This document shows positions 1-64,000 of a stretch of DNA of 64,000 nt, one piece after another. This DNA comes from Weeksellaceae bacterium. Lineage in GTDB: Bacteria > Bacteroidota > Bacteroidia > Flavobacteriales > Weeksellaceae. The notes under the pieces are model-generated. The model was not told the DNA's origin and searched no databases. It was given only the letters and a program-made list of their open reading frames with translations. The stretch lies in assembly GCA_022013695.1 (NCBI GenBank), contig JAKLPS010000020.1, positions 62,001-126,000 of the forward strand. Direction: 5' to 3'. The translations under genes were made by a program, and so were the position numbers. The number at the start of each line of letters is the position of its first letter. The stretch's first letter is position 1.

Positions 1-93
1 CACCCGGAAGCAAGTCCAGGTCCGGAAGATGCGAATTATTTGTTTGATGATTTTATTGAATTAATGTATCAATTTAAGAATGTAACAGTCTAA
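1..93 (+). CDS. carA: Carbamoyl-phosphate synthase small subunit, C-terminal end (partial)
   Basis: Only the last 30 codons are in the window; the gene enters from the left edge and stops at 91-93. The peptide opens with [18 protein letters not shown], which matches the C-terminal end of the class I glutamine amidotransferase domain of CarA, where this histidine and glutamate belong to the Cys-His-Glu triad that releases ammonia from glutamine. carB follows 425 bp downstream on the same strand, which supports the assignment. The catalytic cysteine lies outside the window. Confidence 0.85.
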
Positions 94-112
94 CAATTCA
101 TCAAATAATCCA

Positions 113-475
113 ATGATAAATTTTGAGAATAATCCTTTAATCACAAAAACAGTAAAATTTTCATTAGATATTATTGATTATTGTGAACTTTTGGAAGAGA
201 AAAAGAAATACGTGATTGCCAAACAATTGTTACGTTCAGGAACTAGTATTGGTGCTAATTCATTTGAAGCACAAAATCCGCACAGCAAAAAAGATTTTAT
301 TCATAAAATAAAAATTGCTGCGAAAGAACTTGAAGAAACGAAATATTGGCTGTATCTCTGTAAACATTCTCCTAATTATCCTTTTGATGAAAATTTGGAA
401 TTACAGATAATAGAAATAGGAAAAATAATTTATAAAATATTAAGTACAAGTCTATCAAAAGAAAACGGCTCGTAA
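113..475 (+). CDS. Four-helix bundle protein (23S rRNA intervening-sequence protein family)
   Basis: A 120-residue, mostly helical protein. The segments [16 protein letters not shown], then [22 protein letters not shown], are hallmarks of the small four-helix-bundle family first described as ORFs inside intervening sequences of bacterial 23S rRNA genes (TIGR02436-type). No enzymatic residues are visible and the function of free-standing members is not established. It starts 19 bp after carA and ends 43 bp before carB, so it sits inside what is normally a two-gene carAB operon and would be co-transcribed with it. The upstream ATG at 113 is the only sensible start. The family is clear, the role is unknown. 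Confidence 0.8.
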
Positions 476-518
476 CATTGTTACACTGTTAAATTTATAC
501 ATTGTTATATTAGTTAAA

Positions 519-3500
519 ATGAAAAGAACAGACATAAAAACAATTTTAGTAATCGGCTCAGGTCCCATCATCATTGGCCAAGCTGCGGAATTTGATTATT
601 CGGGAACACAGGCTTGCCTTTCTTTGAGAGAGGAAGGTTACAGCGTGATTCTTATCAATTCCAATCCGGCAACGATAATGACGGACAAAGAGATTGCCGA
701 CAAAGTTTATATCGAACCGATCTCTCTGGAATTTGTTTCCAGAATCATCAGAAAAGAACGCCCGGATGCATTGTTGCCAACGTTAGGCGGACAAACCGGA
801 CTTAATATGGCGGTGGAATTACAGAAATCCGGAATACTGGAAGAATGTAAAGTGGAAGTTTTAGGAACCAAATTAGACGCCATCAACCAAGCAGAAGACA
901 GAGACCTTTTCCGTGAATTGATGCATCAACTGAACGAGCCCGTTCCGGATTCCGACATCGTGACAACGGTGGAAGGCGCGATTAACTTTGCCAATAGAAT
1001 CGGTTATCCGGTCATCGTTCGGCCCGCTTTTACAATGGGCGGAACTGGTGGCGGAATTGCTGCCACAGAACCTGAACTTCGTGAAATTGCAGAACTTGGA
1101 TTGAAATATTCTCCCGTAACGCAATGTCTGATTGAGAAATCTATCGCAGGTTTCAAAGAGATTGAATACGAAGTGATGCGTGATAAAAACGACAACGCCA
1201 TCGTGGTTTGCAATATGGAAAACATCGACCCGGTTGGTGTTCACACAGGAGATTCCATTGTTGTGGCGCCTTCGCAAACACTTTCTGACAGAGAATATCA
1301 GATGCTGAGAAATGCATCTCTCAAAATCATCCGAGCTTTAGGAATCGAAGGCGGTTGCAACGTTCAGTTGGCTCTCGACCCAAATTCTTTTGATTATTAT
1401 ATCATTGAAGTGAATCCAAGAGTTTCGCGTTCATCGGCTTTGGCGAGTAAAGCAACCGGTTATCCGATTGCGAAGATTGCCGCAAAAATTGCCGTCGGAT
1501 TGACGCTTGACGAAATCAAAAATCCTGTAACCGGAACTTCCTACGCTTGTTTCGAGCCTGCTTTGGATTATGTCGTGACCAAGTTTCCAAGATTCCCTTT
1601 CGATAAGTTTGAAACGGCTGACAGAAGACTTTCTACTCAGATGAAAGCAACCGGAGAAGTAATGGCCATCGGAAGAAACTTCGAGGAGTCTTTGCACAAG
1701 GCGATCCGTTCTTTGGAAACCGGACTTCGTCATTTGGGATTGAAAACAAAACAGGCTTTAGCACTTACGGACGAGGAAATCGAAAGAAGAATCCGCGTTT
1801 GTGATGACGAAAGATTGTTCATCATCGGCGATGCTTTGAGAAGAGGTTACGACTGGGAACAAATCGTTGAATGGAGCAAAATTGATAAATTCTTCATCTG
1901 GAAAATCAAGAAATTAATTGATTTCGAGAAAATAATTGCAGCCAACAAATTCGATAAAGAAACTCTTCTCGAAGCCAAGAAGTTAGGTTTTGCAGACCTT
2001 AATATCGCTCATCTTTGGGAAACGACGCAACGTGAAGTTTTCAATTTCAGAAAAGAAAACGGAGTAATGCCGGTTTACAAAATGGTTGATACTTGTGCAG
2101 CAGAATTTGAATCGGAAACACCTTATTTCTACGGAACTTACGAGGAGGAAAATGAAAGTGTGGTTTCTGATAAAGAAAAAATCATCGTTCTTGGTTCAGG
2201 TCCAATCAGAATTGGTCAAGGTGTCGAGTTCGATTATGCAACGGTTCATTCGGTTTGGGCCATCCAGCAGATGGGTTACGAGGCGATTATCATTAATAAT
2301 AATCCGGAAACGGTTTCCACAGATTTTTCGATTGCAGACAAATTATACTTCGAACCTTTGGCGGAAGAAGACGTGATGAACATCATCGAACTCGAAAAAC
2401 CAAAAGGCGTTGTGGTTCAGTTTGGCGGACAAACAGCCATCAACTTAGCGGATAAATTAGCGGCTCACGGCGTTCAAATCTTGGGAACTTCACTCGAAGA
2501 TTTGGATAGAGCGGAAAACAGAGATAAATTTGAAAAAGCGCTTCAGCAATTGGGCATTCCTCAACCTCTGGGAAAAACTTCGACTTCAAAAGAAGAAGCG
2601 ATTGTGATTGCCAACGAAATTGGTTATCCGGTTTTGGTTCGGCCGAGTTATGTTTTAGGTGGAAGGGCAATGGAAATCGTCTATACCGAAGAGGAACTGT
2701 CTTATTATATGGAAAATGCTGTGGAAGCAAGTCCCGATCAGCCGGTTTTGATCGACCGATATTTGACGGGTCAGGAAGTGGAAGTGGATGCGATTTGTGA
2801 CGGAGAAACAACTGTGATTCCGGGAATTATGGAACATATCGAAAGAGCCGGCGTGCATTCCGGAGATTCAATCGCTGTTTATCCGCCACAGCATTTGACT
2901 GAAAATCAGATTAATACGATAGAAGATTATACAATAAGATTGGCTAAAGGATTGAAAGTGATTGGATTGATGAATATTCAATACGTTATTTCAAACGGCG
3001 AAGTTTTTGTGATAGAAGTGAATCCACGTTCGTCCAGAACCGTTCCTTTCTTGTCCAAAATCACGGATGTTCCGATGGCAAATCTTGCTACAAAAGCAAT
3101 CCTCGGAGCCAAATTGAAAGACCTTGGTTACACATCAGGATTGATTCCGAATAAAGAAGGCATTTTCGTAAAAGTCCCCGTTTTCTCTTTCAGCAAACTT
3201 ACGAAAGTGGATATCCAGTTAGGACCAGAAATGAAATCGACGGGCGAAGTAATGGGCAAAGATTCCACCTTCGAAAAGGCTTTGTACAAAGGTTTGATCG
3301 GAGCCGGACGAAAAGTTCCGACGCACGGGTCGATCTTGTTTACCGTGGCGGATCAGGACAAAGAAGAAGCGGCTGAAATAGCGCAAAGATTCCACACCAT
3401 CGGCTTCAGAATCTGGGCTACGGAAGGAACGGCGAAGTATTTTGAACATAAAGGAATTCCGACCAAAATCGGTTACAAAATCGGAGAGGAAAGTGTGAAT

Positions 3501-3698
3501 CTTATCGATTTGATTCAAAAGGGAAAAGTCCAATATGTTGTCAATACGACTACGAAAGGAAAACAAGCCGAAAGAGACGGTTTCCAGATCAGAAGAATGA
3601 GCGTCGAAAACGGCGTTCCTTGTTTGACATCGATGGATACAGTTGAAGCGATTTTGAAGGTGATTGAGAGTATGACTTTTAAGATGGAAGTGATGTGA
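519..3698 (+). CDS. carB: Carbamoyl-phosphate synthase large subunit
   Basis: The 1059-residue protein has the length and internal duplication of CarB, the synthetase subunit that makes carbamoyl phosphate from bicarbonate, ammonia and two ATP for pyrimidine and arginine synthesis. Each half starts with a Rossmann-like pre-ATP-grasp signature ([17 protein letters not shown] near residue 12 and [16 protein letters not shown] near 560). Each half then has an ATP-grasp domain ([12 protein letters not shown] and [14 protein letters not shown]) with the metal-binding EVNPR motif. The last ~130 residues form the MGS-like allosteric domain ([12 protein letters not shown]). It pairs with carA upstream and is followed by a strong terminator. 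No damage seen. Confidence 0.97.
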
Positions 3699-3842
3699 TT
3701 CGGAGCTTGTGGGATTTGAAAAATAATTATAAATAATCCATTTTCTAAAGCTGATCTTTTACCTTCAAACGTTCTCAGCATGACTCTTACTGAAATTATC
3801 AGCAATTTTTTATCACATTGTTATTTAAAAAAAAATTATTAA

Positions 3843-3886
3843 AAACAAACCCGCCTAGATATACGAGGCGGGTTTGTTTTGTTTTT
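3843..3886. terminator. Bidirectional rho-independent terminator between carB and a convergent gene
   Basis: A perfect 14-bp inverted repeat (3843-3856 with 3866-3879, core AAACAAACCCGCCT) has a 9-nt loop. It has A-rich sequence on its left flank and a T-rich run on its right flank, so it can stop transcripts from carB and from the minus-strand gene that ends at 3887. Confidence 0.85.
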
Positions 3887-4156
3887 CTATTCCGCAGCTT
3901 GCTGCGCGTCATTTTTGAGTTCTTCAGCTTTATTTTTTAGCTGGTCGGCAGCATCAGTTGCCTTTTCTTTCAATTGCTCAGCGGTTTGGCTTGCTTTGTC
4001 TTTCAGATCATTTCCGAACTTCGTCAGATTATCTTTCGCCGTGTTAATGGTATCTTTCACTTTTTGTTGTTCTTCGGGAGATGCTTTTTTATACCTCCAC
4101 CACGCCAGCGCTCCTAATCCTAAAAGTGCCAGAAGACCCTTTGTTTTGTTTGCCAT
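3887..4156 (-). CDS. Small membrane-anchored helical protein (YtxH/CsbD-like appearance)
   Basis: An 89-residue protein. A short hydrophobic segment near the N-terminus (GLLALLGLGALAWW, residues ~7-20) is followed by about 65 residues of charged, Lys/Glu/Ala/Asn-rich amphipathic helix with an 11-residue-like periodicity (KEKATDAADQLKNKAEELK). This architecture resembles YtxH-type and LEA-like stress proteins of Bacteroidota, but no diagnostic motif is present, so function is left open. It stands alone, 129 bp from the glycosyltransferase gene, and shares the bidirectional terminator with carB. The ATG at 4156 gives a sensible N-terminus. Confidence 0.7.
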   Translation of the reverse strand: MANKTKGLLALLGLGALAWWRYKKASPEEQQKVKDTINTAKDNLTKFGNDLKDKASQTAEQLKEKATDAADQLKNKAEELKNDAQQAAE

Positions 4157-4284
4157 GATGATAATTTTTAAGTTAATATTAATTATCCAAGTTGTAGAAA
4201 AATCTATGCCAATACGTTTTTTTTAGACATATTTTAAATCAATTCCTAAAGAATTGGAAAACAAAAGACTTAGTCACCCAACTG

Positions 4285-5613
4285 TTAAAGCAACCGTGCT
4301 AGCTCCTTCGTCAATTCTCGGCGGCTAAATTCTTTAATGTCAGACAATTTAAAATCAGTTCGCCCACTTTTCCAATCTTCATAAACCGATAATATATAAT
4401 CCTGAATTTCTGCATTTTGCGAATATTCAAAATGTTTTCCAGAGTTTGTTTTAATAAGAATTTTTTCAACATCCGCATCTTTTGGTCCAAATGAGAGGAT
4501 CCGATTTCCCGTTGCCAAATATTCGAATAATTTTCCCGGAATGATGCCTTTCGAACTTTCGGTCGGGAAATTCGTGATCAGAAGCAACGCTGCATTTTCC
4601 ATTTCCTTCACAGATTCATCGTGTGGCAAATAGCCCAGATTTCGGACATTATCTTTAAGAATAGAACGCTTAATCTCATTTAAGATTTTATCATCAACTC
4701 GTCCTACAAATTTCAGTTCAAAATCCTTAGCAAAATCGTGATGTTTTTCGCAAAGTGCCATCAAAGCCTTCCAAAGATTTTCGGGATTTCGGAGCTGTTC
4801 CAGAACGCCCACGTAGCTCAACGTAAATTTTCCAGAATCGTTCGTTTGCAAAAGCGGTGATTTGTCAATATCATTTTTTACAATTGAATTATTTGGTAAT
4901 TCAAAATTTTTATCAAATCCATTAGTGATACAAAAAGCATTTGCGCCTTTTTTCCTGAAATTTTCCGCATCTGTGTAGCTTGTTGCCAGCGTCACATCGG
5001 CAGTTTCAAAAACAGATTTTTCCAGTTCCCGGTGCTTTTTATCGGAACGGGAAGTCAGTTTCAAATGTTTGTAATACGAAATCTCAGTCCAAGGATCCCG
5101 AAAGTCGGCCATCCATTTCAGATTTGGCAGCTCTTTTTTCAATCCAAGTCCGATGAGATGCAGGCTATGCGGTGGGCCTGTCGTGACGATGGTTTCAATA
5201 TGATTTTCCGTAAGATATTGTTTCAGAAATTTAATAGAAGGTTTTACCCAAAATTTCCGGGCATCCGGAATGAAGAAATTACCTCTGATAAAGATAGAAA
5301 GCTTAGCAAGAAACGACTGATTCCGACCCACATCAAATTGCCCACCCTTGAATTTCTGATTGCTCTTACTAAAGATCTCGGCAATATGATAAGGCTCCCA
5401 AATTTTGGTTTTAATAACTTTCAGATTCTTAGGAACCTCCTTCTGCAAAGTCTCGTCAACCAAGGGATAGCTCGGATTTTCCGGTGTGTAGATGATGGGT
5501 TCCCAGCCAAAATCAGGCAGATATTTTGCAAACTTCAACCACCGCTGTACGCCCGGTCCGCCTGCCGGAGGCCAATAGTAAGTGACGATCAAAACTTTTT
5601 TAGAATTTTCCAT
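4285..5613 (-). CDS. Glycosyltransferase family 4-like protein (GT-B fold)
   Basis: A 442-residue protein. The N-terminus KVLIVTYYWPPAGGPGVQRW is typical of GT4-like sugar transferases that act on surface polysaccharides, with the glycine-rich stretch of the acceptor domain. The middle has TTGPPHSLHLIGL and WMADFRDPW, both common in this Bacteroidota subgroup. The C-terminal domain carries ESSKGIIPGKLFEYLATG, the GT-B donor-sugar region with the E-x7-E-like arrangement. Donor and acceptor cannot be read from sequence. It is transcribed divergently from the bestrophin gene, with a 94-bp shared upstream region. Not part of an obvious polysaccharide cluster here. Confidence 0.85.
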   Translation of the reverse strand: MENSKKVLIVTYYWPPAGGPGVQRWLKFAKYLPDFGWEPIIYTPENPSYPLVDETLQKEVPKNLKVIKTKIWEPYHIAEIFSKSNQKFKGGQFDVGRNQSFLAKLSIFIRGNFFIPDARKFWVKPSIKFLKQYLTENHIETIVTTGPPHSLHLIGLGLKKELPNLKWMADFRDPWTEISYYKHLKLTSRSDKKHRELEKSVFETADVTLATSYTDAENFRKKGANAFCITNGFDKNFELPNNSIVKNDIDKSPLLQTNDSGKFTLSYVGVLEQLRNPENLWKALMALCEKHHDFAKDFELKFVGRVDDKILNEIKRSILKDNVRNLGYLPHDESVKEMENAALLLITNFPTESSKGIIPGKLFEYLATGNRILSFGPKDADVEKILIKTNSGKHFEYSQNAEIQDYILSVYEDWKSGRTDFKLSDIKEFSRRELTKELARLL

Positions 5614-5707
5614 GTGAGATTTTCGGCTGCACCAAAACTATTCAGTAAATTTAGCTGCGCTTTTGAAAGGTCTAAAATAGGACTTTTTTTTTGTAATTTA
5701 TTCTACA

Positions 5708-6631
5708 ATGATCATTAGAGAAAAACTCAGTTGGCTGGAAATGTTGTTTGTCTGGCGGGGCTCTGTCCTTCGCAAGATTATGCCGCAATTGCTGCTTATC
5801 ACGGCTTTCTCCGTGGCAGTTCTTTATTTTAAAGGAACAATTTACGATTACAAGGTTCATCTCAATCCCGCCATTTTTACTCTGCTCGGCTTATCTCTGG
5901 CCATATTTATGGGCTTTTGCAACTCTGCCAATTACGATCGCTTTTGGGAAGGCCGCAAACTTTGGGGTTCCCTCGTGGTCGAAAGCCGATCTTTGACCCG
6001 ACAAGTTCTGGCTTTGATCAATGATGATTCCCCAAATGCTAAAATCCGAAAAGAAGAATTCGTACAAATAATAGCGGCATTTTGTTGGGCGCTTAATTTC
6101 CAACTGCGAAACAAAGATGCCAATCCGAAACTTCGAGCATTGCTTTCTGCGGAGAATTTCCTGAGGGTAAAAGATAAAAATTTTAAACCCGTGATTCTGC
6201 TGGATATCATGGCAGAATGGATCAATGCGCAGAATCAGGCGCAGAAAATCGATACCATTGTTTTGGTTTCGATGGATAACCAGCTCAATCTCTTTTCCCA
6301 AATTATCGGGGGTTGCGAGAGAATTGCCAATACGCCTTTACCCTTTGCCTACAGCATTTTGCTCAATAGAACGGTCTATCTGTATTGTTTTTGGCTACCC
6401 TTTGGTCTGGTAGATGTAGTCGGTTGGATGATGCCGGTGATTGTCTTGCTTATCAGCTACACTTTTATTGCGCTGGATGCCATCATTCAGGAAATCGGCG
6501 AACCTTTTGGCGAAGAAGAAAATGATCTGGCACTCAACAGTATTTGTGAGACCATCCAATTCTCAATTTTTGAGCAAGCACATATTCCGCAACTGGCCCC
6601 CGAAGCTTCCAAAACTTATTTTTTAGACTAA
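5708..6631 (+). CDS. Bestrophin family anion channel
   Basis: A 307-residue membrane protein of the bestrophin/UPF0187 family. The N-terminal membrane segment (MPQLLLITAFSVAVLYF) is followed by the family core NPAIFTLLGLSLAIFMGFC-NSANYDRFWEGRKLWG. Two further hydrophobic segments near residues 225-260 precede the acidic EIGEPFGEEENDL motif typical of bestrophins. Bacterial members form pentameric ion channels in the inner membrane; the selectivity of this one is not known. Its stop codon overlaps the start of the next gene by one base (TAATG), so the two are translationally coupled. Confidence 0.9.
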   Translation: MIIREKLSWLEMLFVWRGSVLRKIMPQLLLITAFSVAVLYFKGTIYDYKVHLNPAIFTLLGLSLAIFMGFCNSANYDRFWEGRKLWGSLVVESRSLTRQVLALINDDSPNAKIRKEEFVQIIAAFCWALNFQLRNKDANPKLRALLSAENFLRVKDKNFKPVILLDIMAEWINAQNQAQKIDTIVLVSMDNQLNLFSQIIGGCERIANTPLPFAYSILLNRTVYLYCFWLPFGLVDVVGWMMPVIVLLISYTFIALDAIIQEIGEPFGEEENDLALNSICETIQFSIFEQAHIPQLAPEASKTYFLD

Positions 6632-7191
6632 TGAAATACTTCTCGGAACAAAAATTTAGCAAAATCGATTTCGAAAACCTCGAAAAAGCGGACTATGACA
6701 ATTGCATCTTCAAGGATATAAATTTTTCCGGGCAGAATTTATCTGAGTTCAAATTTTCCGATTGCGATTTCAAAGATTGCGACTTCAGCAATGCGAAACT
6801 CCATCAGACGGCTTTTCGCGACGTTATTTTTAGGAATTGTAAAATGATTGGGCTCGCTTTCGTAGATGCACATTCATTTAATATATCATTCAAATTTGAA
6901 GATTGTATTTTGGATCATTGTTCATTTTACCAGTTGGATATTAGAAAAACGACGTTCAAAAATTCCAGTTTGAAAGAAGTCGATTTTACCGAAGCCAACC
7001 TTTCCAACTCGTTTTTCGATCATTCAAATTTGACAGACGCAGTGTTTGATCGCACGATTTTGGACAATGCAGATTTCAAAAATGCCATCAATTTTTCCAT
7101 CGATCCCAATAAAAATCAACTCAAAAAAACCAAATTTGCAAAAGATAATCTCTCAGGCTTACTGGACAGATGGCAGATCATTATAGAATAA
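6631..7191 (+). CDS. Pentapeptide repeat protein
   Basis: A 186-residue protein made of tandem five-residue repeats with a central Phe or Leu and Ala/Cys/Ser-like small residues (FKDINFSGQNLSEFKFSDC, CDFSNAKLHQTAFRDV, LSNSFFDHSNLTDAVFD). These predict a right-handed quadrilateral beta helix of the type seen in Qnr and MfpA. No signal peptide, so probably cytoplasmic. It overlaps bestrophin by one base, suggesting co-expression. Qnr-like length (about 210-220 in Qnr) and a short break around residues 75-90 are noted, but resistance activity cannot be inferred from this alone. Confidence 0.88.
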   Translation: MKYFSEQKFSKIDFENLEKADYDNCIFKDINFSGQNLSEFKFSDCDFKDCDFSNAKLHQTAFRDVIFRNCKMIGLAFVDAHSFNISFKFEDCILDHCSFYQLDIRKTTFKNSSLKEVDFTEANLSNSFFDHSNLTDAVFDRTILDNADFKNAINFSIDPNKNQLKKTKFAKDNLSGLLDRWQIIIE

Positions 7192-7268
7192 TTTTTTTAC
7201 CAGTTAGAATTCCACTTTCAAAATTTATTTTGAAATTCGGTGTGGTTAATCATCAAATAAATATCAAT

Positions 7269-8957
7269 ATGAAAAAAATACTATATGCGATTTTCCTAAT
7301 GTCTATCACGGTTTCCGCACAATATACGGACATCAACATCATCAAAGAAGTTAAAGTGAAAAACAAAGGCGTTGTGGTTTCGGCGCATCCTTTAGCCAGC
7401 GAAGTGGGTGCGAAAATTCTGAAGCAAGGCGGGAATGCCTTTGATGCTGTGATTGCGACGCAGCTGGCTCTTGCCGTGGTTTATCCTCAAGCAGGAAATA
7501 TTGGTGGCGGTGGTTTCCTTGTCGCGACAACTTCGGAAGGAAAGAAAATCGCATTGGATTACCGTGAAACTGCGCCTTCCAAAGCCTCTTTCGATATGTA
7601 TTGGGACAAGCAAGGAAATGCCAATACCGATCTTTCTCAGAACGGAAGACTCGCGGTGGGAGTTCCTGGAAGCATCTCCGGAATGTTTGAAACTTTGAAA
7701 TATGCAAAACTTCCTTTTGCAACATTAATAAAACCGGCCATCGATTTGGCAGAAAAAGGCTTTGCCATTACCGAGCAGGAAGCCGGATTGCTCAATTCTC
7801 AGAAAGCATATTTTCTAGAAAACAACAAAAATAAAATCGTATTTGTAAAAGATCAGGACTGGAAAGCCGGAGATTTGCTGATTCAGAAAGACTTGGCAGA
7901 GACTTTAAAAAGAATCCAAAAAAACGGCGAGAAAGAATTTTATCAAGGAAGAACGGCCGAATTGATAATTGCCGAAATGAAATTGGGAAACGGAATTATC
8001 CAAGCTCAAGACCTTAAAAATTATAAAACAAAGGAAAGAAAACCCCTGATATTCGATTACAAAGGTCATCAGATTATCTCGATGCCTTTGCCTTCCAGCG
8101 GTGGAATTTTGCTCGCCGAGATGCTGAAAATGGCTTCGTTCCAGGATCTTTCCAAATACCAGCAAAACTCAGCCGAAGCGGTGCAAATTATGGTTGAAGC
8201 CGAGCGGCGTGCTTATGCCGACCGGGCAGAATATATGGGCGATCTGGACTTCAGCGAAGACAAAACTGAAATGCTGATCTCGGATGAATATCTTAAAAAC
8301 CGGTGGAAATCCTACAATCCAAAACAGGCAACGCCAAGTAAAGACGTTGGAAATATCATCAATCCCAATCCAAAAGAAAGTACTGAAACAACTCAGGTTT
8401 CCATCCTAGACAAGTTCGGGAATGCAGTTTCTGTAACTACAACTTTGAACGGACTTTACGGAAGCAAAACCGTAGTTTCCGGAGCCGGTTTCTTCCTTAA
8501 TAACGAAATGGATGATTTCTCCATAAAACCAGGTGTTCCAAATATGTTCGGCGCAGTCGGTGGTGAAGCAAACAAAATTGAACCCGGAAAAAGGATGCTT
8601 TCCTCTATGACACCAACTTTAGTTCTAAAAGATAACCAAGTGAAAATCGTCGTAGGAACGCCGGGTGGAACCACGATCCCGACCTCGGTTTTTCAAGCAA
8701 TCGTAGATGTAATAGATTTTCAACAAGATGCCAACTTCTCCGTCAATGCGCCGAAATTCCACCACCAGTGGCTTCCGGAATTGGTGCTAACCGAAAAAAA
8801 CTTCCCGGAAACCACTATCAAAGCTCTGCAACAGATGAATTACAAGATCCAGAGAATCCCGGAAATCGGCAGGACAGAAATGATCCTGGTAGATGATAAT
8901 CAAAATGTCCACGCCGTTGCGGATGGACGAGGTGATGATTCAGTTGGGGTGGAATAG
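7269..8957 (+). CDS. ggt: Gamma-glutamyltransferase (glutathione hydrolase)
   Basis: A 562-residue Ntn-hydrolase proenzyme that cleaves the gamma-glutamyl bond of glutathione in the periplasm. I place the start at the ATG at 7269 because it gives a signal peptide (MKKILYAIFLMSITVSAQ); the frame is open further upstream to 7170 but that would bury the signal and overlap the preceding gene. Family landmarks: GGNAFDAVIATQLAL and GNIGGGGFLV near the N-terminus, DYRETAP, PLPSSGGILLAEML, then the self-processing site ETTQVSILD, where the first Thr of TTQ should become the nucleophile. GTPGGTTIPTSVFQ forms the substrate loop. The usual His after the Thr pair is Gln here. Confidence 0.94.
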   Translation: MKKILYAIFLMSITVSAQYTDINIIKEVKVKNKGVVVSAHPLASEVGAKILKQGGNAFDAVIATQLALAVVYPQAGNIGGGGFLVATTSEGKKIALDYRETAPSKASFDMYWDKQGNANTDLSQNGRLAVGVPGSISGMFETLKYAKLPFATLIKPAIDLAEKGFAITEQEAGLLNSQKAYFLENNKNKIVFVKDQDWKAGDLLIQKDLAETLKRIQKNGEKEFYQGRTAELIIAEMKLGNGIIQAQDLKNYKTKERKPLIFDYKGHQIISMPLPSSGGILLAEMLKMASFQDLSKYQQNSAEAVQIMVEAERRAYADRAEYMGDLDFSEDKTEMLISDEYLKNRWKSYNPKQATPSKDVGNIINPNPKESTETTQVSILDKFGNAVSVTTTLNGLYGSKTVVSGAGFFLNNEMDDFSIKPGVPNMFGAVGGEANKIEPGKRMLSSMTPTLVLKDNQVKIVVGTPGGTTIPTSVFQAIVDVIDFQQDANFSVNAPKFHHQWLPELVLTEKNFPETTIKALQQMNYKIQRIPEIGRTEMILVDDNQNVHAVADGRGDDSVGVE

Positions 8958-9125
8958 GATTTTCACGACATGATTTAAATATTTTCTATTCAGTTTTGAT
9001 TTACAAAGAAGAATTATTAAGTAAAACGGACTGGATTCCAAAACTCGAAAGCAGTTTCGACGATTCCAATAATATAAGTAGAATAAAAAAATAGACCAAC
9101 AAAATGTTTAAGCACAAAAAAGGAT

Positions 9126-9155
9126 TTTGAGCTATTTTTCCTTTTCCTAACTTTG
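9126..9155 (+). promoter_or_regulatory. Bacteroidota-type promoter of the ABC ATPase gene
   Basis: TTTG at 9126-9129 is followed after 18 bp by TAACTTTG at 9148-9155. This fits the flavobacterial -33/-7 consensus (TTTG, TAnnTTTG) and lies 20 bp upstream of the ATG at 9176. Confidence 0.7.
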
Positions 9156-9175
9156 TGATTTAATTCCAACAAAGA

Positions 9176-9871
9176 ATGTCTTTAGAAATTTCAGGACTCA
9201 CAAAAAAATTCGGTGAGCAAACTGCGCTCAACGATATCAATATAAGTATCTCCAACCACGAAATCATCGGACTTCTTGGCCCAAACGGCGCCGGAAAATC
9301 CACCTTGATGAAATCCATCACAGGCGTGCTGAAAATAGACGAAGGCGAAATCCTCTTCGACGACAAAAACATCACAGAAAACGAAATCGAATCCAAAAAG
9401 AAAATCGGTTTCCTTCCGGAGAACAACCCGCTTTACAACGAAATGTATGTGAAAGAATATCTGGAATTCGTCGCCAATCTTCACAATATCGAAAAGGAGA
9501 GAGTAGAAGAAGTGATAGAATTGGTCGGAATTACACCAGAAAAATCAAAGCAAATTTCACAACTTTCCAAAGGTTACAAACAACGTGTCGGATTGGCACA
9601 AGCTATTCTTCACGAACCGGATTTATTAATCCTCGACGAACCAACCAACGGACTCGATCCAAATCAAATTGTCGAAATCCGAAACGTCATCAAAGAAATC
9701 GGGAAAGAAAAAACAGTGATTCTCTCCACGCACATTATGCAGGAAGTGGAAGCGCTTTGTTCCAGAGTGATTTTGATTCATCAGGGAAACATCATTCAAG
9801 ATTCGCCAATTTCTGAGTTTAAAGGGAAATTCGGCAGTTTGGAAGAAGCTTTCCAGAGTTATACTATTTAA
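9176..9871 (+). CDS. ABC transporter ATP-binding protein (GldA-like)
   Basis: A 231-residue nucleotide-binding subunit with Walker A GPNGAGKST (~residue 37), Q-loop region FLPENNPLY, an ABC signature LSKGYKQRVGLAQA, Walker B LLILDEPTNGLDP and the switch histidine in STHIMQE. The sequence resembles GldA-type ATPases of Bacteroidota, including PENNPLYNEMYVKEYL, but is shorter than flavobacterial GldA (~300 residues), lacking the C-terminal extension. No permease gene lies on either side, so its membrane partner must be encoded elsewhere. It has a well-formed promoter of its own at 9126-9155. Substrate unknown. Confidence 0.88.
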   Translation: MSLEISGLTKKFGEQTALNDINISISNHEIIGLLGPNGAGKSTLMKSITGVLKIDEGEILFDDKNITENEIESKKKIGFLPENNPLYNEMYVKEYLEFVANLHNIEKERVEEVIELVGITPEKSKQISQLSKGYKQRVGLAQAILHEPDLLILDEPTNGLDPNQIVEIRNVIKEIGKEKTVILSTHIMQEVEALCSRVILIHQGNIIQDSPISEFKGKFGSLEEAFQSYTI

Positions 9872-10022
9872 TTATAAATTATTAATGATGAATTATAAAT
9901 GATTTGATTAAAAATTCATCATCGAATTTCTTCGCTATGTTTTACGGCTTTGCGACCTTAAAATATTCTCAATAATTAAGAAAAAATCTTTGCGCACTTT
10001 GCGTTTAAAAATCCAACTAAAA

Positions 10023-12473
10023 TTGAACTTCGCCCAAATAATCTTACCGCTAAACCTCAAAGGAACTTTCACTTACAAAGTTCCGGAAGATTTAATGGAT
10101 AAAATTGACGTCGGAATGCGCGTTCTCATTCCGTTTGGCGGAAAAAAAATCTACACCGGAATTGTAGCAGAATTGTTTGATGAATTCGAGGATAGTTTTG
10201 TTCCGAAAGAAATCATCAATTTACTTGACAATCAAGCGATTGTTCCAACACAACAATTGGAATTTTGGAACTGGATGAGTTCCTATTATCTCTGCAATCT
10301 CGGCGAAATCTACCGTTTTGCATTTCCATCGTCGCTTAAATTGGAAAGTGAAACTTACGTTCGTTTATTATCAGAAAGAACAATCGATTGGCAAAATCTG
10401 GATGCAAATGAAACGTATCTTTTGCAAGCTTTGGAAGTTCGTCAAATGTTGAACTTGCAGGAGATTGAAGCTTTCATTCCAAAAAAAGAAATCATCAAAA
10501 CCATCAATGCTTTGATTGATGAGCGATATATTTCTGTGGATGAAAAAATCACGGAGAAATACAAAGCCAAAGAAATCGCATATTTGCGAATTAATAATGA
10601 AGAATTAAAAATTAAAAATAATCTTGCCGAAATAATTTCAAGTTTAAAGAATGCAAGAAAACAGCAGGAATTATTTCTTTTGATTTTGGACAAAGAAACC
10701 GAAAATCCTGAGAAACCAATTCGGAAATCAGAGATTTTCGATGAAGGAAATTTCAATAATTCTCAACTGAAATCGCTCATTGAAAAAAAACTTGTTCAGG
10801 AATATTACCTCGAAAAAGACAGAATCGATTCTTACGAAGGAGAAATTGAAGAGATAGAACAATTAACTGAAAATCAGAAGTTTGCGGTTTCGGAAATTAA
10901 TAAAGCGTTTGAGGAAGACAAAAACGTTTTGCTCCACGGAATCACGTCTTCCGGGAAAACACATATTTATCTTGAGAAAATCGAAGATTGCATCAATTCT
11001 GGACAGAATGTGCTTTTACTTTTGCCGGAAATTGCTTTGACAAAACAAATCACCATTCGATTAGAAAAAAAATACGGCAAAAGACTCGGATTTTATCATA
11101 ATAAACTGACGGATTTTGAAAGGGTAGAAGTCTGGCGGAAAATCAAAAAAAATGAACTACAAATCCTCATCGGAACTCGGAATTCTTTGTTCCTTCCGTT
11201 CGAAAATTTGGGATTAATAATTGTAGACGAAGAGCACGATTTTGCTTACAAATCCAGAGATTCTAATTTCTTTTTCAATGCAAAAGATTCGGCGATGATG
11301 TTGTCGGAATTCTATGACTCAAAACTGATTCTTGCTTCGGCTACCCCATCTTTGGAAAGTTACGATTTGGCGATGAAAGATAAGCTCCGTTATGTTCAGC
11401 TCAAGGAACGTTTTGGAGAGGTTGATCTTCCGACATTTGAAATTATCGACATCAAAGAGGCGCAAAATCAGAAGAAAATGATTGGGAATTTCACTCAGAA
11501 AATCATCGATGAAATCAAGCTTCAACTTAGCAAAAAAAAGCAAACCATTGTTCTTCACAACCGCCGTGGCTACGCCAATGTGATCGAATGCGAAACCTGC
11601 GGACACGTTTCCTATTGCAGCAATTGTGATGTGGTAATGACTTATCACAAAGCGGCGAATGAACTAAAATGCCATTATTGCGGTCACAGAGCTGCAAAAC
11701 CGACTTTCTGCCCGAGCTGCCACGGTAACAATCTGAATACCAGAGGAATCGGAGTAGAGCAAATCGAAGAAGAAGTTAAAAATATTTTCGCTGAGGCCGA
11801 AGTGGATAGAATGGATATTGATGCCATGCGGAAAAAATTTGCTTACGAAAAACTCTACGAAAAGCTGGAAAATGGGGAGACAGATATTCTGGTTGGCACG
11901 CAGATGATTTCCAAAGGTTTAGATTTCGACAATATAGAATTGGTCGTGATTCCTAAGGCCGATTCTTTGATTTATGTTCAGGATTTTCGGGCAGAAGAAA
12001 GAGCTTATCAACTCATAACGCAGGTTGCTGGAAGAGCTGGAAGAGTTTCAGGCAAGGGAAAAATACTGATTCAAACTTATTATCCGTCGCATTCGGTTTT
12101 TGAATTGATTAAAAACCAGAATGTTAAGGAAATTTACAATTATCTTCTTAGTGAGCGAAAGAAATTTCTCTATCCGCCGTTTGTGAAATTGATAATGATT
12201 GAGCTAAAACACAGGAAAGAGGAGAAACTGAACCGAGCTTCTCAATTTTTGGGATCGGTTTTCAGAAAATATATTCCCGAAGAATGCATTCTTGGACCAG
12301 AAAAATCACCCATTGCCAGGATCAATAATCTCTACCAGTATCAGATTTTACTCAAGTTTCCGAAAAACAGAAACTATGGCATTTATAAACAATTATTATT
12401 GAAATCGATGGACGAGTTTGATGAGATCACGGCATATAAATCCATCAAAAGGGATTTTCTGGTTGATTTTTAA
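10023..12473 (+). CDS. priA: Primosomal replication restart helicase
   Basis: An approximately 816-residue superfamily 2 helicase that reloads the replisome at stalled forks. The N-terminal DNA-binding domain begins NFAQIILPLNLKGTFTYKVP; the best start is the TTG at 10023, because this gives the usual family N-terminus, although the frame is open back to another TTG at 9990. Walker A is LLHGITSSGKTHIYL (~residue 315) and the DEEH box is IIVDEEHDFAYKS. The zinc region carries the Cys pairs CETCGH, CSNCD, CHYCGH and CPSCHG. Motif V GTQMISKGLDFDN and motif VI QVAGRAGRV are present. No defect seen. An unusual start codon may keep expression low. Confidence 0.95.
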   Translation: MNFAQIILPLNLKGTFTYKVPEDLMDKIDVGMRVLIPFGGKKIYTGIVAELFDEFEDSFVPKEIINLLDNQAIVPTQQLEFWNWMSSYYLCNLGEIYRFAFPSSLKLESETYVRLLSERTIDWQNLDANETYLLQALEVRQMLNLQEIEAFIPKKEIIKTINALIDERYISVDEKITEKYKAKEIAYLRINNEELKIKNNLAEIISSLKNARKQQELFLLILDKETENPEKPIRKSEIFDEGNFNNSQLKSLIEKKLVQEYYLEKDRIDSYEGEIEEIEQLTENQKFAVSEINKAFEEDKNVLLHGITSSGKTHIYLEKIEDCINSGQNVLLLLPEIALTKQITIRLEKKYGKRLGFYHNKLTDFERVEVWRKIKKNELQILIGTRNSLFLPFENLGLIIVDEEHDFAYKSRDSNFFFNAKDSAMMLSEFYDSKLILASATPSLESYDLAMKDKLRYVQLKERFGEVDLPTFEIIDIKEAQNQKKMIGNFTQKIIDEIKLQLSKKKQTIVLHNRRGYANVIECETCGHVSYCSNCDVVMTYHKAANELKCHYCGHRAAKPTFCPSCHGNNLNTRGIGVEQIEEEVKNIFAEAEVDRMDIDAMRKKFAYEKLYEKLENGETDILVGTQMISKGLDFDNIELVVIPKADSLIYVQDFRAEERAYQLITQVAGRAGRVSGKGKILIQTYYPSHSVFELIKNQNVKEIYNYLLSERKKFLYPPFVKLIMIELKHRKEEKLNRASQFLGSVFRKYIPEECILGPEKSPIARINNLYQYQILLKFPKNRNYGIYKQLLLKSMDEFDEITAYKSIKRDFLVDF

Positions 12474-12621
12474 CGGAAATTAACAAAATTTTGATTCTTT
12501 TATTATGATTTACCGTAATTTCTACGGCAATATTCTCTAATTTTACTACGTTTTGAGTTGGGATTTTATTTTTTAAGAGTCTCATTAAAGATAATTAGTT
12601 AAAAATGTAATTCTTTTGAGA

Positions 12622-14073
12622 ATGAATCAATTAAAAAATTATTTTGCTGTTCTTGCCGTCGGATTCTCCGCATTTGTTTTCACACAGGGCCCTTCTGCAG
12701 CCATTTTGCCTCTGATCTCAGACCAGCAAACCTTGGTAAAGGACATCACCGCAGAGAAGGCGCTACTGTCTCCGAAAGATCAAATCGATTTTAATATCAA
12801 TAAAATGTTGACCGATCCCGTTCTTAGAAATGCGAACTGGGGATTTGTGGTTTACGATACAAAATTGGAAAAAATCGTGACATCGTACAATGAAACTGCA
12901 CCCTTGATTCCAGCGTCAACCACCAAATTGCTGACGACGGAAACGGCGTTTTCTTTGTTGGGAACCCAGTTCAGATGGATGACGCAACTGGAATATTCTG
13001 GCAGCATAGATGCAGACGGCGTTTTGACGGGAAATCTTTACATTGTTGGTAGTGGCGATCCTTCCCTTGGCGGAAACCGAGGTGGCGCAGCAAGTTACGG
13101 ACAAATTGTGACGCAATATTTGGAATCCATCAAGGAAAAAGGAATTAAAAAAATCACAGGAGACATCATCATTCAGACCGCTATTTTCAAAGAAAATAAA
13201 ACAGAGCTACCTCAGAATATCGTTTGGCTGGAGCAAGCCAATTATTTTCTGCCAGCCGGAACAGCGCAGGATATCAACCCAAGAAATGAAAAATTGATCG
13301 TCAACCAGTCCAACAACCCTTTTAATCAGGAAAAAAGATTTTTTTACATTTCACCGTATGCTCACAAATTGGTTTATGCTGACAAGTATGATGGCGGTGG
13401 ATTAACGACCAAAGTAGCAGAACCGCCTGCTTTTTTGGCCAATAAACTGCGGGAAAGCTTGCTTAAAAATAAAATCGGCATCGTAGGAAAAGTGACGGTC
13501 AAAGTGGCGGACGCCAATCCTGAACCTCGCGCAATTCTTAGCCTTTATAAATCGCCGACCTTGGCCGAGATCGTAGATTATACCAACCAAAGGAGTGATA
13601 ACAATTACGCAGAGGCCATTCTGAAAGCCAATGGTTTTATGAAGCTGGGCGACCAAACTACAGAGTCGGGAAGGAGTGTTGTGATGGATCATTTGAAAGC
13701 GACCAATTTTGACATCGTAGGTCTTAATTATATGGATGGTAGTGGGCTTTCCAAGGCACACACCATTACGCCGATCGCTCAAGTCAAATTTTTGACAGCT
13801 CTCATGAAATCACCCTATTATCAAGAATATCTTGAGTCGCTACCGATTGCGGGGCAAACTGGAACTTTGAAGCATATGTTTCTGCTGAATTCAAGCGGGC
13901 AAATTTTCGCAAAAACTGGAACGCTGAACCAGGTGAAATGCCTTGCTGGATACATCAAAACGAGAAGCAACAAAACACTCGCTTTTTCTTTGTTAATTAA
14001 CAATTATGCAGGATCCACCGCGCAAGTCAAACAACGGATGGAACAACTTTTGGATCCCACCTTGGATTTGTAA
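12622..14073 (+). CDS. dacB: D-alanyl-D-alanine carboxypeptidase/endopeptidase (PBP4 type)
   Basis: A 483-residue exported peptidase of the S13 family that trims or cuts peptidoglycan cross-links. The ATG at 12622 starts a signal peptide (MNQLKNYFAVLAVGFSAFVFTQG); a TTG two codons upstream is less likely. The three penicillin-binding motifs are visible: SxxK in PASTTKLLTTE (~residue 98), SxN in RSDNNYAE, and KTG in AKTGTLNQVKCLAGYI. The segment GNLYIVGSGDPSLGG is characteristic of PBP4 proteins. It lies about 150 bp after priA and has no operon partner. Confidence 0.93.
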   Translation: MNQLKNYFAVLAVGFSAFVFTQGPSAAILPLISDQQTLVKDITAEKALLSPKDQIDFNINKMLTDPVLRNANWGFVVYDTKLEKIVTSYNETAPLIPASTTKLLTTETAFSLLGTQFRWMTQLEYSGSIDADGVLTGNLYIVGSGDPSLGGNRGGAASYGQIVTQYLESIKEKGIKKITGDIIIQTAIFKENKTELPQNIVWLEQANYFLPAGTAQDINPRNEKLIVNQSNNPFNQEKRFFYISPYAHKLVYADKYDGGGLTTKVAEPPAFLANKLRESLLKNKIGIVGKVTVKVADANPEPRAILSLYKSPTLAEIVDYTNQRSDNNYAEAILKANGFMKLGDQTTESGRSVVMDHLKATNFDIVGLNYMDGSGLSKAHTITPIAQVKFLTALMKSPYYQEYLESLPIAGQTGTLKHMFLLNSSGQIFAKTGTLNQVKCLAGYIKTRSNKTLAFSLLINNYAGSTAQVKQRMEQLLDPTLDL

Positions 14074-14159
14074 AAAAATCCGGCAACCTCAAAAACCATA
14101 AAAAAATGACAGATTGAAGTCGGCTTTTTGTAGCTTTGAATGAACAATTTTATCAATCC

Positions 14160-16091
14160 ATGAAATATTTTTACACTTTTGTACTTTTCAGTTTGACATT
14201 CGGTTTAATTGATGCTCAATCTCAAAATATCGACCGAAAAGCATTAATAGATTCGGAGCGGCAAGCCGCGACCAGATCCACTTTGGATGTGAACGTCAAT
14301 CCGAACACCCTGAATTATGATTTGCAGTACGTGCGTTTGGATTTGGATATGGATCCTACGCAGCAATTTGTATCTGGAACGATGACCTCTCATTTCAAGA
14401 TGTTGGCCAATTCCAATAATATTTACTTTGATTTAGCCAATAATATGGGGGTTTCGATGGTGAAATATCACGGTCAGAATCTCACATTTCAGCAACGCAG
14501 CACAGACGAAATTAAGATTAATTTTCCGGCAGAGATCACTGCACAAAGTATTGATTCTTTGGCGATCACGTACAGCGGCGTTCCGGATGCAAGCGAAGAT
14601 GCTTTTTCTGCCAGTTACACTTCGTCGGGCGATCCCGTTTTGGCCACTTTGTCAGAACCTTTTGGAGCCAAAGAATGGTGGCCAACCAAACAAAGCATGA
14701 ATGACAAAATCGAGAAAATGGATATCAAAGTGACCGCGCCGGCGCAATATACGGTAGGTTCCAATGGCAAGCTGATGTCCGAGACTATTCTGGGAAATGG
14801 TAAGAAGTTGACGTACTGGCAAACCAATTATCCAATTCCTGCCTATCTCTTCGCGCTCGGGATTTCGAATTATACAAAATTAAATTCTACGATAACGACA
14901 ACAGGAAGTTCTTTTCCATTTCTCAATTATGTCTATCCTTCGTACGCAAATTCCAATACGCAAGCCAATTTGAATTGGACCACCAGCTGCATGCAGACTT
15001 TTGAGGATAGTTTTGGTCTGTATCCTTACCGAAACGAGAAATATGGTCATATGCAGTTCAATTGGGGCGGTGGTATGGAGCATGCTACAATGACTTCGCT
15101 GGTCAATTTCAGTCAGGATTTGATAGCGCACGAATTGGCGCACCAATGGTTCGGAGACAAGCTGACTTGCGGCGCATGGAACGATATTTGGCTGAATGAG
15201 GGTTTTGCTACGATGGGAGAATATGTGATCTACGAAAAATTGTTGATGACTCCATCAGGCTTCCAAAATTATTTAGCCAGCGAGATGGATTACATCACCA
15301 GCGCACCAGATGGCAGCGTTTATATTCCGGATAGTGATCTTAATTTTAATAGAATCTTCAATGGCAGATTGTCTTACACCAAAGGCGGCTACGCGCTTAG
15401 AATGATAAAATGGATATTGGGCGATCCGCAGTTTTACGCCGCTCTCAAAGCCTATCAAAGTAATCCGCCTTTTGAATATAATTATGTGAAAACAACAGAT
15501 TTCCGAAATTTTCTAACTTCTTATACCGGTAAAGATTTCACAGAGTTTTTCAACGATTGGATCTTTGGAGAAGGTTATCCAATTTATCAAATCAGGTGGA
15601 CTCAGAACACGAGCACAAAAAAATTAACGTTTCGTGTAGGCCAGACTAGAAGTAGTTCTAAGGTCAGTTTCTTCGAAATGCCTCTTCCTATCAAAGTTTC
15701 AGGTTCTGGCGGCCAGACGGCTTATTTTGTATTAAATCATACTGCTAACAACCAGTACTTTACGCAGGATGTCGGTTTCGATGTTACCAGCGTGGTTTTC
15801 AATTACGAAAACCAAATTGTTACAAAAGGTTCTACTGTTACAAAAGACAATTCGTTAGCAGTAAATGACTTTAACAAAGAAAAACTGAATGTGTATCCAA
15901 ACCCGGCTAAATCATTCATCAAAATTGCAGGTTTGGAAAAATCTACGGATTACGAAATATTCTCTATTGACGGCAAATTAATTAAAAAAGGAACAGCTAA
16001 TCCAGATTCCGAAATCAGTATTTCTACTTTTGTGAAAGGAACTTATATTTTGAAATTTAATGATCAATCCGTTAAGATTATAAAAGAATAA
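14160..16091 (+). CDS. M1 family metallopeptidase with T9SS sorting domain
   Basis: A 643-residue secreted aminopeptidase. The ATG at 14160 is preferred because it starts a signal peptide (MKYFYTFVLFSLTFGLIDAQ); the TTG at 14136 lies inside a -7-like element TAGCTTTG (14131-14138). The substrate motif WGGGMEHATMTSLV and the zinc site HELAHQWFGDKLTCGAWNDIWLNEGFA (HExxH then E after 18 residues) define gluzincins of family M1. The last ~75 residues (VYPNPAKSF ... GTYILKFND) form a type A T9SS sorting domain, so the protein should pass the outer membrane and be released or anchored at the surface. A terminator follows. Confidence 0.93.
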   Translation: MKYFYTFVLFSLTFGLIDAQSQNIDRKALIDSERQAATRSTLDVNVNPNTLNYDLQYVRLDLDMDPTQQFVSGTMTSHFKMLANSNNIYFDLANNMGVSMVKYHGQNLTFQQRSTDEIKINFPAEITAQSIDSLAITYSGVPDASEDAFSASYTSSGDPVLATLSEPFGAKEWWPTKQSMNDKIEKMDIKVTAPAQYTVGSNGKLMSETILGNGKKLTYWQTNYPIPAYLFALGISNYTKLNSTITTTGSSFPFLNYVYPSYANSNTQANLNWTTSCMQTFEDSFGLYPYRNEKYGHMQFNWGGGMEHATMTSLVNFSQDLIAHELAHQWFGDKLTCGAWNDIWLNEGFATMGEYVIYEKLLMTPSGFQNYLASEMDYITSAPDGSVYIPDSDLNFNRIFNGRLSYTKGGYALRMIKWILGDPQFYAALKAYQSNPPFEYNYVKTTDFRNFLTSYTGKDFTEFFNDWIFGEGYPIYQIRWTQNTSTKKLTFRVGQTRSSSKVSFFEMPLPIKVSGSGGQTAYFVLNHTANNQYFTQDVGFDVTSVVFNYENQIVTKGSTVTKDNSLAVNDFNKEKLNVYPNPAKSFIKIAGLEKSTDYEIFSIDGKLIKKGTANPDSEISISTFVKGTYILKFNDQSVKIIKE

Positions 16092-16125
16092 ATATTATGA
16101 TTCCAAACATAAAAAAGTTAAAAAT

Positions 16126-16150
16126 AGCACTCAACTGAAGTGCTTTTTTT
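16126..16150 (+). terminator. Rho-independent terminator after the M1 peptidase gene
   Basis: AGCACT (16126-16131) pairs with AGTGCT (16139-16144) across a 7-nt loop and is followed by a run of seven T. It separates the peptidase gene from kbl. Confidence 0.7.
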
Positions 16151-16180
16151 ATTTTTGTTAAAATCGAAAACCAATAAAAA

Positions 16181-17377
16181 ATGATATCAAAAAAATTCCT
16201 CGAAAACATTACAAACGAGCTTACGAATATAGGAAACGACGGTCTTTACAAAAAAGAAAGAATCATCACTTCCCAGCAAAGTGCAGAGATAGAAGTCGGT
16301 GGCAAGCGATTATTGAACTTTTGCGCCAACAATTACCTGGGATTATCCAACAATCCTGAAGTAATGAAAGCTTCAAAAGATGCCATAGATTCTCACGGTT
16401 ATGGAATGTCCTCGGTTCGTTTTATCTGCGGAACTCAGGATATTCACAAAGATTTGGAAGCGAAAATTTCCAACTTTTTAGGAATGGAAGATGCCATTTT
16501 GTACGCTGCATGCTTTGATGCAAATGGCGGCGTATTCGAACCACTTTTTTCACATGAAGATGCCATCATTTCGGATGAACTCAACCACGCTTCTATTATT
16601 GATGGTGTAAGATTGTGTAAATCTGCAAGATACCGTTACAGGAACAACGATATGGAAGATTTGGAGGAGCAACTGAAAGCCGCTTCTGAAAAAAAGCATC
16701 GATTCAAAATTGTCGTAACAGACGGCGTTTTCTCAATGGACGGAATTGTTGCCGATCTAAAAGGCGTTTGCGATTTGGCCGAGAAATATGACGCGTTGGT
16801 AATGGTCGATGATTCTCACGCCACTGGATTCATCGGAAAAACTGGGCGTGGAACTCACGAAGCAAATGATGTGATGGGCAGAGTTGATATCATTACTTCT
16901 ACATTAGGAAAAGCTTTAGGTGGTGCTTTAGGCGGATTCACTTCCGGAAAAAAAGAAATTATCGATATGCTGAGACAGCGTTCTCGGCCGTATTTATTTT
17001 CAAATTCATTAGCTCCAGGAATTGTGGGCGCAGCGTCCAAAGTTTTGGATATGATTTCCGATGACACTTCGCTGAGAGACAAAGTAATGGAAAACGCAGA
17101 ATATTTCCGGAAAGAAATGAAGGCCAGAGGTTTCGATATTCCAAACGGCGATGCAGCAATTGTTCCGGTAATGTTGTACGATGCAAAATTAGCGCAGGAA
17201 ATGGCAGAAAAACTTGTTGCAGAAGGAATTTACGTAATTGGATTCTTTTATCCTGTTGTTCCGAAAGGCAAAGCCAGAATCAGAGTTCAGCTTTCTGCAG
17301 CGCATTCCAGAGAAAATCTTTACAAAGCGCTTGCCGGTTTCGAGAAAGTAGGGAAGGCTTTAGGCGTTATTTCATAA
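16181..17377 (+). CDS. kbl: Glycine C-acetyltransferase (2-amino-3-ketobutyrate CoA ligase)
   Basis: A 398-residue PLP enzyme of the alpha-oxoamine synthase family. It converts 2-amino-3-ketobutyrate and CoA to glycine and acetyl-CoA in threonine breakdown. Visible landmarks: [16 protein letters not shown] near residue 45, [21 protein letters not shown], the PLP-aspartate region [17 protein letters not shown], and the Schiff-base lysine in [14 protein letters not shown] (~residue 245). The RFICGTQ stretch matches Kbl rather than serine palmitoyltransferase or BioF. Threonine dehydrogenase (tdh), often adjacent, is not in the window. Length agrees with E. coli Kbl (398). Confidence 0.93.
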
Positions 17378-17494
17378 TAGAAGGAAATTTCATCAAAATT
17401 ATTTTCCTAGTGCGCCGAGGCAGAAGTAATTTGGATGAAATTTTAAATGAATGGCTCCCTTTTGGGCTGGGGTAAAAAATTTATTTAATTTTAT

Positions 17495-17525
17495 AAACAA
17501 AAAGACCAGCAAATTTGCTGGTCTT
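17495..17525 (-). terminator. Terminator of rplS (minus strand)
   Basis: AAGACCAGC (17502-17510) pairs with GCTGGTCTT (17517-17525) around AAATTT. On the minus strand the hairpin is followed by a T-rich run, 27 bp after the rplS stop codon. Confidence 0.8.
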
Positions 17526-17552
17526 AGGTATCTCAAAAAGAAAATCTCGGGC

Positions 17553-17912
17553 TTATTTTTTACCGCCGTAAGACTTGTCTTTGATTCTTGCTTTTTTACC
17601 TCTAAGGTCTCTGAAGTAGTAGATTCTAGCTCTTCTCACTTTACCTTGTCTGTTCACTTCGATTTTTTGAAGTGCAGGCATGTTCATTGGAAAAACCCTT
17701 TCCACACCAACATCGCCACTCATTTTTCTGATGGTAAATGTCTTTGTAAGACCAGTTCCTCTCAATTGGATCACCGTACCTTTGAAGAACTGCGTTCTTG
17801 TTTTTGCACCCTCTTTAATCTCGTAATACACAGTGATGGTGTCACCGGCTTTGAATTCTGGGAATTCTTTTTTCGTAATGTACTTATCTTGTACGTATTT
17901 TACTAAATCCAT
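17553..17912 (-). CDS. rplS: 50S ribosomal protein L19
   Basis: A 119-residue L19 located at the 30S-50S interface. The ATG at 17912 gives the normal start MDLVKYVQDKY; the frame is open further upstream but that part has no L19 similarity. Family features are FKAGDTITVYYEIKEG, RTQFFKGTVIQLRG, TFTIRKMSGDVGVERVFP and RARIYYFRDLRGKKARI. In many bacteria rplS ends the rpsP-rimM-trmD-rplS operon; here it stands alone with its own terminator, which is common in Bacteroidota. Confidence 0.96.
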   Translation of the reverse strand: MDLVKYVQDKYITKKEFPEFKAGDTITVYYEIKEGAKTRTQFFKGTVIQLRGTGLTKTFTIRKMSGDVGVERVFPMNMPALQKIEVNRQGKVRRARIYYFRDLRGKKARIKDKSYGGKK

Positions 17913-18205
17913 TTTTTGTAATAAAAAATTTGTTTTGTCAAGCCAAGCAACATTCACGGCCTTCGTCAGAGGTTGATTAACAGGTTGCAAAAATAAAAAT
18001 AATTTTCATAACTGCAATGCAATCTGATCATTAAATTTAATTTTTTTTCTAGTGACTTTAGCAATTTCTGAACATTTTTTGACAGCGCATTCATAAAAGC
18101 ACTCATTTATTCTAGACAGATCTGATGCTTAATGCCCGTCACAAAAAGCAAATTCTACTGTTGGTCTATTTTGGAAACGTATAGAAATCAGACCGTTTTC
18201 GGCTA

Positions 18206-18234
18206 TTGTTTACGACTTTTTTGCTTTAACTTTG
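18206..18234 (+). promoter_or_regulatory. Bacteroidota-type promoter of the P1B ATPase gene
   Basis: TTG at 18206-18208, an 18-bp spacer and TAACTTTG at 18227-18234. The element overlaps any start upstream of 18253 and so supports the ATG at 18253. The 340-bp divergent region between rplS and this gene holds no other gene I can see. Confidence 0.65.
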
Positions 18235-18252
18235 TTCGGAAATATTATCAAT

Positions 18253-20199
18253 ATGTCAAATTGCAGTAGCGGATGTTGTGAGCCAGATGACCATCAGGAA
18301 AAGCATTCTGATGAGCAACGCCACGGCGATCATGATCATTCTCACGGCAATTCCAAAATTGGACTGATTGTAAGTGTAATCCTTTTTTCTTGCGGACTGA
18401 TTTTAGATTTTTGGTTGAAGCCCGATTGGTTTACGCAAAGCGCCTGGCTCAGATTCAGCTGGTATTTTGCGTCCTATATTTTGGTGTCATTTTCCGTTTT
18501 TAAAGATGCAATTCAGCTTGCGAAGAGTTTTGATTTCTTCAATGAGTTTTCTTTGATGGGCATCGCAACGATCGGCGCATTTGCCATTGGAGAATTTCCA
18601 GAAGGCGTAGCCGTGATGATCTTCTATACCATTGGCGAGATTTTTCAGCAGTCAGCCGTCAATAGAGCGAGAAATAATATCAAATCTTTAGTCGATGTTC
18701 GGCCAAAAGAAGCCACAGTTTTCCGAAACGGGCAATGGGAAATCATAGCTCCAAATGAAGTGAAAATCGGAGAAAAAATTCAAATAAAAGTGGGCGAAAA
18801 AGTGCCTTTAGACGGCGTTTTATTATCAGAAAAGGCAAGCTTGGACGCGTCTGCTTTGACGGGCGAAAGCAAACCTTCGTCAATCAAAACCTCAGAAAAA
18901 GTTCTTGCCGGCATGCTCAATCTCCACCAAGTCATCGAAGTCGAAACAACCCAATTATTCGAAAATAGTTCGATTGTGAGAATTTTGGAAATGGTGCAGG
19001 AAGCAAGTTCCAGAAAGGCAAAGACAGAACTATTTATCAGGAAATTTGCCAAAGTGTACACGCCCATTATTTTTGTTTTGGCTTTGTTTATAACATTTGT
19101 TCCTTACTTTTTTATTGAGGATTATATTTTTAGAAATTGGCTCTACCGCGGTTTGGTTTTCTTGGTCATATCGTGCCCGTGCGCCTTGGTTATTTCCATT
19201 CCTTTAGGGTATTTTGGCGGCATCGGCGCGGCTTCCCGGAACGGAATTTTGTTCAAAGGTTCCAATTTTCTCGATATGATTGCCAACGTCACAACCGTCG
19301 TGATGGACAAAACGGGAACGTTGACGAAAGGTGTTTTCAAAGTTCAGAAAGTTGTGCCGAATGGTATTTCCGAATCAGAATTTCTATCAATTTTATCAGC
19401 TGTGGAAAGCCATTCTACGCATCCAATCGCAAAAGCCATTTGCCTATTTCATCCAACAAATCAAAATCCGGAATCTGTAGAAGAAATCTCTGGGAAAGGC
19501 ATCCAAGCGGTCATCAATCACAAACAAATTCTTGCTGGAAACACCAAACTGCTGAAAAGTTTCGGCATCAATTATCCAGCAGGATTGGACCAAATTGAAG
19601 GAACAACCCTTATTTTGGCAATCGATAATCAGTATAAAGGTTATATTTTGATCTCAGATGAAGTGAAAGAAGACGCAGAATTGGCAATCAAACAACTGAA
19701 AGACTTAGGTATCAAAACAATGATGCTAAGCGGCGATAAGGATGCTTTGACTCAAAACATCGCCAAAAAATTGGGAATCGATTCTACTTTTGGAGGTTTG
19801 CTGCCAGAAGGAAAAGTGCAGAAACTGGAAGATCTGAAGAAAGATCCAAAAGAAATAGTCGCTTTCGTTGGCGACGGCATCAATGATGCGCCCGTTTTGG
19901 CCTTAAGCGATGTGGGGATGGCGATGGGCGGATTGGGTTCAGACGCCGCGATTGAAACGGCCGATGTTGTGATACAAACGGATCAGCCTTCCAAAATTTC
20001 GACGGCCATAAAAATTGGCAAAAAAACCAAAACAATTGTTTATCAGAATATTGCATTAGCTTTCGGGGTCAAAATTATTGTTTTGATTTTAGGCGCCGGC
20101 GGAGTAGCCAATATGTGGGAAGCCGTTTTCGCCGATGTTGGTGTTGCGCTGCTGGCCATTCTCAATGCCGTGCGCATTCAGAATATGAAATTCACCTAG
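18253..20199 (+). CDS. Heavy-metal translocating P-type ATPase (Zn/Cd/Pb type, P1B-2-like)
   Basis: A 648-residue inner-membrane metal exporter. The start at ATG 18253 gives MSNCSSGCCEPDDHQ followed by a His/Asp-rich tail (HGDHDHSHG), a probable metal-binding N-terminus in place of a full heavy-metal-associated domain. Transmembrane segments flank the actuator motif LTGES (~residue 215) and the ion-binding CPC motif in SCPCALVIS. The phosphorylation site is DKTGTLTKG, followed by ESHSTHPIAKA and the hinge GDGINDAPVLALSDVG. The CPC motif plus the HP-type loop points to divalent soft metals such as zinc, cadmium or lead rather than copper; specificity is inference. No regulator gene is adjacent. 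Confidence 0.92.
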   Translation: MSNCSSGCCEPDDHQEKHSDEQRHGDHDHSHGNSKIGLIVSVILFSCGLILDFWLKPDWFTQSAWLRFSWYFASYILVSFSVFKDAIQLAKSFDFFNEFSLMGIATIGAFAIGEFPEGVAVMIFYTIGEIFQQSAVNRARNNIKSLVDVRPKEATVFRNGQWEIIAPNEVKIGEKIQIKVGEKVPLDGVLLSEKASLDASALTGESKPSSIKTSEKVLAGMLNLHQVIEVETTQLFENSSIVRILEMVQEASSRKAKTELFIRKFAKVYTPIIFVLALFITFVPYFFIEDYIFRNWLYRGLVFLVISCPCALVISIPLGYFGGIGAASRNGILFKGSNFLDMIANVTTVVMDKTGTLTKGVFKVQKVVPNGISESEFLSILSAVESHSTHPIAKAICLFHPTNQNPESVEEISGKGIQAVINHKQILAGNTKLLKSFGINYPAGLDQIEGTTLILAIDNQYKGYILISDEVKEDAELAIKQLKDLGIKTMMLSGDKDALTQNIAKKLGIDSTFGGLLPEGKVQKLEDLKKDPKEIVAFVGDGINDAPVLALSDVGMAMGGLGSDAAIETADVVIQTDQPSKISTAIKIGKKTKTIVYQNIALAFGVKIIVLILGAGGVANMWEAVFADVGVALLAILNAVRIQNMKFT

Positions 20200-20266
20200 A
20201 TTTCAGAATGTTATAAAAATTCTTGGGCAATTATAAAATACTATTATCTTTATCAAAATCAAAATT

Positions 20267-22000
20267 ATGAAGAGATTGATCATTCTTTCTGTATTTCTAA
20301 TGTCTCCATTTGGGATCGCTCAGGGTTTTCTGAAAACCCAAGGTCAAAAAATCGTGAATGCCAAAGGCGACAATGTTTATTTGAAAGGTCTCGGATTAGG
20401 TGGTTGGATGCTTCAGGAGGGCTATATGCTGAACACGCAGGCTTTTGCAGGACCGCAATACAAGATCAAAGAAAAGATTGCAGACGTGGCCGGTGAAGGT
20501 GGTAAAAATGAATTCTACAAAGCCTATCTAAAAAACGGAGTTACCAAAAAAGACATTGATTCATTAGCCAAATGGGGTTTCAATTCCATCAGACTTCCGA
20601 TGCATTATAATCTGTACACATTGCCCATCGAGCAGGAAAAAGTAAAGGGTGGAAACACGTGGCTGGATGAAGGCTTCAAAATGACCGATGAGCTTCTAAA
20701 ATGGTGTGAGAACAACAAAATTTATCTCATTCTCGATCTCCACGCCGCGCCCGGCGGCCAAGGCAACGACGTGAATATTTCTGATAATGACAAATCCAAA
20801 CCCAATCTTTGGCAAAGTGAAGACAATCAGAAAAAGACCATCGCGCTGTGGAAAAAACTGGCTGAACGCTACCGAAACAAAAAATGGATCGCTGGCTATG
20901 ATTTGATTAATGAGCCTAATTATGGTTTCACAACCAAGCAGGCCAATGGCATTGACGAGAAGTCCAGCGCACCGCTTTGGAAACTGCAGAAAGAAATTAC
21001 CGAGGCTATTCGGCAGGTTGACAAAAACCACATCATCATTATTGAAGGAAACGGATGGGGCGGCAATTATAATGGCCTGATTCCGCTCTGGGACAGCAAT
21101 ATGGTGATCAGTTTTCACAAATATTGGACCGTCAACACGACCGAATCTATTCAGAATATGTTAGATATTCGTCAGAAACGGAAGGTGCCGGTGTGGCTTG
21201 GTGAAACAGGTGAAAATTCAAACGTTTGGTTTACAGAATTTAATCAATTGCTGCTGAAAAACAACATCGGATGGGCGTATTGGCCTATGAAAAAAATTGA
21301 CAATGTTGCTGGCGTTACCAGTGTCAAAATAACGCCGGATTATCAAAAATTACTCAATTACTGGGCAAATGGTGGCGAAAAGCCTTCGCAAGAATTTGCA
21401 AAGCAAACCCTGATGCAAATAGCTGACAACTACAAAATTGAAAATGTGGAGGTCAAAAAAGATGTCATCGATGCGATGTTCCGGCAAGTAAATGATGACA
21501 CTACTAAACCTTACAAAAATCACGACTTGCCAGGAAAAATTTTTGCTACCGAATATGATTTGGGAAGGCTTGGAAGCGCATATTATGATAATGATTTCCA
21601 AAGTGTATGGGTAAGCACATCGAAAAAAACAGACTGGAACTCGGGATATAAAATGCGAAATGACGGCGTGGATATTTATCTTTGCGATGACAGCATTAGT
21701 AATAAATACTACGTGGGGAAGACCGAAAAAGGAGAGTGGTTGCAATACACCGTGCAAAGCGCTTCTCCGAAGAATTATAAATTGGCCCTGCGATACAATA
21801 ATGAAAGCGAACAGGTTTCTGAAGTGGTCATCAAAACAGAAAAAGACAATACTTTGGCAACTATCCAACTACCACCGACGGGCAAAGGAATATGGAAGAC
21901 CGTTTCGGGAAGTGATTTGGCGCTCTCCGCAGGGGAAAATAAGGTGAGATTATATTTCGAAACTGGAAATGTCAATCTCAATTTCTTGGAACTGAATTAG
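20267..22000 (+). CDS. Secreted glycoside hydrolase family 5 protein with C-terminal carbohydrate-binding module
   Basis: A 577-residue exported enzyme with signal peptide MKRLIILSVFLMSPFGIAQG. The catalytic domain (residues ~20-365) has GH5 features: GLGLGGWMLQEGYML, WGFNSIRLPMHYNL, LDLHAAPGGQG, the acid/base glutamate in DLINEPNYG and the nucleophile in VWLGETGEN. After a helical linker, residues ~430-577 form a beta-sandwich similar to CBM6/35 modules (GEWLQYTVQ, NYKLALRYN, VRLYFETGNVNLNFLEL). The substrate is probably a beta-glucan or related glycan but cannot be read from sequence. No SusC/D pair or T9SS tail is present. Confidence 0.87.
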   Translation: MKRLIILSVFLMSPFGIAQGFLKTQGQKIVNAKGDNVYLKGLGLGGWMLQEGYMLNTQAFAGPQYKIKEKIADVAGEGGKNEFYKAYLKNGVTKKDIDSLAKWGFNSIRLPMHYNLYTLPIEQEKVKGGNTWLDEGFKMTDELLKWCENNKIYLILDLHAAPGGQGNDVNISDNDKSKPNLWQSEDNQKKTIALWKKLAERYRNKKWIAGYDLINEPNYGFTTKQANGIDEKSSAPLWKLQKEITEAIRQVDKNHIIIIEGNGWGGNYNGLIPLWDSNMVISFHKYWTVNTTESIQNMLDIRQKRKVPVWLGETGENSNVWFTEFNQLLLKNNIGWAYWPMKKIDNVAGVTSVKITPDYQKLLNYWANGGEKPSQEFAKQTLMQIADNYKIENVEVKKDVIDAMFRQVNDDTTKPYKNHDLPGKIFATEYDLGRLGSAYYDNDFQSVWVSTSKKTDWNSGYKMRNDGVDIYLCDDSISNKYYVGKTEKGEWLQYTVQSASPKNYKLALRYNNESEQVSEVVIKTEKDNTLATIQLPPTGKGIWKTVSGSDLALSAGENKVRLYFETGNVNLNFLELN

Positions 22001-22023
22001 GAAATTGGCGATCTGCTATTTAA

Positions 22024-22057
22024 AAACATTTCATAGATGATGTGAAATGTTTTTTTA
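22024..22057 (+). terminator. Terminator after the GH5 gene
   Basis: AAACATTTCA (22024-22033) pairs with TGAAATGTTT (22043-22052), followed by a T run. Lies 24 bp after the GH5 stop. Confidence 0.8.
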
Positions 22058-22135
22058 TTTTGCTATATTTAAACATTTGGCTGAAAAATTGCCTACAGAC
22101 TAAGTTATTATTAATCTGTAAAAACAATAACCATT

Positions 22136-24607
22136 ATGATGAGATCCATTTACCTGCTGTTTTTCTCCATTTCTTTTTCAGTGCTTTATGCCCAAAGCAC
22201 GCTTACTGTGACAAGATCCGACAATCAAAAACCTATCAAAGGAGCAGCAGTATCCTGCAATGGCCGGCTTCTTGGCAGGACGAATGATAAAGGAGTCGTC
22301 AGTTTCACCACCAAATGTCCTAAGGTGGATGTGGAAATCGATAATTACATCGGAGACGAAGTGGTGGTGGACAAAGTGATGGAACTTGCGCTAGACCGGG
22401 ACAACATCAAATCCAATCAAATCGAAGGCGTGACTCTTACCAACCAAAGTGATCCGCGCGCCTTGGAAATTATCGCAAAAACCTTTTTAAAATTCAAAGA
22501 GAATTCGCCCAATGCGTTGGATTCTTATTCCTACAAATCGTACGAAAAAATGTCCTTTGACCTGGATGAAGATAGCATTAAAGACTATTCCAGATTTATG
22601 GATGCCAGAAAGGACTCACTTTCTCAATTGACCTATCACCGATTGCTTCCTAAGAAAGATAAAGACAGAAAAGATTCCATCGAAGGCGAGCAGATGATGT
22701 CTGTAGCCAAAAATAGCAAACTTTTTCTTTGGGAACGCGCGACGGAATTTTTGTATTCCAAAAAATATGGCGAGAAAGTGAATATTTTGGATAATAGAAT
22801 TTCAGGTTTGAAGAATCCCGTTTACGAAATGCTCGCTTTAAGATCCAACCGAAACAAGGTTCCGAGGGAAATTCTGCCGGAGAATAGAAGCTTGTACAGA
22901 TATTTTCTCACCGATTCTATCGAGATAGAAGGGCGGATGAACTATGTTATCCGTTTTCGCCAAGTAGATTATAGAGTGCCAATCAACCGAAGAAAATATA
23001 ACGGCTATCTCTACATAGACAAAGATTCTTACGCCATCAAAAAGATAGAAAGCAACAGCAAAGTGAAATCTGATGGCAACATCACCTCGGTTTGGATTCC
23101 CATTAATGACAAATGGTTTCTGAAGACCGAAAATCTCAAAATAAAAATGGGCTTTGCAGAATTTGAAACCGTCCCAAAGAAACCGAACGAAACGGCAGCC
23201 GAGAAAAAAGCGCGGCTAGACCAAGTTAAAAAATTCGGGAACTATGCCTATATGAAAGCAGATTATTTTGACTTCAAAACGCCCGTGGAACTCAAGGCTT
23301 CGCAGTTCAGCGGTTATACGATGAGTGTGCAGAATACTGATGGCTCGTTGCTTAAAAAATACAGGACAGACAGTCTCAGCGCCCGAGAAAAACTCACGTA
23401 CGTCAAAATCGACAGTCTCGGTAAAAAATATAAGCTCGACCGAAAAGTGCAGGTGATCACGGCGCTGCTTAGAGCAAAAATCACCGTAGGAATGGTGGAC
23501 ATCAATCCTTTGCAAACCAAATACAACCGATACGAAGGTCTGCGACTGGGCGCAGGTTTCAAACTGAATGAGCGATTCAACCAGTATGTTTCGCCAGACA
23601 TCTATCTGGCATATGGGTTCAAAGATGGCGGCTTCAAATACGGCGCCGGAGTAGATGTGCGAACCACTTTGAACAGGAATTCTTTCTTCCGATTAGAATA
23701 TTTCGATGATGTGGCCGCGTCGGGACGGTACAGCCAGAATCTATGGAGCGCCAAAATGACGATTAATAATAGCGGAATGAGCATCCGGAACGATAAATAT
23801 TACAAATACGACGGATTCCGATTGGGCTATCAAGTTGATCTATCCAATTCTTTGACGCTGGACGTCTCCGGTAAAAAACAGAACGAAGAATCTACTTATC
23901 CGTATCAGTTTATGGGAATGACTGGCAAATTTGAGAACTTCAGCTCTCTGGCAACCATCAAATTCTCGCCCAACAGCCGCAATATTATGACACCTTACGG
24001 CAAATATACCTACGATCAAAACTTTCCCGAAGCCTTTCTTAATTACGAGCAAGGCTACAAAAGCTTGGGAGGCGAGTTTAGCTATAGCCGGTTTGACGCG
24101 TTGCTCACGCACCAGTTTCGCAGCTCTTGGGGAACAACTTTGGCCCGTGTCTACGGCGGATATTACGTTGGCAAAGCCCCGATCTGGCATACCTTCGAGA
24201 TGGGCGGTCTAGATGCAAATAGTGGTACGGGCGTTTTTTCTAATTTTTCTTTGACCAGTTATTTAGGTTTTGCAACGATGACCTCGGGCAAATATTTCAA
24301 TGATAAATTTGCAGGCTACTATGTCTCGCACCGGATTCCTTGGTATTTCAAAAGTATTGGGAAGAGCACTTCCAGTTTTGATGTCATCTACCGAGGGATT
24401 GCGGGTGATATGAAAAATCCAGAATATCATGTTGTAGAAAATTTCTCCCCATTGAACCATCTTTATCAGGAAATCGGATTTGAATATAACAACTTCCTGA
24501 GTTCCAGATTCAACTTGGCTTTTTTCTATAGAGTTGGATATTACAACACGCGCAACTTCAAAGATAATTTCGGGGTACAGCTGAAACTGAAACTGCTTGA
24601 ATTTTAA
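22136..24607 (+). CDS. DUF5686 family protein with carboxypeptidase-like regulatory domain
   Basis: An 823-residue exported protein with signal peptide MMRSIYLLFFSISFSVLYAQ. Residues ~20-100 resemble a carboxypeptidase regulatory-like beta sandwich (KGAAVSCNGRLLGRTNDKG). A central helical region (FLKFKENSPNALDSYSYKSYEKMS) is typical of DUF5686. The C-terminal ~350 residues are rich in alternating aromatic/polar strands (GLRLGAGFKLNERFNQY, FRLEYFDDVA, GFRLGYQVDLSNSLTLDV) and end in Phe (LKLKLLEF), as outer-membrane beta barrels do. The likely location is the outer membrane; function unknown. It is a single-gene unit. Confidence 0.85.
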   Translation: MMRSIYLLFFSISFSVLYAQSTLTVTRSDNQKPIKGAAVSCNGRLLGRTNDKGVVSFTTKCPKVDVEIDNYIGDEVVVDKVMELALDRDNIKSNQIEGVTLTNQSDPRALEIIAKTFLKFKENSPNALDSYSYKSYEKMSFDLDEDSIKDYSRFMDARKDSLSQLTYHRLLPKKDKDRKDSIEGEQMMSVAKNSKLFLWERATEFLYSKKYGEKVNILDNRISGLKNPVYEMLALRSNRNKVPREILPENRSLYRYFLTDSIEIEGRMNYVIRFRQVDYRVPINRRKYNGYLYIDKDSYAIKKIESNSKVKSDGNITSVWIPINDKWFLKTENLKIKMGFAEFETVPKKPNETAAEKKARLDQVKKFGNYAYMKADYFDFKTPVELKASQFSGYTMSVQNTDGSLLKKYRTDSLSAREKLTYVKIDSLGKKYKLDRKVQVITALLRAKITVGMVDINPLQTKYNRYEGLRLGAGFKLNERFNQYVSPDIYLAYGFKDGGFKYGAGVDVRTTLNRNSFFRLEYFDDVAASGRYSQNLWSAKMTINNSGMSIRNDKYYKYDGFRLGYQVDLSNSLTLDVSGKKQNEESTYPYQFMGMTGKFENFSSLATIKFSPNSRNIMTPYGKYTYDQNFPEAFLNYEQGYKSLGGEFSYSRFDALLTHQFRSSWGTTLARVYGGYYVGKAPIWHTFEMGGLDANSGTGVFSNFSLTSYLGFATMTSGKYFNDKFAGYYVSHRIPWYFKSIGKSTSSFDVIYRGIAGDMKNPEYHVVENFSPLNHLYQEIGFEYNNFLSSRFNLAFFYRVGYYNTRNFKDNFGVQLKLKLLEF

Positions 24608-24700
24608 ATCAATTGAGACAATTGCCGATCGAAATGTGTTTCTTATTTTTAATGGATGGGAGCCTGCTGTGAGAGAGAATTTGATTAAATGTGATTAAAA

Positions 24701-25000
24701 ATGAACGACTTATTCCGGCAGCAGGTTTATGAGATCACGAAATTAATACCCCTAGGTCGCATTACCACTTACGGTTCATTGGCGAAGGCTATAGGATTTC
24801 CAAATCATTCCAGGCACGTCGGCCATGCGATGGGCGGCTGCCCAAAGGATGTGCCCGCTCATCGGGTCATCAGTAGCACAGGGACATTGTCGGTTCCCTC
24901 TTTTCGGGAACGTTTAGAAAAAGAAAATGTGACCATTCAAGAGAACTTAAAAGTAAAGGATTTCAAAATTCTCTTTTGGGATCCTTTGCGGGAGTTATGA
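24701..25000 (+). CDS. Alkyltransferase-like protein (MGMT family, active-site Cys absent)
   Basis: A 99-residue protein covering the DNA-binding domain of O6-alkylguanine-DNA alkyltransferases: IPLGRITTYGSLAKAIGFPNHSRHVGHAMGG, the helix-turn-helix with the arginine finger. The active-site motif, PCHRV in true alkyltransferases, reads VPAHRVI here, so the acceptor cysteine is Ala. This is the defining trait of ATL proteins, which bind O6-alkylguanine lesions and hand them to nucleotide excision repair instead of removing the alkyl group. That role is inferred from the family. It is a solitary gene followed at once by a terminator. Confidence 0.87.
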   Translation: MNDLFRQQVYEITKLIPLGRITTYGSLAKAIGFPNHSRHVGHAMGGCPKDVPAHRVISSTGTLSVPSFRERLEKENVTIQENLKVKDFKILFWDPLREL

Positions 25001-25005
25001 AAAAC

Positions 25006-25037
25006 AAAAAACGCAGGATTGATTCGGCGTTTTTTTT
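25006..25037 (+). terminator. Terminator after the ATL gene
   Basis: AAAAAACGC (25006-25014) pairs with GCGTTTTTT (25027-25035) with a 12-nt loop and T run, 6 bp after the stop codon. Confidence 0.75.
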
Positions 25038-25079
25038 ATTTCGAACTAATCATGTTAAAAATATTCCTATATTTACGGC

Positions 25080-25772
25080 GTGAAAAGTGCTGGCAATCAT
25101 ATCAATAACGATGCTGATCGTGTACAACGGACGAAATTTTTTCGTGCCACCAGTTTCTTTTTAGCGCAACACAAGTTTACACCACCATTTCTTTTACTAT
25201 TCGCTTTCTTTTGTGGTGCATTTTTATTTGCACAAGAAGAAAATAATACTTCTATTTCTATCATGCCCAACACGACAGTAGTTGGCTTAGAGCATCTTAC
25301 AATTGCCACAAAAGATTCCAAGGAAGAAAAAGAACAATCTACGATTTACGTTGTTAAAAATACAATTCTATACAACACCCAAGATTTAAAAATAATAATA
25401 GTTGAAGATCATTCAAAACGCATTGCAGTAGCTAAAAGAAAGACATCCAAAGTTTCGGTTCCTCTTGCTGCAAGAGCTAAAAAAGAAACGGTGCCGTTAC
25501 AAAATAAGGTGCAGGCAACGCAGATCCCCATTCAACAATCTTTGCCATTTGACAAAAAGCAAACTTTAGTTTCTTCGATTTCTACAGCTACGCCGGCTTC
25601 TACAACATTCTCAAAAACTAATTGTAAAACATTTGCGGTTTATAATGATGAATGGTTATTGGATACTGTGCTACTTCAAAAGCAAAAAAGATCTTGGTCC
25701 TACCGGAATAGTAAACCCTTCAGTATAAAATCAAAATATTGCAATAGACCACCACCAGCGTCGTTTTGCTAA
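25080..25772 (+). CDS. Hypothetical exported protein
   Basis: A 230-residue protein I cannot assign to a family. It would start at the GTG at 25080; no ATG occurs in frame before residue ~62. After a long, basic N-terminal region there is a hydrophobic stretch (FTPPFLLLFAFFCGAFLFAQ, ~residues 33-52) ending in a plausible signal-peptidase site. The rest is Lys/Thr/Ser/Gln-rich and low in structure-forming motifs, ending in CNRPPPASFC. It lies 140 bp before the FISUMP-domain protein on the same strand, so the two may form a surface-protein pair. Confidence 0.55.
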   Translation: MKSAGNHINNDADRVQRTKFFRATSFFLAQHKFTPPFLLLFAFFCGAFLFAQEENNTSISIMPNTTVVGLEHLTIATKDSKEEKEQSTIYVVKNTILYNTQDLKIIIVEDHSKRIAVAKRKTSKVSVPLAARAKKETVPLQNKVQATQIPIQQSLPFDKKQTLVSSISTATPASTTFSKTNCKTFAVYNDEWLLDTVLLQKQKRSWSYRNSKPFSIKSKYCNRPPPASFC

Positions 25773-25912
25773 AAATCTCTGCGCCAACTGATTACCAGCA
25801 GGTTTTTAGAAACAAAATGGGTTGATTTTATATAAACCCAACTCAAATAATAACAAAATGGTTTCACCCTTTTCAGTGATCCTAAAAACTCAACTATTAA
25901 TTCGATAACAAC

Positions 25913-28012
25913 ATGAAAAAATTAATTATAATCTTTGCAATTTTTGCTAGCGTACTATCCTTTTCCCAGGTGGGCATAGGAACACCGAGTCCTCAGGCAA
26001 GTTCAATACTGGATTTGACTGCAACAGATAAAGCACTCCTATTGCCTCGTATCGCCAATACTGGAGCTGTTTCAACGCCTACTAATGGTATGGTGATTTA
26101 TGATATTTCATTTAATTGTATTAAATCCTATGAGAACGGCGTTTGGTCAACTTGCTTGTCAAGCACGCCGCCTGCGCCAACTGTTGATTGTAATATGAAT
26201 GGCTTTACAGGTGTCTATACCAATGGTAACCCTATGTCGGCCTCTAATAAGTTCTCGGTAACGATCACAAATAATTCTTTTAATGCGGCTATTATTGCAT
26301 TTCAAACTTCGGATCTGGTGCTGAGCGGTGTTTCCGGAATTACAGTGGCTTCCGTTTCTATCCCGTCGGTCACTCTAAACCCGGGACAATCGCAGTTGGT
26401 CGAATATACCTTGAGTGGTACGCCTGCTGCTGTCGGTACTTTGACAGGAACATGGAGTAAATTAACCTTGAATTGTGTAAAAACCGTAGCAGTGACAGGT
26501 CCTGCAATTGCTTCATTAGTATGTGCATCAGCTACTAATAATGGGACTTTAACTCAAGGCACCGCCGCGAGTGGTGTTTCTTCGGTTATTTCTTATACAG
26601 GAGGTAATGGTTCTGCACATAGTGGGCAAGTGGTCACTTCTACCGGCGTTGCGGGGCTAACAGCTACTCTTTTGCCGGGTACTTTTGCAACGGGCTCAGG
26701 CACTCTCACTTACACCATTACAGGAACTCCTGCTTCTGCTGGCACGGCATCATTTGCCATCAATATTGGAGGACAAGCCTGTACGCTCACTAGAACTGTA
26801 GCTTCACCGATCACCATCCCAACTACAATTACCTTGGCACTAAACAGACTCTACCTCATTGCATCTGTGTATGACCAAGACTATCTGCCTTACACAGCAC
26901 CTGTGGGACCTGCAACCACCAATACGGTAGCGGCAAATGGTGTCAACGAAACCGTTACGGTAAACTGGCAAGGAAGTATTACAACAACTGGCGTCAACGT
27001 TAAGATACCCGTGACGGTTACTGGTGTTGGTGGTACCTTGCCAGCATATTCTACAACAATCAATATCCCCGCCAGTTTGACGGAAGATGGCATCAGTAGA
27101 GATCTTACCTTATCGTGGACATCTCAGGTATTAACAACGACTAATAAATATATCACTGCCAATATAAAAGCAGTAGGCGGTACTTTGAACGCCAAGAAAT
27201 TAGATATTAATGCCGGCGTTGGCAACGATGCTTTGGGTGTTTTGATGGGTCAATTTGTGTACCCGTATAATAATGCGGGAACTACCAGCACTTACACTGT
27301 GAGAGACATTGCAGGTATCCCCGACAAAATGTTTGGACAGGCAGATAATACTGGAGATAGTTCCAGCCACCTGATGCTATATTTGCCAACAGTGGCAGAA
27401 GATGGTAACATCTGGCTCAACAACAACTTAGGGGCTTATTATTCCACGATTAACAATCCTAGTTTTAACCTGGCGCAGCAGGCTACTGGTGTATCCGACT
27501 ATTTAGCGTATGGCAGCCAGTTCCAATGGGGAAGAAAACCCGATGGGCACGAGCTCATGAATTGGACTAGTTCCTCTGCGGGCGTGCTTGTAAACGGCAC
27601 TACTACTACCCAGAGTAACAACCCTTCAAATGCTCTGTTTATTATTGGTGCACTAACAGCATCTGATTGGAGACTTACCCAAGACGACACCCTGTGGGCT
27701 ACGGAAGCAAGTGCAAACAACCCTTGTCCGATTGGCTTTAGACTGCCTACTGCAGCCGAGCAGAGCACAATGGTAGCCGCTGCAGGTATCGGCAATATTA
27801 CTACGGCAGCCAGTTCCGCTTTGAAGCTTCCTGGTGCTGGTTACATCAATTTCACCAGTGGCTTGATTGCTAGCATAAGTGCCAACGGTCGTTACTGGAG
27901 CAGTGAAGTAAATGGTACAAATGCAATTTACCGTCTTTTCGATGGTGGTGGTGCTGCTTCTACTTTTATAGGTCGTGCTTATGGTCATTCGGTGAGATGT
28001 ATCAAAAACTAG
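25913..28012 (+). CDS. Secreted protein with C-terminal FISUMP domain
   Basis: A 699-residue exported protein with signal peptide MKKLIIIFAIFASVLSFSQ. It is followed by VGIGTPSPQASSILDLTATDKALLLPRI and MVIYD, the N-terminal module common in Bacteroidota secreted proteins with tail-fibre-like similarity. The middle (~residues 90-420) is Thr/Ser/Gly/Val-rich with several Ig-like beta repeats (GTPAAVGTLTGTWSKL, TGTPASAGTASFAI). The C-terminal ~230 residues hold a FISUMP-type domain: EDGNIWLNNNLGAYY, CPIGFRLPTAAEQ, NGRYWSSEVNG and the ending GHSVRCIKN. No T9SS tail. Probably surface-exposed; ligand unknown. A strong terminator follows. Confidence 0.82.
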   Translation: MKKLIIIFAIFASVLSFSQVGIGTPSPQASSILDLTATDKALLLPRIANTGAVSTPTNGMVIYDISFNCIKSYENGVWSTCLSSTPPAPTVDCNMNGFTGVYTNGNPMSASNKFSVTITNNSFNAAIIAFQTSDLVLSGVSGITVASVSIPSVTLNPGQSQLVEYTLSGTPAAVGTLTGTWSKLTLNCVKTVAVTGPAIASLVCASATNNGTLTQGTAASGVSSVISYTGGNGSAHSGQVVTSTGVAGLTATLLPGTFATGSGTLTYTITGTPASAGTASFAINIGGQACTLTRTVASPITIPTTITLALNRLYLIASVYDQDYLPYTAPVGPATTNTVAANGVNETVTVNWQGSITTTGVNVKIPVTVTGVGGTLPAYSTTINIPASLTEDGISRDLTLSWTSQVLTTTNKYITANIKAVGGTLNAKKLDINAGVGNDALGVLMGQFVYPYNNAGTTSTYTVRDIAGIPDKMFGQADNTGDSSSHLMLYLPTVAEDGNIWLNNNLGAYYSTINNPSFNLAQQATGVSDYLAYGSQFQWGRKPDGHELMNWTSSSAGVLVNGTTTTQSNNPSNALFIIGALTASDWRLTQDDTLWATEASANNPCPIGFRLPTAAEQSTMVAAAGIGNITTAASSALKLPGAGYINFTSGLIASISANGRYWSSEVNGTNAIYRLFDGGGAASTFIGRAYGHSVRCIKN

Positions 28013-28056
28013 ATTAGAAGTATTTTTTCCACCTAAAGGTCTAATACTAAATGATA

Positions 28057-28091
28057 ACCATCCAGATCGGAAAATCTGGATGGTTTTTTTT
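28057..28091 (+). terminator. Terminator after the FISUMP-domain gene
   Basis: ACCATCCAGAT (28057-28067) pairs perfectly with ATCTGGATGGT (28074-28084) and is followed by eight T. Confidence 0.88.
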
Positions 28092-28392
28092 CTGCTGCTA
28101 TTAAGTCCAAGGGAATCTAAACAAACTTTTGCAGAAAGGCATAATAGACAAAGCCACCTACCTTACAAAATAGTAACACAAAAAAACCAAAGCAAAAAGA
28201 TGTCTGCTTTGGGGTAACTAAATGGTAATTGGATTAAAAATAGTGGGTGGTTTTACAAATATAGTTTGTAAAATTTACTGGTTGATTCAGAGTTACAAAA
28301 AATTTTACCAAGTACTTTTTACCACATTATCAAGAAAATAAATGAAGTGTAAAAAATTTATAATCGGTTGGTTACTTTCAGAAAATAGCTTG
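28092..28392. other. Non-coding stretch between convergent genes, with a probable purL terminator
   Basis: About 300 bp with no coding sequence I can support. The only structure is CCAAAGC (28187-28193) pairing with GCTTTGG (28206-28212). On the minus strand it is followed by a run of six T (28186-28181), so it could end the purL transcript, although it lies some 180 bp beyond the purL stop. Confidence 0.5.
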
Positions 28393-31300
28393 TTACCTGA
28401 AATACGACACCCCACTTTTGAAGATATTATGATAATTCGCAGTAGGGATGTTTTTCAGCAAGCCTTCTGCAAAGCGTTCCGGATGTCCCATTCTGCCAAA
28501 TATTTTGCCGCACGGGCTGGTAATTCCCTCGATTCCGAACAAGGAATTATTGGGGTTGAACGGCATTCCGTGAGCGATGTTTCCGTCGAAATCTATGTAT
28601 TGTGTTGCGATCTGTCCATTTTCATATAAGTTACGGATTTCTCCTTCCGATGCCATAAATCGACCTTCTCCGTGGGAAATAGGAATCGTAAAAACTTGAT
28701 CTTTCATTCCTTTGAGCCAAGGAGATTCGTCATTGACGACTTTCACCGTTACCATCTGCGAAATGTGTCTTCTGATCGCGTTGTGAGCCAGAGTAGGAGA
28801 GGCCTCGTCCAAATCCTTGATTCTTCCGTAAGGCAGCAATCCCGATTTCACTAAAGCCTGAAAACCGTTGCAGATCCCGATAATCATTCCGTCTCTGTCT
28901 AGCAATTCGTGAACGGCATTTTTCATCTTTTCGTTTTTCAAAGCATTAACAATGAATTTGGCGGAACCATCCGGCTCGTCGCCGGCAGAAAAACCGCCTG
29001 AGAAAGCCAAAATCTGAGACGTTTTAATTTCCTCCACCCACGCATCGATGCTTTCGTCCAATAACCGGTGATTGATATTGATCAATGGCAAACTGCGGAC
29101 GATGGCGCCTTCTTTTGCAAAAGCATTTGCTGTCTCGTACTCGCAGTTGGTTCCCGGGAAAATGGGGACAAAGACTTTGGGCAGAGCGATGCCGTGTTTT
29201 TTAACGGAGATATTTCTTGGGTTGATTGAGTTTAATTTCTCATCGATATCCAATATTATCTTTTCTTTTTCAACGGTTGGAAATAGGTTTTCGAAAGTAA
29301 CGGTATTTGCTTTAAGTAATGTTTCGATTTCAAAATCTAAGGTGTTAATTTTTAAAAACTTGTCATTTGAAACTTTACCGATTAGTTGAAGTAAATTTGA
29401 ACTTAATTCTTCCCTGGCTTCGATGATGAAACTTCCAATATTTTTGGCCAATAAAATGTTATCATCAGTAACATTTATCTCAGCGCCTAATCTGTTTCCA
29501 AAACTCATTTTTGCCAATGCAACGGCCACGCCGCCGTCCTTTACCGTTTTCACCGAAACAATTTTTCCGCCTTTGATATTTTCGAAAATGAATTCGTAAA
29601 CCGATTTCAAATTTTCATAATTCGGAAGTCCGTTTTCCTGTGGAATATGATTGAAGAGATACAATTTATTTCCGGCATTTTTAAATTCAGGAGAAATGAT
29701 ATTTTTCTTTTCGCCGTTGGCACAAGCGAAAGAAATCAATGTGGGCGGAACATTCAAGTCTTGATACGTTCCACTCATCGAATCTTTGCCGCCAATCGCT
29801 GCCAAACCAAGGTTCATCTGCGCATCGTAAGCTCCCAGTAAAGAAGCCAAAGGCTTGCCCCATTTCTCAGGATTTTGCCCCAGCTTTTCGAAATATTCTT
29901 GGAAACTCAATCGGATATTTTTGTAATCGCCACCCATTGCCACGATTTTTGCGACACTTTCTACAACGGTATAGGCAGCTCCTAGTAATGAGTTTTGCTT
30001 TGAAATTTCGGCATCAAATCCCCAACTTGCCAAAGAAACTGTTTCGACATTTTTTGCTCCTAAAACCGGCAATGTCTGAGCGCTTCCTTCCATCAAAGTC
30101 TGCTGATATTTCCCACCCAGAGGCATCGCAACCGTAGTCGCACCAACGGAGGAATCAAACATTTCCAACAAGCCTTTTTGAGAAGCAACATTTTTATCGC
30201 TCAATATTTTAAAAAAATTGGCTTCGCTGAACTCTGTTTTTTCGTTTTTTAATTTTTGCAGATGCGTCACTTTGACGTCTTGAGATTTGGAACAGCCGTT
30301 GGTGTTTAAAAATTCTCTTGAAAGGTCAACGATTTTTTCGCCTTTCCAGAACATCTGCATTCTTCCGGAATCGGTCACTTTTGCAACTTCCACAGCCACA
30401 ATGTTTTCCGCCTCACAGAACTTGATGAATTTTTCTTTATCATTTGGCTCGACAACCACGGCCATTCTTTCCTGAGATTCCGAAATTGCAAGCTCGGTTC
30501 CGTTGAGACCTTCGTATTTCAAGGGTAAAACGTCCAAATTGATTTCCAAAGAATCGGCGATTTCACCGATCGCGACAGAAATGCCTCCTGCGCCGAAGTC
30601 GTTTGATTTTTTAATCAGCCTCGTCACTTCAGGATTTCTGAATAATCTCTGAATTTTGCGTTCTTCCACGGCATTTCCTTTCTGTACTTCCGAACTCATC
30701 GTGTGGATGGAAGTTTCGTCTTGCTCTTTCGAACTTCCGCTTGCGCCGCCAACGCCGTCACGACCTGTGGCTCCGCCTAAGATGATAATCAAGTCGCCCG
30801 TTGCTGGTTTGTCTCGTCGCACCCAATCTACGGGAACGGCGCCTGCTACGAATCCGACTTCCATTCTCTTTGCTTTGTAACCTTCGTCATAGATTTCGGA
30901 AACCATTGTCGTCGCCAAACCGATTTGGTTACCGTAAGAAGAATAGCCGTTTGCTGCCTGTTTGGTGATGGTTTTTTGCGGTAATTTTCCCGGTAAAGTT
31001 TGATCAATCGGTTCCAAAACATCGGCTGCACCCGTCAATCTCATCGCCTGAAAAACGAAAGAACGGCCGGACAGCGGATCTCTGATAGCGCCGCCTAAAC
31101 ACGTGGAAGCGCCACCAAAAGGTTCGATTTCCGTCGGGTGATTGTGGGTCTCGTTTTTGAATAATAAGTACCACGGTTCTTTTTTGCCATCGTATTCCGC
31201 TTCGATTTGGATGGTGCAAGCGTTGATCTCGTCGGAAACGACGAGGTTTTCCAAATGGCCTGTTTTGTGAAAATATTTTGCACAAACGGTGGCCAAATCC

Positions 31301-32091
31301 ATTAGCGAAATGGGTTTTAATTCGCGACCCAAGAATTTTCTTTTCTCAATATAATCATTGAAAATCGTTTCCAGTGTGTGTTTAAATTGCCCATCGAATT
31401 GAATATCAGAAAGTTCTGTTTCGAAGGTCGTGTGACGGCAATGATCGCTCCAATAAGTATCTAAAACTTTCAGTTCCGTTTCGGTGGGATTTCTTTGTTC
31501 TGCTATAAAATATTCCTGAATGAATTTTAAATCGTCCAAACCCAAGGCAAATCCGTGATTGTTAAAGAATTCCTCTAACTGAGCATCATCAAAATTAATA
31601 AAACCTTCGTGAACAATCACTTTTGATGGTGTTTCTTCCGCAGGAAAATCAACAACAGAGAGATCTTTTTCCCGGGATTCTACTTTGTTGATTAGCAGAT
31701 CTTTGATTTTACTTAAATCAGAATCTGAAACTCCTTTAAACTCAATCAATTTTCCGCTTCGGACTTTGGATTTTTCATTTCCGGTAAGTAGAGCGATGCA
31801 TTGCTGCGCTGAATCGGCACGTTGATCGTACTGCCCGGGCAAAAATTCCATCGCGAAATAGATGCCTTGCGCAGGATTTTCTTCGTGCAGGATATCAGTC
31901 ACAGGATCAACAAAAGTGTTGTTGACGACTTTTTCGAATTCGCCATCGTTTAATCCAAAAATATCGTAAATATTATAGACTTTCACATTTTTGATCGACG
32001 GAATTACCGCTTTTACTTCGTCAAAAATGCTAGGGCTTTCTACATCGAAAATTCCTTTTTTTTCTACGAAAATTCTTTTACTTTGAGACAT
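28393..32091 (-). CDS. purL: Phosphoribosylformylglycinamidine synthase (single-chain)
   Basis: A 1232-residue single-chain FGAM synthase, which converts FGAR to FGAM with ATP and glutamine in purine synthesis. The N-terminal domain and linker lead into the synthetase with TYWSDHCRHTTFETEL, NETHNHPTEIEPFGGASTC and DFGAGGISVAIGEI. The C-terminal ~260 residues are the class I amidotransferase: FPGTNCEYE, the nucleophile Cys in GICNGFQALVKSG and the His/Glu in RMGHPERFAEG. Length matches the proteobacterial-type large PurL (about 1,230-1,300), not the PurLQS complex. It ends near 28.4 kb and purB lies upstream on the same strand, separated by the RAYT unit. Confidence 0.96.
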   Translation of the reverse strand: MSQSKRIFVEKKGIFDVESPSIFDEVKAVIPSIKNVKVYNIYDIFGLNDGEFEKVVNNTFVDPVTDILHEENPAQGIYFAMEFLPGQYDQRADSAQQCIALLTGNEKSKVRSGKLIEFKGVSDSDLSKIKDLLINKVESREKDLSVVDFPAEETPSKVIVHEGFINFDDAQLEEFFNNHGFALGLDDLKFIQEYFIAEQRNPTETELKVLDTYWSDHCRHTTFETELSDIQFDGQFKHTLETIFNDYIEKRKFLGRELKPISLMDLATVCAKYFHKTGHLENLVVSDEINACTIQIEAEYDGKKEPWYLLFKNETHNHPTEIEPFGGASTCLGGAIRDPLSGRSFVFQAMRLTGAADVLEPIDQTLPGKLPQKTITKQAANGYSSYGNQIGLATTMVSEIYDEGYKAKRMEVGFVAGAVPVDWVRRDKPATGDLIIILGGATGRDGVGGASGSSKEQDETSIHTMSSEVQKGNAVEERKIQRLFRNPEVTRLIKKSNDFGAGGISVAIGEIADSLEINLDVLPLKYEGLNGTELAISESQERMAVVVEPNDKEKFIKFCEAENIVAVEVAKVTDSGRMQMFWKGEKIVDLSREFLNTNGCSKSQDVKVTHLQKLKNEKTEFSEANFFKILSDKNVASQKGLLEMFDSSVGATTVAMPLGGKYQQTLMEGSAQTLPVLGAKNVETVSLASWGFDAEISKQNSLLGAAYTVVESVAKIVAMGGDYKNIRLSFQEYFEKLGQNPEKWGKPLASLLGAYDAQMNLGLAAIGGKDSMSGTYQDLNVPPTLISFACANGEKKNIISPEFKNAGNKLYLFNHIPQENGLPNYENLKSVYEFIFENIKGGKIVSVKTVKDGGVAVALAKMSFGNRLGAEINVTDDNILLAKNIGSFIIEAREELSSNLLQLIGKVSNDKFLKINTLDFEIETLLKANTVTFENLFPTVEKEKIILDIDEKLNSINPRNISVKKHGIALPKVFVPIFPGTNCEYETANAFAKEGAIVRSLPLININHRLLDESIDAWVEEIKTSQILAFSGGFSAGDEPDGSAKFIVNALKNEKMKNAVHELLDRDGMIIGICNGFQALVKSGLLPYGRIKDLDEASPTLAHNAIRRHISQMVTVKVVNDESPWLKGMKDQVFTIPISHGEGRFMASEGEIRNLYENGQIATQYIDFDGNIAHGMPFNPNNSLFGIEGITSPCGKIFGRMGHPERFAEGLLKNIPTANYHNIFKSGVSYFR

Positions 32092-32174
32092 TAGATGTCG
32101 GATTTTATGATTATTTTATTTTTTGTTTAATCCGATTGACGGTTTAATTATTAGTTTGTCAAGTTTTTTACATA

Positions 32175-32400
32175 CTTGATTCCGTAGGAATCATATCTGT
32201 GTAGAACCTGTTCGATCAAAAGGCACAGTCCGTAGGACTGCTATTTTCTTCTTGATTCTGTAGGAATCATATCTGTGTAGAACCTATTAGATTAACAGTC
32301 GAAGTCCGTAGGACTGCCATTTTCTTCTTGATTCCGTAGGAATCATATCTGTGTAGAACTATCAGCTTAATAGGCGCAGTCCGTAGGACTGCTATTTTCC
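32175..32400. repeat. Tandem 76-bp repeat array of REP-like palindromes (3 units)
   Basis: Units begin at 32175, 32251 and 32327, a period of exactly 76 bp; the third is cut at about 32400. Each holds two palindromes with the same CCGTAGGA core: GATTCCGTAGGAATC (32178-32192, 32254-32268 with C to T, 32330-32344) and CAGTCCGTAGGACTG (32226-32240, 32303-32315 shortened, 32377-32391). The common segment after the first palindrome reads ATATCTGTGTAGAAC. The array abuts the 3' end of a RAYT gene, and a related palindrome lies on its other side, so these are likely its cognate REP elements. Confidence 0.88.
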
Positions 32401-32438
32401 CGTCATTTCCCAAAAATAAATCTCCTGCAATCATAAAA

Positions 32439-32912
32439 TTAATTTTCATCGTCATAGAATTCAAACAAATATTCATTTTTAAATTCTATTTCGAAAGCCT
32501 GAAGCATTTGAAGATACTCTTCTCTAAAACTTTTCTTTGAATGATGTTTTTCCTGATTCAATATATAATTTACCACTTTTTCCTTCTGACTTTTTGCATA
32601 AGAAAAAGCACCATAGCCTTCCTGCCAAGAAAATTTACCCAAACATAATTTCTTATCATTAATAAAATTGGTTGATTCAACTTTAACTGTTTTAATCAAG
32701 TCCGGAATTGTAATCTGCAAATTTTTATAACTGAAGAAAATATGAAGATGATCAGGATTTCCATAAATAGCTAATACTTTTTGTTTTTTGTTGGTAAATA
32801 TTCCACAAATATATTTTTCAATTTCATCTCTTACTTCTGATTTAATTTTAATATCCCGTCCATTTGTAGCAAAAACAGCTTGAATATAAATTTGGGTATA
32901 AGTGTTAGGCAT
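32439..32912 (-). CDS. REP-associated tyrosine transposase (IS200-like Y1 family)
   Basis: A 157-residue HUH endonuclease of the Y1/IS200-like group. The HUH pair is HLHIF (His55, His57) and the probable catalytic tyrosine is Tyr116 in VVNYILNQ, with Gln120 in the usual place; GYGAFSYAKSQ precedes it, as in the family, and EKHHSKKSFREEY follows. The gene is flanked on both sides by palindromes sharing CCGTAGGA, not by IS200-type single hairpin ends, so it fits a domesticated RAYT rather than a mobile IS. It lies between purB and purL and is intact. Confidence 0.87.
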   Translation of the reverse strand: MPNTYTQIYIQAVFATNGRDIKIKSEVRDEIEKYICGIFTNKKQKVLAIYGNPDHLHIFFSYKNLQITIPDLIKTVKVESTNFINDKKLCLGKFSWQEGYGAFSYAKSQKEKVVNYILNQEKHHSKKSFREEYLQMLQAFEIEFKNEYLFEFYDDEN

Positions 32913-32944
32913 AAAATTTTATTTTTATCATTCTTACAAAGATA

Positions 32945-32961
32945 GCATTCCTACGGAATGC
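32945..32961. repeat. REP-like palindrome upstream of the RAYT gene
   Basis: GCATTCCTACGGAATGC is a 17-bp near-perfect palindrome. Its complement contains the same TCCGTAGGA core as the array at 32175-32400, in the opposite orientation, 33 bp upstream of the RAYT start. It forms the other boundary of the RAYT/REP unit. Confidence 0.75.
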
Positions 32962-33028
32962 CCCTTCACACCAAGCTCCTTTTTACATCCATTTTATTCC
33001 CTCAGAACAAATTAAATCGCAAACTTAA

Positions 33029-34456
33029 TTATACTTTAAGATCAGATTCCAAACCCATCAAATCTTGATTTGCGTCCAAAATTGGCTGAACTTCATTGGC
33101 GACAAATTCCTCCGTTTGTATAGTAGAAAAGCCAATAAAATTTCGAGGATCAAGAACTTCCATCAATTTCGATTTATCCAATTTCAACGAATGATCGTTC
33201 AGAATCCGCTCGATCAGGTCGTTTTCCTTGCCTTCTTCTTTTACTTTTTTCGAAGCTTCCATCGAGTGAAGTCGTATGACTTCGTGGATTTCTTGTCGGT
33301 CGCCGCCTGCTTTCACTTCTTCCATTATGATATATTCGGTGGCCATAAAAGGAAGTTCTTCTTCGATATGTTTATTAATTCTGTTCGGATAAACCACGAT
33401 GCCGTTCATAATATTATTCCAAATCAACAAGATCGCATCCACTGCTAAAAAGGCCTGCGGAATAGTCAAGCGTTTGTTGGCAGAATCGTCCAAAGTTCTT
33501 TCGAACCATTGCGTGGAAGCGACCATCGCAGAACTCGTGGTCAAAGACATCACAAATTTGGCCAGAGCTCCTATGCGTTCGCTGCGCATCGGATTGCGCT
33601 TATAAGCCATTGCCGAGGATCCGATTTGGCTTTTTTCGAATGGTTCCTCAATTTCTTTAAGGTTTTGAAGCAGGCGCAAATCGTTGGTGAATTTATGCGC
33701 GGACTGAGCGATATTTCCTAATAAAGAGACCACTTTTGCATCAATTTTTCTGTCATAAGTCTGCCCGGAAACGCCGAAAACCTTTTCAAATCCAAATCTT
33801 TTAGACAATTCTTTGTCCAAGTATTTCACTTTTGAATAATCACCGTTGAAAAGCTCCAGAAAACTTGCCGCCGTTCCGGTGGTCCCTTTTACACCTCTGA
33901 ATCTTAATGTTTCCAAGAAGAAATCAAGCTCCTCGATGTCCAAAACCAAACTTTGCAACCACAGCGTCGCCCTTTTTCCAACAGTCGTCAACTGAGCGGG
34001 TTGGAAATGGGTAAAACCTAAGGTTGGCAGATCTTTGTATTGAATTGCAAAATCAGCCAGATTCTTCATCACATTGACCATTTTTTTCTTGATGATCAAA
34101 AGGCCGTCGCGGATTTGAATTAGGTCTGTGTTATCTCCTACAAATGCGGAAGTTGCTCCCAGGTGGATGATTCCTCTTGCCGAAGGCGCTGCATCTCCGT
34201 AAGTGTGAACGTGAGCCATCACATCGTGGCGAAATTTCTTTTCGTATTCTGCAGCAATTTGATAATCTATATTTTCCACATTGGCTTTCAAATCCGAAAT
34301 CTGCGCATCGGAGATTTCCAGACCAAGATCTTTTTCGATTTCTGCAAGGGCTACCCAGAGTTTTCGCCAGGTGCGGAACTTGTTGTTGTGGGAAAAATTA
34401 AAAAGCATTTCTTCACTGGAATAGCGCTCTTCCAATGGGTTTTTGTAGGAATTCAT
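33029..34456 (-). CDS. purB: Adenylosuccinate lyase
   Basis: A 475-residue member of the fumarase/aspartase superfamily that acts twice in purine synthesis (SAICAR to AICAR, adenylosuccinate to AMP). The ATG at 34456 starts MNSYKNPLEERYSSEEML; a GTG at 34486 sits within a -7-like element and is unlikely. Landmarks: HDVMAHVHTYGD, HLGATSAFVGDNTDL, GFTHFQPAQLTTVGKRA and the superfamily signature GSSAMAYKRNPMRSERI. It is on the same strand as purL, 0.9 kb upstream of it. Confidence 0.95.
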   Translation of the reverse strand: MNSYKNPLEERYSSEEMLFNFSHNNKFRTWRKLWVALAEIEKDLGLEISDAQISDLKANVENIDYQIAAEYEKKFRHDVMAHVHTYGDAAPSARGIIHLGATSAFVGDNTDLIQIRDGLLIIKKKMVNVMKNLADFAIQYKDLPTLGFTHFQPAQLTTVGKRATLWLQSLVLDIEELDFFLETLRFRGVKGTTGTAASFLELFNGDYSKVKYLDKELSKRFGFEKVFGVSGQTYDRKIDAKVVSLLGNIAQSAHKFTNDLRLLQNLKEIEEPFEKSQIGSSAMAYKRNPMRSERIGALAKFVMSLTTSSAMVASTQWFERTLDDSANKRLTIPQAFLAVDAILLIWNNIMNGIVVYPNRINKHIEEELPFMATEYIIMEEVKAGGDRQEIHEVIRLHSMEASKKVKEEGKENDLIERILNDHSLKLDKSKLMEVLDPRNFIGFSTIQTEEFVANEVQPILDANQDLMGLESDLKV

Positions 34457-34610
34457 CGATGGCTTTCTTTTTACTTTTAGATACACAAAATTAAGAAAAA
34501 TTACCGGTTGAATAAAATGAAATTAAAGCCTCGGACGGATTTAACCAAATGATAATTCTATAATCTTACATTCGGCGAGATATTTGTATAAAAAAAAAAA
34601 TCTAATAAAA

Positions 34611-34994
34611 ATGGTCTCTAAAAACACTTCTGAAATCAAAGTAACAGTTGTTACTGAATACGATAATTTCAACAGTTATCCTTCTGAAAACCGGTTTGTG
34701 TTCCGTTATCATATTGAAATAGAAAATTTGGGAAATCTTCCTGTCAAACTACTTTCCAGAAAATGGATCATTTATGATCTTGGTTTCGGCTTTACAGAAG
34801 TGGAGGGCGCAGGCGTCATTGGATTGACACCAATCATCGAAAGTGGCGAAAAATTTACTTATTTTTCTAACGTCATTTTGAAATCTGGCGTTGGAAATAT
34901 GGAAGGTCATTACGTTTTTGAGAATTTTGAAGAAGGAATTTTCAACGTTAGCATCCCGAAGTTCAATCTTGTTTCTGGCGTTTTGAGTAACTAA
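34611..34994 (+). CDS. apaG: ApaG domain protein
   Basis: A 127-residue single-domain protein. The ATG at 34611 (MVSKNTSEIKVTVVTEYD) is chosen; the frame is open upstream but that part is an A-rich leader. FVFRYHIEIENLG, VKLLSRKWIIYD, GAGVIGLTPIIESGEKFTY and MEGHYVFEN match the fibronectin-III-like ApaG fold. ApaG is linked to Co2+/Mg2+ homeostasis in enterobacteria, but the molecular role is not settled. It converges with the exonuclease gene, 6 bp apart. Confidence 0.93.
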   Translation: MVSKNTSEIKVTVVTEYDNFNSYPSENRFVFRYHIEIENLGNLPVKLLSRKWIIYDLGFGFTEVEGAGVIGLTPIIESGEKFTYFSNVILKSGVGNMEGHYVFENFEEGIFNVSIPKFNLVSGVLSN

Positions 34995-35000
34995 TTAATT

Positions 35001-35555
35001 TTAAAGAAATTTAATATTCTTCTTAAAAACCTCTTTGATTTCATCATTTCTTGAGATCAATAATCTTTCAAAACTCAGCAGAGCAATCCTGGCGCAAACC
35101 TCGGCATCGGCATCGGCTCTGTGATGGTTGAATTGGATTTGATGATGTTCTGCCAAATTTTTTAAGCCATAACTTTTCAAATCTGTCCAGGCCTTTTTTG
35201 CAACACCAATGCTGCATAGATAATTTATTTTCGGTTTGAAAAAACCGTAATGATCGAGGCAAGCCCGTAAAACTCCAGCGTCAAATGAGGCGTTATGCGC
35301 CATCATTAGATTTCCGTACATTAAATTCTCGATTTCATACCAAATATCGCCAAAAGTAGGAGCGTGGCGGACGTCTTCTGGATTGATGCCGTGCACGGCA
35401 ATGTTGTGATAACTAAAATAGGGAAAAGAGGGCGGTTTGATAAGCCAGGATTTGGTTTCTTTGATAACGCCATCTTCCACGATGCAAATTCCCAACTCGC
35501 AAGCGGAGTTTTTTTCATGAGTCGCAGTTTCGAAATCTAAGGCTATGAAATTCAT
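35001..35555 (-). CDS. 3'-5' exonuclease (DnaQ/DEDDh family)
   Basis: A 184-residue nuclease of the polymerase III epsilon fold. Exo I is FIALDFETATHEKN (Asp and Glu metal ligands), Exo II HNASFDAGVLRACL, Exo III HHRADADAEVCARI with the DEDDh histidine. There is no C-terminal polymerase-binding segment as in DnaQ, so it may act in repair or RNA processing instead; substrate unknown. It is 3 bp from the GT2 gene on the same strand, so both are probably co-transcribed. Confidence 0.88.
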   Translation of the reverse strand: MNFIALDFETATHEKNSACELGICIVEDGVIKETKSWLIKPPSFPYFSYHNIAVHGINPEDVRHAPTFGDIWYEIENLMYGNLMMAHNASFDAGVLRACLDHYGFFKPKINYLCSIGVAKKAWTDLKSYGLKNLAEHHQIQFNHHRADADAEVCARIALLSFERLLISRNDEIKEVFKKNIKFL

Positions 35556-35558
35556 CGT

Positions 35559-36536
35559 TTAATTGGTCTTTCTTCCAAAAAAATGTTTGAACATCAGCCA
35601 TTTTGTTTGATAATACGGATCAATCTGATGTTTCTTCCTTAACTGAACCGATTTTGGAAGTTGCCAATAAAATCCGACGTGAGCTCTCAAAACTGCCCAA
35701 AGATATTTCCAGCCGTTTTTGTAAGCTAAATAAAAAGCAGCGTAACCATCCAGATGAAGTCTGAAAAAAAGAATAAAAAACACTTTAGAAGGTGGCAGAT
35801 TCTTCAACATCATCGATAAATTATTTCGGAAATTGAGATAGGTTTTTTCTGGATTTTCTTTCTTCAAAGTTCCACCGCCGACGTGATACACAGCTGATTT
35901 TCCGCAGTAATAGATTTTTCGTCCTTCGTTTTTCAATCGCCAACACAGATCGATTTCTTCCTGATGCGCAAAGAATCTCTCATCAAAACCATTCATTTTC
36001 CAAAAATCCTCGGAACGAATGAATAACGAACATCCTGATGCCCAGAAGATTTCGGTTTCATCATCATATTGCCCATTGTCCAATTCTATATTTTCAAAAA
36101 CACGGCCGCGACAATACGGATAGCCCAAATTATCGATCATCCCACCACCAGCTCCGGCGAATTCAAATTTATTTTTTTGATTGTAATCCAGAATTTTGGG
36201 CTGAATTGCTGCGATATTGGGATCATTGGAAAAGAGTCTAATAACGGGAGAAATCCAATTTTCTGTGACTTCGACATCGGAATTTAGTAAGCAATAAATG
36301 TCTGCACTTATGGCTTTCAAACCTAGATTGTAGCCTGCTGCAAAACCACAATTACTTTCATTCTGTACGATCGTGATTTGAGGAAAATTGTTTTGCAACA
36401 ATGCGAGAGAATCATCGGTGGACGCATTATCTATAACGCATATTTGAGCATCGGAGCAGTTTCTCAAGACCGATGGCAGAAATTTCTCCAGCCAGTTTTT
36501 TCCGTTCCAGTTCAGTATGGCGATTGCGATGGTCAT
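35559..36536 (-). CDS. Glycosyltransferase family 2 protein
   Basis: A 325-residue GT-A enzyme. TIAILNWNGKNWLEKFLPSV starts the Rossmann-like fold, VIDNASTDDSLALL contains the nucleotide-binding Asp, LLNSDVEVTENW holds the DxD-like metal site, and EEIDLCWRLKNEGRKIYY is the ED-x-D-like acceptor region. This set resembles rhamnosyltransferase-like GT2 proteins of Bacteroidota that build surface glycans. Stop and next gene touch at 36536/36537, so it is translationally coupled to the acyltransferase gene, which suggests a shared role in envelope lipids or glycans. Confidence 0.9.
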   Translation of the reverse strand: MTIAIAILNWNGKNWLEKFLPSVLRNCSDAQICVIDNASTDDSLALLQNNFPQITIVQNESNCGFAAGYNLGLKAISADIYCLLNSDVEVTENWISPVIRLFSNDPNIAAIQPKILDYNQKNKFEFAGAGGGMIDNLGYPYCRGRVFENIELDNGQYDDETEIFWASGCSLFIRSEDFWKMNGFDERFFAHQEEIDLCWRLKNEGRKIYYCGKSAVYHVGGGTLKKENPEKTYLNFRNNLSMMLKNLPPSKVFFILFFRLHLDGYAAFYLAYKNGWKYLWAVLRAHVGFYWQLPKSVQLRKKHQIDPYYQTKWLMFKHFFGRKTN

Positions 36537-37415
36537 CTAATCTTCGTAATTTTTGATAGAATCCTGATATTTCCACCGTCTGTGAGACCATAGCCAGTTG
36601 TCTGGTCTTCTATTGATGGTGTTTTCCAAAAGATGGTGAAACTTCTTCACGACTTCGTGCTCTTCAAATTTGTCACCGTCTGGATAAATTCTGTGATAAT
36701 TGGCCTGATAAAATCCACGCTTCACTTTTTTCATTTCGCAATAGACAAATGCGAGATCCATCCTCGTCGATAGTTTGTCATAGCCAATAAAAGCGGGTGT
36801 TTTCTGGTTCAAAAACATCAATCCAAAATTGACATTGGAGACGTGTGGCGTTTGATCTGCTACGAACATATAGGCCGAATCGCCATCATTGGGATTCCGA
36901 AAAATATGTTTGATGACATCGCCAGCTTCGATCGACTTGTTGTTGAATTTGTTTCGGATTGTTTTTATCTTTTCTTCCCAAAATTTGCTGCTCATCCTTC
37001 TGTAAACGGGGTGGCAATGTTGTTGCGGAATGATCGTTGCCAGCGCATTGAACCATTCCCAGTTGAACACATGGCCCGATAGCATTATGACATTGATGCC
37101 CTCCGCCTTGGCCTCGGCGAAGACGTCTCGGTTGAGATGCTGCATTCTCACTCTGGATTCGGTTTCCGAGATGGTAAATGCCTTAAGCATCTCTGCAAGA
37201 TAATCGCAGAAATTTGAAAAGAACTTTCTGGAAATTAATCTTATTTCACGGTCCGATTTGTCAGGAAAAGCATTTTTGAGATTTTCAAAAACGACGGCTC
37301 TCCGATAACCGATAATGTAATAATTGAGAAAAAACATTAAGTCCGAAAAAATATATAAAATCTTCAGTGGCAACCGCGAAATGAGAAGTAATATGCTGAA
37401 TAGAAATTGATTCAA
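36537..37415 (-). CDS. Lysophospholipid/lipid A acyltransferase family protein (LpxL-like)
   Basis: A 292-residue inner-membrane acyltransferase of the HtrB/LpxL superfamily. An N-terminal hydrophobic stretch (FLFSILLLISRLPLKILY) anchors it. The HxxxxE-type catalytic motif is in MLSGHVFNWEWF, and the C-terminal RRPDNWLWSHRRWK is a family hallmark. It probably adds a secondary acyl chain to lipid A or another lipid; the exact acceptor is unknown. It heads a three-gene minus-strand group (acyltransferase, GT2, exonuclease). Confidence 0.88.
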   Translation of the reverse strand: MNQFLFSILLLISRLPLKILYIFSDLMFFLNYYIIGYRRAVVFENLKNAFPDKSDREIRLISRKFFSNFCDYLAEMLKAFTISETESRVRMQHLNRDVFAEAKAEGINVIMLSGHVFNWEWFNALATIIPQQHCHPVYRRMSSKFWEEKIKTIRNKFNNKSIEAGDVIKHIFRNPNDGDSAYMFVADQTPHVSNVNFGLMFLNQKTPAFIGYDKLSTRMDLAFVYCEMKKVKRGFYQANYHRIYPDGDKFEEHEVVKKFHHLLENTINRRPDNWLWSHRRWKYQDSIKNYED

Positions 37416-37464
37416 ACTATGGTGTTTATTGGCAAATATACTGAAAAATGGCGGGATATTTTCT

Positions 37465-37472
37465 TAAATTTG
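37465..37472 (+). promoter_or_regulatory. Possible -7 element upstream of the thioredoxin-like gene
   Basis: TAAATTTG at 37465-37472 fits TAnnTTTG and lies 29 bp upstream of the ATG at 37502. No clear TTTG box at the usual distance. Confidence 0.4.
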
Positions 37473-37501
37473 GAGTTGTAAAATCAGTAATTATTTTTAG
37501 A

Positions 37502-38050
37502 ATGAAAAAATCAGTTATAGCTCTATTAATTTTGGCCGGAATATTCTCTAGTTCGTTAGCAACTGCGCAAACTTCGGCAGACAAGCCTTCCAAAGAGGAA
37601 ATTGAAGCCAAAAAGAAAGCGGCGGCCGAGGAGTTGGCAAAATTACCAAAGCCTTATCACCCAGATGCCGATGCGGAAATGGAAATAAAGAATGCCGTAA
37701 AATTGGCGAAAAGGGAACACAAAAATGTGCTCATTCAAGCGGGTGGCAACTGGTGTATTTGGTGCTTGCGATTCAATAATTATGTTCAGCAGACGCCAGA
37801 GCTTAAAAAAATGGTAGATGATAATTATGTTTATTATCATCTGAACTGGTCGCCGGAGAATAAGAATGAGACTATATTTGCAGGCTATGGCAATCCGGGC
37901 GAAAAATATGGTTATCCGGTTTTCATCATCTTGGATGACCGTGGAAAACAAATTCATACGCAAGACAGTGGGGTTTTGGAAGACGGCAGGGGTTATAGTC
38001 TGGAAAAGGTAAAAGAATTTTTTAATTCTTGGAAACCCAAAAGATCTTAA
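37502..38050 (+). CDS. Exported thioredoxin family protein
   Basis: A 182-residue protein. The ATG at 37502 gives a signal peptide (MKKSVIALLILAGIFSSSLATAQ). A charged Lys/Glu/Ala linker precedes a thioredoxin-like domain with NVLIQAGGNWCIWCLRFNNY, where CIWC is the redox-active CxxC, and YPVFIILDDRGKQIHTQ carries the cis-proline (YP). It is expected in the periplasm, as a disulphide reductant or isomerase-like protein, similar to DUF255/thioredoxin-7 proteins; partner unknown. Confidence 0.87.
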   Translation: MKKSVIALLILAGIFSSSLATAQTSADKPSKEEIEAKKKAAAEELAKLPKPYHPDADAEMEIKNAVKLAKREHKNVLIQAGGNWCIWCLRFNNYVQQTPELKKMVDDNYVYYHLNWSPENKNETIFAGYGNPGEKYGYPVFIILDDRGKQIHTQDSGVLEDGRGYSLEKVKEFFNSWKPKRS

Positions 38051-38090
38051 AAATAAAAAAACCATCTCGAAATTTCGGGATGGTTATTTA
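38051..38090. terminator. Bidirectional terminator between the thioredoxin-like gene and rplI
   Basis: AACCATCTCG and CGGGATGGTT (about 38060-38085) form a hairpin around AAATTT with one G-T pair. An A run lies to the left (a T run for the minus strand) and a short T-rich stretch to the right. Confidence 0.7.
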
Positions 38091-38108
38091 GGATTTTAAA
38101 ACTTTAAT

Positions 38109-38627
38109 CTAAGCTTCTTCAGAAGGTGTTTCTTCTGCAACTTTTGCTTTAGGAGCAGCTGGTTTAGGCACTTCTACAGGAGCATCAGAAACGATTGCAA
38201 AATCAAAATTGTGCTCAACGGTTCTGTGAAGTCTGATCAGGGCGGTCGCCGTACCGGTTCTTTTGATCGTATTTCCTGGTATTTTGATATATTTTTTATC
38301 AACGCTGACGCCGGCTTTTTCCAAAGCAGCAGCAAGATCGGCATTGTTGATAGAACCGAACAATCGGTCTCCAGAACCTACTTTTGCAGGAATAGAGATG
38401 GATGTTTTCTTTAATTGCTCAACGACTGCATTGGCAGTAGAAACCAACTTGGCTTCTTCTTCTTTTCGGGATTCCAAAGTAGCTTCCAGCGTAGCTTTGT
38501 TTTTGGGAGTTGCCAATAGTGCAATTCCTTTCGGTAATAAAAAGTTACGGGCGTAACCTGGTTTTACATTTACTGTATCAAACTCAAGTCCTAAGTTTTC
38601 TACGTCTTGTTTTAGGATAATTTCCAT
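38109..38627 (-). CDS. rplI: 50S ribosomal protein L9
   Basis: A 172-residue L9. The N-terminal globular domain MEIILKQDVENLGLEFDTVNVKPGYARNFLLPKG is diagnostic; the connecting helix (ATLEATLESRKEEEAKLV) leads to the C-terminal domain (GSGDRLFGSINNADLAAAL). A ~25-residue low-complexity tail rich in Pro, Ala, Lys and Glu (VEVPKPAAPKAKVAEETPSEEA) extends beyond the usual ~148 residues, as in other Flavobacteriia. It is last in the rpsF-rpsR-rplI group, but separated from rpsR by 177 bp. Confidence 0.96.
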   Translation of the reverse strand: MEIILKQDVENLGLEFDTVNVKPGYARNFLLPKGIALLATPKNKATLEATLESRKEEEAKLVSTANAVVEQLKKTSISIPAKVGSGDRLFGSINNADLAAALEKAGVSVDKKYIKIPGNTIKRTGTATALIRLHRTVEHNFDFAIVSDAPVEVPKPAAPKAKVAEETPSEEA

Positions 38628-38804
38628 TGTTGTTGTCTTGTTTAGATTTAGAAGTTAGAGCTTAGAAATTAGAGCTTAGAATTAAGATCGATGATCTGAA
38701 CACTAATATCTGAAATCCAATCTACTATCTAAAACAGTTAGAATTAATTGATTTATTCAGCAACAAAAGAAGCGGGCAAGCCAACTTCTTTTATTAATTT
38801 TATT
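38628..38804 (-). other. rpsR-rplI intergenic region with imperfect direct repeats
   Basis: A 177-bp gap inside an otherwise tight ribosomal group. It holds imperfect repeats of TTAGAGCTTAGAA (near 38650-38685) and no ORF or hairpin I can support. An extra promoter or a remnant of inserted DNA are both possible. Confidence 0.35.
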
Positions 38805-39107
38805 TTATTTCAAAAGATCTGCGACGTAAGGCATCAAAGAAAGATGTCTTGCTCTTTTGATTGCTGCAGAGACTTTTCTCTGATATTTAAGAGAGGTTCC
38901 TGTGTATCGTCTTGGTAAGATTTTGCCTTGCTCGTTTACAAATTGTAAAAGGAAGTCCGCATCTTTATAATCGACGTGCTTGATTCCAAATTTTTTGAAT
39001 CTGCAGTACTTTTTATCAGTTTTTGTGTTGATATCCAGCGGAGTAAGAAATTTTACTTCCGATTCGCCTCCGGCAGAGGCTTGTTTTGCCATATCATCTA
39101 TTGCCAT
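38805..39107 (-). CDS. rpsR: 30S ribosomal protein S18
   Basis: A 100-residue S18. The core [25 protein letters not shown], then [35 protein letters not shown], matches the family exactly; S18 pairs with S6 on the platform of the 30S subunit. It has a ~30-residue N-terminal extension relative to E. coli S18 (75 residues), normal for Bacteroidota. It starts 27 bp after rpsF. Confidence 0.96.
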
Positions 39108-39134
39108 TGTTTTAAAATTTTTAGGGGTTAATAA

Positions 39135-39476
39135 TTAAGCTTTAGCAGCCTTCACTTTGCTTCGTCTTGTGACTGCATAGTCGATCGCGTGTTTGTCAAG
39201 TTTAGTCGTTAAATAACGAATCACTCTCTCATCACGTTTGAAAGCAGTTTCCAGATCGGCAACCACAGTTCCTTCTCCTTTGAATTCGATCAAAGTATAA
39301 AATCCATTCTTTTTTAATTGAATAGGATAGGCTAATTTCTTAAGTCCCCAATTTTCTTTGGCAACGATTTCGCAATTGTTTGAAGTCAGTAGATCTTCAA
39401 ATTTTTTCACTGCTTCCTCCACCTGAGCATCAGATAGAACGGGAGTTAAAATGAAAACAGTTTCGTAATTGTTCAT
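39135..39476 (-). CDS. rpsF: 30S ribosomal protein S6
   Basis: A 113-residue S6 starting [23 protein letters not shown]. The segment [27 protein letters not shown] and [19 protein letters not shown] are family signatures. It is the first gene of the S6-S18-L9 group; a -7-like element TACTTTTG lies upstream on the minus strand (39516-39509). Confidence 0.96.
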
Positions 39477-39508
39477 AATGTTAATTTGTTAATTAAAAAT
39501 TCGAGTTG

Positions 39509-39516
39509 CAAAAGTA
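39509..39516 (-). promoter_or_regulatory. -7-type element upstream of rpsF
   Basis: Read on the minus strand this is TACTTTTG, matching TAnnTTTG, 33 bp upstream of the rpsF start. A TTTTG lies only about 11 bp further upstream, closer than usual, so the -33 box is uncertain. Confidence 0.45.
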
Positions 39517-39546
39517 CAACTTTTTTTCAAAATAAAGTACTTGGCA

Positions 39547-39577
39547 TAAAAAAATCCCGCCAAGTGATGACGGGATT
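39547..39577 (-). terminator. Terminator of the secreted-protein gene at 39598-41235
   Basis: AATCCCG (39553-39559) pairs with CGGGATT (39571-39577). Read on the minus strand, the hairpin is followed by a T run (39554-39547), 20 bp after the stop codon. Confidence 0.75.
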
Positions 39578-39597
39578 ATGAGTATTGTTATTAAAAA

Positions 39598-41235
39598 TTA
39601 TTGCTTGATCACTTTGGTAGAAGTGGTGGAACCATCTTCCATTGCAGTGTTCACAATATAAACGCCAGCGCTGAACTTGCTGAAATCGATTTGGGATTTA
39701 CTTTCGTTTACCTCTTTAGTTAATAATTGTTTACCAGTTACATCAAATACTTTTATGGATTTGATTTTACCTTGCCCCTCGATGTTGAATATATCCTTCA
39801 CAGGGTTTGGATACGCTTTGATACCGTTTTTAGTCAAATCTGAGACACCAAGTACTCCAATATTCAAGGTATAATCTTCCACTTGCCCGAAAGATGAAGT
39901 GCCGCAAGGGGTCGTATTCGGAGTCAAGGAAGAATCATGAAGCCTTACTCTCATTCGAGTTTGTCCGATGGTAGCGGTCGCGGGAACTGTGATTGAGCCA
40001 GTCCAAGGCGATTTCTTGGCGGCTGTAATCAGCACTTGTTCTCCTACATCATTGAAGTCTTTATCATTATTCAGGTCGATCCAAACAATGACTTGATCAC
40101 TTGCATAACTTGTGCCAGTGAAAGAAGCGCTAAACGGATAGGTAGAACCAGCTGTTACATTGCCAATTACTGATGTGAAATCCTCATAACCGGCAGTCGC
40201 GGTAGAATTTTTGTTGATATCAGCAAATGTAACATTAGATATTTTCTCAAAACTGGTAGATGTTGCGCCTGCTGTACAATAAGTAGGTGCGGTTGTGGTA
40301 AAAGAATAAACTGTACAACCGCTTGCAGATCCAATTGTATTTTTCGGCACAACTTTCCAATAATAAGTTGAAGATCCATCTAAATTAGTGGCTACATAAC
40401 TGGTTGCCGTTACATTGCCAACAAGCGTCGTTGGATTTGGATTTTTGTCCAAATAAACATCATAGGAATCGGCTGTTCCCAGTGTTGGAGCTGCCCAAGT
40501 CAAGGTTTGGGTAGTATAAGGAACATTTGTCGCGCCGTTAGCCGGTGTGCTTAATGCAGAGCAACCTGGCGCTGTGGTTGGTAGAGTAGTTGAAACAATT
40601 TTGAAATCGTCAATTGCAAATCCAAATTGATCCGTCGAAGTACATCGAATCGCTACGTACACTTGTTGTCCAGAATAAGCATTCAGATTGTAAGTGTATT
40701 CGTGCCAAGTAACGTCAGCAGGCGTAGTTGTGACGGGTGATATTGCCGTAAAACTGGCAACATCGGTTCCAGTTGTAGAAACCAATACCTGAAATTTTTC
40801 TGCTCCATAACTGGAATCGCAGCTTTTTGCAAAGAAACTTAATGATGCACCAGCGCCTGCTGTAATTTGCACTTGAGGACTGATCAGCCAGTCATTATTA
40901 GCTGCGGCACTCAAAAGATAAAATGCTGTCATGGTTTTCTGTCCTGTTTTTGCAGTCCAGTTAGATGTCGCAGTAGGCGTCAAAACTGGAGTAGTGGTGG
41001 TAGAATTAAAGACTTGGAAGGCTTTATTTGTCCCACTGCCATTAGGAAAAGTAATACCGTTAAATCCTCCTGACGGACTATTGTCTACATCTAGTAAAGT
41101 CCAGCTACCAACGTTTGCGATAGCAAAATCTGTGTAAGTTTCAAAACTGTCTTGGAAAAGCACAGTTTGTGCTTTCATCGCATCCGCAGAAAATAGAGCT
41201 GCAGATACCCACAAAGGAAATAGAAATTTTTTCAT
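39598..41235 (-). CDS. T9SS-secreted protein with choice-of-anchor J, fibronectin-like and GEVED domains
   Basis: A 545-residue exported protein with signal peptide MKKFLFPLWVSAALFSADAMKAQ. Residues ~25-215 resemble the cleaved-adhesin/choice-of-anchor J fold (FQDSFETY, NDWLISPQVQITAG, FGFAIDDFKI). Residues ~225-320 form a fibronectin-III-like domain (STPANGATNVPYTTQTLTW, TYYWKVVPKN). Residues ~325-460 are a GEVED domain (DQVIVWIDLNNDKDFNDVGE, GQVEDYTLNI). The C-terminal ~75 residues (KAYPNPVKDIFNIEG, GVYIVNT) are a type A T9SS sorting signal. Surface adhesion or substrate binding is plausible, but no catalytic residues are seen. Confidence 0.88.
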   Translation of the reverse strand: MKKFLFPLWVSAALFSADAMKAQTVLFQDSFETYTDFAIANVGSWTLLDVDNSPSGGFNGITFPNGSGTNKAFQVFNSTTTTPVLTPTATSNWTAKTGQKTMTAFYLLSAAANNDWLISPQVQITAGAGASLSFFAKSCDSSYGAEKFQVLVSTTGTDVASFTAISPVTTTPADVTWHEYTYNLNAYSGQQVYVAIRCTSTDQFGFAIDDFKIVSTTLPTTAPGCSALSTPANGATNVPYTTQTLTWAAPTLGTADSYDVYLDKNPNPTTLVGNVTATSYVATNLDGSSTYYWKVVPKNTIGSASGCTVYSFTTTAPTYCTAGATSTSFEKISNVTFADINKNSTATAGYEDFTSVIGNVTAGSTYPFSASFTGTSYASDQVIVWIDLNNDKDFNDVGEQVLITAAKKSPWTGSITVPATATIGQTRMRVRLHDSSLTPNTTPCGTSSFGQVEDYTLNIGVLGVSDLTKNGIKAYPNPVKDIFNIEGQGKIKSIKVFDVTGKQLLTKEVNESKSQIDFSKFSAGVYIVNTAMEDGSTTSTKVIKQ

Positions 41236-41341
41236 AATAGAATTATTTTTTTGGTTATTCCAAAATTATAAAAAAAATCTGAATTGAGGTCAACTTTTAT
41301 GGGGTTGGGGCAAAAATATTAATTAATTAATCTAAAGTTGC

Positions 41342-42694
41342 CTATTTATTGCCCCTCAGGTCAGAAATAAAACTTAATTTCAAAACTTCATACAAAGAAT
41401 GTCGGCTTACCAAAACCGAAAAAATAGACGACATCATCCCGGCCAACATCAAATGAAATATGAGAGAATGGCGATCTGTCATTTCCAGAACCAAGATCGC
41501 CGAAGTAAACGGTGCTCTCGTAATTCCCGTGAGAAAAGCGACCATTCCTGAAAGTACCAAAACATTGGTTTCATGATCACTAAGGTTCATCACACCGGCA
41601 AAAACGCTTCCAATGGTAGCGCCCGTTGACAAAGCGGGTGCAAAAATACCGCCGGCACCGCCCGACGTGAATGCCAAGGCCGGACCGAGCATTCTGAGAA
41701 TGGGAACATACCAATCTTCGATCTTCTGATCTGTAAAAAGAATCCGTTCCATAATATCTTTGCCTGAACCCAACATTTCGCGATTGACAAAATAAGCGAT
41801 AGATGCAACAACCAGCGCACAAATCACCAGAAAAATAATGTTGGAAAGGTCGGTTTTTAGTTTTTTCTTTAACCGATTGATCTTCAGCATCGCTACGGAA
41901 AGTTGGCTGCTGAGAATGCCACAGATTCCAGACACAAAAATAATGGGAAACATAATCCCCAGGGTAACGTCATTCGTTTTAGGATAGCCCAGATACAAAT
42001 AAGATCCGGCAAAAGACTGCGCCGTAAGTCCGGCAATGATAACGGCGGTAAAAAGTGCGGTTTTAAAATAATTAATATGTATTTTCGACAGCTCTTCCAC
42101 CGCAAAAACAATGCCGCCCAAAGGCGTGTTGAAGGCCGCCGAAAGCCCTGCCGCTGCTCCTGTAAGAATCATATTTTTCTTCGAAATCTTAGGCCACCAT
42201 TCCGGCAGATATTCATAGACTTTTCGGAAAATAGATCCTGCAATTTGGATGGTTGGGCCTTCGCGACCTATAGCTCCGCCACCGGAAACCAAGACGAAAC
42301 TAGATAGTACTTTTATAATGATGACCCGGAAACTCAACAATTGAGGAATCAAGTGATTCTCTTTGGGATTTGCCAGTTCCACGGCCGCCATCACTTGTGG
42401 GATGCCGCTACCTTTTGCCTGCGGCGCATACTTTTTCACGAGCCACCACGAGAGCACAAAACCGGCCGGAGCGATGATAAAAATCATCCAGAGATGCCAA
42501 TCCAAAATCTTGTTCAAAGTATGCTCTCCAAAGGCAAAAATCTGGGCGTACAAAACTGCCGCAATACCCGTGAAAACCGAACCAATCCAAAAAGGAACCG
42601 CTTGCAGAAGATTGTTTTTCAACCGTTCGTTTCGGATGTTATCAAAAGATTTTTTTAGAATTTTTCGGATATATCGCACGATTTTTTTCATCAT
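41342..42694 (-). CDS. ClC family chloride channel/transporter
   Basis: A 450-residue polytopic protein. The anion-selectivity motifs are GSGIPQVMAAVEL, GREGPTIQIAGSIFRKV (with the gating glutamate of GREGP) and GGAGGIFAPALSTGATIGSVF. These match ClC proteins of the H+/Cl- antiporter or channel type; transporter and channel subclasses cannot be separated here. No C-terminal CBS domains. The start overlaps the end of folP by 4 bases (ATGA), so it is coupled to folP, an arrangement with no obvious functional link. Confidence 0.92.
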   Translation of the reverse strand: MMKKIVRYIRKILKKSFDNIRNERLKNNLLQAVPFWIGSVFTGIAAVLYAQIFAFGEHTLNKILDWHLWMIFIIAPAGFVLSWWLVKKYAPQAKGSGIPQVMAAVELANPKENHLIPQLLSFRVIIIKVLSSFVLVSGGGAIGREGPTIQIAGSIFRKVYEYLPEWWPKISKKNMILTGAAAGLSAAFNTPLGGIVFAVEELSKIHINYFKTALFTAVIIAGLTAQSFAGSYLYLGYPKTNDVTLGIMFPIIFVSGICGILSSQLSVAMLKINRLKKKLKTDLSNIIFLVICALVVASIAYFVNREMLGSGKDIMERILFTDQKIEDWYVPILRMLGPALAFTSGGAGGIFAPALSTGATIGSVFAGVMNLSDHETNVLVLSGMVAFLTGITRAPFTSAILVLEMTDRHSLIFHLMLAGMMSSIFSVLVSRHSLYEVLKLSFISDLRGNK

Positions 42695-43521
42695 TTCAGC
42701 GTTTCCGGATGGTGAAGGCGAATGATTTTGGCGCCTTTTTCTAGTAATTTCAAATGAAGATCCAAGGTTTCTTTTGCCACCTCATTGGGTTGTTTCCCCA
42801 GAGGTTTATAAATAAATGATTTCTTCGAAATTCCGGCTAAAACAGGATATTTTCCGAAACCAATGTATTCAAATTCATCGATTATTTTGTATTGATCTTC
42901 TACCGTTTTCCCAAATCCGAAACCGGGATCTAAAATAATATCTTTAATTCCTTTTTGCTTTAATTCCAATATCTTTTCGGAGAAAAATCGGTTGATGGAA
43001 ATGATAATGTCATCGAAAATCACTTTCTCGTGCATCGATGCATAACTTGGATTGCCGTGCATCAAGATATAAGGTAAGCCCGTCTGCGCCACCGCATCTA
43101 ATAATTTGGGATCAAATTGCCCGGCGGAAATGTCGTTTACCAAATCGATCCCTTCATCAAAGCCAAATTGGACAACATCTGCATAAAACGTATCAAGCGA
43201 GATCAGACTTGCCGGAAATTCTTTTTTGATGGATGAAATAGTGTTTCCAATTCTCCTAATTTCTTCGTCTGCATTCCAATATTCCGCATTCGGGCGCGTA
43301 GATTGTGCGCCAATGTCGATGATAGCAGCGCCATTTTTTAACAAATATTCTGCCTGTTGCAGCGCTTTTTTTTCTGAATTAAACTTGCCACCGTCGGAAA
43401 AAGAATCGGGAGTCAAATTCAGGATTCCCATCAATTTCGGTCGGGAAAGATCGATTAATCGGCCGTTGCAATTAATCGAAAAGTATCCGGAATCATTGGA
43501 ATTTTTAAAAGAAAAACTCAT
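42691..43521 (-). CDS. folP: Dihydropteroate synthase
   Basis: A 276-residue TIM-barrel enzyme that joins para-aminobenzoate to the pterin pyrophosphate in folate synthesis. MGILNLTPDSFSDGGKF is the first signature; GAAIIDIGAQSTRPNAE is the second, LVNDISAGQFD the third, and LDPGFGFGKTVEDQYKII plus GISKKSFIYK bind pterin. All expected residues of sulfonamide-sensitive DHPS loops are present as far as can be judged. It is transcribed divergently from the DUF1599 gene, a pairing frequent in Bacteroidota. Confidence 0.94.
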   Translation of the reverse strand: MSFSFKNSNDSGYFSINCNGRLIDLSRPKLMGILNLTPDSFSDGGKFNSEKKALQQAEYLLKNGAAIIDIGAQSTRPNAEYWNADEEIRRIGNTISSIKKEFPASLISLDTFYADVVQFGFDEGIDLVNDISAGQFDPKLLDAVAQTGLPYILMHGNPSYASMHEKVIFDDIIISINRFFSEKILELKQKGIKDIILDPGFGFGKTVEDQYKIIDEFEYIGFGKYPVLAGISKKSFIYKPLGKQPNEVAKETLDLHLKLLEKGAKIIRLHHPETLK

Positions 43522-43628
43522 CTGACAAAAGTAAGTATTTCAATTATAAATAAGGAATGCAGAGTGAGAATATGATTTCGAAAACCAAAAACTATTCACC
43601 GACAACTTTCAACTATTAACTAAATTTG

Positions 43629-43636
43629 TATCTTTG
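43629..43636 (+). promoter_or_regulatory. -7-type element just upstream of the DUF1599 gene
   Basis: TATCTTTG fits TAnnTTTG and lies only 5 bp before the ATG at 43642. If used, the transcript would be nearly leaderless or translation would start at the second ATG (43654). Confidence 0.45.
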
Positions 43637-43641
43637 GACCA

Positions 43642-44190
43642 ATGGACCAATTTATGCCCGATACATCCGCCCAGTTTGACCAAGTCATCGCGATTTGCAG
43701 AGACTTATTTCAGAAAAAAATGAAGGATTATGGAACGGCTTGGCGCGTGCTGCGCCCCAGTTCTATTACCGATCAGATTTATATCAAAGTCAGCAGAATC
43801 CGTACGTTGCAGATGACCGATGTGAAAATGGTGGAAGAGAGCGAGGAAGAGGAGTTCATTGCCATCGTCAACTATTCCATCATTGGATTGATCCAGCTGA
43901 AGAAAGGTTTTTCCGATGAAATTAATGCGGATCCCGAAGAAACGATGCGTCTTTATGATTTCTATGCCCAGAAAGCCAAGGAACTGATGGAGCGCAAAAA
44001 CCACGATTATGGCGAAGCGTGGCGCGAAATGAGAATCTCGTCCATCACCGATCTGATTTATCAGAAAGTTCTCAGAACCAAACAGATAGAAGATAATCAA
44101 GGTAAAACATTGGTTTCGGAAGGTTTGGATGCCAATTATTTTGATATGTTAAACTATGCGGTCTTTTGTCTGATTAAAATTAAAAATTAA
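43642..44190 (+). CDS. DUF1599 domain-containing protein
   Basis: A 182-residue protein with two copies of the same motif: MKDYGTAWRVLRPSSITDQIYIKVSRI (~residues 30-56) and HDYGEAWREMRISSITDLIYQKVLR (~residues 118-142). This internal duplication is typical of DUF1599 proteins of Bacteroidota. No signal or membrane segment, so cytoplasmic. Function unknown. It starts a plus-strand run with a DoxX-type membrane protein, a TerB-like protein and tpiA, with gaps of 8-25 bp, which suggests one operon. Confidence 0.87.
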   Translation: MDQFMPDTSAQFDQVIAICRDLFQKKMKDYGTAWRVLRPSSITDQIYIKVSRIRTLQMTDVKMVEESEEEEFIAIVNYSIIGLIQLKKGFSDEINADPEETMRLYDFYAQKAKELMERKNHDYGEAWREMRISSITDLIYQKVLRTKQIEDNQGKTLVSEGLDANYFDMLNYAVFCLIKIKN

Positions 44191-44204
44191 GAGCCGAACA
44201 AACT

Positions 44205-45284
44205 ATGAAAACAGTTCTCCGTTACCTCGTCTCCATCATATTCATCGCTTCAGGATTTGTAAAAGCGGTCGATCTCAAGGGATTTTCTTTCAAGCTGGAA
44301 GAATATTTTTCCCCCACGGTTTTCAATTTGCCATTTTTGGAAAAATATGCGTTGGTTTTTTCAATCACCGTGGTGATGCTGGAGCTGGTTTTGGGTTTTA
44401 TGTTGCTGATGAAAATCAAACTCAAGCAGACGATTTATGCTTTGATTGCGCTTTGCATTTTCTTCGGATTTCTCACATTTTATTCCGCCTATTTTAATGT
44501 CGTGACAGATTGTGGCTGCTTTGGCGATGCGATCAAATTCACGCCTTGGCAATCCTTCTGGAAAGATATTACGCTATTGGTTTTGTTGCTGATTTTGGCA
44601 TTTCTGTACCGCAATAGAGAGGAAAGTGAAATCGTGCGATTTGGAAAATTACCACTTTTGGGCGTTTTCATTTTGATGATGATCTTCGTGATGTATCGCG
44701 GCATTGCCCACGAGCCGATGATCGATTTCCGTGCTTATGCTATCGGGACAGATCTGGCCGCCGAGAAAGAAAAAATCGCAAAAAATCCTTCGGAATACAA
44801 GACTTTTTATTCATTGAAAAATACCAAAACCCAGAAAGTCAAAAAAGTAGACCAGGACGAGTACATCAATAAAGAATATTGGAAAGATCCCAACTGGCAG
44901 ATCGAAGATGGGAAGACCACGTCCGAAATCACCAAAAAAGGCTACGAATCCGAAATTTCGAAGTTTAAAATTGAAGATGTTAATGGGAATGATTTTACAG
45001 ACGAAATCCTAAAAGAGCCAAGAGTCGTCTTAATATTCACATACAAACCAAAAGAAGCCGATGCCGAATTGGTACAAAAAACAGAAACCAAAGCACGAAC
45101 CGAGAAAGCCAAAGTAATTGGTGTAAGTACGCAACCGAATTTCTATAAGCAAATCCCAAATTACTTGATGGATGAAGTGGCCATCAAAACCATCGCGAGA
45201 AGCAATCCTTTTGTTTTAATTTTGGAAAAAGGAAAAATTGTGGAGAAATTGGGCGCTAAAGACTACTTAAAAACTGAGCAATAA
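44205..45284 (+). CDS. DoxX-like membrane protein (BT_3928 family)
   Basis: A 359-residue protein. Its N-terminal half has four membrane segments: TVLRYLVSIIFIASGFVKAV, ALVFSITVVMLELVLGFML, TIYALIALCIFFGFLTFYS and ITLLVLLLILAFLY. The motif GFVKAVDLKGFSFKLEEYF and VTDCGCFGDAIKF are hallmarks of DoxX/MauE-like proteins; the CGCFG may bind redox partners or metal. The C-terminal half (~residues 200-359) is a soluble domain of thioredoxin-like size (RVVLIFTYKPKEADAEL) without CxxC. Operon with the DUF1599 gene, 14 bp upstream. Exact role unknown. Confidence 0.85.
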   Translation: MKTVLRYLVSIIFIASGFVKAVDLKGFSFKLEEYFSPTVFNLPFLEKYALVFSITVVMLELVLGFMLLMKIKLKQTIYALIALCIFFGFLTFYSAYFNVVTDCGCFGDAIKFTPWQSFWKDITLLVLLLILAFLYRNREESEIVRFGKLPLLGVFILMMIFVMYRGIAHEPMIDFRAYAIGTDLAAEKEKIAKNPSEYKTFYSLKNTKTQKVKKVDQDEYINKEYWKDPNWQIEDGKTTSEITKKGYESEISKFKIEDVNGNDFTDEILKEPRVVLIFTYKPKEADAELVQKTETKARTEKAKVIGVSTQPNFYKQIPNYLMDEVAIKTIARSNPFVLILEKGKIVEKLGAKDYLKTEQ

Positions 45285-45309
45285 GCAGGAAAAAAAAGAA
45301 AAATATATA

Positions 45310-45660
45310 ATGAGAAAATCAAACAAACCCATCGCCGGCTATCATTTATTGATGATTTTGTCCGCTGCCGACGGAATTATAAAACCCGAAGAAGGACTAA
45401 AAGTTCAAGAATATATGGCAGAGGAATTTCCGTTCCGGCTGGATCTGGACGATGAGCTGGAAATCATTGCCCAACTCACGGCAGACCAATGGCAAGACCA
45501 CTTCGAATTCCACGCCAAATGCTTTGAAGAAGATTCCACCGAGCAAGAAAGAAAAGACTTCGTTCAATTTGCAAAATCCCTCATCAAAGCAGACAACAGC
45601 GTGAGCGATGACGAGCACAGATTTTACATCCTCCTAAAAAAACTTTGGAATTTAAATTAA
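45310..45660 (+). CDS. TerB-like helical protein
   Basis: A 116-residue all-helical protein. GYHLLMILSAADGIIKPEEG and later SLIKADNSVSDDEHRFYILLKKLW carry the acidic xADGxxxxxE and xADNxVSxxE patterns seen in TerB/DjlA-N family proteins, which bind divalent metals. It has neither a membrane segment nor a J domain. It lies 25 bp after the DoxX-like gene and 7 bp before tpiA, so it is co-transcribed with them. The name rests on pattern similarity only. Confidence 0.65.
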   Translation: MRKSNKPIAGYHLLMILSAADGIIKPEEGLKVQEYMAEEFPFRLDLDDELEIIAQLTADQWQDHFEFHAKCFEEDSTEQERKDFVQFAKSLIKADNSVSDDEHRFYILLKKLWNLN

Positions 45661-45667
45661 TATCAAA

Positions 45668-46429
45668 ATGAGAAAAAACATTGTCGCAGGAAACTGGAAA
45701 ATGAACAAAACCTATGCGGAAGCCCAAGAATTGATGGCTCAGCTTTTAGAATACACCAAAAACAACACGTCCAACTGCGAAGTCTATATCGCGCCGCCGG
45801 CTTTGTACCTCACCGCTGCTAAGGAAGTGTTCAAAAATGGCGAAGTAGGCATCTTCGCGCAGGACGTTTCGGAGTACGCAAGCGGTGCCTACACCGGCGA
45901 AATCTCAGTAGATATGCTGGTTTCCGTGGGCGCAGACGGCAGTTTGGTTTCCCATTCCGAGAGAAGAAGCTACCACGGGGAGACGGACAGCCAGGCCAAC
46001 CGAAAAGTAAAAGCCCTTTTGGACAAAGGCCTGACACCCATCTATTGCAACGGCGAAAAGCTGGAAGAAAGAAAAGCCGGAAGACACTTCGAAGTCGTGA
46101 AAAACCAAACCGAAACGGCGCTCTTCACCTTATCTGCCGAGGAAATCAAAAAAGTTGTCATCGCCTACGAACCCGTCTGGGCCATCGGAACGGGCGAAAC
46201 GGCGTCCGCACAGCAAGCGCAGGAAGTCCACGCCTACATTAGAAATCTCATCGCCGGCAAATACGGCAAAGAAGTAGCAGACGAGGTTTCCATCCTCTAC
46301 GGCGGAAGTGTGAAGCCCGACAATGCGAAGGAAATCTTCTCGCAGCCCGACGTGGATGGCGGACTAATCGGTGGTGCAGCGCTTAAAATCGAAGATTTTA
46401 CCAAAATCATCGAAGGATTTAATTCTTAA
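45668..46429 (+). CDS. tpiA: Triose-phosphate isomerase
   Basis: A 253-residue TIM barrel that interconverts glyceraldehyde-3-phosphate and dihydroxyacetone phosphate. Catalytic residues are visible: Asn/Lys in VAGNWKMNKT, His in VSHSERRSYHGE and Glu in VIAYEPVWAIGTGETA; the phosphate loop is SILYGGSVKPDN and DGGLIGGAAL. The DNA here is more GC-rich than its neighbours, as expected for a highly expressed gene. Last gene of the DUF1599-DoxX-TerB-tpiA run. Confidence 0.96.
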   Translation: MRKNIVAGNWKMNKTYAEAQELMAQLLEYTKNNTSNCEVYIAPPALYLTAAKEVFKNGEVGIFAQDVSEYASGAYTGEISVDMLVSVGADGSLVSHSERRSYHGETDSQANRKVKALLDKGLTPIYCNGEKLEERKAGRHFEVVKNQTETALFTLSAEEIKKVVIAYEPVWAIGTGETASAQQAQEVHAYIRNLIAGKYGKEVADEVSILYGGSVKPDNAKEIFSQPDVDGGLIGGAALKIEDFTKIIEGFNS

Positions 46430-46656
46430 TCAAACATAATTTGTCACATTTCTGTTTATTACACTTTTTTTGACAAAGTTTTTTTAGGAGCTATTTCCCG
46501 CTATCCGTTGCAATCTTTTTTGCATCCCATTTAGCCATTGTAGAGATAGAGAAGCCAATGCAAAAAAGGATTTCCACTAATATCGGGGCTAAGGGTTTTG
46601 TCATCCCAACCATTTTTTTTCATAAATTTATTGATAATTACTTTACCGATTCAAAA

Positions 46657-47067
46657 ATGAAAATAGAACACCTTGGTATCGCCGTGAAATCTCTTTCCGA
46701 ATCAGACGATTTGTTTGCACGCCTTTTGGGAAAACCGAATTACAAACAAGAATCTGTAGAAAGGGAAGGCGTTACGACCTCATTTTACGAAGTGGGCGAG
46801 AGCAAGATAGAACTGTTGGAAGCCTCGCAAACCGACAGTCCTATCGCGAAATTTCTCGAGAAAAAAGGAGAGGGCATCCATCATATTGCCTTTGGCGTCA
46901 CAGACTTGAAAACGGAGATCGAAAGGCTGAAAAAGGAAGGATTTACTTTCATCTCGGAGGAGCCGAAAGCCGGCGCAGACAACAAGCTTGTGGTCTTTCT
47001 GCATCCGAAATCTACGAATGGCGTGCTGGTAGAACTGTGCCAAGAAAAATCCCAAAAGGTTTTGTAG
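46657..47067 (+). CDS. mce: Methylmalonyl-CoA epimerase
   Basis: A 136-residue vicinal-oxygen-chelate protein. The ATG at 46657 starts KIEHLGIAVKSLSESDDLF, the normal N-terminus; the frame is open upstream to 46558, but that part has no similarity. IHHIAFGVTDLKTEIERL holds the second metal histidine, and ESKIELLEASQTDSPIAKFLEKKGEG and VLVELCQ complete the metal and substrate site. It interconverts (R)- and (S)-methylmalonyl-CoA. No mutase gene is close by. Confidence 0.92.
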   Translation: MKIEHLGIAVKSLSESDDLFARLLGKPNYKQESVEREGVTTSFYEVGESKIELLEASQTDSPIAKFLEKKGEGIHHIAFGVTDLKTEIERLKKEGFTFISEEPKAGADNKLVVFLHPKSTNGVLVELCQEKSQKVL

Positions 47068-47090
47068 ATAAAGAAATTTTGCTATTTTTG
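47061..47090 (+). promoter_or_regulatory. Bacteroidota-type promoter of the tRNA gene
   Basis: TTTG at 47061-47064, an 18-bp spacer, and TATTTTTG at 47083-47090. The geometry matches the promoter at 9126-9155. It overlaps the mce stop codon and lies 28 bp before the tRNA. Confidence 0.7.
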
Positions 47091-47118
47091 CAGACACAAA
47101 ATTTAGCCAATTTTTCGA

Positions 47119-47192
47119 GGTCCTATAGCTCAGTTGGTTAGAGTCCCTGACTCATAATCAGGTTGTCCCTGGTTCGAGCCCAGGTGGGACCA
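47119..47192 (+). tRNA. tRNA with CAU anticodon (Met or Ile2)
   Basis: A complete cloverleaf. The acceptor stem GGTCCTA pairs with TGGGACC, the D arm is TAGCTCAGTTGGTTAGAG, and the anticodon stem CCTGA/TCAGG encloses loop CTCATAA (anticodon CAT). The T arm CCTGG-TTCGAGC-CCAGG follows, with discriminator A at 47192. The 3' CCA is not encoded. The anticodon could serve elongator Met or, after lysidine modification, Ile AUA codons; I cannot separate these by eye, and the strong first G-C pair excludes a typical initiator. Confidence 0.92.
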
Positions 47193-47228
47193 CCCGAATG
47201 AAGAATGAAAATTTTTCAGAATTTACAA

Positions 47229-47256
47229 AAGCCCCTGTTTTTATGGGGTTTTTTTG
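47229..47256 (+). terminator. Possible terminator after the tRNA
   Basis: AAGCCCC (47229-47235) and GGGGTTT (47245-47251) form a short hairpin followed by a T run. Weak stem, but well placed 37 bp after the tRNA. Confidence 0.5.
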
Positions 47257-47283
47257 TGCTTTGATGCGGTGGGATGAAGCATT

Positions 47284-47398
47284 GGGCTTTAGCCCGATGG
47301 GAAAAGATAAAATCAAATGGGTTTTAGCCGAAACCTAATTTAAGTTTTGGCTAAAGCCTATCTTAAATTCAATATTGAAAAACGGGCTAAAGCCCGTT
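47284..47398. repeat. Cluster of GGCTAAAGCC-type palindromes
   Basis: Within the 516-bp gap 47193-47708 there are four related short palindromes: GGGCTTTAGCCC (47284-47295), GGTTTTAGCC (47319-47328), GGCTAAAGCC (47349-47358) and AACGGGCTAAAGCCCGTT (47381-47398). The middle two are complementary to each other in part and could form one larger hairpin. They look like a second REP-type family, unrelated in core to the CCGTAGGA elements. Nothing coding is evident in the rest of the gap. Confidence 0.7.
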
Positions 47399-47708
47399 CC
47401 TATTGATAAGCCTTTTGAACCATTCATAATTTCCAAATAAGAAGATTGGTTTTTTTTGGATCTCTTCTGGTTTTCTTCGACTTTTGTTGCAGGTTTCTTC
47501 GAGAGCGTTTCGAAAAAAGTACCGTTTTTCCGAACAAGAGTCGAACACTTCTCGAACACTTCTGCAAGGAAAGATTCCGCTGGCGGCACTTTTTGTAATA
47601 TTTTAAGATTAAATGTTTTGAACTTAATAAAAATCATAAATATATTGTACTTTTTTAACGGTATGTAAAAAAAATTATTAATTTTAACGAGTTTAAAAAA
47701 CACAATTT

Positions 47709-49418
47709 ATGAAAAAATTTTATCTTTGCTTCTTACTGTTGGCAGTTGGTTTGGCCAACGCTCAAGAAGTACAGTGGCAGAAAAATATCCCTTCTGATAC
47801 ACAGGATTTTCTTTCCGCTATGTCTTTCACGATCGACAGGCAGATCCTGCTTTGCGGAAGCAGCATCAACACGAAAACTCAACAACTGTCAACGGACAAC
47901 CAGCATCAAAACAACGGCTACGATTACCATATTTTAAAACTTGACCAGCAGGGTCAGAAAGTTTGGGAGAAATACTTCTCCGGCAATCAACACGATTATC
48001 TTAGTTCTACCGTCGCTACCCAAGAAGGTGGATTTTTATTGGCTGGGACTTCATATTCATCTTTAGCAATTGACAAGAAAGAAAAATCCAACGGTTCATC
48101 CGATATGTGGGTAATTAAAGTGGATGAGAATGGCGAAGAAGAGTGGCAGAAAACCGTTGGAACACGATATTCCGAAGAAGCTAGATCTGTGACTCAGACT
48201 TTGGATAAAGGTTTTGTAGTTGTTGGAAGCACTAATAATCCTAAAATTGGTTATGGATCCAAAGATGTAATGGTGGTGAAACTTGCTAAAACAGGAAAAA
48301 TTATCAGCCAATTAATTTTAGGAGGGAAAGGACTGGATGAAGTTGAGAAAGTGATCCCTACAAATGACGGCGGAGTCTTAATGGGCATCTATTCCAGAAG
48401 CGGTATTTATGATGGAAAGTCCAAATCAAAAATCAATTCCAAAGATTTGTTAGCTCAAAACTCAGGTTTAAATTTAAATACAACATCGTCTTCCAATTCT
48501 CAAACAACCAACAATAGTTCATCTACAACAAACAATCAAAGTAATGAAGATTCATACGATATCAATTTCTATGGAAAAGCATACGGTAATTACGGTGAAG
48601 GTGATTACTGGATTGTAAAGTTGGATAAAAATGGTACTGTCCAGTGGGAAAAGAATTTTGGCGGAAATGAGGATGACCACATCAGAACGATGGCTTTAAC
48701 AGAAACAGGATATATCATCGGCGGAGAAAGCAGATCCCAGACATCGGGAAATAAAAGCGCTAAACTGGAAGAAGGAACTGACCTGTGGCTGCTATCATTG
48801 GATCAGGATGGAAACGAAGAATGGCAAAAATCTTACAATTTTAAAAACAGGGATGTTTTGATGAGTCTTAATACGATCAGAAACTCAGACTCTGAGACGA
48901 AAGGCTATGTGATTGGCGGTTATACGCAGAGTGAAGGGAAAGTTCAGGAAAATGATGAAACATTCTGGATGCTGTACATTGATAAAAACGGCAAGGAAGT
49001 CTGGAGGAAATATATTGAAGGTAAAGACAAAAAGAATGAAGAAAGACTGGTGTCAGCTATTCTGAACAGAGATGGATCTTATGTCTTGGCAGGAACAAGT
49101 GCCGAGGAATTAGGAAAAGAAAACTGGAAGATCGTAAAACTACTTGATTCTGATGTAGAGGATCTGATCGAGAACAAGGACATCCAGATTTACCCGAACC
49201 CCGTGAAGGAGTATTGTTACATAGAAATAGGTTTGGACTTTGAGAGTGCGGATATTTATCTGTATGATATGACGGGGAAGATGATTCAGAAAACGACTAC
49301 AAGGAATAAAGTAACAAAAGTAAATACCAGTAAGCTTCCGCAAGGGATTTACATTATTAAAGCCAATATCCCGACACAGCAAAACAAAAACTTAACAACC
49401 AAAATTGTGAAAGAGTAA
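47709..49418 (+). CDS. T9SS-sorted repeat protein (propeller-like), first gene of the RHS module
   Basis: A 569-residue exported protein with signal peptide MKKFYLCFLLLAVGLANAQ. At least six ~45-60-residue repeats share the pattern W-x-x-K-x-D-x-x-G-x-x-x-W-x-K...GG-(F/Y)-x-x-x-G-x-S/T, for example DMWVIKVDENGEEEWQKT, DYWIVKLDKNGTVQWEKNF and TFWMLYIDKNGKEVWRKYI; this predicts a beta-propeller. Between repeats lies a Ser/Thr/Asn-rich insert (~residues 253-280). The last ~75 residues (IQIYPNPVKEYCYIEI, QGIYIIKANI) form a type A T9SS sorting domain. Its stop overlaps the next start by one base (TAATG), tying it to the RHS genes. Confidence 0.85.
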   Translation: MKKFYLCFLLLAVGLANAQEVQWQKNIPSDTQDFLSAMSFTIDRQILLCGSSINTKTQQLSTDNQHQNNGYDYHILKLDQQGQKVWEKYFSGNQHDYLSSTVATQEGGFLLAGTSYSSLAIDKKEKSNGSSDMWVIKVDENGEEEWQKTVGTRYSEEARSVTQTLDKGFVVVGSTNNPKIGYGSKDVMVVKLAKTGKIISQLILGGKGLDEVEKVIPTNDGGVLMGIYSRSGIYDGKSKSKINSKDLLAQNSGLNLNTTSSSNSQTTNNSSSTTNNQSNEDSYDINFYGKAYGNYGEGDYWIVKLDKNGTVQWEKNFGGNEDDHIRTMALTETGYIIGGESRSQTSGNKSAKLEEGTDLWLLSLDQDGNEEWQKSYNFKNRDVLMSLNTIRNSDSETKGYVIGGYTQSEGKVQENDETFWMLYIDKNGKEVWRKYIEGKDKKNEERLVSAILNRDGSYVLAGTSAEELGKENWKIVKLLDSDVEDLIENKDIQIYPNPVKEYCYIEIGLDFESADIYLYDMTGKMIQKTTTRNKVTKVNTSKLPQGIYIIKANIPTQQNKNLTTKIVKE

Positions 49419-52400
49419 TGAGAACATATATACTATTACTATTTTTTTTTATTTTTAAAAATGTTGTTATAGCGCAATCAAGTTCTACGGTACCTGAAGA
49501 GGCTTCTACTTTTTTGCCCAATATAATTCCTCCATCGCCCACAGCTTATAAATTAGGAAATTTTGGAAATGTTCCTATTGGATTGTTTACTGGATCTCTT
49601 AATTTGCAAGTGCCACTGACCGAATTTTCATCAGGCAAAATGAGCATTCCAATTTATTTATTTTATGGTTCTAATGGAATTAAGGTGGATGATGTATCCG
49701 GGAATGTAGGGATTGGATGGAACTTGAATTTTGGAGGTGTAATTACAAAAACAATACGAGATTTGGATGATGATTGGCAACAGCCGGTACCGATTCCAGA
49801 AAAATTGAATGGTAATTCCTTAAAAAGTTCTATAGCAAATGCCTTTTACTATTTAGGAGGAAATACATTGGCCGATACAGAAAGAGATTTATATAATTTT
49901 AATTTTAACGGACATTCGGGCAAATTTTTTTTTGATGAAAATAATGAGCCAGTACTATTATCCCAGGAAAATTTAAAAATAAATAAGGAAATTCCCAAAG
50001 GTTTTTCTATCACAACGGCTGATGGAACCAAATATTTATTTACCGAAGAGGAAAAAACATCATTTAGAATGTCAGGAGATGGTTTTGCAAATCCAGGTTC
50101 AATGCATCCGACAGCGTGGTATCTCAGTAAGATAAATGATACTAATGGTGATGAAATTTATTTCACATATGGCGATAGTGGTTCTTATTATGTTGTATCG
50201 CAATCGCAATCGCTTAAAACACTAACACATGCTCCGCAGTATGGGTGTTCAGGTTTTATTAGTGCAATTCCACAAGTAAGTGGTATCATTTTTCAGCAAA
50301 TGAGAATTGTAGGAAAAAAAATTGTAAAAATATCAAGTAAAAAAGCAGAAGATGGCGAAATTAATTTTCAATATGGAAGTACTCCAGATCCAGAAGGATT
50401 TTTTAAAATTTCTTCAATTTCTAAAAAAAATAAAAATTTGCATTTAATTGACAAAGTTGATTTCTCATATGATGTAACTGTAAATGACAGAACTTTTTTA
50501 AAAGTAGTTTCATTCCTCGATGCCAATAAAAGTTATGCTTTTGAATATATTTCACAAGAGTTATTTCCTAAAAGACTTGATTTTGGTCAGGATCATTGGG
50601 GTTATTTCAATGGAAAAGAAAATCTCAATAAATTAGTTCCCAAAAATTTGGAAGGTTATGGTTTGGAAGAATTTAATTATGAGGGTGCAGATAAAGAACC
50701 TGTTTCTAGTTTTGCGCAAATAGGTTTGCTCAAGAAAATTATTTATCCCTCCAAAGGATATACGAATGTTACGTATGAGGGAAATGATTATTGGGGCACA
50801 AAAACAATCTATCCCCAAGTAAAACAGAAATGGTTAAGTATTAATACTACACAAAATGCCCCAGGTACTTTTGATCAATTTGTTATCTCGGTACAAGATG
50901 ATCATTGGATTAAAGTAGACGGAAGAAGCTTTTTTAATACAGAATGTGAGTATCCTACAGGAAGTAATCACTCCTCAAGTACTTTATATGTTTTTGATGA
51001 AAATAATGAGCAAGTCCCATTATGGCGGTATTCTACAAATTTTTTTCAATATTTTCCTGCAGAAAACAGTCTGTTTTTGGATGATGGACAGCAATTTTAT
51101 GTTGAGGCAAAAGCCGGTAAAACCTATACTGTAAGATTGTATACAGAGAGTAATTGCACAAGTGCTAACTGTATTATTTATTATAAGGATGACCCAATTC
51201 AAATTTTTGACACCAATTTACCTACAGGTGGAATTAGAGTTAAGTCAACAGAAAATTTTAGTTCACAAGAAACTTCGAAAGAATATAAAAGATATTATTA
51301 CAATAGTTTAAGTGATAGTTTGAAATCTTCTGGTGATAGTGGTGTTAAACCAATTTACTACGACACGCAAATTGTTAGACAATATTGTCCTTCTGACGGA
51401 AATGCAGATATGTCTTTTGTTGAAAATTCTTTTCTTGTTGTTAACTCAAGTAGTATGATATCGCTTTTTAATAGTGGTAATTCTAATTGTTATTATCCAG
51501 AAGTCACAATTAGTTATGGAGGTGATAACTTCGAAAAAGGTGCAGAGTACAAACAATATATTATTGACCGGGATGAACATGGGGAAAATATCTTTGGAAG
51601 TAGTCCAGTATTAAGTTCGCCTTGGACCAATTTAAGCTGGGACAATGGTTTGGAAAATCTGTCGATTATATTTGATGCAAATAAAACAAATATAATTAAA
51701 GAAGTTCGCCAGAATTACGAAGTCAATAATTATTTTACAAAAGAAGTTAAGTCTTATTCTTTTAGAAATAATTATGAAATTAAAATTATGTCATTTTTAC
51801 CACATTCCTGCACAGAGTATGAAGTTAATAATTATTCTCCCAATCGTTGTTTTAACCAACCAATAGGGAAAATTGTAAATCTGCCACAGATCACTAATCT
51901 TGATATTATGGAATATAAAAATATATCACGCAGGCATTATCTACAATCCCAAACCACTACAGAATATGTCAACGGTTCGCCTTTATTAACCACAACAGAA
52001 TATTTCTATACCAACCCATCGCATTACCAATTAACACAACAGAAGACAACCTTTCCAGATTGGAGTTCGCAGACTACTGATTACAGCTATGCGCACGAAA
52101 AAGGCAAAACGCTGATGATTAATAGGAATATGGTAGGGATTCCATTAGAGACCGTAACAAAAAAAGGTTCTACAATCATATCTAAAACAGAAACAGTCTA
52201 TCCTGATGTTTTACCGGATATTCAGACAGCGAATTTGCTACTGCCAAAATCGGCGTCCTCACTAGATTTGGTAACAGGCAATCTCTCCACTGAAGTGACT
52301 TATGATCAATACGACGCAAAAGGCAACCTCCAGCAATACACAACAAAATCAGGCATTCCCACCGCTATAGTTTGGGGTTACAACCAAACCCAGCCAATCG

Positions 52401-52735
52401 CCAAGATAGAAGGCGCTAAGTATTCCCAGGTTTCAGCGTTCATCAGCAATATTGTTGGTCAATCAGACGCAGATAGTACAAGCGGAACAACTACTTCAGA
52501 ACAAGATGTAGTTGATGCATTAGATTTATTCAGACAGGAATCTGAGTTGTCAGGCTTTCAGATTACAACATATAGTTACGATCCGTTGATTGGCGTCAAA
52601 AGTATCACGCCGCCTAGTGGGGTGAGACAAGTCTACATCTATGACACTGCAAACCGATTGATGGAAGTTCGTGAACAAAGCCAGACTGGAAATATTTTGA
52701 AAGAATACCAATACCATTACAAAACATCAAACTAA
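49418..52735 (+). CDS. Large exported RHS-associated protein (SpvB/TcB-like N-terminal part)
   Basis: A 1105-residue protein with signal peptide MRTYILLLFFFIFKNVVIAQ. The N-terminal region (PPSPTAYKLGNFGNVPIGLFTG, then YGSNGIKVDDVSGNVGIGWNLNFGGVITK) is the common Bacteroidota module preceding RHS proteins and resembles SpvB/TcB N-termini. The last ~260 residues have YD-type repeats (YDQYDAKGNLQQY, YSYDPLIGVKSITPPSGVRQVYIYDTANRLMEV), which would form part of a cocoon. It ends 6 bp before the toxin-bearing RHS gene. The first ~2.5 kb of the gene look clearly more AT-rich than the last 0.8 kb, so the gene appears mosaic. Confidence 0.8.
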   Translation: MRTYILLLFFFIFKNVVIAQSSSTVPEEASTFLPNIIPPSPTAYKLGNFGNVPIGLFTGSLNLQVPLTEFSSGKMSIPIYLFYGSNGIKVDDVSGNVGIGWNLNFGGVITKTIRDLDDDWQQPVPIPEKLNGNSLKSSIANAFYYLGGNTLADTERDLYNFNFNGHSGKFFFDENNEPVLLSQENLKINKEIPKGFSITTADGTKYLFTEEEKTSFRMSGDGFANPGSMHPTAWYLSKINDTNGDEIYFTYGDSGSYYVVSQSQSLKTLTHAPQYGCSGFISAIPQVSGIIFQQMRIVGKKIVKISSKKAEDGEINFQYGSTPDPEGFFKISSISKKNKNLHLIDKVDFSYDVTVNDRTFLKVVSFLDANKSYAFEYISQELFPKRLDFGQDHWGYFNGKENLNKLVPKNLEGYGLEEFNYEGADKEPVSSFAQIGLLKKIIYPSKGYTNVTYEGNDYWGTKTIYPQVKQKWLSINTTQNAPGTFDQFVISVQDDHWIKVDGRSFFNTECEYPTGSNHSSSTLYVFDENNEQVPLWRYSTNFFQYFPAENSLFLDDGQQFYVEAKAGKTYTVRLYTESNCTSANCIIYYKDDPIQIFDTNLPTGGIRVKSTENFSSQETSKEYKRYYYNSLSDSLKSSGDSGVKPIYYDTQIVRQYCPSDGNADMSFVENSFLVVNSSSMISLFNSGNSNCYYPEVTISYGGDNFEKGAEYKQYIIDRDEHGENIFGSSPVLSSPWTNLSWDNGLENLSIIFDANKTNIIKEVRQNYEVNNYFTKEVKSYSFRNNYEIKIMSFLPHSCTEYEVNNYSPNRCFNQPIGKIVNLPQITNLDIMEYKNISRRHYLQSQTTTEYVNGSPLLTTTEYFYTNPSHYQLTQQKTTFPDWSSQTTDYSYAHEKGKTLMINRNMVGIPLETVTKKGSTIISKTETVYPDVLPDIQTANLLLPKSASSLDLVTGNLSTEVTYDQYDAKGNLQQYTTKSGIPTAIVWGYNQTQPIAKIEGAKYSQVSAFISNIVGQSDADSTSGTTTSEQDVVDALDLFRQESELSGFQITTYSYDPLIGVKSITPPSGVRQVYIYDTANRLMEVREQSQTGNILKEYQYHYKTSN

Positions 52736-52741
52736 AAACTA

Positions 52742-55700
52742 ATGAAAATAAGAGCTACTTTTAGAAATTTAATAAGCTTTTTGGTTTTGGTATTAGGTTC
52801 AGATCTGTACCATTCCCAGCTGACACAAGCTGAGAATTACGTTTACAGTAAAACCCATTTGTCGGCACCGAATGATCCTGAACAAAAAACATCAGAGACC
52901 GTTACCTATTTTGATGGCTTGGGAAGACCTAAGCAGAGTATTTTGATCAATGGAGGCGGTACAGCTGGGACGGACTTAGTAACTCCTGTAATCTATGATG
53001 ATTTCGGAAGACAGTCATTGTATGTCCTTCCGATACCATTACCAACTTCCACTAAAGCCTTTCATTCCGGATTGTCTGAAAACAGCGGTGCGTCTTTTTA
53101 CGGAGGAAGACCGTATTCTGAGAAAGTTCTCGAAGACTCTCCACTAGACAGGGTCTTCCAACAGATCCAGCCGGGATCAGACTGGCAGGATCATCCGGTG
53201 AATTTCGATTACCAGACCAATTTGGCATCTGATGTTTTGAAATTCTCAACTGAAACATTACCGGGTGATGGTGCATTCTACACCGACAAGTTAATTGTAA
53301 ATGGTTATTATTCTGCCTCTACACTATATAAAAATATGGTATCGGATGAAGACGGGAATACCACTTATGAATTTAAGAACGGTGAGGGTCAAACTCTGCT
53401 TGTCAGGAAAATACTGATAGATGACCCTCAATTGGCTCAGACACTAGCCCCCATTACCAACGCAATAGCTGTAGATACGTACTATGTCTATAATGAATAC
53501 AACCAGCTGGCATTTGTAATCTCGCCATTGGCAGCCAAAGAGTTCCGAATCAACTCAAACCAGACGATCAATATCTCTAAAACTAGTCCTAATGCTATTT
53601 TGGATAACCTCTGTTACCAGTACAATTATGACGGGAGGAACCGGTTGGTAGAAAAAAAGCTGCCCGGCAAAGGCTGGGAATCTATGGTGTATGACAAAGC
53701 CGATCGCCTTGTAGTCACTCAGGACGAGATATTAAGACAAAATAGCCGATGGCTGTTTACCAAATATGATAAATTCGGCAGAGTGATATACACAGGAATT
53801 ACTTCAGATCCCGGCACAAGGGCAGGTATTCAAAGTTGGATAGAAGGGACGTTTCCCAACAACTATGAAGCAAGCGGATCTTTTACTCAGAATGGATTGA
53901 CAGTTGAATATACAAATTCAAATGCATTTCCAACCTATATTTATCAGTTGCTTTCTGTGAATTACTATGACTCCTATCCTGACGGAACCCCTTTTCCTTT
54001 AAATAATAAAATACTGGCTGAGCCCATCCTTCTGGAAGCTTATGACGGTCTCAGCCGATCTACCAAATCATTACCTCTGGCAAGCTTTGTCAAGAATATA
54101 GATGACGACAGCTGGACCAAAAACTACAGTTTCTACGATGACAAAGGAAGAACAATCGGATCCACCAGCATCAACCACCTTGGGGGAAGCACTGTTGTAG
54201 GCTCCAAGCTGGATTTTGCAGGCGTAGTGCAACAGACCCAAACCCTCCACAAACGATTGGATGGTGAGATCCCCGTGAAAATCGTAGAAGACTTTTTCTA
54301 TGACCATCAAAACAGACTGCTCAAGCATTACCACGAGGTGTTTGGCAAAACACCCAAAGTACTGCTGGCAGAGAATACCTATGATGACTTAGGCAGACTT
54401 CAGTCCAAAAAAGTAGGCGCAGGATCTGATGGTACTTTTACACCAACATCTCCCGAATTACAAAATATCAATTATGATTACAACATCCGCGGCTGGATGA
54501 CGGGGATCAATCTGAATAACGATGCTATTGATCCTACCAGACTTTTCTCCTACAAGATCAAATACAACGATCCAGTTAATACTGCTCTCAAAAAATACAA
54601 CGGCAACATCGCCGAGATCGACTGGGCTTACCAGGATGAAGACGCCCAGCGTTACGAGTACAACTACGACACGCTGAACAGGCTGAGAAAAGGAAACTAC
54701 AAATCCATAGGTCAGACTACGACTACAGACAGCAAATTTTATAACGAACAGTTGACGTATGACATCAATGGTAATATCGCAACCCTGAAGCGTAATGCAA
54801 GACCACAGGTTAATAGCCAGACAGCCGTTCAGGTAGATGATCTTAGTTATGTTTATGAAAACAGCAATAAGAGCAACCGCCTCTCTACAGTTTATGACAA
54901 TGCCCAAAACGGCAGCGGCTATCCTGCTATTGTAGTTCCCCAGCCGATGACCTATGACAGCAATGGGAATATGAAAACAATGTCTGACAAAAACATTACG
55001 GATGACATCACTTACAACTTCCTGAACCTTCCCGAGCTGGTGATCCAGGATGGCAACCCCGTGACGTATACTTACCGTGCAGACGGCACCAAGATCCATA
55101 AGCTGTTTACAATAAACGGACAGGACATAAACACGGATTATATTGACGGTTTTGTGTACACAACACCATACACCGAAGGTCTTGATATTGTTTTGCGTGA
55201 CAACCCGCAGGCAGCTTTGGCAGGACAGACGGAAGCTTTTGAGCTTGGCGAGATCATAGGAACGGGTCCTCATCCCCAGATACCGGAGACTACGCCCAAC
55301 TTCTTCCCAACCGCAGAAGGCTTTTATGATTATGATAATTTTCGTTATATTTACCAGTATAAAGACCACTTGGGAAATGTAAGGCTGAGCTATGTAAAAG
55401 ATCCTGACACAGGGGAAGCTGTAGGTGAAAGTTCAAATGATTATTACCCGTTCGGACTTAACTTTATTAATATCCATGCAAGACAAAGCGGGCATACGGT
55501 TTATAATCCGTCTGTCAGTTTTGAAAACTACAAGTACAACGGCAAGGAGTTGCAAGAGACCGGAATGTATGATTACGGTGCAAGATTTTATATGCCGGAT
55601 ATTGGAAGATGGGGAGTTGTAGATCCATTGGGTGAAGTTTCTCTACGGCATAGCCCGTATACATATGCTTATAATAACCCTTTGAGATTTATTGATCAAA

Positions 55701-56410
55701 ATGGGATGTTGTCTGTGAGTTCTCTTCAACAAATGTGGGATAATACTAGTTCTTCTAGCACGTGGACGAATAGTGGAGATGGTACTTTTGATGGAGGTGA
55801 AGATCCTAAAAAGAAAACAACAACAGATGCTGGACATGGAATAAAAGGTACAAATAATGGTGCAATTGATCCTGGTGCAGTCGATGGTATAAATTATGAG
55901 AAAGATTATGCTTCCTTGGTGGAGCAAGAGGTTAATTGCCATCTACAATCTTGGGATATAGACAATGCAAGAACTAGAAATGGAGATAAGGTTGTAAATG
56001 AAAATTCTTTAAATTATAGATGGAAAGTAGCTAATAAACATGGTGCAAAAGTTTTTGTTAGTTTTCATTTAAATAGTGGTACTAAAGATGATGTATTTGG
56101 TGTCTATCAGCAAGGCAAATCAAATGAAGAAGGGAGTAAACAACTTGGTGATTATATTATAGGTAATTTGTCTTCTTTAATGAATGTATCTGACAATCCA
56201 TTAAGGCAAGTAAAAGGATATACAAGATTTAATACTTTAGCAATATTAAATAATTTTAATGGAGAAGCCGGACTTCTCATAGAGCTTGGTGGTATCGGTA
56301 GTGAGAGCAATAGAAATAATATTAAAACTAATGCCGACAAAATTGGATATCAAATTGCAGTAGGTATTTATCAATTCTTAAATAATGGTTCTAAACCGCC
56401 AGCAAATTAA
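52742..56410 (+). CDS. RHS polymorphic toxin with C-terminal Amidase_3 peptidoglycan hydrolase tip
   Basis: A 1222-residue protein. After a signal-like N-terminus ([17 protein letters not shown]), [18 protein letters not shown] begins the DUF6443-type region, followed by many YD repeats ([33 protein letters not shown]). The RHS-associated core is [43 protein letters not shown] and the DPLGE region (to ~residue 970). The tip (~residues 1020-1222) has Amidase_3 traits: zinc His in [21 protein letters not shown] (second His) and the catalytic Glu in [16 protein letters not shown]. It would cleave peptidoglycan. The tip DNA is more AT-rich than the core. An immunity candidate follows after 1 bp. 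Confidence 0.88.
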   Translation: [1222 protein letters not shown]

Positions 56411-56411
56411 A

Positions 56412-56993
56412 ATGAAAAAAATTACATTTATTTTATTGTCTCAATTTATTTTTAACAGTTGTAAAGGACAAGATGACGGTCAAAAAATAAAAGAGTCCTT
56501 TTGTGATATTGTTGTTAGTAAAAAGGACAAAGAAGATTTTTTTATCGCTTTATATTTTGTAAATAAAGAAAAAAAATATAATATTAAAATACCTATTGAA
56601 TATAAAGACTCATGGGATTTTAATAATAAAATTGATTCGTTGTTATTAAATAAAAAAGAGCAAAGCAATATTTTTGACAAGATTAAAAATAATTCTGTAT
56701 TGATGTCAGATGTTGATAAGTGGAAAGAGATAGAAGGAATGTTAAATTTTCCTTCTAAAAAAGGCTTTTCTTCAGAAATATTTACACAGACAATTTATAA
56801 TATAGAAGGCACTAAATCTTTATTTAAAAAATATCTTCATTCATCTAAACAAGATTATTCAAGTTTAGATGAAGATCAAAAAGGAGAAATATATTTTGAT
56901 ACTATTAGTTATTTATTCAATCTTCCGGACGATAAATTGCTTTTCTTTTTTTCAGAATATTATTATAAGCTAAATAATTTTAGTAAGGAATAA
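56412..56993 (+). CDS. Lipoprotein, candidate immunity protein to the amidase tip
   Basis: A 193-residue protein. The ATG at 56412, one base after the toxin stop codon, gives a lipoprotein signal (MKKITFILLSQFIFNSC, Cys ~17), so the mature protein should be anchored in the periplasm, where a peptidoglycan amidase acts. The rest is Lys/Asp/Ser/Phe-rich and AT-rich, with no family I recognise. Position and location make it a good candidate for the cognate immunity protein; this is inference. Confidence 0.65.
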   Translation: MKKITFILLSQFIFNSCKGQDDGQKIKESFCDIVVSKKDKEDFFIALYFVNKEKKYNIKIPIEYKDSWDFNNKIDSLLLNKKEQSNIFDKIKNNSVLMSDVDKWKEIEGMLNFPSKKGFSSEIFTQTIYNIEGTKSLFKKYLHSSKQDYSSLDEDQKGEIYFDTISYLFNLPDDKLLFFFSEYYYKLNNFSKE

Positions 56994-57002
56994 AAGTAAC
57001 AC

Positions 57003-57047
57003 GATGGCGCAGGTTTGCAAGCCCTGATGGCGTAGATTCGCAATCCT
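57003..57047. repeat. Two 22-bp direct repeats at the 5' junction of the first displaced RHS tip
   Basis: GATGGCG-C-AGGTTTGCAAGCCC (57003-57024) and GATGGCG-T-AGATTCGCAATCCT (57026-57047) match at 17 of 22 positions, with a 23-bp period. The RHS homology starts at the next base (57048). They are not part of the RHS core and may derive from a REP-like element. Confidence 0.6.
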
Positions 57048-58133
57048 TACGATTATGAGAATTTTCGTTATATTTACCAGTACAAAGACCACTTAGGCAA
57101 CGTGCGAGTAAGTTATGTACAGAACAGCGCAGGCGCTCTTGAAATAAAGGACACAAATGATTATTACCCCTTTGGGATGAGCTTTTTGAAACAAGCTGAA
57201 AGAACGGTTTATGATCCTATGGCGATTCCTTATAACTACAAGTACAATGGCAAAGAACTACAAGAGACCGGAATGTATGATTACGGTGCAAGATTTTATA
57301 TGCCGGATATTGGCAGATGGGGAGTTTCTGATGGAAAAGGAGAATTGTATTTGAGTAAATCGCCATACAGCTACGCAAATAATACACCCGTTAATGCAAT
57401 TGACCCCGATGGAAATCTCGTTATATTTATTAATGGTCAACACGGAGGTTCAGGAGGTTCGCCTGAATATTGGCAGGGAAGATTTAGAGGATATATGACG
57501 GTTGCAGGAGGACAACCGATGCCAATGTATGATAGATTTGATGTTTCTGTAAGCAGGCAGTTGGGAGATTATAACCGTAAATATGTTGATGGAGCAATGG
57601 GAGGATGGTCAAATACTTTTTTTTCAACCAGTAATGTAAATACTTCGGCTACGAATAGAATCAATTCTGGTTTTGACCAAGGTAAAAAAGATGCTGCTGA
57701 AATTATTAAAAATTTGGCAAGAGATGAAACTACTGGTGCTGTTGTAGAAACTATAAAAATTATCACTCATAGTATGGGAGGAGCCTATGGTAAAGGATAT
57801 GTGAAAGCTCTTAAAGAATATATTTCTACACTCCCAAAAGAACAGCAATCTCAAATAAAGATTAGTTTAGTTGCGGACTTTGACCCATTCCAGGGAGGAA
57901 GTTTGAAAGGTGACGGAAATATTCCCACTTTTCAGTTTATGCATAAAGAAAATAGCAATATTACAGGAATGGGATGGTTAGCAAATGAAGAAGAAAATGG
58001 TAAAGTAGACATTACTACAAACAGTGGAACAAGCAGCGATCACTCTATTTTAAGTTTTTTTGGAGATATAAGTAAATTACAAGAAGGGACGTATAAGTGG
58101 AATGAAAAGAAGAAAGGATGGGAATTGCAGTAA
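57048..58133 (+). CDS. Displaced RHS core-plus-tip cassette with lipase-like toxin domain (no native start)
   Basis: The frame is open from a stop at 57033-57035 and enters RHS homology at 57048 with [24 protein letters not shown], matching the full-length RHS protein. Bases 57261-57313 are identical to 55553-55605. There is no ATG; translation could begin only at GTG 57102 (MRVSYVQNS). After the core ([17 protein letters not shown]) comes a ~240-residue tip with [11 protein letters not shown], the lipase-like elbow [12 protein letters not shown], an Asp in [11 protein letters not shown] and a His in SSDHSIL, a plausible Ser-Asp-His triad. This is an orphan tip that could replace the amidase tip by recombination. 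Lipase or esterase activity is inference. Confidence 0.75.
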   Translation, partial: [361 protein letters not shown]

Positions 58134-58154
58134 CTAATTCTAATTTTTTAGATA

Positions 58155-58553
58155 ATGAACAATAAAGCATCTTTGTCTTTGCCTGTATTATTTATTATTC
58201 AGGGCGTAATTACTTTTATTATATCTTGCATCATACTTGTGGGTAGTGGACGTTCGGGAGGTGAAGTGGGTATGACACCTATATTATTTTTTATGATTCA
58301 AGTTGTTCAGTTAATATTCACTTTAATTATGTATTTTTTGACAAAATCAATCATAAAACAGAAGTTTCATCATATCTATTTTTTTGTAAATGTAATATCA
58401 CTTATAGTAATTTTTAAATTGGATAAAGGAACTACGAGTATTTTTGAAAATACTACTAATGGTTTTGTTTCTAGGACTATTATCTTTTCCCAAATACTAT
58501 CAAATATATTACTGTTCCTTTATTATAAATATTTTATTGTGAACGGGAAATAA
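58155..58553 (+). CDS. Small polytopic membrane protein, candidate immunity to the lipase-like tip
   Basis: A 132-residue protein with four predicted membrane segments (LPVLFIIQGVITFIISCIIL, ILFFMIQVVQLIFTLIMYFL, HIYFFVNVISLIVIF and IIFSQILSNILLFLYYKYF). It starts 21 bp after the orphan tip and is followed by a terminator, so tip and this gene form a unit. A membrane-located immunity protein would fit a toxin acting on membrane lipids. No known family recognised. Confidence 0.6.
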   Translation: MNNKASLSLPVLFIIQGVITFIISCIILVGSGRSGGEVGMTPILFFMIQVVQLIFTLIMYFLTKSIIKQKFHHIYFFVNVISLIVIFKLDKGTTSIFENTTNGFVSRTIIFSQILSNILLFLYYKYFIVNGK

Positions 58554-58558
58554 ACTAA

Positions 58559-58590
58559 CAAAGCCAACTCATTGAGTTGGCTTTGTTTAT
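58559..58590 (+). terminator. Terminator after the membrane immunity candidate
   Basis: AAAGCCAACTC (58560-58570, first A at 58559-58560) pairs with GAGTTGGCTTT (58574-58584) over a 3-nt loop and is followed by TGTTTA. It lies 6 bp after the stop codon and just before the next displaced tip. Confidence 0.75.
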
Positions 58591-58615
58591 GCTTTTCTAA
58601 TAACATAATCTTTTA

Positions 58616-59707
58616 TTCCCGACGGCGGAAGGATCTTACGATTTTGAGAATTTTCGTTATATTTACCAGTACAAGGATCACTTGGGAAATGTGAGAATAA
58701 GTTATCTGAAAGAAGGCAATGATTTAAAAGTAATGGACACCAATGATTATTATCCGTTTGGGATGAGTTTCTTGAAAGGAAGCCAGGCAACGCTCTATGA
58801 TCCGTTGGCTATTCCGTATAATTACAAGTACAACGGGAAGGAACTCCAAGAGACGGGGATGTATGATTACGGAGCAAGGTTCTATATGCCGGATGTAGCA
58901 AGGTGGATTTCCGTCGACCCGCTTGCGGAGAAATATAGGAGATGGTCGCCATTCAACTATGGAATGAATAATCCTATCCGATTCATAGACCCTGATGGAA
59001 GAGGAACTGAGGATTGGGTTAAAAGAGGAAATCAAATATTTTTTGATTCTGAAATAAAAAATCAAGAACAGGCAACCGCTAAGTATGGAGAAAACGCCTC
59101 ACACCTTGCAGAAGGTAGTTCAATTACAACAAAAGAGAATGGAGAAACAACTTCTCAATATACGTTTCACGATGATGGAACAATAACTAATGCTGACGGT
59201 TCTCAAAAAGGCAGTAAGGAAACATTTGAAACAAAAGGGGGAACTACTATTATAGGCACAGAAAGTAAAGGAACAAGTTTTACATTCGGCGTAAATGGCG
59301 TTTTAGGTGGGGGATTTGGAATTGATATAGGACTAATAAAAGATTCAGGTAATAATTGGGGACTATTTTTTAATAGAAATATAAATGTTGGTTTCGGAGG
59401 AGATTTAGGTGTTGGAATGGGAATCATTACTCCAACCCATTCAGGCCCTTTTTTATTGAGCGATTATTCCGGAGAATCTAAATCTATAAATGGTGGAATT
59501 GAAACTCCATTTGGAGGAATTGGTGGTGCTTATGGTGGTACATTTGATTCTAAATCCACGCCATTGCAAATGATAAATCCACTGAATGTTGGTGCAGGGA
59601 CAAATGGTTATATAGAAGCTGGTAGATCTCCTATCCAACCTCCATCTTTAAAAGCTGGGGGAGGTCTTTACTTGAAAAGATCAAAAACTTCAGTATGGGA
59701 TTTTTAA
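58616..59707 (+). CDS. Second displaced RHS core-plus-tip cassette with glycine-rich tip (no native start)
   Basis: Open from a stop at 58601-58603. RHS homology begins at 58616 with [25 protein letters not shown], matching [25 protein letters not shown] in the full-length protein; an internal GTG at 58682 is the only possible start. The core continues [33 protein letters not shown] and [22 protein letters not shown]. The tip (~residues 120-363) is Gly/Thr/Asn-rich with alternating strands ([31 protein letters not shown]). I do not recognise it. It overlaps the next small gene by 13 bp. Confidence 0.72.
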   Translation, partial: [363 protein letters not shown]

Positions 59708-60051
59708 CATTAAAACAGAAGCTTTTCATAGTTGCTCCTATTCTTCTTTTAATGATTATCTCGATTATTTTAAGTAAAACCGATAAAGATTATTATAAAA
59801 AACAATATTACAATCAATATGGACAAGGTAAAGTTGTTTCAAACACCTATAACAGTTCTTGTCATTGTAATACAGTTAAGTTATCTGATTATAATACTTT
59901 AAATTTAGATGAGTTGAAAATTATAATTTTAATTAAAAAGGGAGATTCTTTAGTTAAACAGAAAAACACAACCTATTTTACTGTATATAAAAGAGATAAT
60001 AGTCGAATAATATATGATATGTACAATAAAAATTTAAAAGTAATAAAATGA
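59695..60051 (+). CDS. Small single-pass membrane protein, candidate immunity to the glycine-rich tip (probably frameshifted)
   Basis: A 118-residue protein with one N-terminal membrane segment (KLFIVAPILLLMIISIILS) and a soluble part with a CHC motif (NSSCHCNTVKL) ending YDMYNKNLKVIK. It overlaps the end of the orphan tip by 13 bp, as toxin-immunity pairs often do. One base fewer in the AAAA at 60045-60048 would join it to the open stretch 60047-60232 and give about 178 residues, so the C-terminus may be lost. Confidence 0.6.
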   Translation: MGFLTLKQKLFIVAPILLLMIISIILSKTDKDYYKKQYYNQYGQGKVVSNTYNSSCHCNTVKLSDYNTLNLDELKIIILIKKGDSLVKQKNTTYFTVYKRDNSRIIYDMYNKNLKVIK

Positions 60052-60232
60052 AACATATTATTTTGATAGTGAGATGCTTACAGGGAAATACGATATGGTT
60101 ATTTATCAAAATAGTGTCTCTAAAATTGAGGGAAATAATAAAATTGTTTTAGAAAGTGAAATTAAAAATCAAATTATTATTCAACTAAGGGAGGAATTAA
60201 ATAAAGAAAAAATAAAATATACTTTGCATTAA
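60047..60232 (+). pseudogene. Detached 3' part of the preceding small gene
   Basis: An open frame without a proper start (first ATG at 60074) that reads NETYYFDSEMLTGKYDMV, then IYQNSVSKIEGNNK, and ends in KIKYTLH. It lies one frame off from the 118-residue gene and continues its composition smoothly after a one-base deletion in AAAA (60045-60048). It may also be an unrelated fragment. Confidence 0.45.
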
Positions 60233-60295
60233 ATAATATTATATTGACATCTCTGATTTACAATCCAAGATTATATAAAATGAAAAGAATCCGTC

Positions 60296-60380
60296 TCACT
60301 AGACTGCACCCAAAAAGTTAGACAAAATTAAACAATATTATTAGAGGAAAGAGTTCGGTACTGTACCGGACTCTTTCCTT
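60296..60380. mobile_element. IS3-family-like insertion sequence end (remnant)
   Basis: TGCACCCAAAAAGTTAGACA (60304-60323) resembles the terminal repeat of IS3-family elements in Flavobacteriia. It is followed by a long palindrome: GGAAAGAGT-T-CGGTA (60346-60360) pairs with TACCG-G-ACTCTTTCC (60364-60378). No transposase ORF remains nearby. The 362-bp gap 60233-60594 holds nothing else that I can support as coding. Confidence 0.5.
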
Positions 60381-60594
60381 TTAAATTGAGTCTTATTCTG
60401 TCGTGGTTGTGTAATCTCACCCACTTTAGGCACACTCAAAAGTAGAGTTTTTTGTTAATAATTTATTGTTGTTGTTGACATCTGTAGACGACAGAAGTAG
60501 ATTATCCACGAGAAGAATCCTACCAAAAATATCGATTAGTACTGAGCTAAGAAAAAAAGAAAAACTTCGTAACTGCAGCACATTACAAAATCCC

Positions 60595-61278
60595 TCAATC
60601 GCGCTGAAATCTTTTGAAGAAAAACAAGTTCCAAAGAATCAGTTCATAGCCGTAAAAGAAATCTTCAACCGGAATGGTCAGAATCCGGAAGCCAATAAAA
60701 TCCGCGGCATTATAGTTCACAATAGGGGACTCCAAGGCGGTCCCGGTCAGGATGCCGTTCACTGCCAGGAAGCCGGGAAGCAAAATGATATAAACAAAAG
60801 AAGCCTTCCCAATCCACGAGACGCGCAAGAAAAAATATAAGATCAACAAAGTGATGGACGCCGAAACGAACGTGACAACCGTATAAATTCTGTCGTGATA
60901 GTAAATCGCAATTCCCAGAAATATGACAGAAGCAACTATTACAAAAACTTTCTCAGATTGCGGTTGCCAGTCTATTTTGAAAAACTTATCCAGACAGAAA
61001 TAGGTGAATACACAAGAAAACGGAATGCAGATGAAAAACAATATTTCCTCAATTGGTAATTCCGAAATTTTAATGCCGCTTAAATATCGATAATTAAACC
61101 ACCAAACGCCGTGCTTAGTAAACCAAATATCCCAAAGAACAAAGAACAAAGCTACCAAAAAAGACGCTTTGAAGAAAGCGCCAAAATGCCTGTAGAACTT
61201 GATTTTCGGGTGAAAAGAAAATATAAAGCACACAAAAACAGTGCAGAAGTTGATCAGCAAATAAGTGTAAGGCTGCAT
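60595..61278 (-). CDS. crtY: Lycopene cyclase (CrtYcd-type membrane protein)
   Basis: A 227-residue polytopic membrane protein with about six hydrophobic segments. It carries two copies of the lycopene-cyclase-domain motif: ELPIEEILFFICIPF (~residue 75) and TIPVEDFFYGYELILWNL (~residue 200), as in the fused form of the heterodimeric CrtYc/CrtYd cyclases found in Bacteroidota and archaea. It closes the beta-ionone rings of lycopene to beta-carotene. It overlaps the crtZ stop by one base, and is last in the crtI-crtB-SRPBCC-crtZ-crtY run. Confidence 0.9.
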   Translation of the reverse strand: MQPYTYLLINFCTVFVCFIFSFHPKIKFYRHFGAFFKASFLVALFFVLWDIWFTKHGVWWFNYRYLSGIKISELPIEEILFFICIPFSCVFTYFCLDKFFKIDWQPQSEKVFVIVASVIFLGIAIYYHDRIYTVVTFVSASITLLILYFFLRVSWIGKASFVYIILLPGFLAVNGILTGTALESPIVNYNAADFIGFRILTIPVEDFFYGYELILWNLFFFKRFQRD

Positions 61279-61736
61279 CAGGCTTTTTCCTTTTTGAAAT
61301 ACAGTTTGAAATATTTAATCGGCACCCAAAGGAATCCAAAACATTCGCCATCATCTTTGTTGATGTGTTTGTGATGTTGCTTGTGCGCCCGCCTTATAGC
61401 CAGCAAATACGGATTTTTCGTATTCTTCAAGAATTTAATCCGCTGATGAATAAAGATATCATGCACGAAAAAGTAGGACATCCCATAGAGCGTAATTCCA
61501 ACTCCGATGTAGAAGAGAAAATTAAAATCATTGACACTTCCCAGATACATCAATGCCATTGCAGGAATCGCAAAAATAACAAAGAAATAATCATTTTTTT
61601 CCAAAGGAGGATCGGTGCTATGGTCGTGATGATCTCGGTGCAGCGACCACAAAAAGCCGTGCATCACATATTTGTGAACCATCCACGTGAAGCCTTCCAT
61701 CAGGAAAAAAGTGGCAAAAACGATTAATAGATTCAT
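61278..61736 (-). CDS. crtZ: Beta-carotene hydroxylase (fatty acid hydroxylase superfamily)
   Basis: A 152-residue membrane di-iron enzyme. The histidine clusters HKYVMHGFLWSLHRDHHDH, FVHDIFIHQRI and RRAHKQHHKHINK provide the iron ligands expected for CrtZ, which hydroxylates beta-carotene to zeaxanthin. Length is typical (about 150-175). It overlaps the SRPBCC gene by 4 bases and the cyclase gene by 1 base. Confidence 0.92.
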   Translation of the reverse strand: MNLLIVFATFFLMEGFTWMVHKYVMHGFLWSLHRDHHDHSTDPPLEKNDYFFVIFAIPAMALMYLGSVNDFNFLFYIGVGITLYGMSYFFVHDIFIHQRIKFLKNTKNPYLLAIRRAHKQHHKHINKDDGECFGFLWVPIKYFKLYFKKEKA

Positions 61737-62206
61737 GACGCTTCTTTTTTATTGTTGAACATGTCTTCCAAGACTTGATGCCGAAAGTTAAATATATTTT
61801 CCAATTTTTTCTTCACCAATAGATGGTGCGCTATCTCGCCTAAAAATCCAAAAGGCAATTCGTAATCCACTGTGTCGCGTATCAGTACGCCCTTGTCATT
61901 CTCGATAAACTCATGAAAATGATGCCACAATTGGTAAGGTCCTTTTTTCTGAAAATCTGTAAAACTATTTTCAAAATCCACCTGCGTGATCTCGGTTTGC
62001 CATTTCATAGGGATATTAAAAAGTGGGGAAACGGTGTAATCGATCAGCATTCCCTCGTAGATTTCGTCATCCTTCAAGTCTGTCAGGACGGTGAAGTTCA
62101 TGTCGGGAGGCGTAATAATTGACAAGTTTTTGGCAGCGGAGAAGAATTTCCAGGCCGTTTCTATATCGCAGTTTACTTGCTGTTCTCTATAAAGTCGGTG
62201 TGTCAT
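61733..62206 (-). CDS. SRPBCC family protein
   Basis: A 157-residue START-like/Bet v1-type protein that commonly accompanies carotenoid genes in Flavobacteriia. The pattern is EQQVNCDIETAWKFFSAAKNLSIITPPDM, then WHHFHEFIENDKGVLIRDTVDYELPFG and LGEIAHHLLVKKKLENIFNFR. It has a hydrophobic-ligand cavity fold but no catalytic residues, so it may bind or transfer a carotenoid or intermediate; this is inference. Fully embedded between crtB (24 bp) and crtZ (4-bp overlap). Confidence 0.82.
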   Translation of the reverse strand: MTHRLYREQQVNCDIETAWKFFSAAKNLSIITPPDMNFTVLTDLKDDEIYEGMLIDYTVSPLFNIPMKWQTEITQVDFENSFTDFQKKGPYQLWHHFHEFIENDKGVLIRDTVDYELPFGFLGEIAHHLLVKKKLENIFNFRHQVLEDMFNNKKEAS

Positions 62207-62230
62207 TTTTCATTTTGTAATTAATAAAAG

Positions 62231-63067
62231 TCAAATCGATAACATTTTATATTCCACATAGCAACCCATCATCAGCGAAATTTTCTTAGGGTTCGAGATT
62301 CTAATTCGCTGATTGATAATCTCGTGGGCAGAGGTTTTCTTGATCTTTTTGAAAAGCGAAACGTAATACCGATAGGCCAGATAGACTCCAAATCGAGAGG
62401 AGCGGGGCAGTTTTTTGATGCCTTCCAGCGCTTTCTGAAATTCGGCCGCGATTTCCTTTTCTATTTCAGCCTTCACGAGGTTGTCGAACCTTGCGATGTC
62501 CACATTCGGAAAATAAGTCCTGCCCAAAACATCGTAATCATCTTTCATATCGCGAAGAAAATTCACTTTTTGAAAGGCCGATCCCAAAATCATGGCATAC
62601 GGTTTCAGCTTTTCAAATTCCTCTTTATCGCCTTCTACAAAGATATGCAGGCACATCAAACCAACCACTTCCGCAGAGCCCAAAATATATTCCTTGTAAA
62701 GTTCCGAATTATAATCGATCTTGTGAAGATCCATTTCCATACTTTTTAGGAATTGCTTTATCAGGTCGTGATCTATTTGGTATCGGCTGACGGTTTCCTG
62801 AAAAGACTGCAAAATAGGATTGAGCGCTATATTCTCTTCCAAAGCCAAAAAAGTCTCATCGCGGAATCTGGATAGCAGTTTATTCTTGTCGAAGCCGTGA
62901 AAACTATCCACGATCTCATCGGCCAATCGCACATAGCCGTAGATGGCGTAGATCGGATTTCTGATTTTGGAAGAGAGAGCCAAGATGCCGAGCGAAAAAC
63001 TGGTGCTGTATTGCTTGGTGGTCTCTTTACTGATTTTGAATGAAAGGTCGTCAAATAATTGTTTCAT
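62231..63067 (-). CDS. crtB: Phytoene synthase
   Basis: A 278-residue isoprenoid synthase that condenses two geranylgeranyl diphosphates to phytoene. The Mg2+-binding Asp-rich motifs are RLADEIVDSFHG (DxxxD, ~residue 50) and FLRDMKDDYDVLGRTYFP (second motif), with YCxxxAG replaced here by YILGSAEVVGLMCLHIF. It lies 1 bp before crtI, so the two are coupled. Confidence 0.92.
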   Translation of the reverse strand: MKQLFDDLSFKISKETTKQYSTSFSLGILALSSKIRNPIYAIYGYVRLADEIVDSFHGFDKNKLLSRFRDETFLALEENIALNPILQSFQETVSRYQIDHDLIKQFLKSMEMDLHKIDYNSELYKEYILGSAEVVGLMCLHIFVEGDKEEFEKLKPYAMILGSAFQKVNFLRDMKDDYDVLGRTYFPNVDIARFDNLVKAEIEKEIAAEFQKALEGIKKLPRSSRFGVYLAYRYYVSLFKKIKKTSAHEIINQRIRISNPKKISLMMGCYVEYKMLSI

Positions 63068-63068
63068 A

Positions 63069-64000
63069 TCAATTTAATTTTTTGTGGGCTTCAATTGCGG
63101 CTATTTTTCCGGAAATAAGACTTGGAGGAACGCCGGGTCCGGGAACCGTCAGCTGTCCTGCATAAAATAAATTTTTCACTTTTTTGTTTCTCAATGATGG
63201 CTTCAAAACGGCGGTTTGCAAGAGCGTATTGGCCAATCCGTAGGCATTTCCGGCGTATGCGTTGTAATCTTCTTTAAAATCATCGATGCAATAGCTTCTC
63301 TTATATTCGATTTTTGAGCTTAGGTTGGATGTTTTGGTGTGTTTTTCCAGTCGCTTCATCATTTCTAAAAAATATTTTTCTCTTTCTTGTTCAGAATCTT
63401 CTATTCCTGTGGCAATGGGCATCAGAAGAAATAGATTTTCGCAGCCTTCCGGCGCTACACTATCATCCGTTTTGGAAGGGCAGCAGACGTAAAACAAGGG
63501 TTTCGTAGGCCATTTTTTATCGTCATAAATTTCCTTGGTATGAAGATCTAAATCGTTCTCAAAGAACAAAGTGTGATGTTTCAGATTCGGTATTTTTTCT
63601 TTAATTCCAAGGTAAAAAATCAGACAAGACGGCGCAAAAGTTCTTTTTTCCCAATACTCGTCATCGTAATTCCGAAATTCTTTCGCGAGCAGCTGGCGCT
63701 CGGTATGGGCATAATCTGAGGAAGCCACCACCGCATCGAAACCTGTTGATTCGCCGTTAACTAATAAGGAATTTGCTTTTTTGTCTTTAATCATAATTTC
63801 CTCCACTTTGGCGTCCAAATGAAATGTAACGCCTTGATCCAAAGCAATTTGGTGCATTGCTTCTATAATTTTGATGAAGCCTCCCATTGGGTACCAAGTG
63901 CCAAGTTTGTAGCCTCCATAATTCATCAAGCTGTAAAGAGCCGGAATATCTTTGGGCGCTGCGCCGAGGAAAATCACCGGGAATTCCATCAGCATAATCA
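63069..64000 (-). CDS. crtI: Phytoene desaturase, C-terminal part (partial at the window edge)
   Basis: About 309 residues are visible; the N-terminal FAD-binding third, including the GxGxxG motif, lies beyond position 64000. The visible part has YSLMNYGGYKLGTWYPMGGFIKIIEAM, VVASSDYAHTERQLL and the C-terminal signature FYAGQLTVPGPGVPPSLISGKIAA, all typical of CrtI-type four-step desaturases that turn phytoene into lycopene. Its start outside the window makes it the first gene seen of the carotenoid operon (crtI, crtB, SRPBCC, crtZ, crtY). Confidence 0.92.
   Translation of the reverse strand, partial: IMLMEFPVIFLGAAPKDIPALYSLMNYGGYKLGTWYPMGGFIKIIEAMHQIALDQGVTFHLDAKVEEIMIKDKKANSLLVNGESTGFDAVVASSDYAHTERQLLAKEFRNYDDEYWEKRTFAPSCLIFYLGIKEKIPNLKHHTLFFENDLDLHTKEIYDDKKWPTKPLFYVCCPSKTDDSVAPEGCENLFLLMPIATGIEDSEQEREKYFLEMMKRLEKHTKTSNLSSKIEYKRSYCIDDFKEDYNAYAGNAYGLANTLLQTAVLKPSLRNKKVKNLFYAGQLTVPGPGVPPSLISGKIAAIEAHKKLN

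Follow-up and report, generated by a model that had tools for sequence, protein, structure and literature searches.

We describe a small Y1 (HUH) transposase-like gene of a Weeksellaceae bacterium that lies among short DNA hairpins, which recur beside related genes and co-vary with the encoded protein. Gene and hairpins probably form a REPtron-like system whose Y1 enzyme is of the IS200 type (class 1, subclass 1.2), and for this enzyme comparison of sequences predicts hairpin binding, cleavage and joining. Its behaviour is close to that of REPtrons, and membership of the RAYT group fails on the protein signature and on the position of a conserved tag beside the hairpins.

The window analysed is a 64,000-nucleotide stretch of contig JAKLPS010000020.1 (positions 62,001 to 126,000), to which all coordinates below refer. 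The Y1 gene stands between two genes that we take, from general knowledge of the sequence, to be purL (28393..32091) and purB (33029..34486). The genes purB, Y1 and purL are co-directional, all on the minus strand, and the hairpins occupy the gaps between these three. The purL gene, 92% identical to that of Chryseobacterium binzhouense, agrees with the original prediction of a Bacteroidota host. The features of the locus are:

28393..32091, minus strand: purL, flanking host gene (context)
32175..32399, plus strand: tandem array of 3 units x 76 bp, each H1, tag, spacer, H2 and tag; 3' of the Y1 gene
32177..32193, plus strand: H1 of unit 1, TGATTCC-GTA-GGAATCA, with tag TATCTGTGTAG at 32194-32204; covariance-model match
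32226..32240, plus strand: H2 of unit 1, CAGTCC-GTA-GGACTG; covariance-model match
32253..32269, plus strand: H1 of unit 2, a CTGTAGGA variant with one closing pair lost; placed by spacing and folding
32303..32315, plus strand: H2 of unit 2, AGTCC-GTA-GGACT; covariance-model match
32329..32345, plus strand: H1 of unit 3; placed by folding, the covariance-model match being partial and marginal (10.6 bits)
32376..32392, plus strand: H2 of unit 3, GCAGTCC-GTA-GGACTGC; covariance-model match
32439..32912, minus strand: Y1 (HUH) transposase-like gene, 157 aa; Pfam Y1_Tnp match, invariant residues and AlphaFold model
32945..32961, minus strand: upstream hairpin GCATTCC-GTA-GGAATGC, then TATCTTTGTAA; inverted relative to the array
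33029..34486, minus strand: purB, flanking host gene (context)

A predicted IS200-type Y1 transposase

The protein matches Pfam Y1_Tnp (E 1.6e-19), which bears out the broader part of the original prediction of a RAYT-type transposase, namely a relationship to the Y1 HUH transposases. It contains DHLH at residues 54-57, W96-Q97 and the motif YILNQEKHH, in which Y116 is the presumed catalytic tyrosine. Two alignments, one of 13 and one of 29 sequences, show no variation at residues H55, H57, W96, Q97, Y116, Q120, H123 and H124; L146 and L170 were excluded from protein alignment for their stop codons, and the larger set also omits L121, L133, L139, L175 and L182, for which no error had been noted. 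An AlphaFold model (pLDDT 90.4) resembles ISDra2 most closely (Z 12.7), ahead of IS608 (11.9) and the REP transposase 4er8 (10.2), and all eight PDB profile matches of the protein are IS200/IS605-type transposases. It scores 48.7 bits against the NCBIfam IS200 transposase model (cut-off 55) and 21.4 bits against the NCBI REP-transposase model REP_Tyr_transpos (cut-off 80).

In the class descriptions of one broad survey, TnpA-Y1 subclass 1.2 is characterised by Y---Q--HH, WQ and DH[IV]H, a median length of 148, low copy number and occurrence in Bacteroidota (Quentin et al. 2018, PMC6006769). The protein described here is like that subclass in signature, with Y---Q--HH, WQ and DH-u-H matched and L for I/V in DHLH, in length (157 residues), in host phylum and in copy number, two Y1 genes, 35% identical to each other, being found in the window's genome. 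We therefore place it provisionally in subclass 1.2, by signature and profile scores rather than by a tree including the published set. The narrower label of RAYT does not hold: RAYTs are marked by Y---NP (PMC6006769, in its signature descriptions) or NP(L/V)(R/K)xG after the tyrosine, whereas this protein reads YILNQEKHH, falls far below the REP-transposase cut-off and has hairpins with no GTAG 0-2 nt before the foot.

Hairpin design and the 76-bp array

Tandem Repeats Finder reports the array at 32175-32399 with period 76, 3.0 copies, 88% matches and 0% indels. Within each unit H1 is followed by TATCTGTGTAG, and H2 lies about 48 bp further on; H2 consists of AGTCC-GTA-GGACT plus up to two extra pairs, followed by GCTATTTTC or GCCATTTTC, with perfect stems of 6, 5 and 7 bp in units 1-3 and the full form (G)CAGTCC-GTA-GGACTG(C). 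The original prediction had described units of exactly 76 bp, which fits the H1 spacings (76 and 76) and misses by one base for H2 (76 and 75). Its two palindromes with a common core are likewise nearly right, CCGTAGGA being present in five of the six array palindromes while the second H1 copy reads CTGTAGGA; that copy (32253..32269) gave no covariance-model match at E 1. The third variant that it placed upstream of the gene in inverse orientation is there, on the minus strand at 32945-32961, and is the top covariance-model match within the window (34.1 bits). Single-stranded DNA folding gave z-scores of -2.8, -1.7 and -4.1 for the three units (plus strand) and of -5.1 and -4.4 for the two strands of the upstream hairpin.

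Across loci the hairpins are built alike: the stem has 5 bp, the loop has 3 nt, and a tag of about 13 nt on the 3' side ends in TAG. With the GTA loop on the top strand, the consensus after the stem is approximately G-R-[AC]-[AC]-T-n-T-T-n-n-T-A-G (TATCTGTGTAG in clade A). Conservation outside the stem is one-sided, bases 5' of the stem being little conserved. The alignment holds 63 of 94 candidates, one per locus, with near-duplicates removed by hand and five perfect pairs required, so that its 100% pairing is by construction; three of the five pairs vary on both sides. GT[AG]G 0-2 nt 5' of the foot is absent from the consensus, and each position from -12 to -8 carries at most 0.19 bits. On the GTA strand, GTAG instead spans the loop and in some clades also closes the 3' tag; on the opposite strand the tag does lie 5' of the foot, but it starts with CTA(C), some 9 nt off.

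Guide/target pairing of the IS608 kind was looked for by eye in the consensus, and no conserved complementary pair was found outside the stem. The TnpA-REP enzymes described in PMC8266576 are reported to cut at CT or CA near the REP. CTGT is present in many tags and absent from some, so we propose no cut site.

Hairpins flank homologous genes

We collected 132 homologous loci, comprising 30 from the window's genus, 79 named loci (the usable ones of the 80 top-ranking among 554 relatives from bacterial genomes at large) and 23 further loci of the family; L122 was left out, its reading frame having been missed by the motif finder. Removing duplicates (L115 = L196, L116 = L197, L117 = L198) and merging L046 with L047, which come from two different genomes but do not differ in the gene or in the 100 bp on each side, left 128 distinct loci. 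The figures for flank inverted repeats, the 27 representatives, paralogues, the tag consensus and shuffled flanks still include these duplicates, which make little difference. Loci outside Bacteroidota are mostly from metagenome bins and may be misassigned, that of Desulfonema magnum being from a complete genome.

A CC-GTA-GG hairpin lies within 400 bp of the gene in 83 of the 128 distinct loci, and 30 of the remaining 45 have a tagged hairpin with another loop (GAA, AGC, ATA, AGA, GGA and others) or stem, which leaves 15 with neither a GTA hairpin nor a tagged hairpin within that distance. Hairpins of the form CC-(GTA/ATA/GTG)-GG number 293 in the 98.9 kb within 400 bp of the genes, compared to 58 in 464 kb farther out, a 24-fold higher density (309 and 59 over all 132 loci, before duplicates were removed). 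When CC-GTA-GG sites were chosen regardless of the outer stem, all three outer pairs were present in 253 of 290 near sites and 50 of 83 far ones; the paired far sites are probably members of arrays running on. Tagged hairpins with any loop number 227 near the genes and 48 far from them, with none in flanks shuffled at constant base composition; the tag pattern used for this count came from many of the same loci, and ATA-loop hairpins from 8 of the 45 loci lacking a GTA hairpin contributed to the tag consensus.

The hairpins closest to the gene face each other in inverted orientation across it, with 71 of 76 in the expected orientation upstream and 69 of 74 downstream. Flanks of 150 bp or more on both sides were available for 124 of the 132 loci; inverted repeats scoring at least 14 link the upstream and downstream flanks in 81 of these, compared to none when the flanks were shuffled (preserving base composition only) and nine when one flank was exchanged for that of another locus. 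Direct-orientation repeats link the flanks at 55 of the 124, which is partly due to the palindromic nature of the hairpins. At the genes of relatives, hairpins again come in pairs some 50 bp apart, in direct H1-H2 order, and two further composite arrays exist in the window's genome; the composite two-palindrome unit, first taken as unusual, is not unique to this site.

Hairpins follow the protein

Distances between proteins correlate with distances between their hairpins and tags (r 0.77 over 89 loci, with none of 2000 permutations as high), and the correlation persists among 27 representatives less than 70% identical to one another (r 0.39, reached in one of 2000 permutations). Eight hand-picked genomes with two paralogues and comparable hairpins allow the two partners to be compared within one genome: the hairpins of 16 of 16 genes resemble those of some relative from a different genome more than they resemble the hairpins of the paralogue sharing their genome, a result that becomes 12 of 12 without the close relatives G002 and G019. 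This is the strongest indirect evidence that each protein may recognise its own hairpins. The palindromes do look like partners of the Y1 gene, as originally suggested.

Distribution across genomes

In the window's own genome, CCGTAGGA occurs 41 times compared to 71 for the reversed control, and this genome-wide count was set aside as uninformative, the motif not being over-represented here. Six of the 41 sites are at the locus; among the other 35, two reach a 5-bp stem and none a 6-bp stem. The covariance model finds ten matches in this genome, five at the locus, three on contig C29 and two on contig C8. The second Y1 gene, 35% identical to the first, has its nearest model-detected hairpins 1.4-3 kb off on C29, and both Y1 genes detected in the genome are absent from C8. 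The C29 matches belong to a composite array at about 3200-3500 of L038 (G000:C29:44000-50000) and those on C8 to one at about 850-1200 of L015 (G000:C8:45000-47000). Both arrays combine GTTCC-(G/A)TA-GGAAC and a tag (GACCGATAA or GACGGATATCG) with a longer palindrome, for example CGTTAGAATTCATTCTAACG or GGTTGGAATTTATTCCAACC. Since these arrays are composite too, the two-palindrome unit is recurring and not peculiar to the purL site.

The original prediction was to fall if the palindromes were restricted to this site and the protein also failed to bind them. The first half applies to the window's genome, where the locus's own hairpin type is confined to it; cognate-type hairpins are dispersed in many genomes of the family. 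Of 31 dispersed copies inspected in relatives, some of which belong to another element, 26 lie outside long open frames. Among 197 family genomes searched with the covariance model, 125 have the gene, and 100 of these contain hairpins at E<=1e-5; of the 72 that lack it, 10 do (Fisher p 2e-20), genomes without gene or hairpin being taken as the complement of G000-G196 on the assumption that both listings covered the same 197; the association is descriptive, since related genomes are not independent and the scoring of candidates had an upper limit. Hairpin-positive genomes make up 76 of the 80 with a close relative of the gene and 24 of the 45 with a distant one. We read the ten gene-less genomes with strong hairpins as holding relics. 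G001, G010 and G021 have no detected gene and keep some hairpins, which fits loss of the gene once the repeats had formed.

Beyond the family, the exact palindrome GCYCCGTAGGRGC has 96 copies in the Desulfonema magnum chromosome, compared to one for the reversed control, some in dense arrays around the gene and others spread round the chromosome. Counts of this one stem type in the other seven of eight named-locus genomes run from 0 to 11; G003 has 29, G018 27, G012 one and the window's genome none. Near the Y1 homologue of Desulfonema magnum (L143, NZ_CP061800.1 3075519-3081971) there are about ten head-to-tail hairpin units of about 50 bp.

A summed count of TCCGTAGGA, which exceeded its control in all 23 genomes of the genus, was discarded, as many of the matches belong to a different dispersed inverted-repeat element. 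This element, TTTGTCATTCCGTAGGAATCT...AGATTCCTACGGAATGACAAA, is about 52 bp long, or longer with AACCTAACGAAGTGGTTCGACGA inside, and occurs in G001, G010, G017, G019 and G021. It has the TCCGTAGGA core without the tag, and none of the 41 CCGTAGGA sites in the window's genome belongs to it.

Gene position, selection and hairpin differences between species

The Y1 gene adjoins purL at 20 loci of the window's genus and family, in 17 distinct genomes. L201-L203, at 82-83% identity, are not beside purL within 1.5 kb, and the gene has therefore probably moved at least once. Seven relatives have a purL-purB gap of 80-85 bp with neither Y1 gene nor hairpin inside. In L233/L246 (G010) the gap holds an unrelated short inverted-repeat sequence, and in L225, L232, L234-L237 and L239 (seven other relatives) a stretch of 1.1-1.4 kb. 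The purL-purB site seems open to insertions.

The Y1 gene is under purifying selection, with dN/dS of 0.04-0.18 for the 13 computable of 15 distinct relatives (18 comparisons). Its dN is about that of purL, and its dN/dS lies more often above than below purL's 0.02-0.11. A few relatives have stop codons in the gene.

The hairpins differ between species. The closest relative, whose protein is 97% identical, has 10.5 copies of the same 76-bp unit that stands at 3.0 copies here, and the genus has two further orthologous sites where only some of the species carry hairpin blocks. One of these two sites carries a 51-bp tandem array in G018. At site 1, the hairpin-less G016 retains part of the flank that is missing from G018 and G020; absences may be original or due to deletion. 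We also looked for insertion boundaries at places without hairpins, namely the short purL-purB gap and these two sites; they display presence and absence, with no precise target or ends.

In L046 (G019) and L047 (G002) the Y1 gene with 100 bp on each side is identical, within a 3.5-kb region of 95% identity. This identity of the gene unit hints at recent exchange or copying.

Relation to known systems and alternative explanations

The locus shares with RAYT REPtrons, as described in PMC2817692, PMC8266576 and PMC6006769, an HUH-Y1 gene with inverted hairpins on both sides, covariation of these hairpins with the protein, repeats arranged as tandem modules, orthologues kept at one site and, in relatives, dispersal of hairpins to intergenic sites. 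Like RAYT / TnpA-REP proteins the protein here has HuH and a single tyrosine (H55, H57 and Y116 invariant, activity predicted). It differs in lacking the NP signature, in hairpins that are mostly short with 3-nt loops, in a tag on the opposite side of the foot (GTA strand) and in pairs that are direct H1-H2 about 50 bp apart. Three RAYT orthologue pairs discussed in these papers (PMC2817692 / PMC8266576 / PMC6006769) are reported to evolve faster than their neighbours, unlike the Y1 gene here. With IS200/IS605 TnpA (ISDra2, IS608) the protein shares its modelled fold, catalytic residues and a hairpin-flanked gene; the locus differs in its fixed site within one clade in place of a multi-copy, near-identical mobile gene, and in its hairpin arrays and the dispersed gene-less hairpins of relatives.

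For subclass 1.2, Table 1 of the survey gives REP "no", and its text describes the subclass as 'generally without' IS200-type ends (PMC6006769). In this respect the loci here, with REP-like flanks, are unlike the subclass as reported. The survey's REP search looked for basal stems of 7-20 nt with GT[AG]G 0-2 nt away on their 5' side (PMC6006769), a rule that would miss 5-bp, 3'-tagged hairpins and that may explain the entry.

No description of these hairpins was found among titles and abstract openings in the open-access literature searched. PATEs, the palindrome-associated elements of haloarchaea, are gene-less units with IS200-type hairpins and in outline resemble the gene-less hairpins of relatives.

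As we picture the REPtron-like system, the protein would bind single-stranded hairpins with a stem of 5-8 bp, a loop of 3 nt and a 3' tag whose last bases are TAG, for example during replication, and Tyr116 would cut beside the hairpin before the strands are rejoined. Hairpin units would thereby be duplicated locally in tandem and, more rarely, give rise to new copies elsewhere, while the gene itself would stay mostly stationary, inherited vertically as a maintained, domesticated transposase. Binding, the strand used, the position of cleavage and the enzyme, rather than slippage, as maker of the arrays are what we infer here.

An ordinary or decaying IS200/IS605 element, with the hairpins as its own ends and the array an accident, finds support in the stop codons of some relatives, in profile matches confined to IS200/IS605-type structures and in a score that is closer to the cut-off as IS200 than as REP transposase. 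We consider it improbable, since the purL site carries one such gene in each of 17 distinct genomes, its dN/dS is low, the sole other Y1 gene found in the genome is 35% identical, there are arrays instead of one pair of ends, and gene-less hairpins are dispersed in relatives. That the hairpins are passive repeats, multiplied by replication slippage with the Y1 gene as a bystander, is a reading to which we give little weight: it predicts near-exact tandem periods such as those of 76, 50 and 51 bp, a typical product of slippage, and the identical gene units of G002 and G019 indicate that other exchange processes act too, yet it leaves unexplained why hairpins follow the clade of the protein rather than the genome and why they are inverted around the gene and so much denser there than farther out.

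The hairpins might also act as RNA, as terminators or leaders of purL, purB or the Y1 gene, since they are intergenic among three co-directional genes with the array shortly before purL. This is very improbable, as they occur in both orientations and, in relatives, at many unrelated sites, as purL and purB of seven relatives lie 80-85 bp apart with no hairpin between them, and as the region 31900-33200 has no Rfam match at E 1.

The REPtron-like system that we favour supplies candidate DNA partners for a transposase subclass listed without any in the one broad survey found (PMC6006769, Table 1), and suggests that REP-like systems are not limited to the RAYT clade; with its different hairpin and tag design it could serve as a comparison group for RAYT/REP function. 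A wider reading, for and against which we find the case evenly balanced, is that Y1 transposases were domesticated more than once into partners that make or maintain REPs, with subclass 1.2 having its own REP code, found in Bacteroidota and several further phyla and separate in origin from the RAYT clade and its GTAG-headed REPs. That code, taken jointly with repeated domestication and held in the same balance, would be a 5-bp stem, a 3-nt loop drawn from a few triplets and a 3' tag ending in TAG, often paired into units of 50-76 bp. The difference between 3 and 10.5 unit copies in close relatives, together with orthologous sites with and without hairpins, makes the role of the enzyme directly testable. 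As a separate observation, the array at 32175-32399 lies directly before the purL start codon, at a distance of about 84 bp, so differences in array length between species could affect purL expression.
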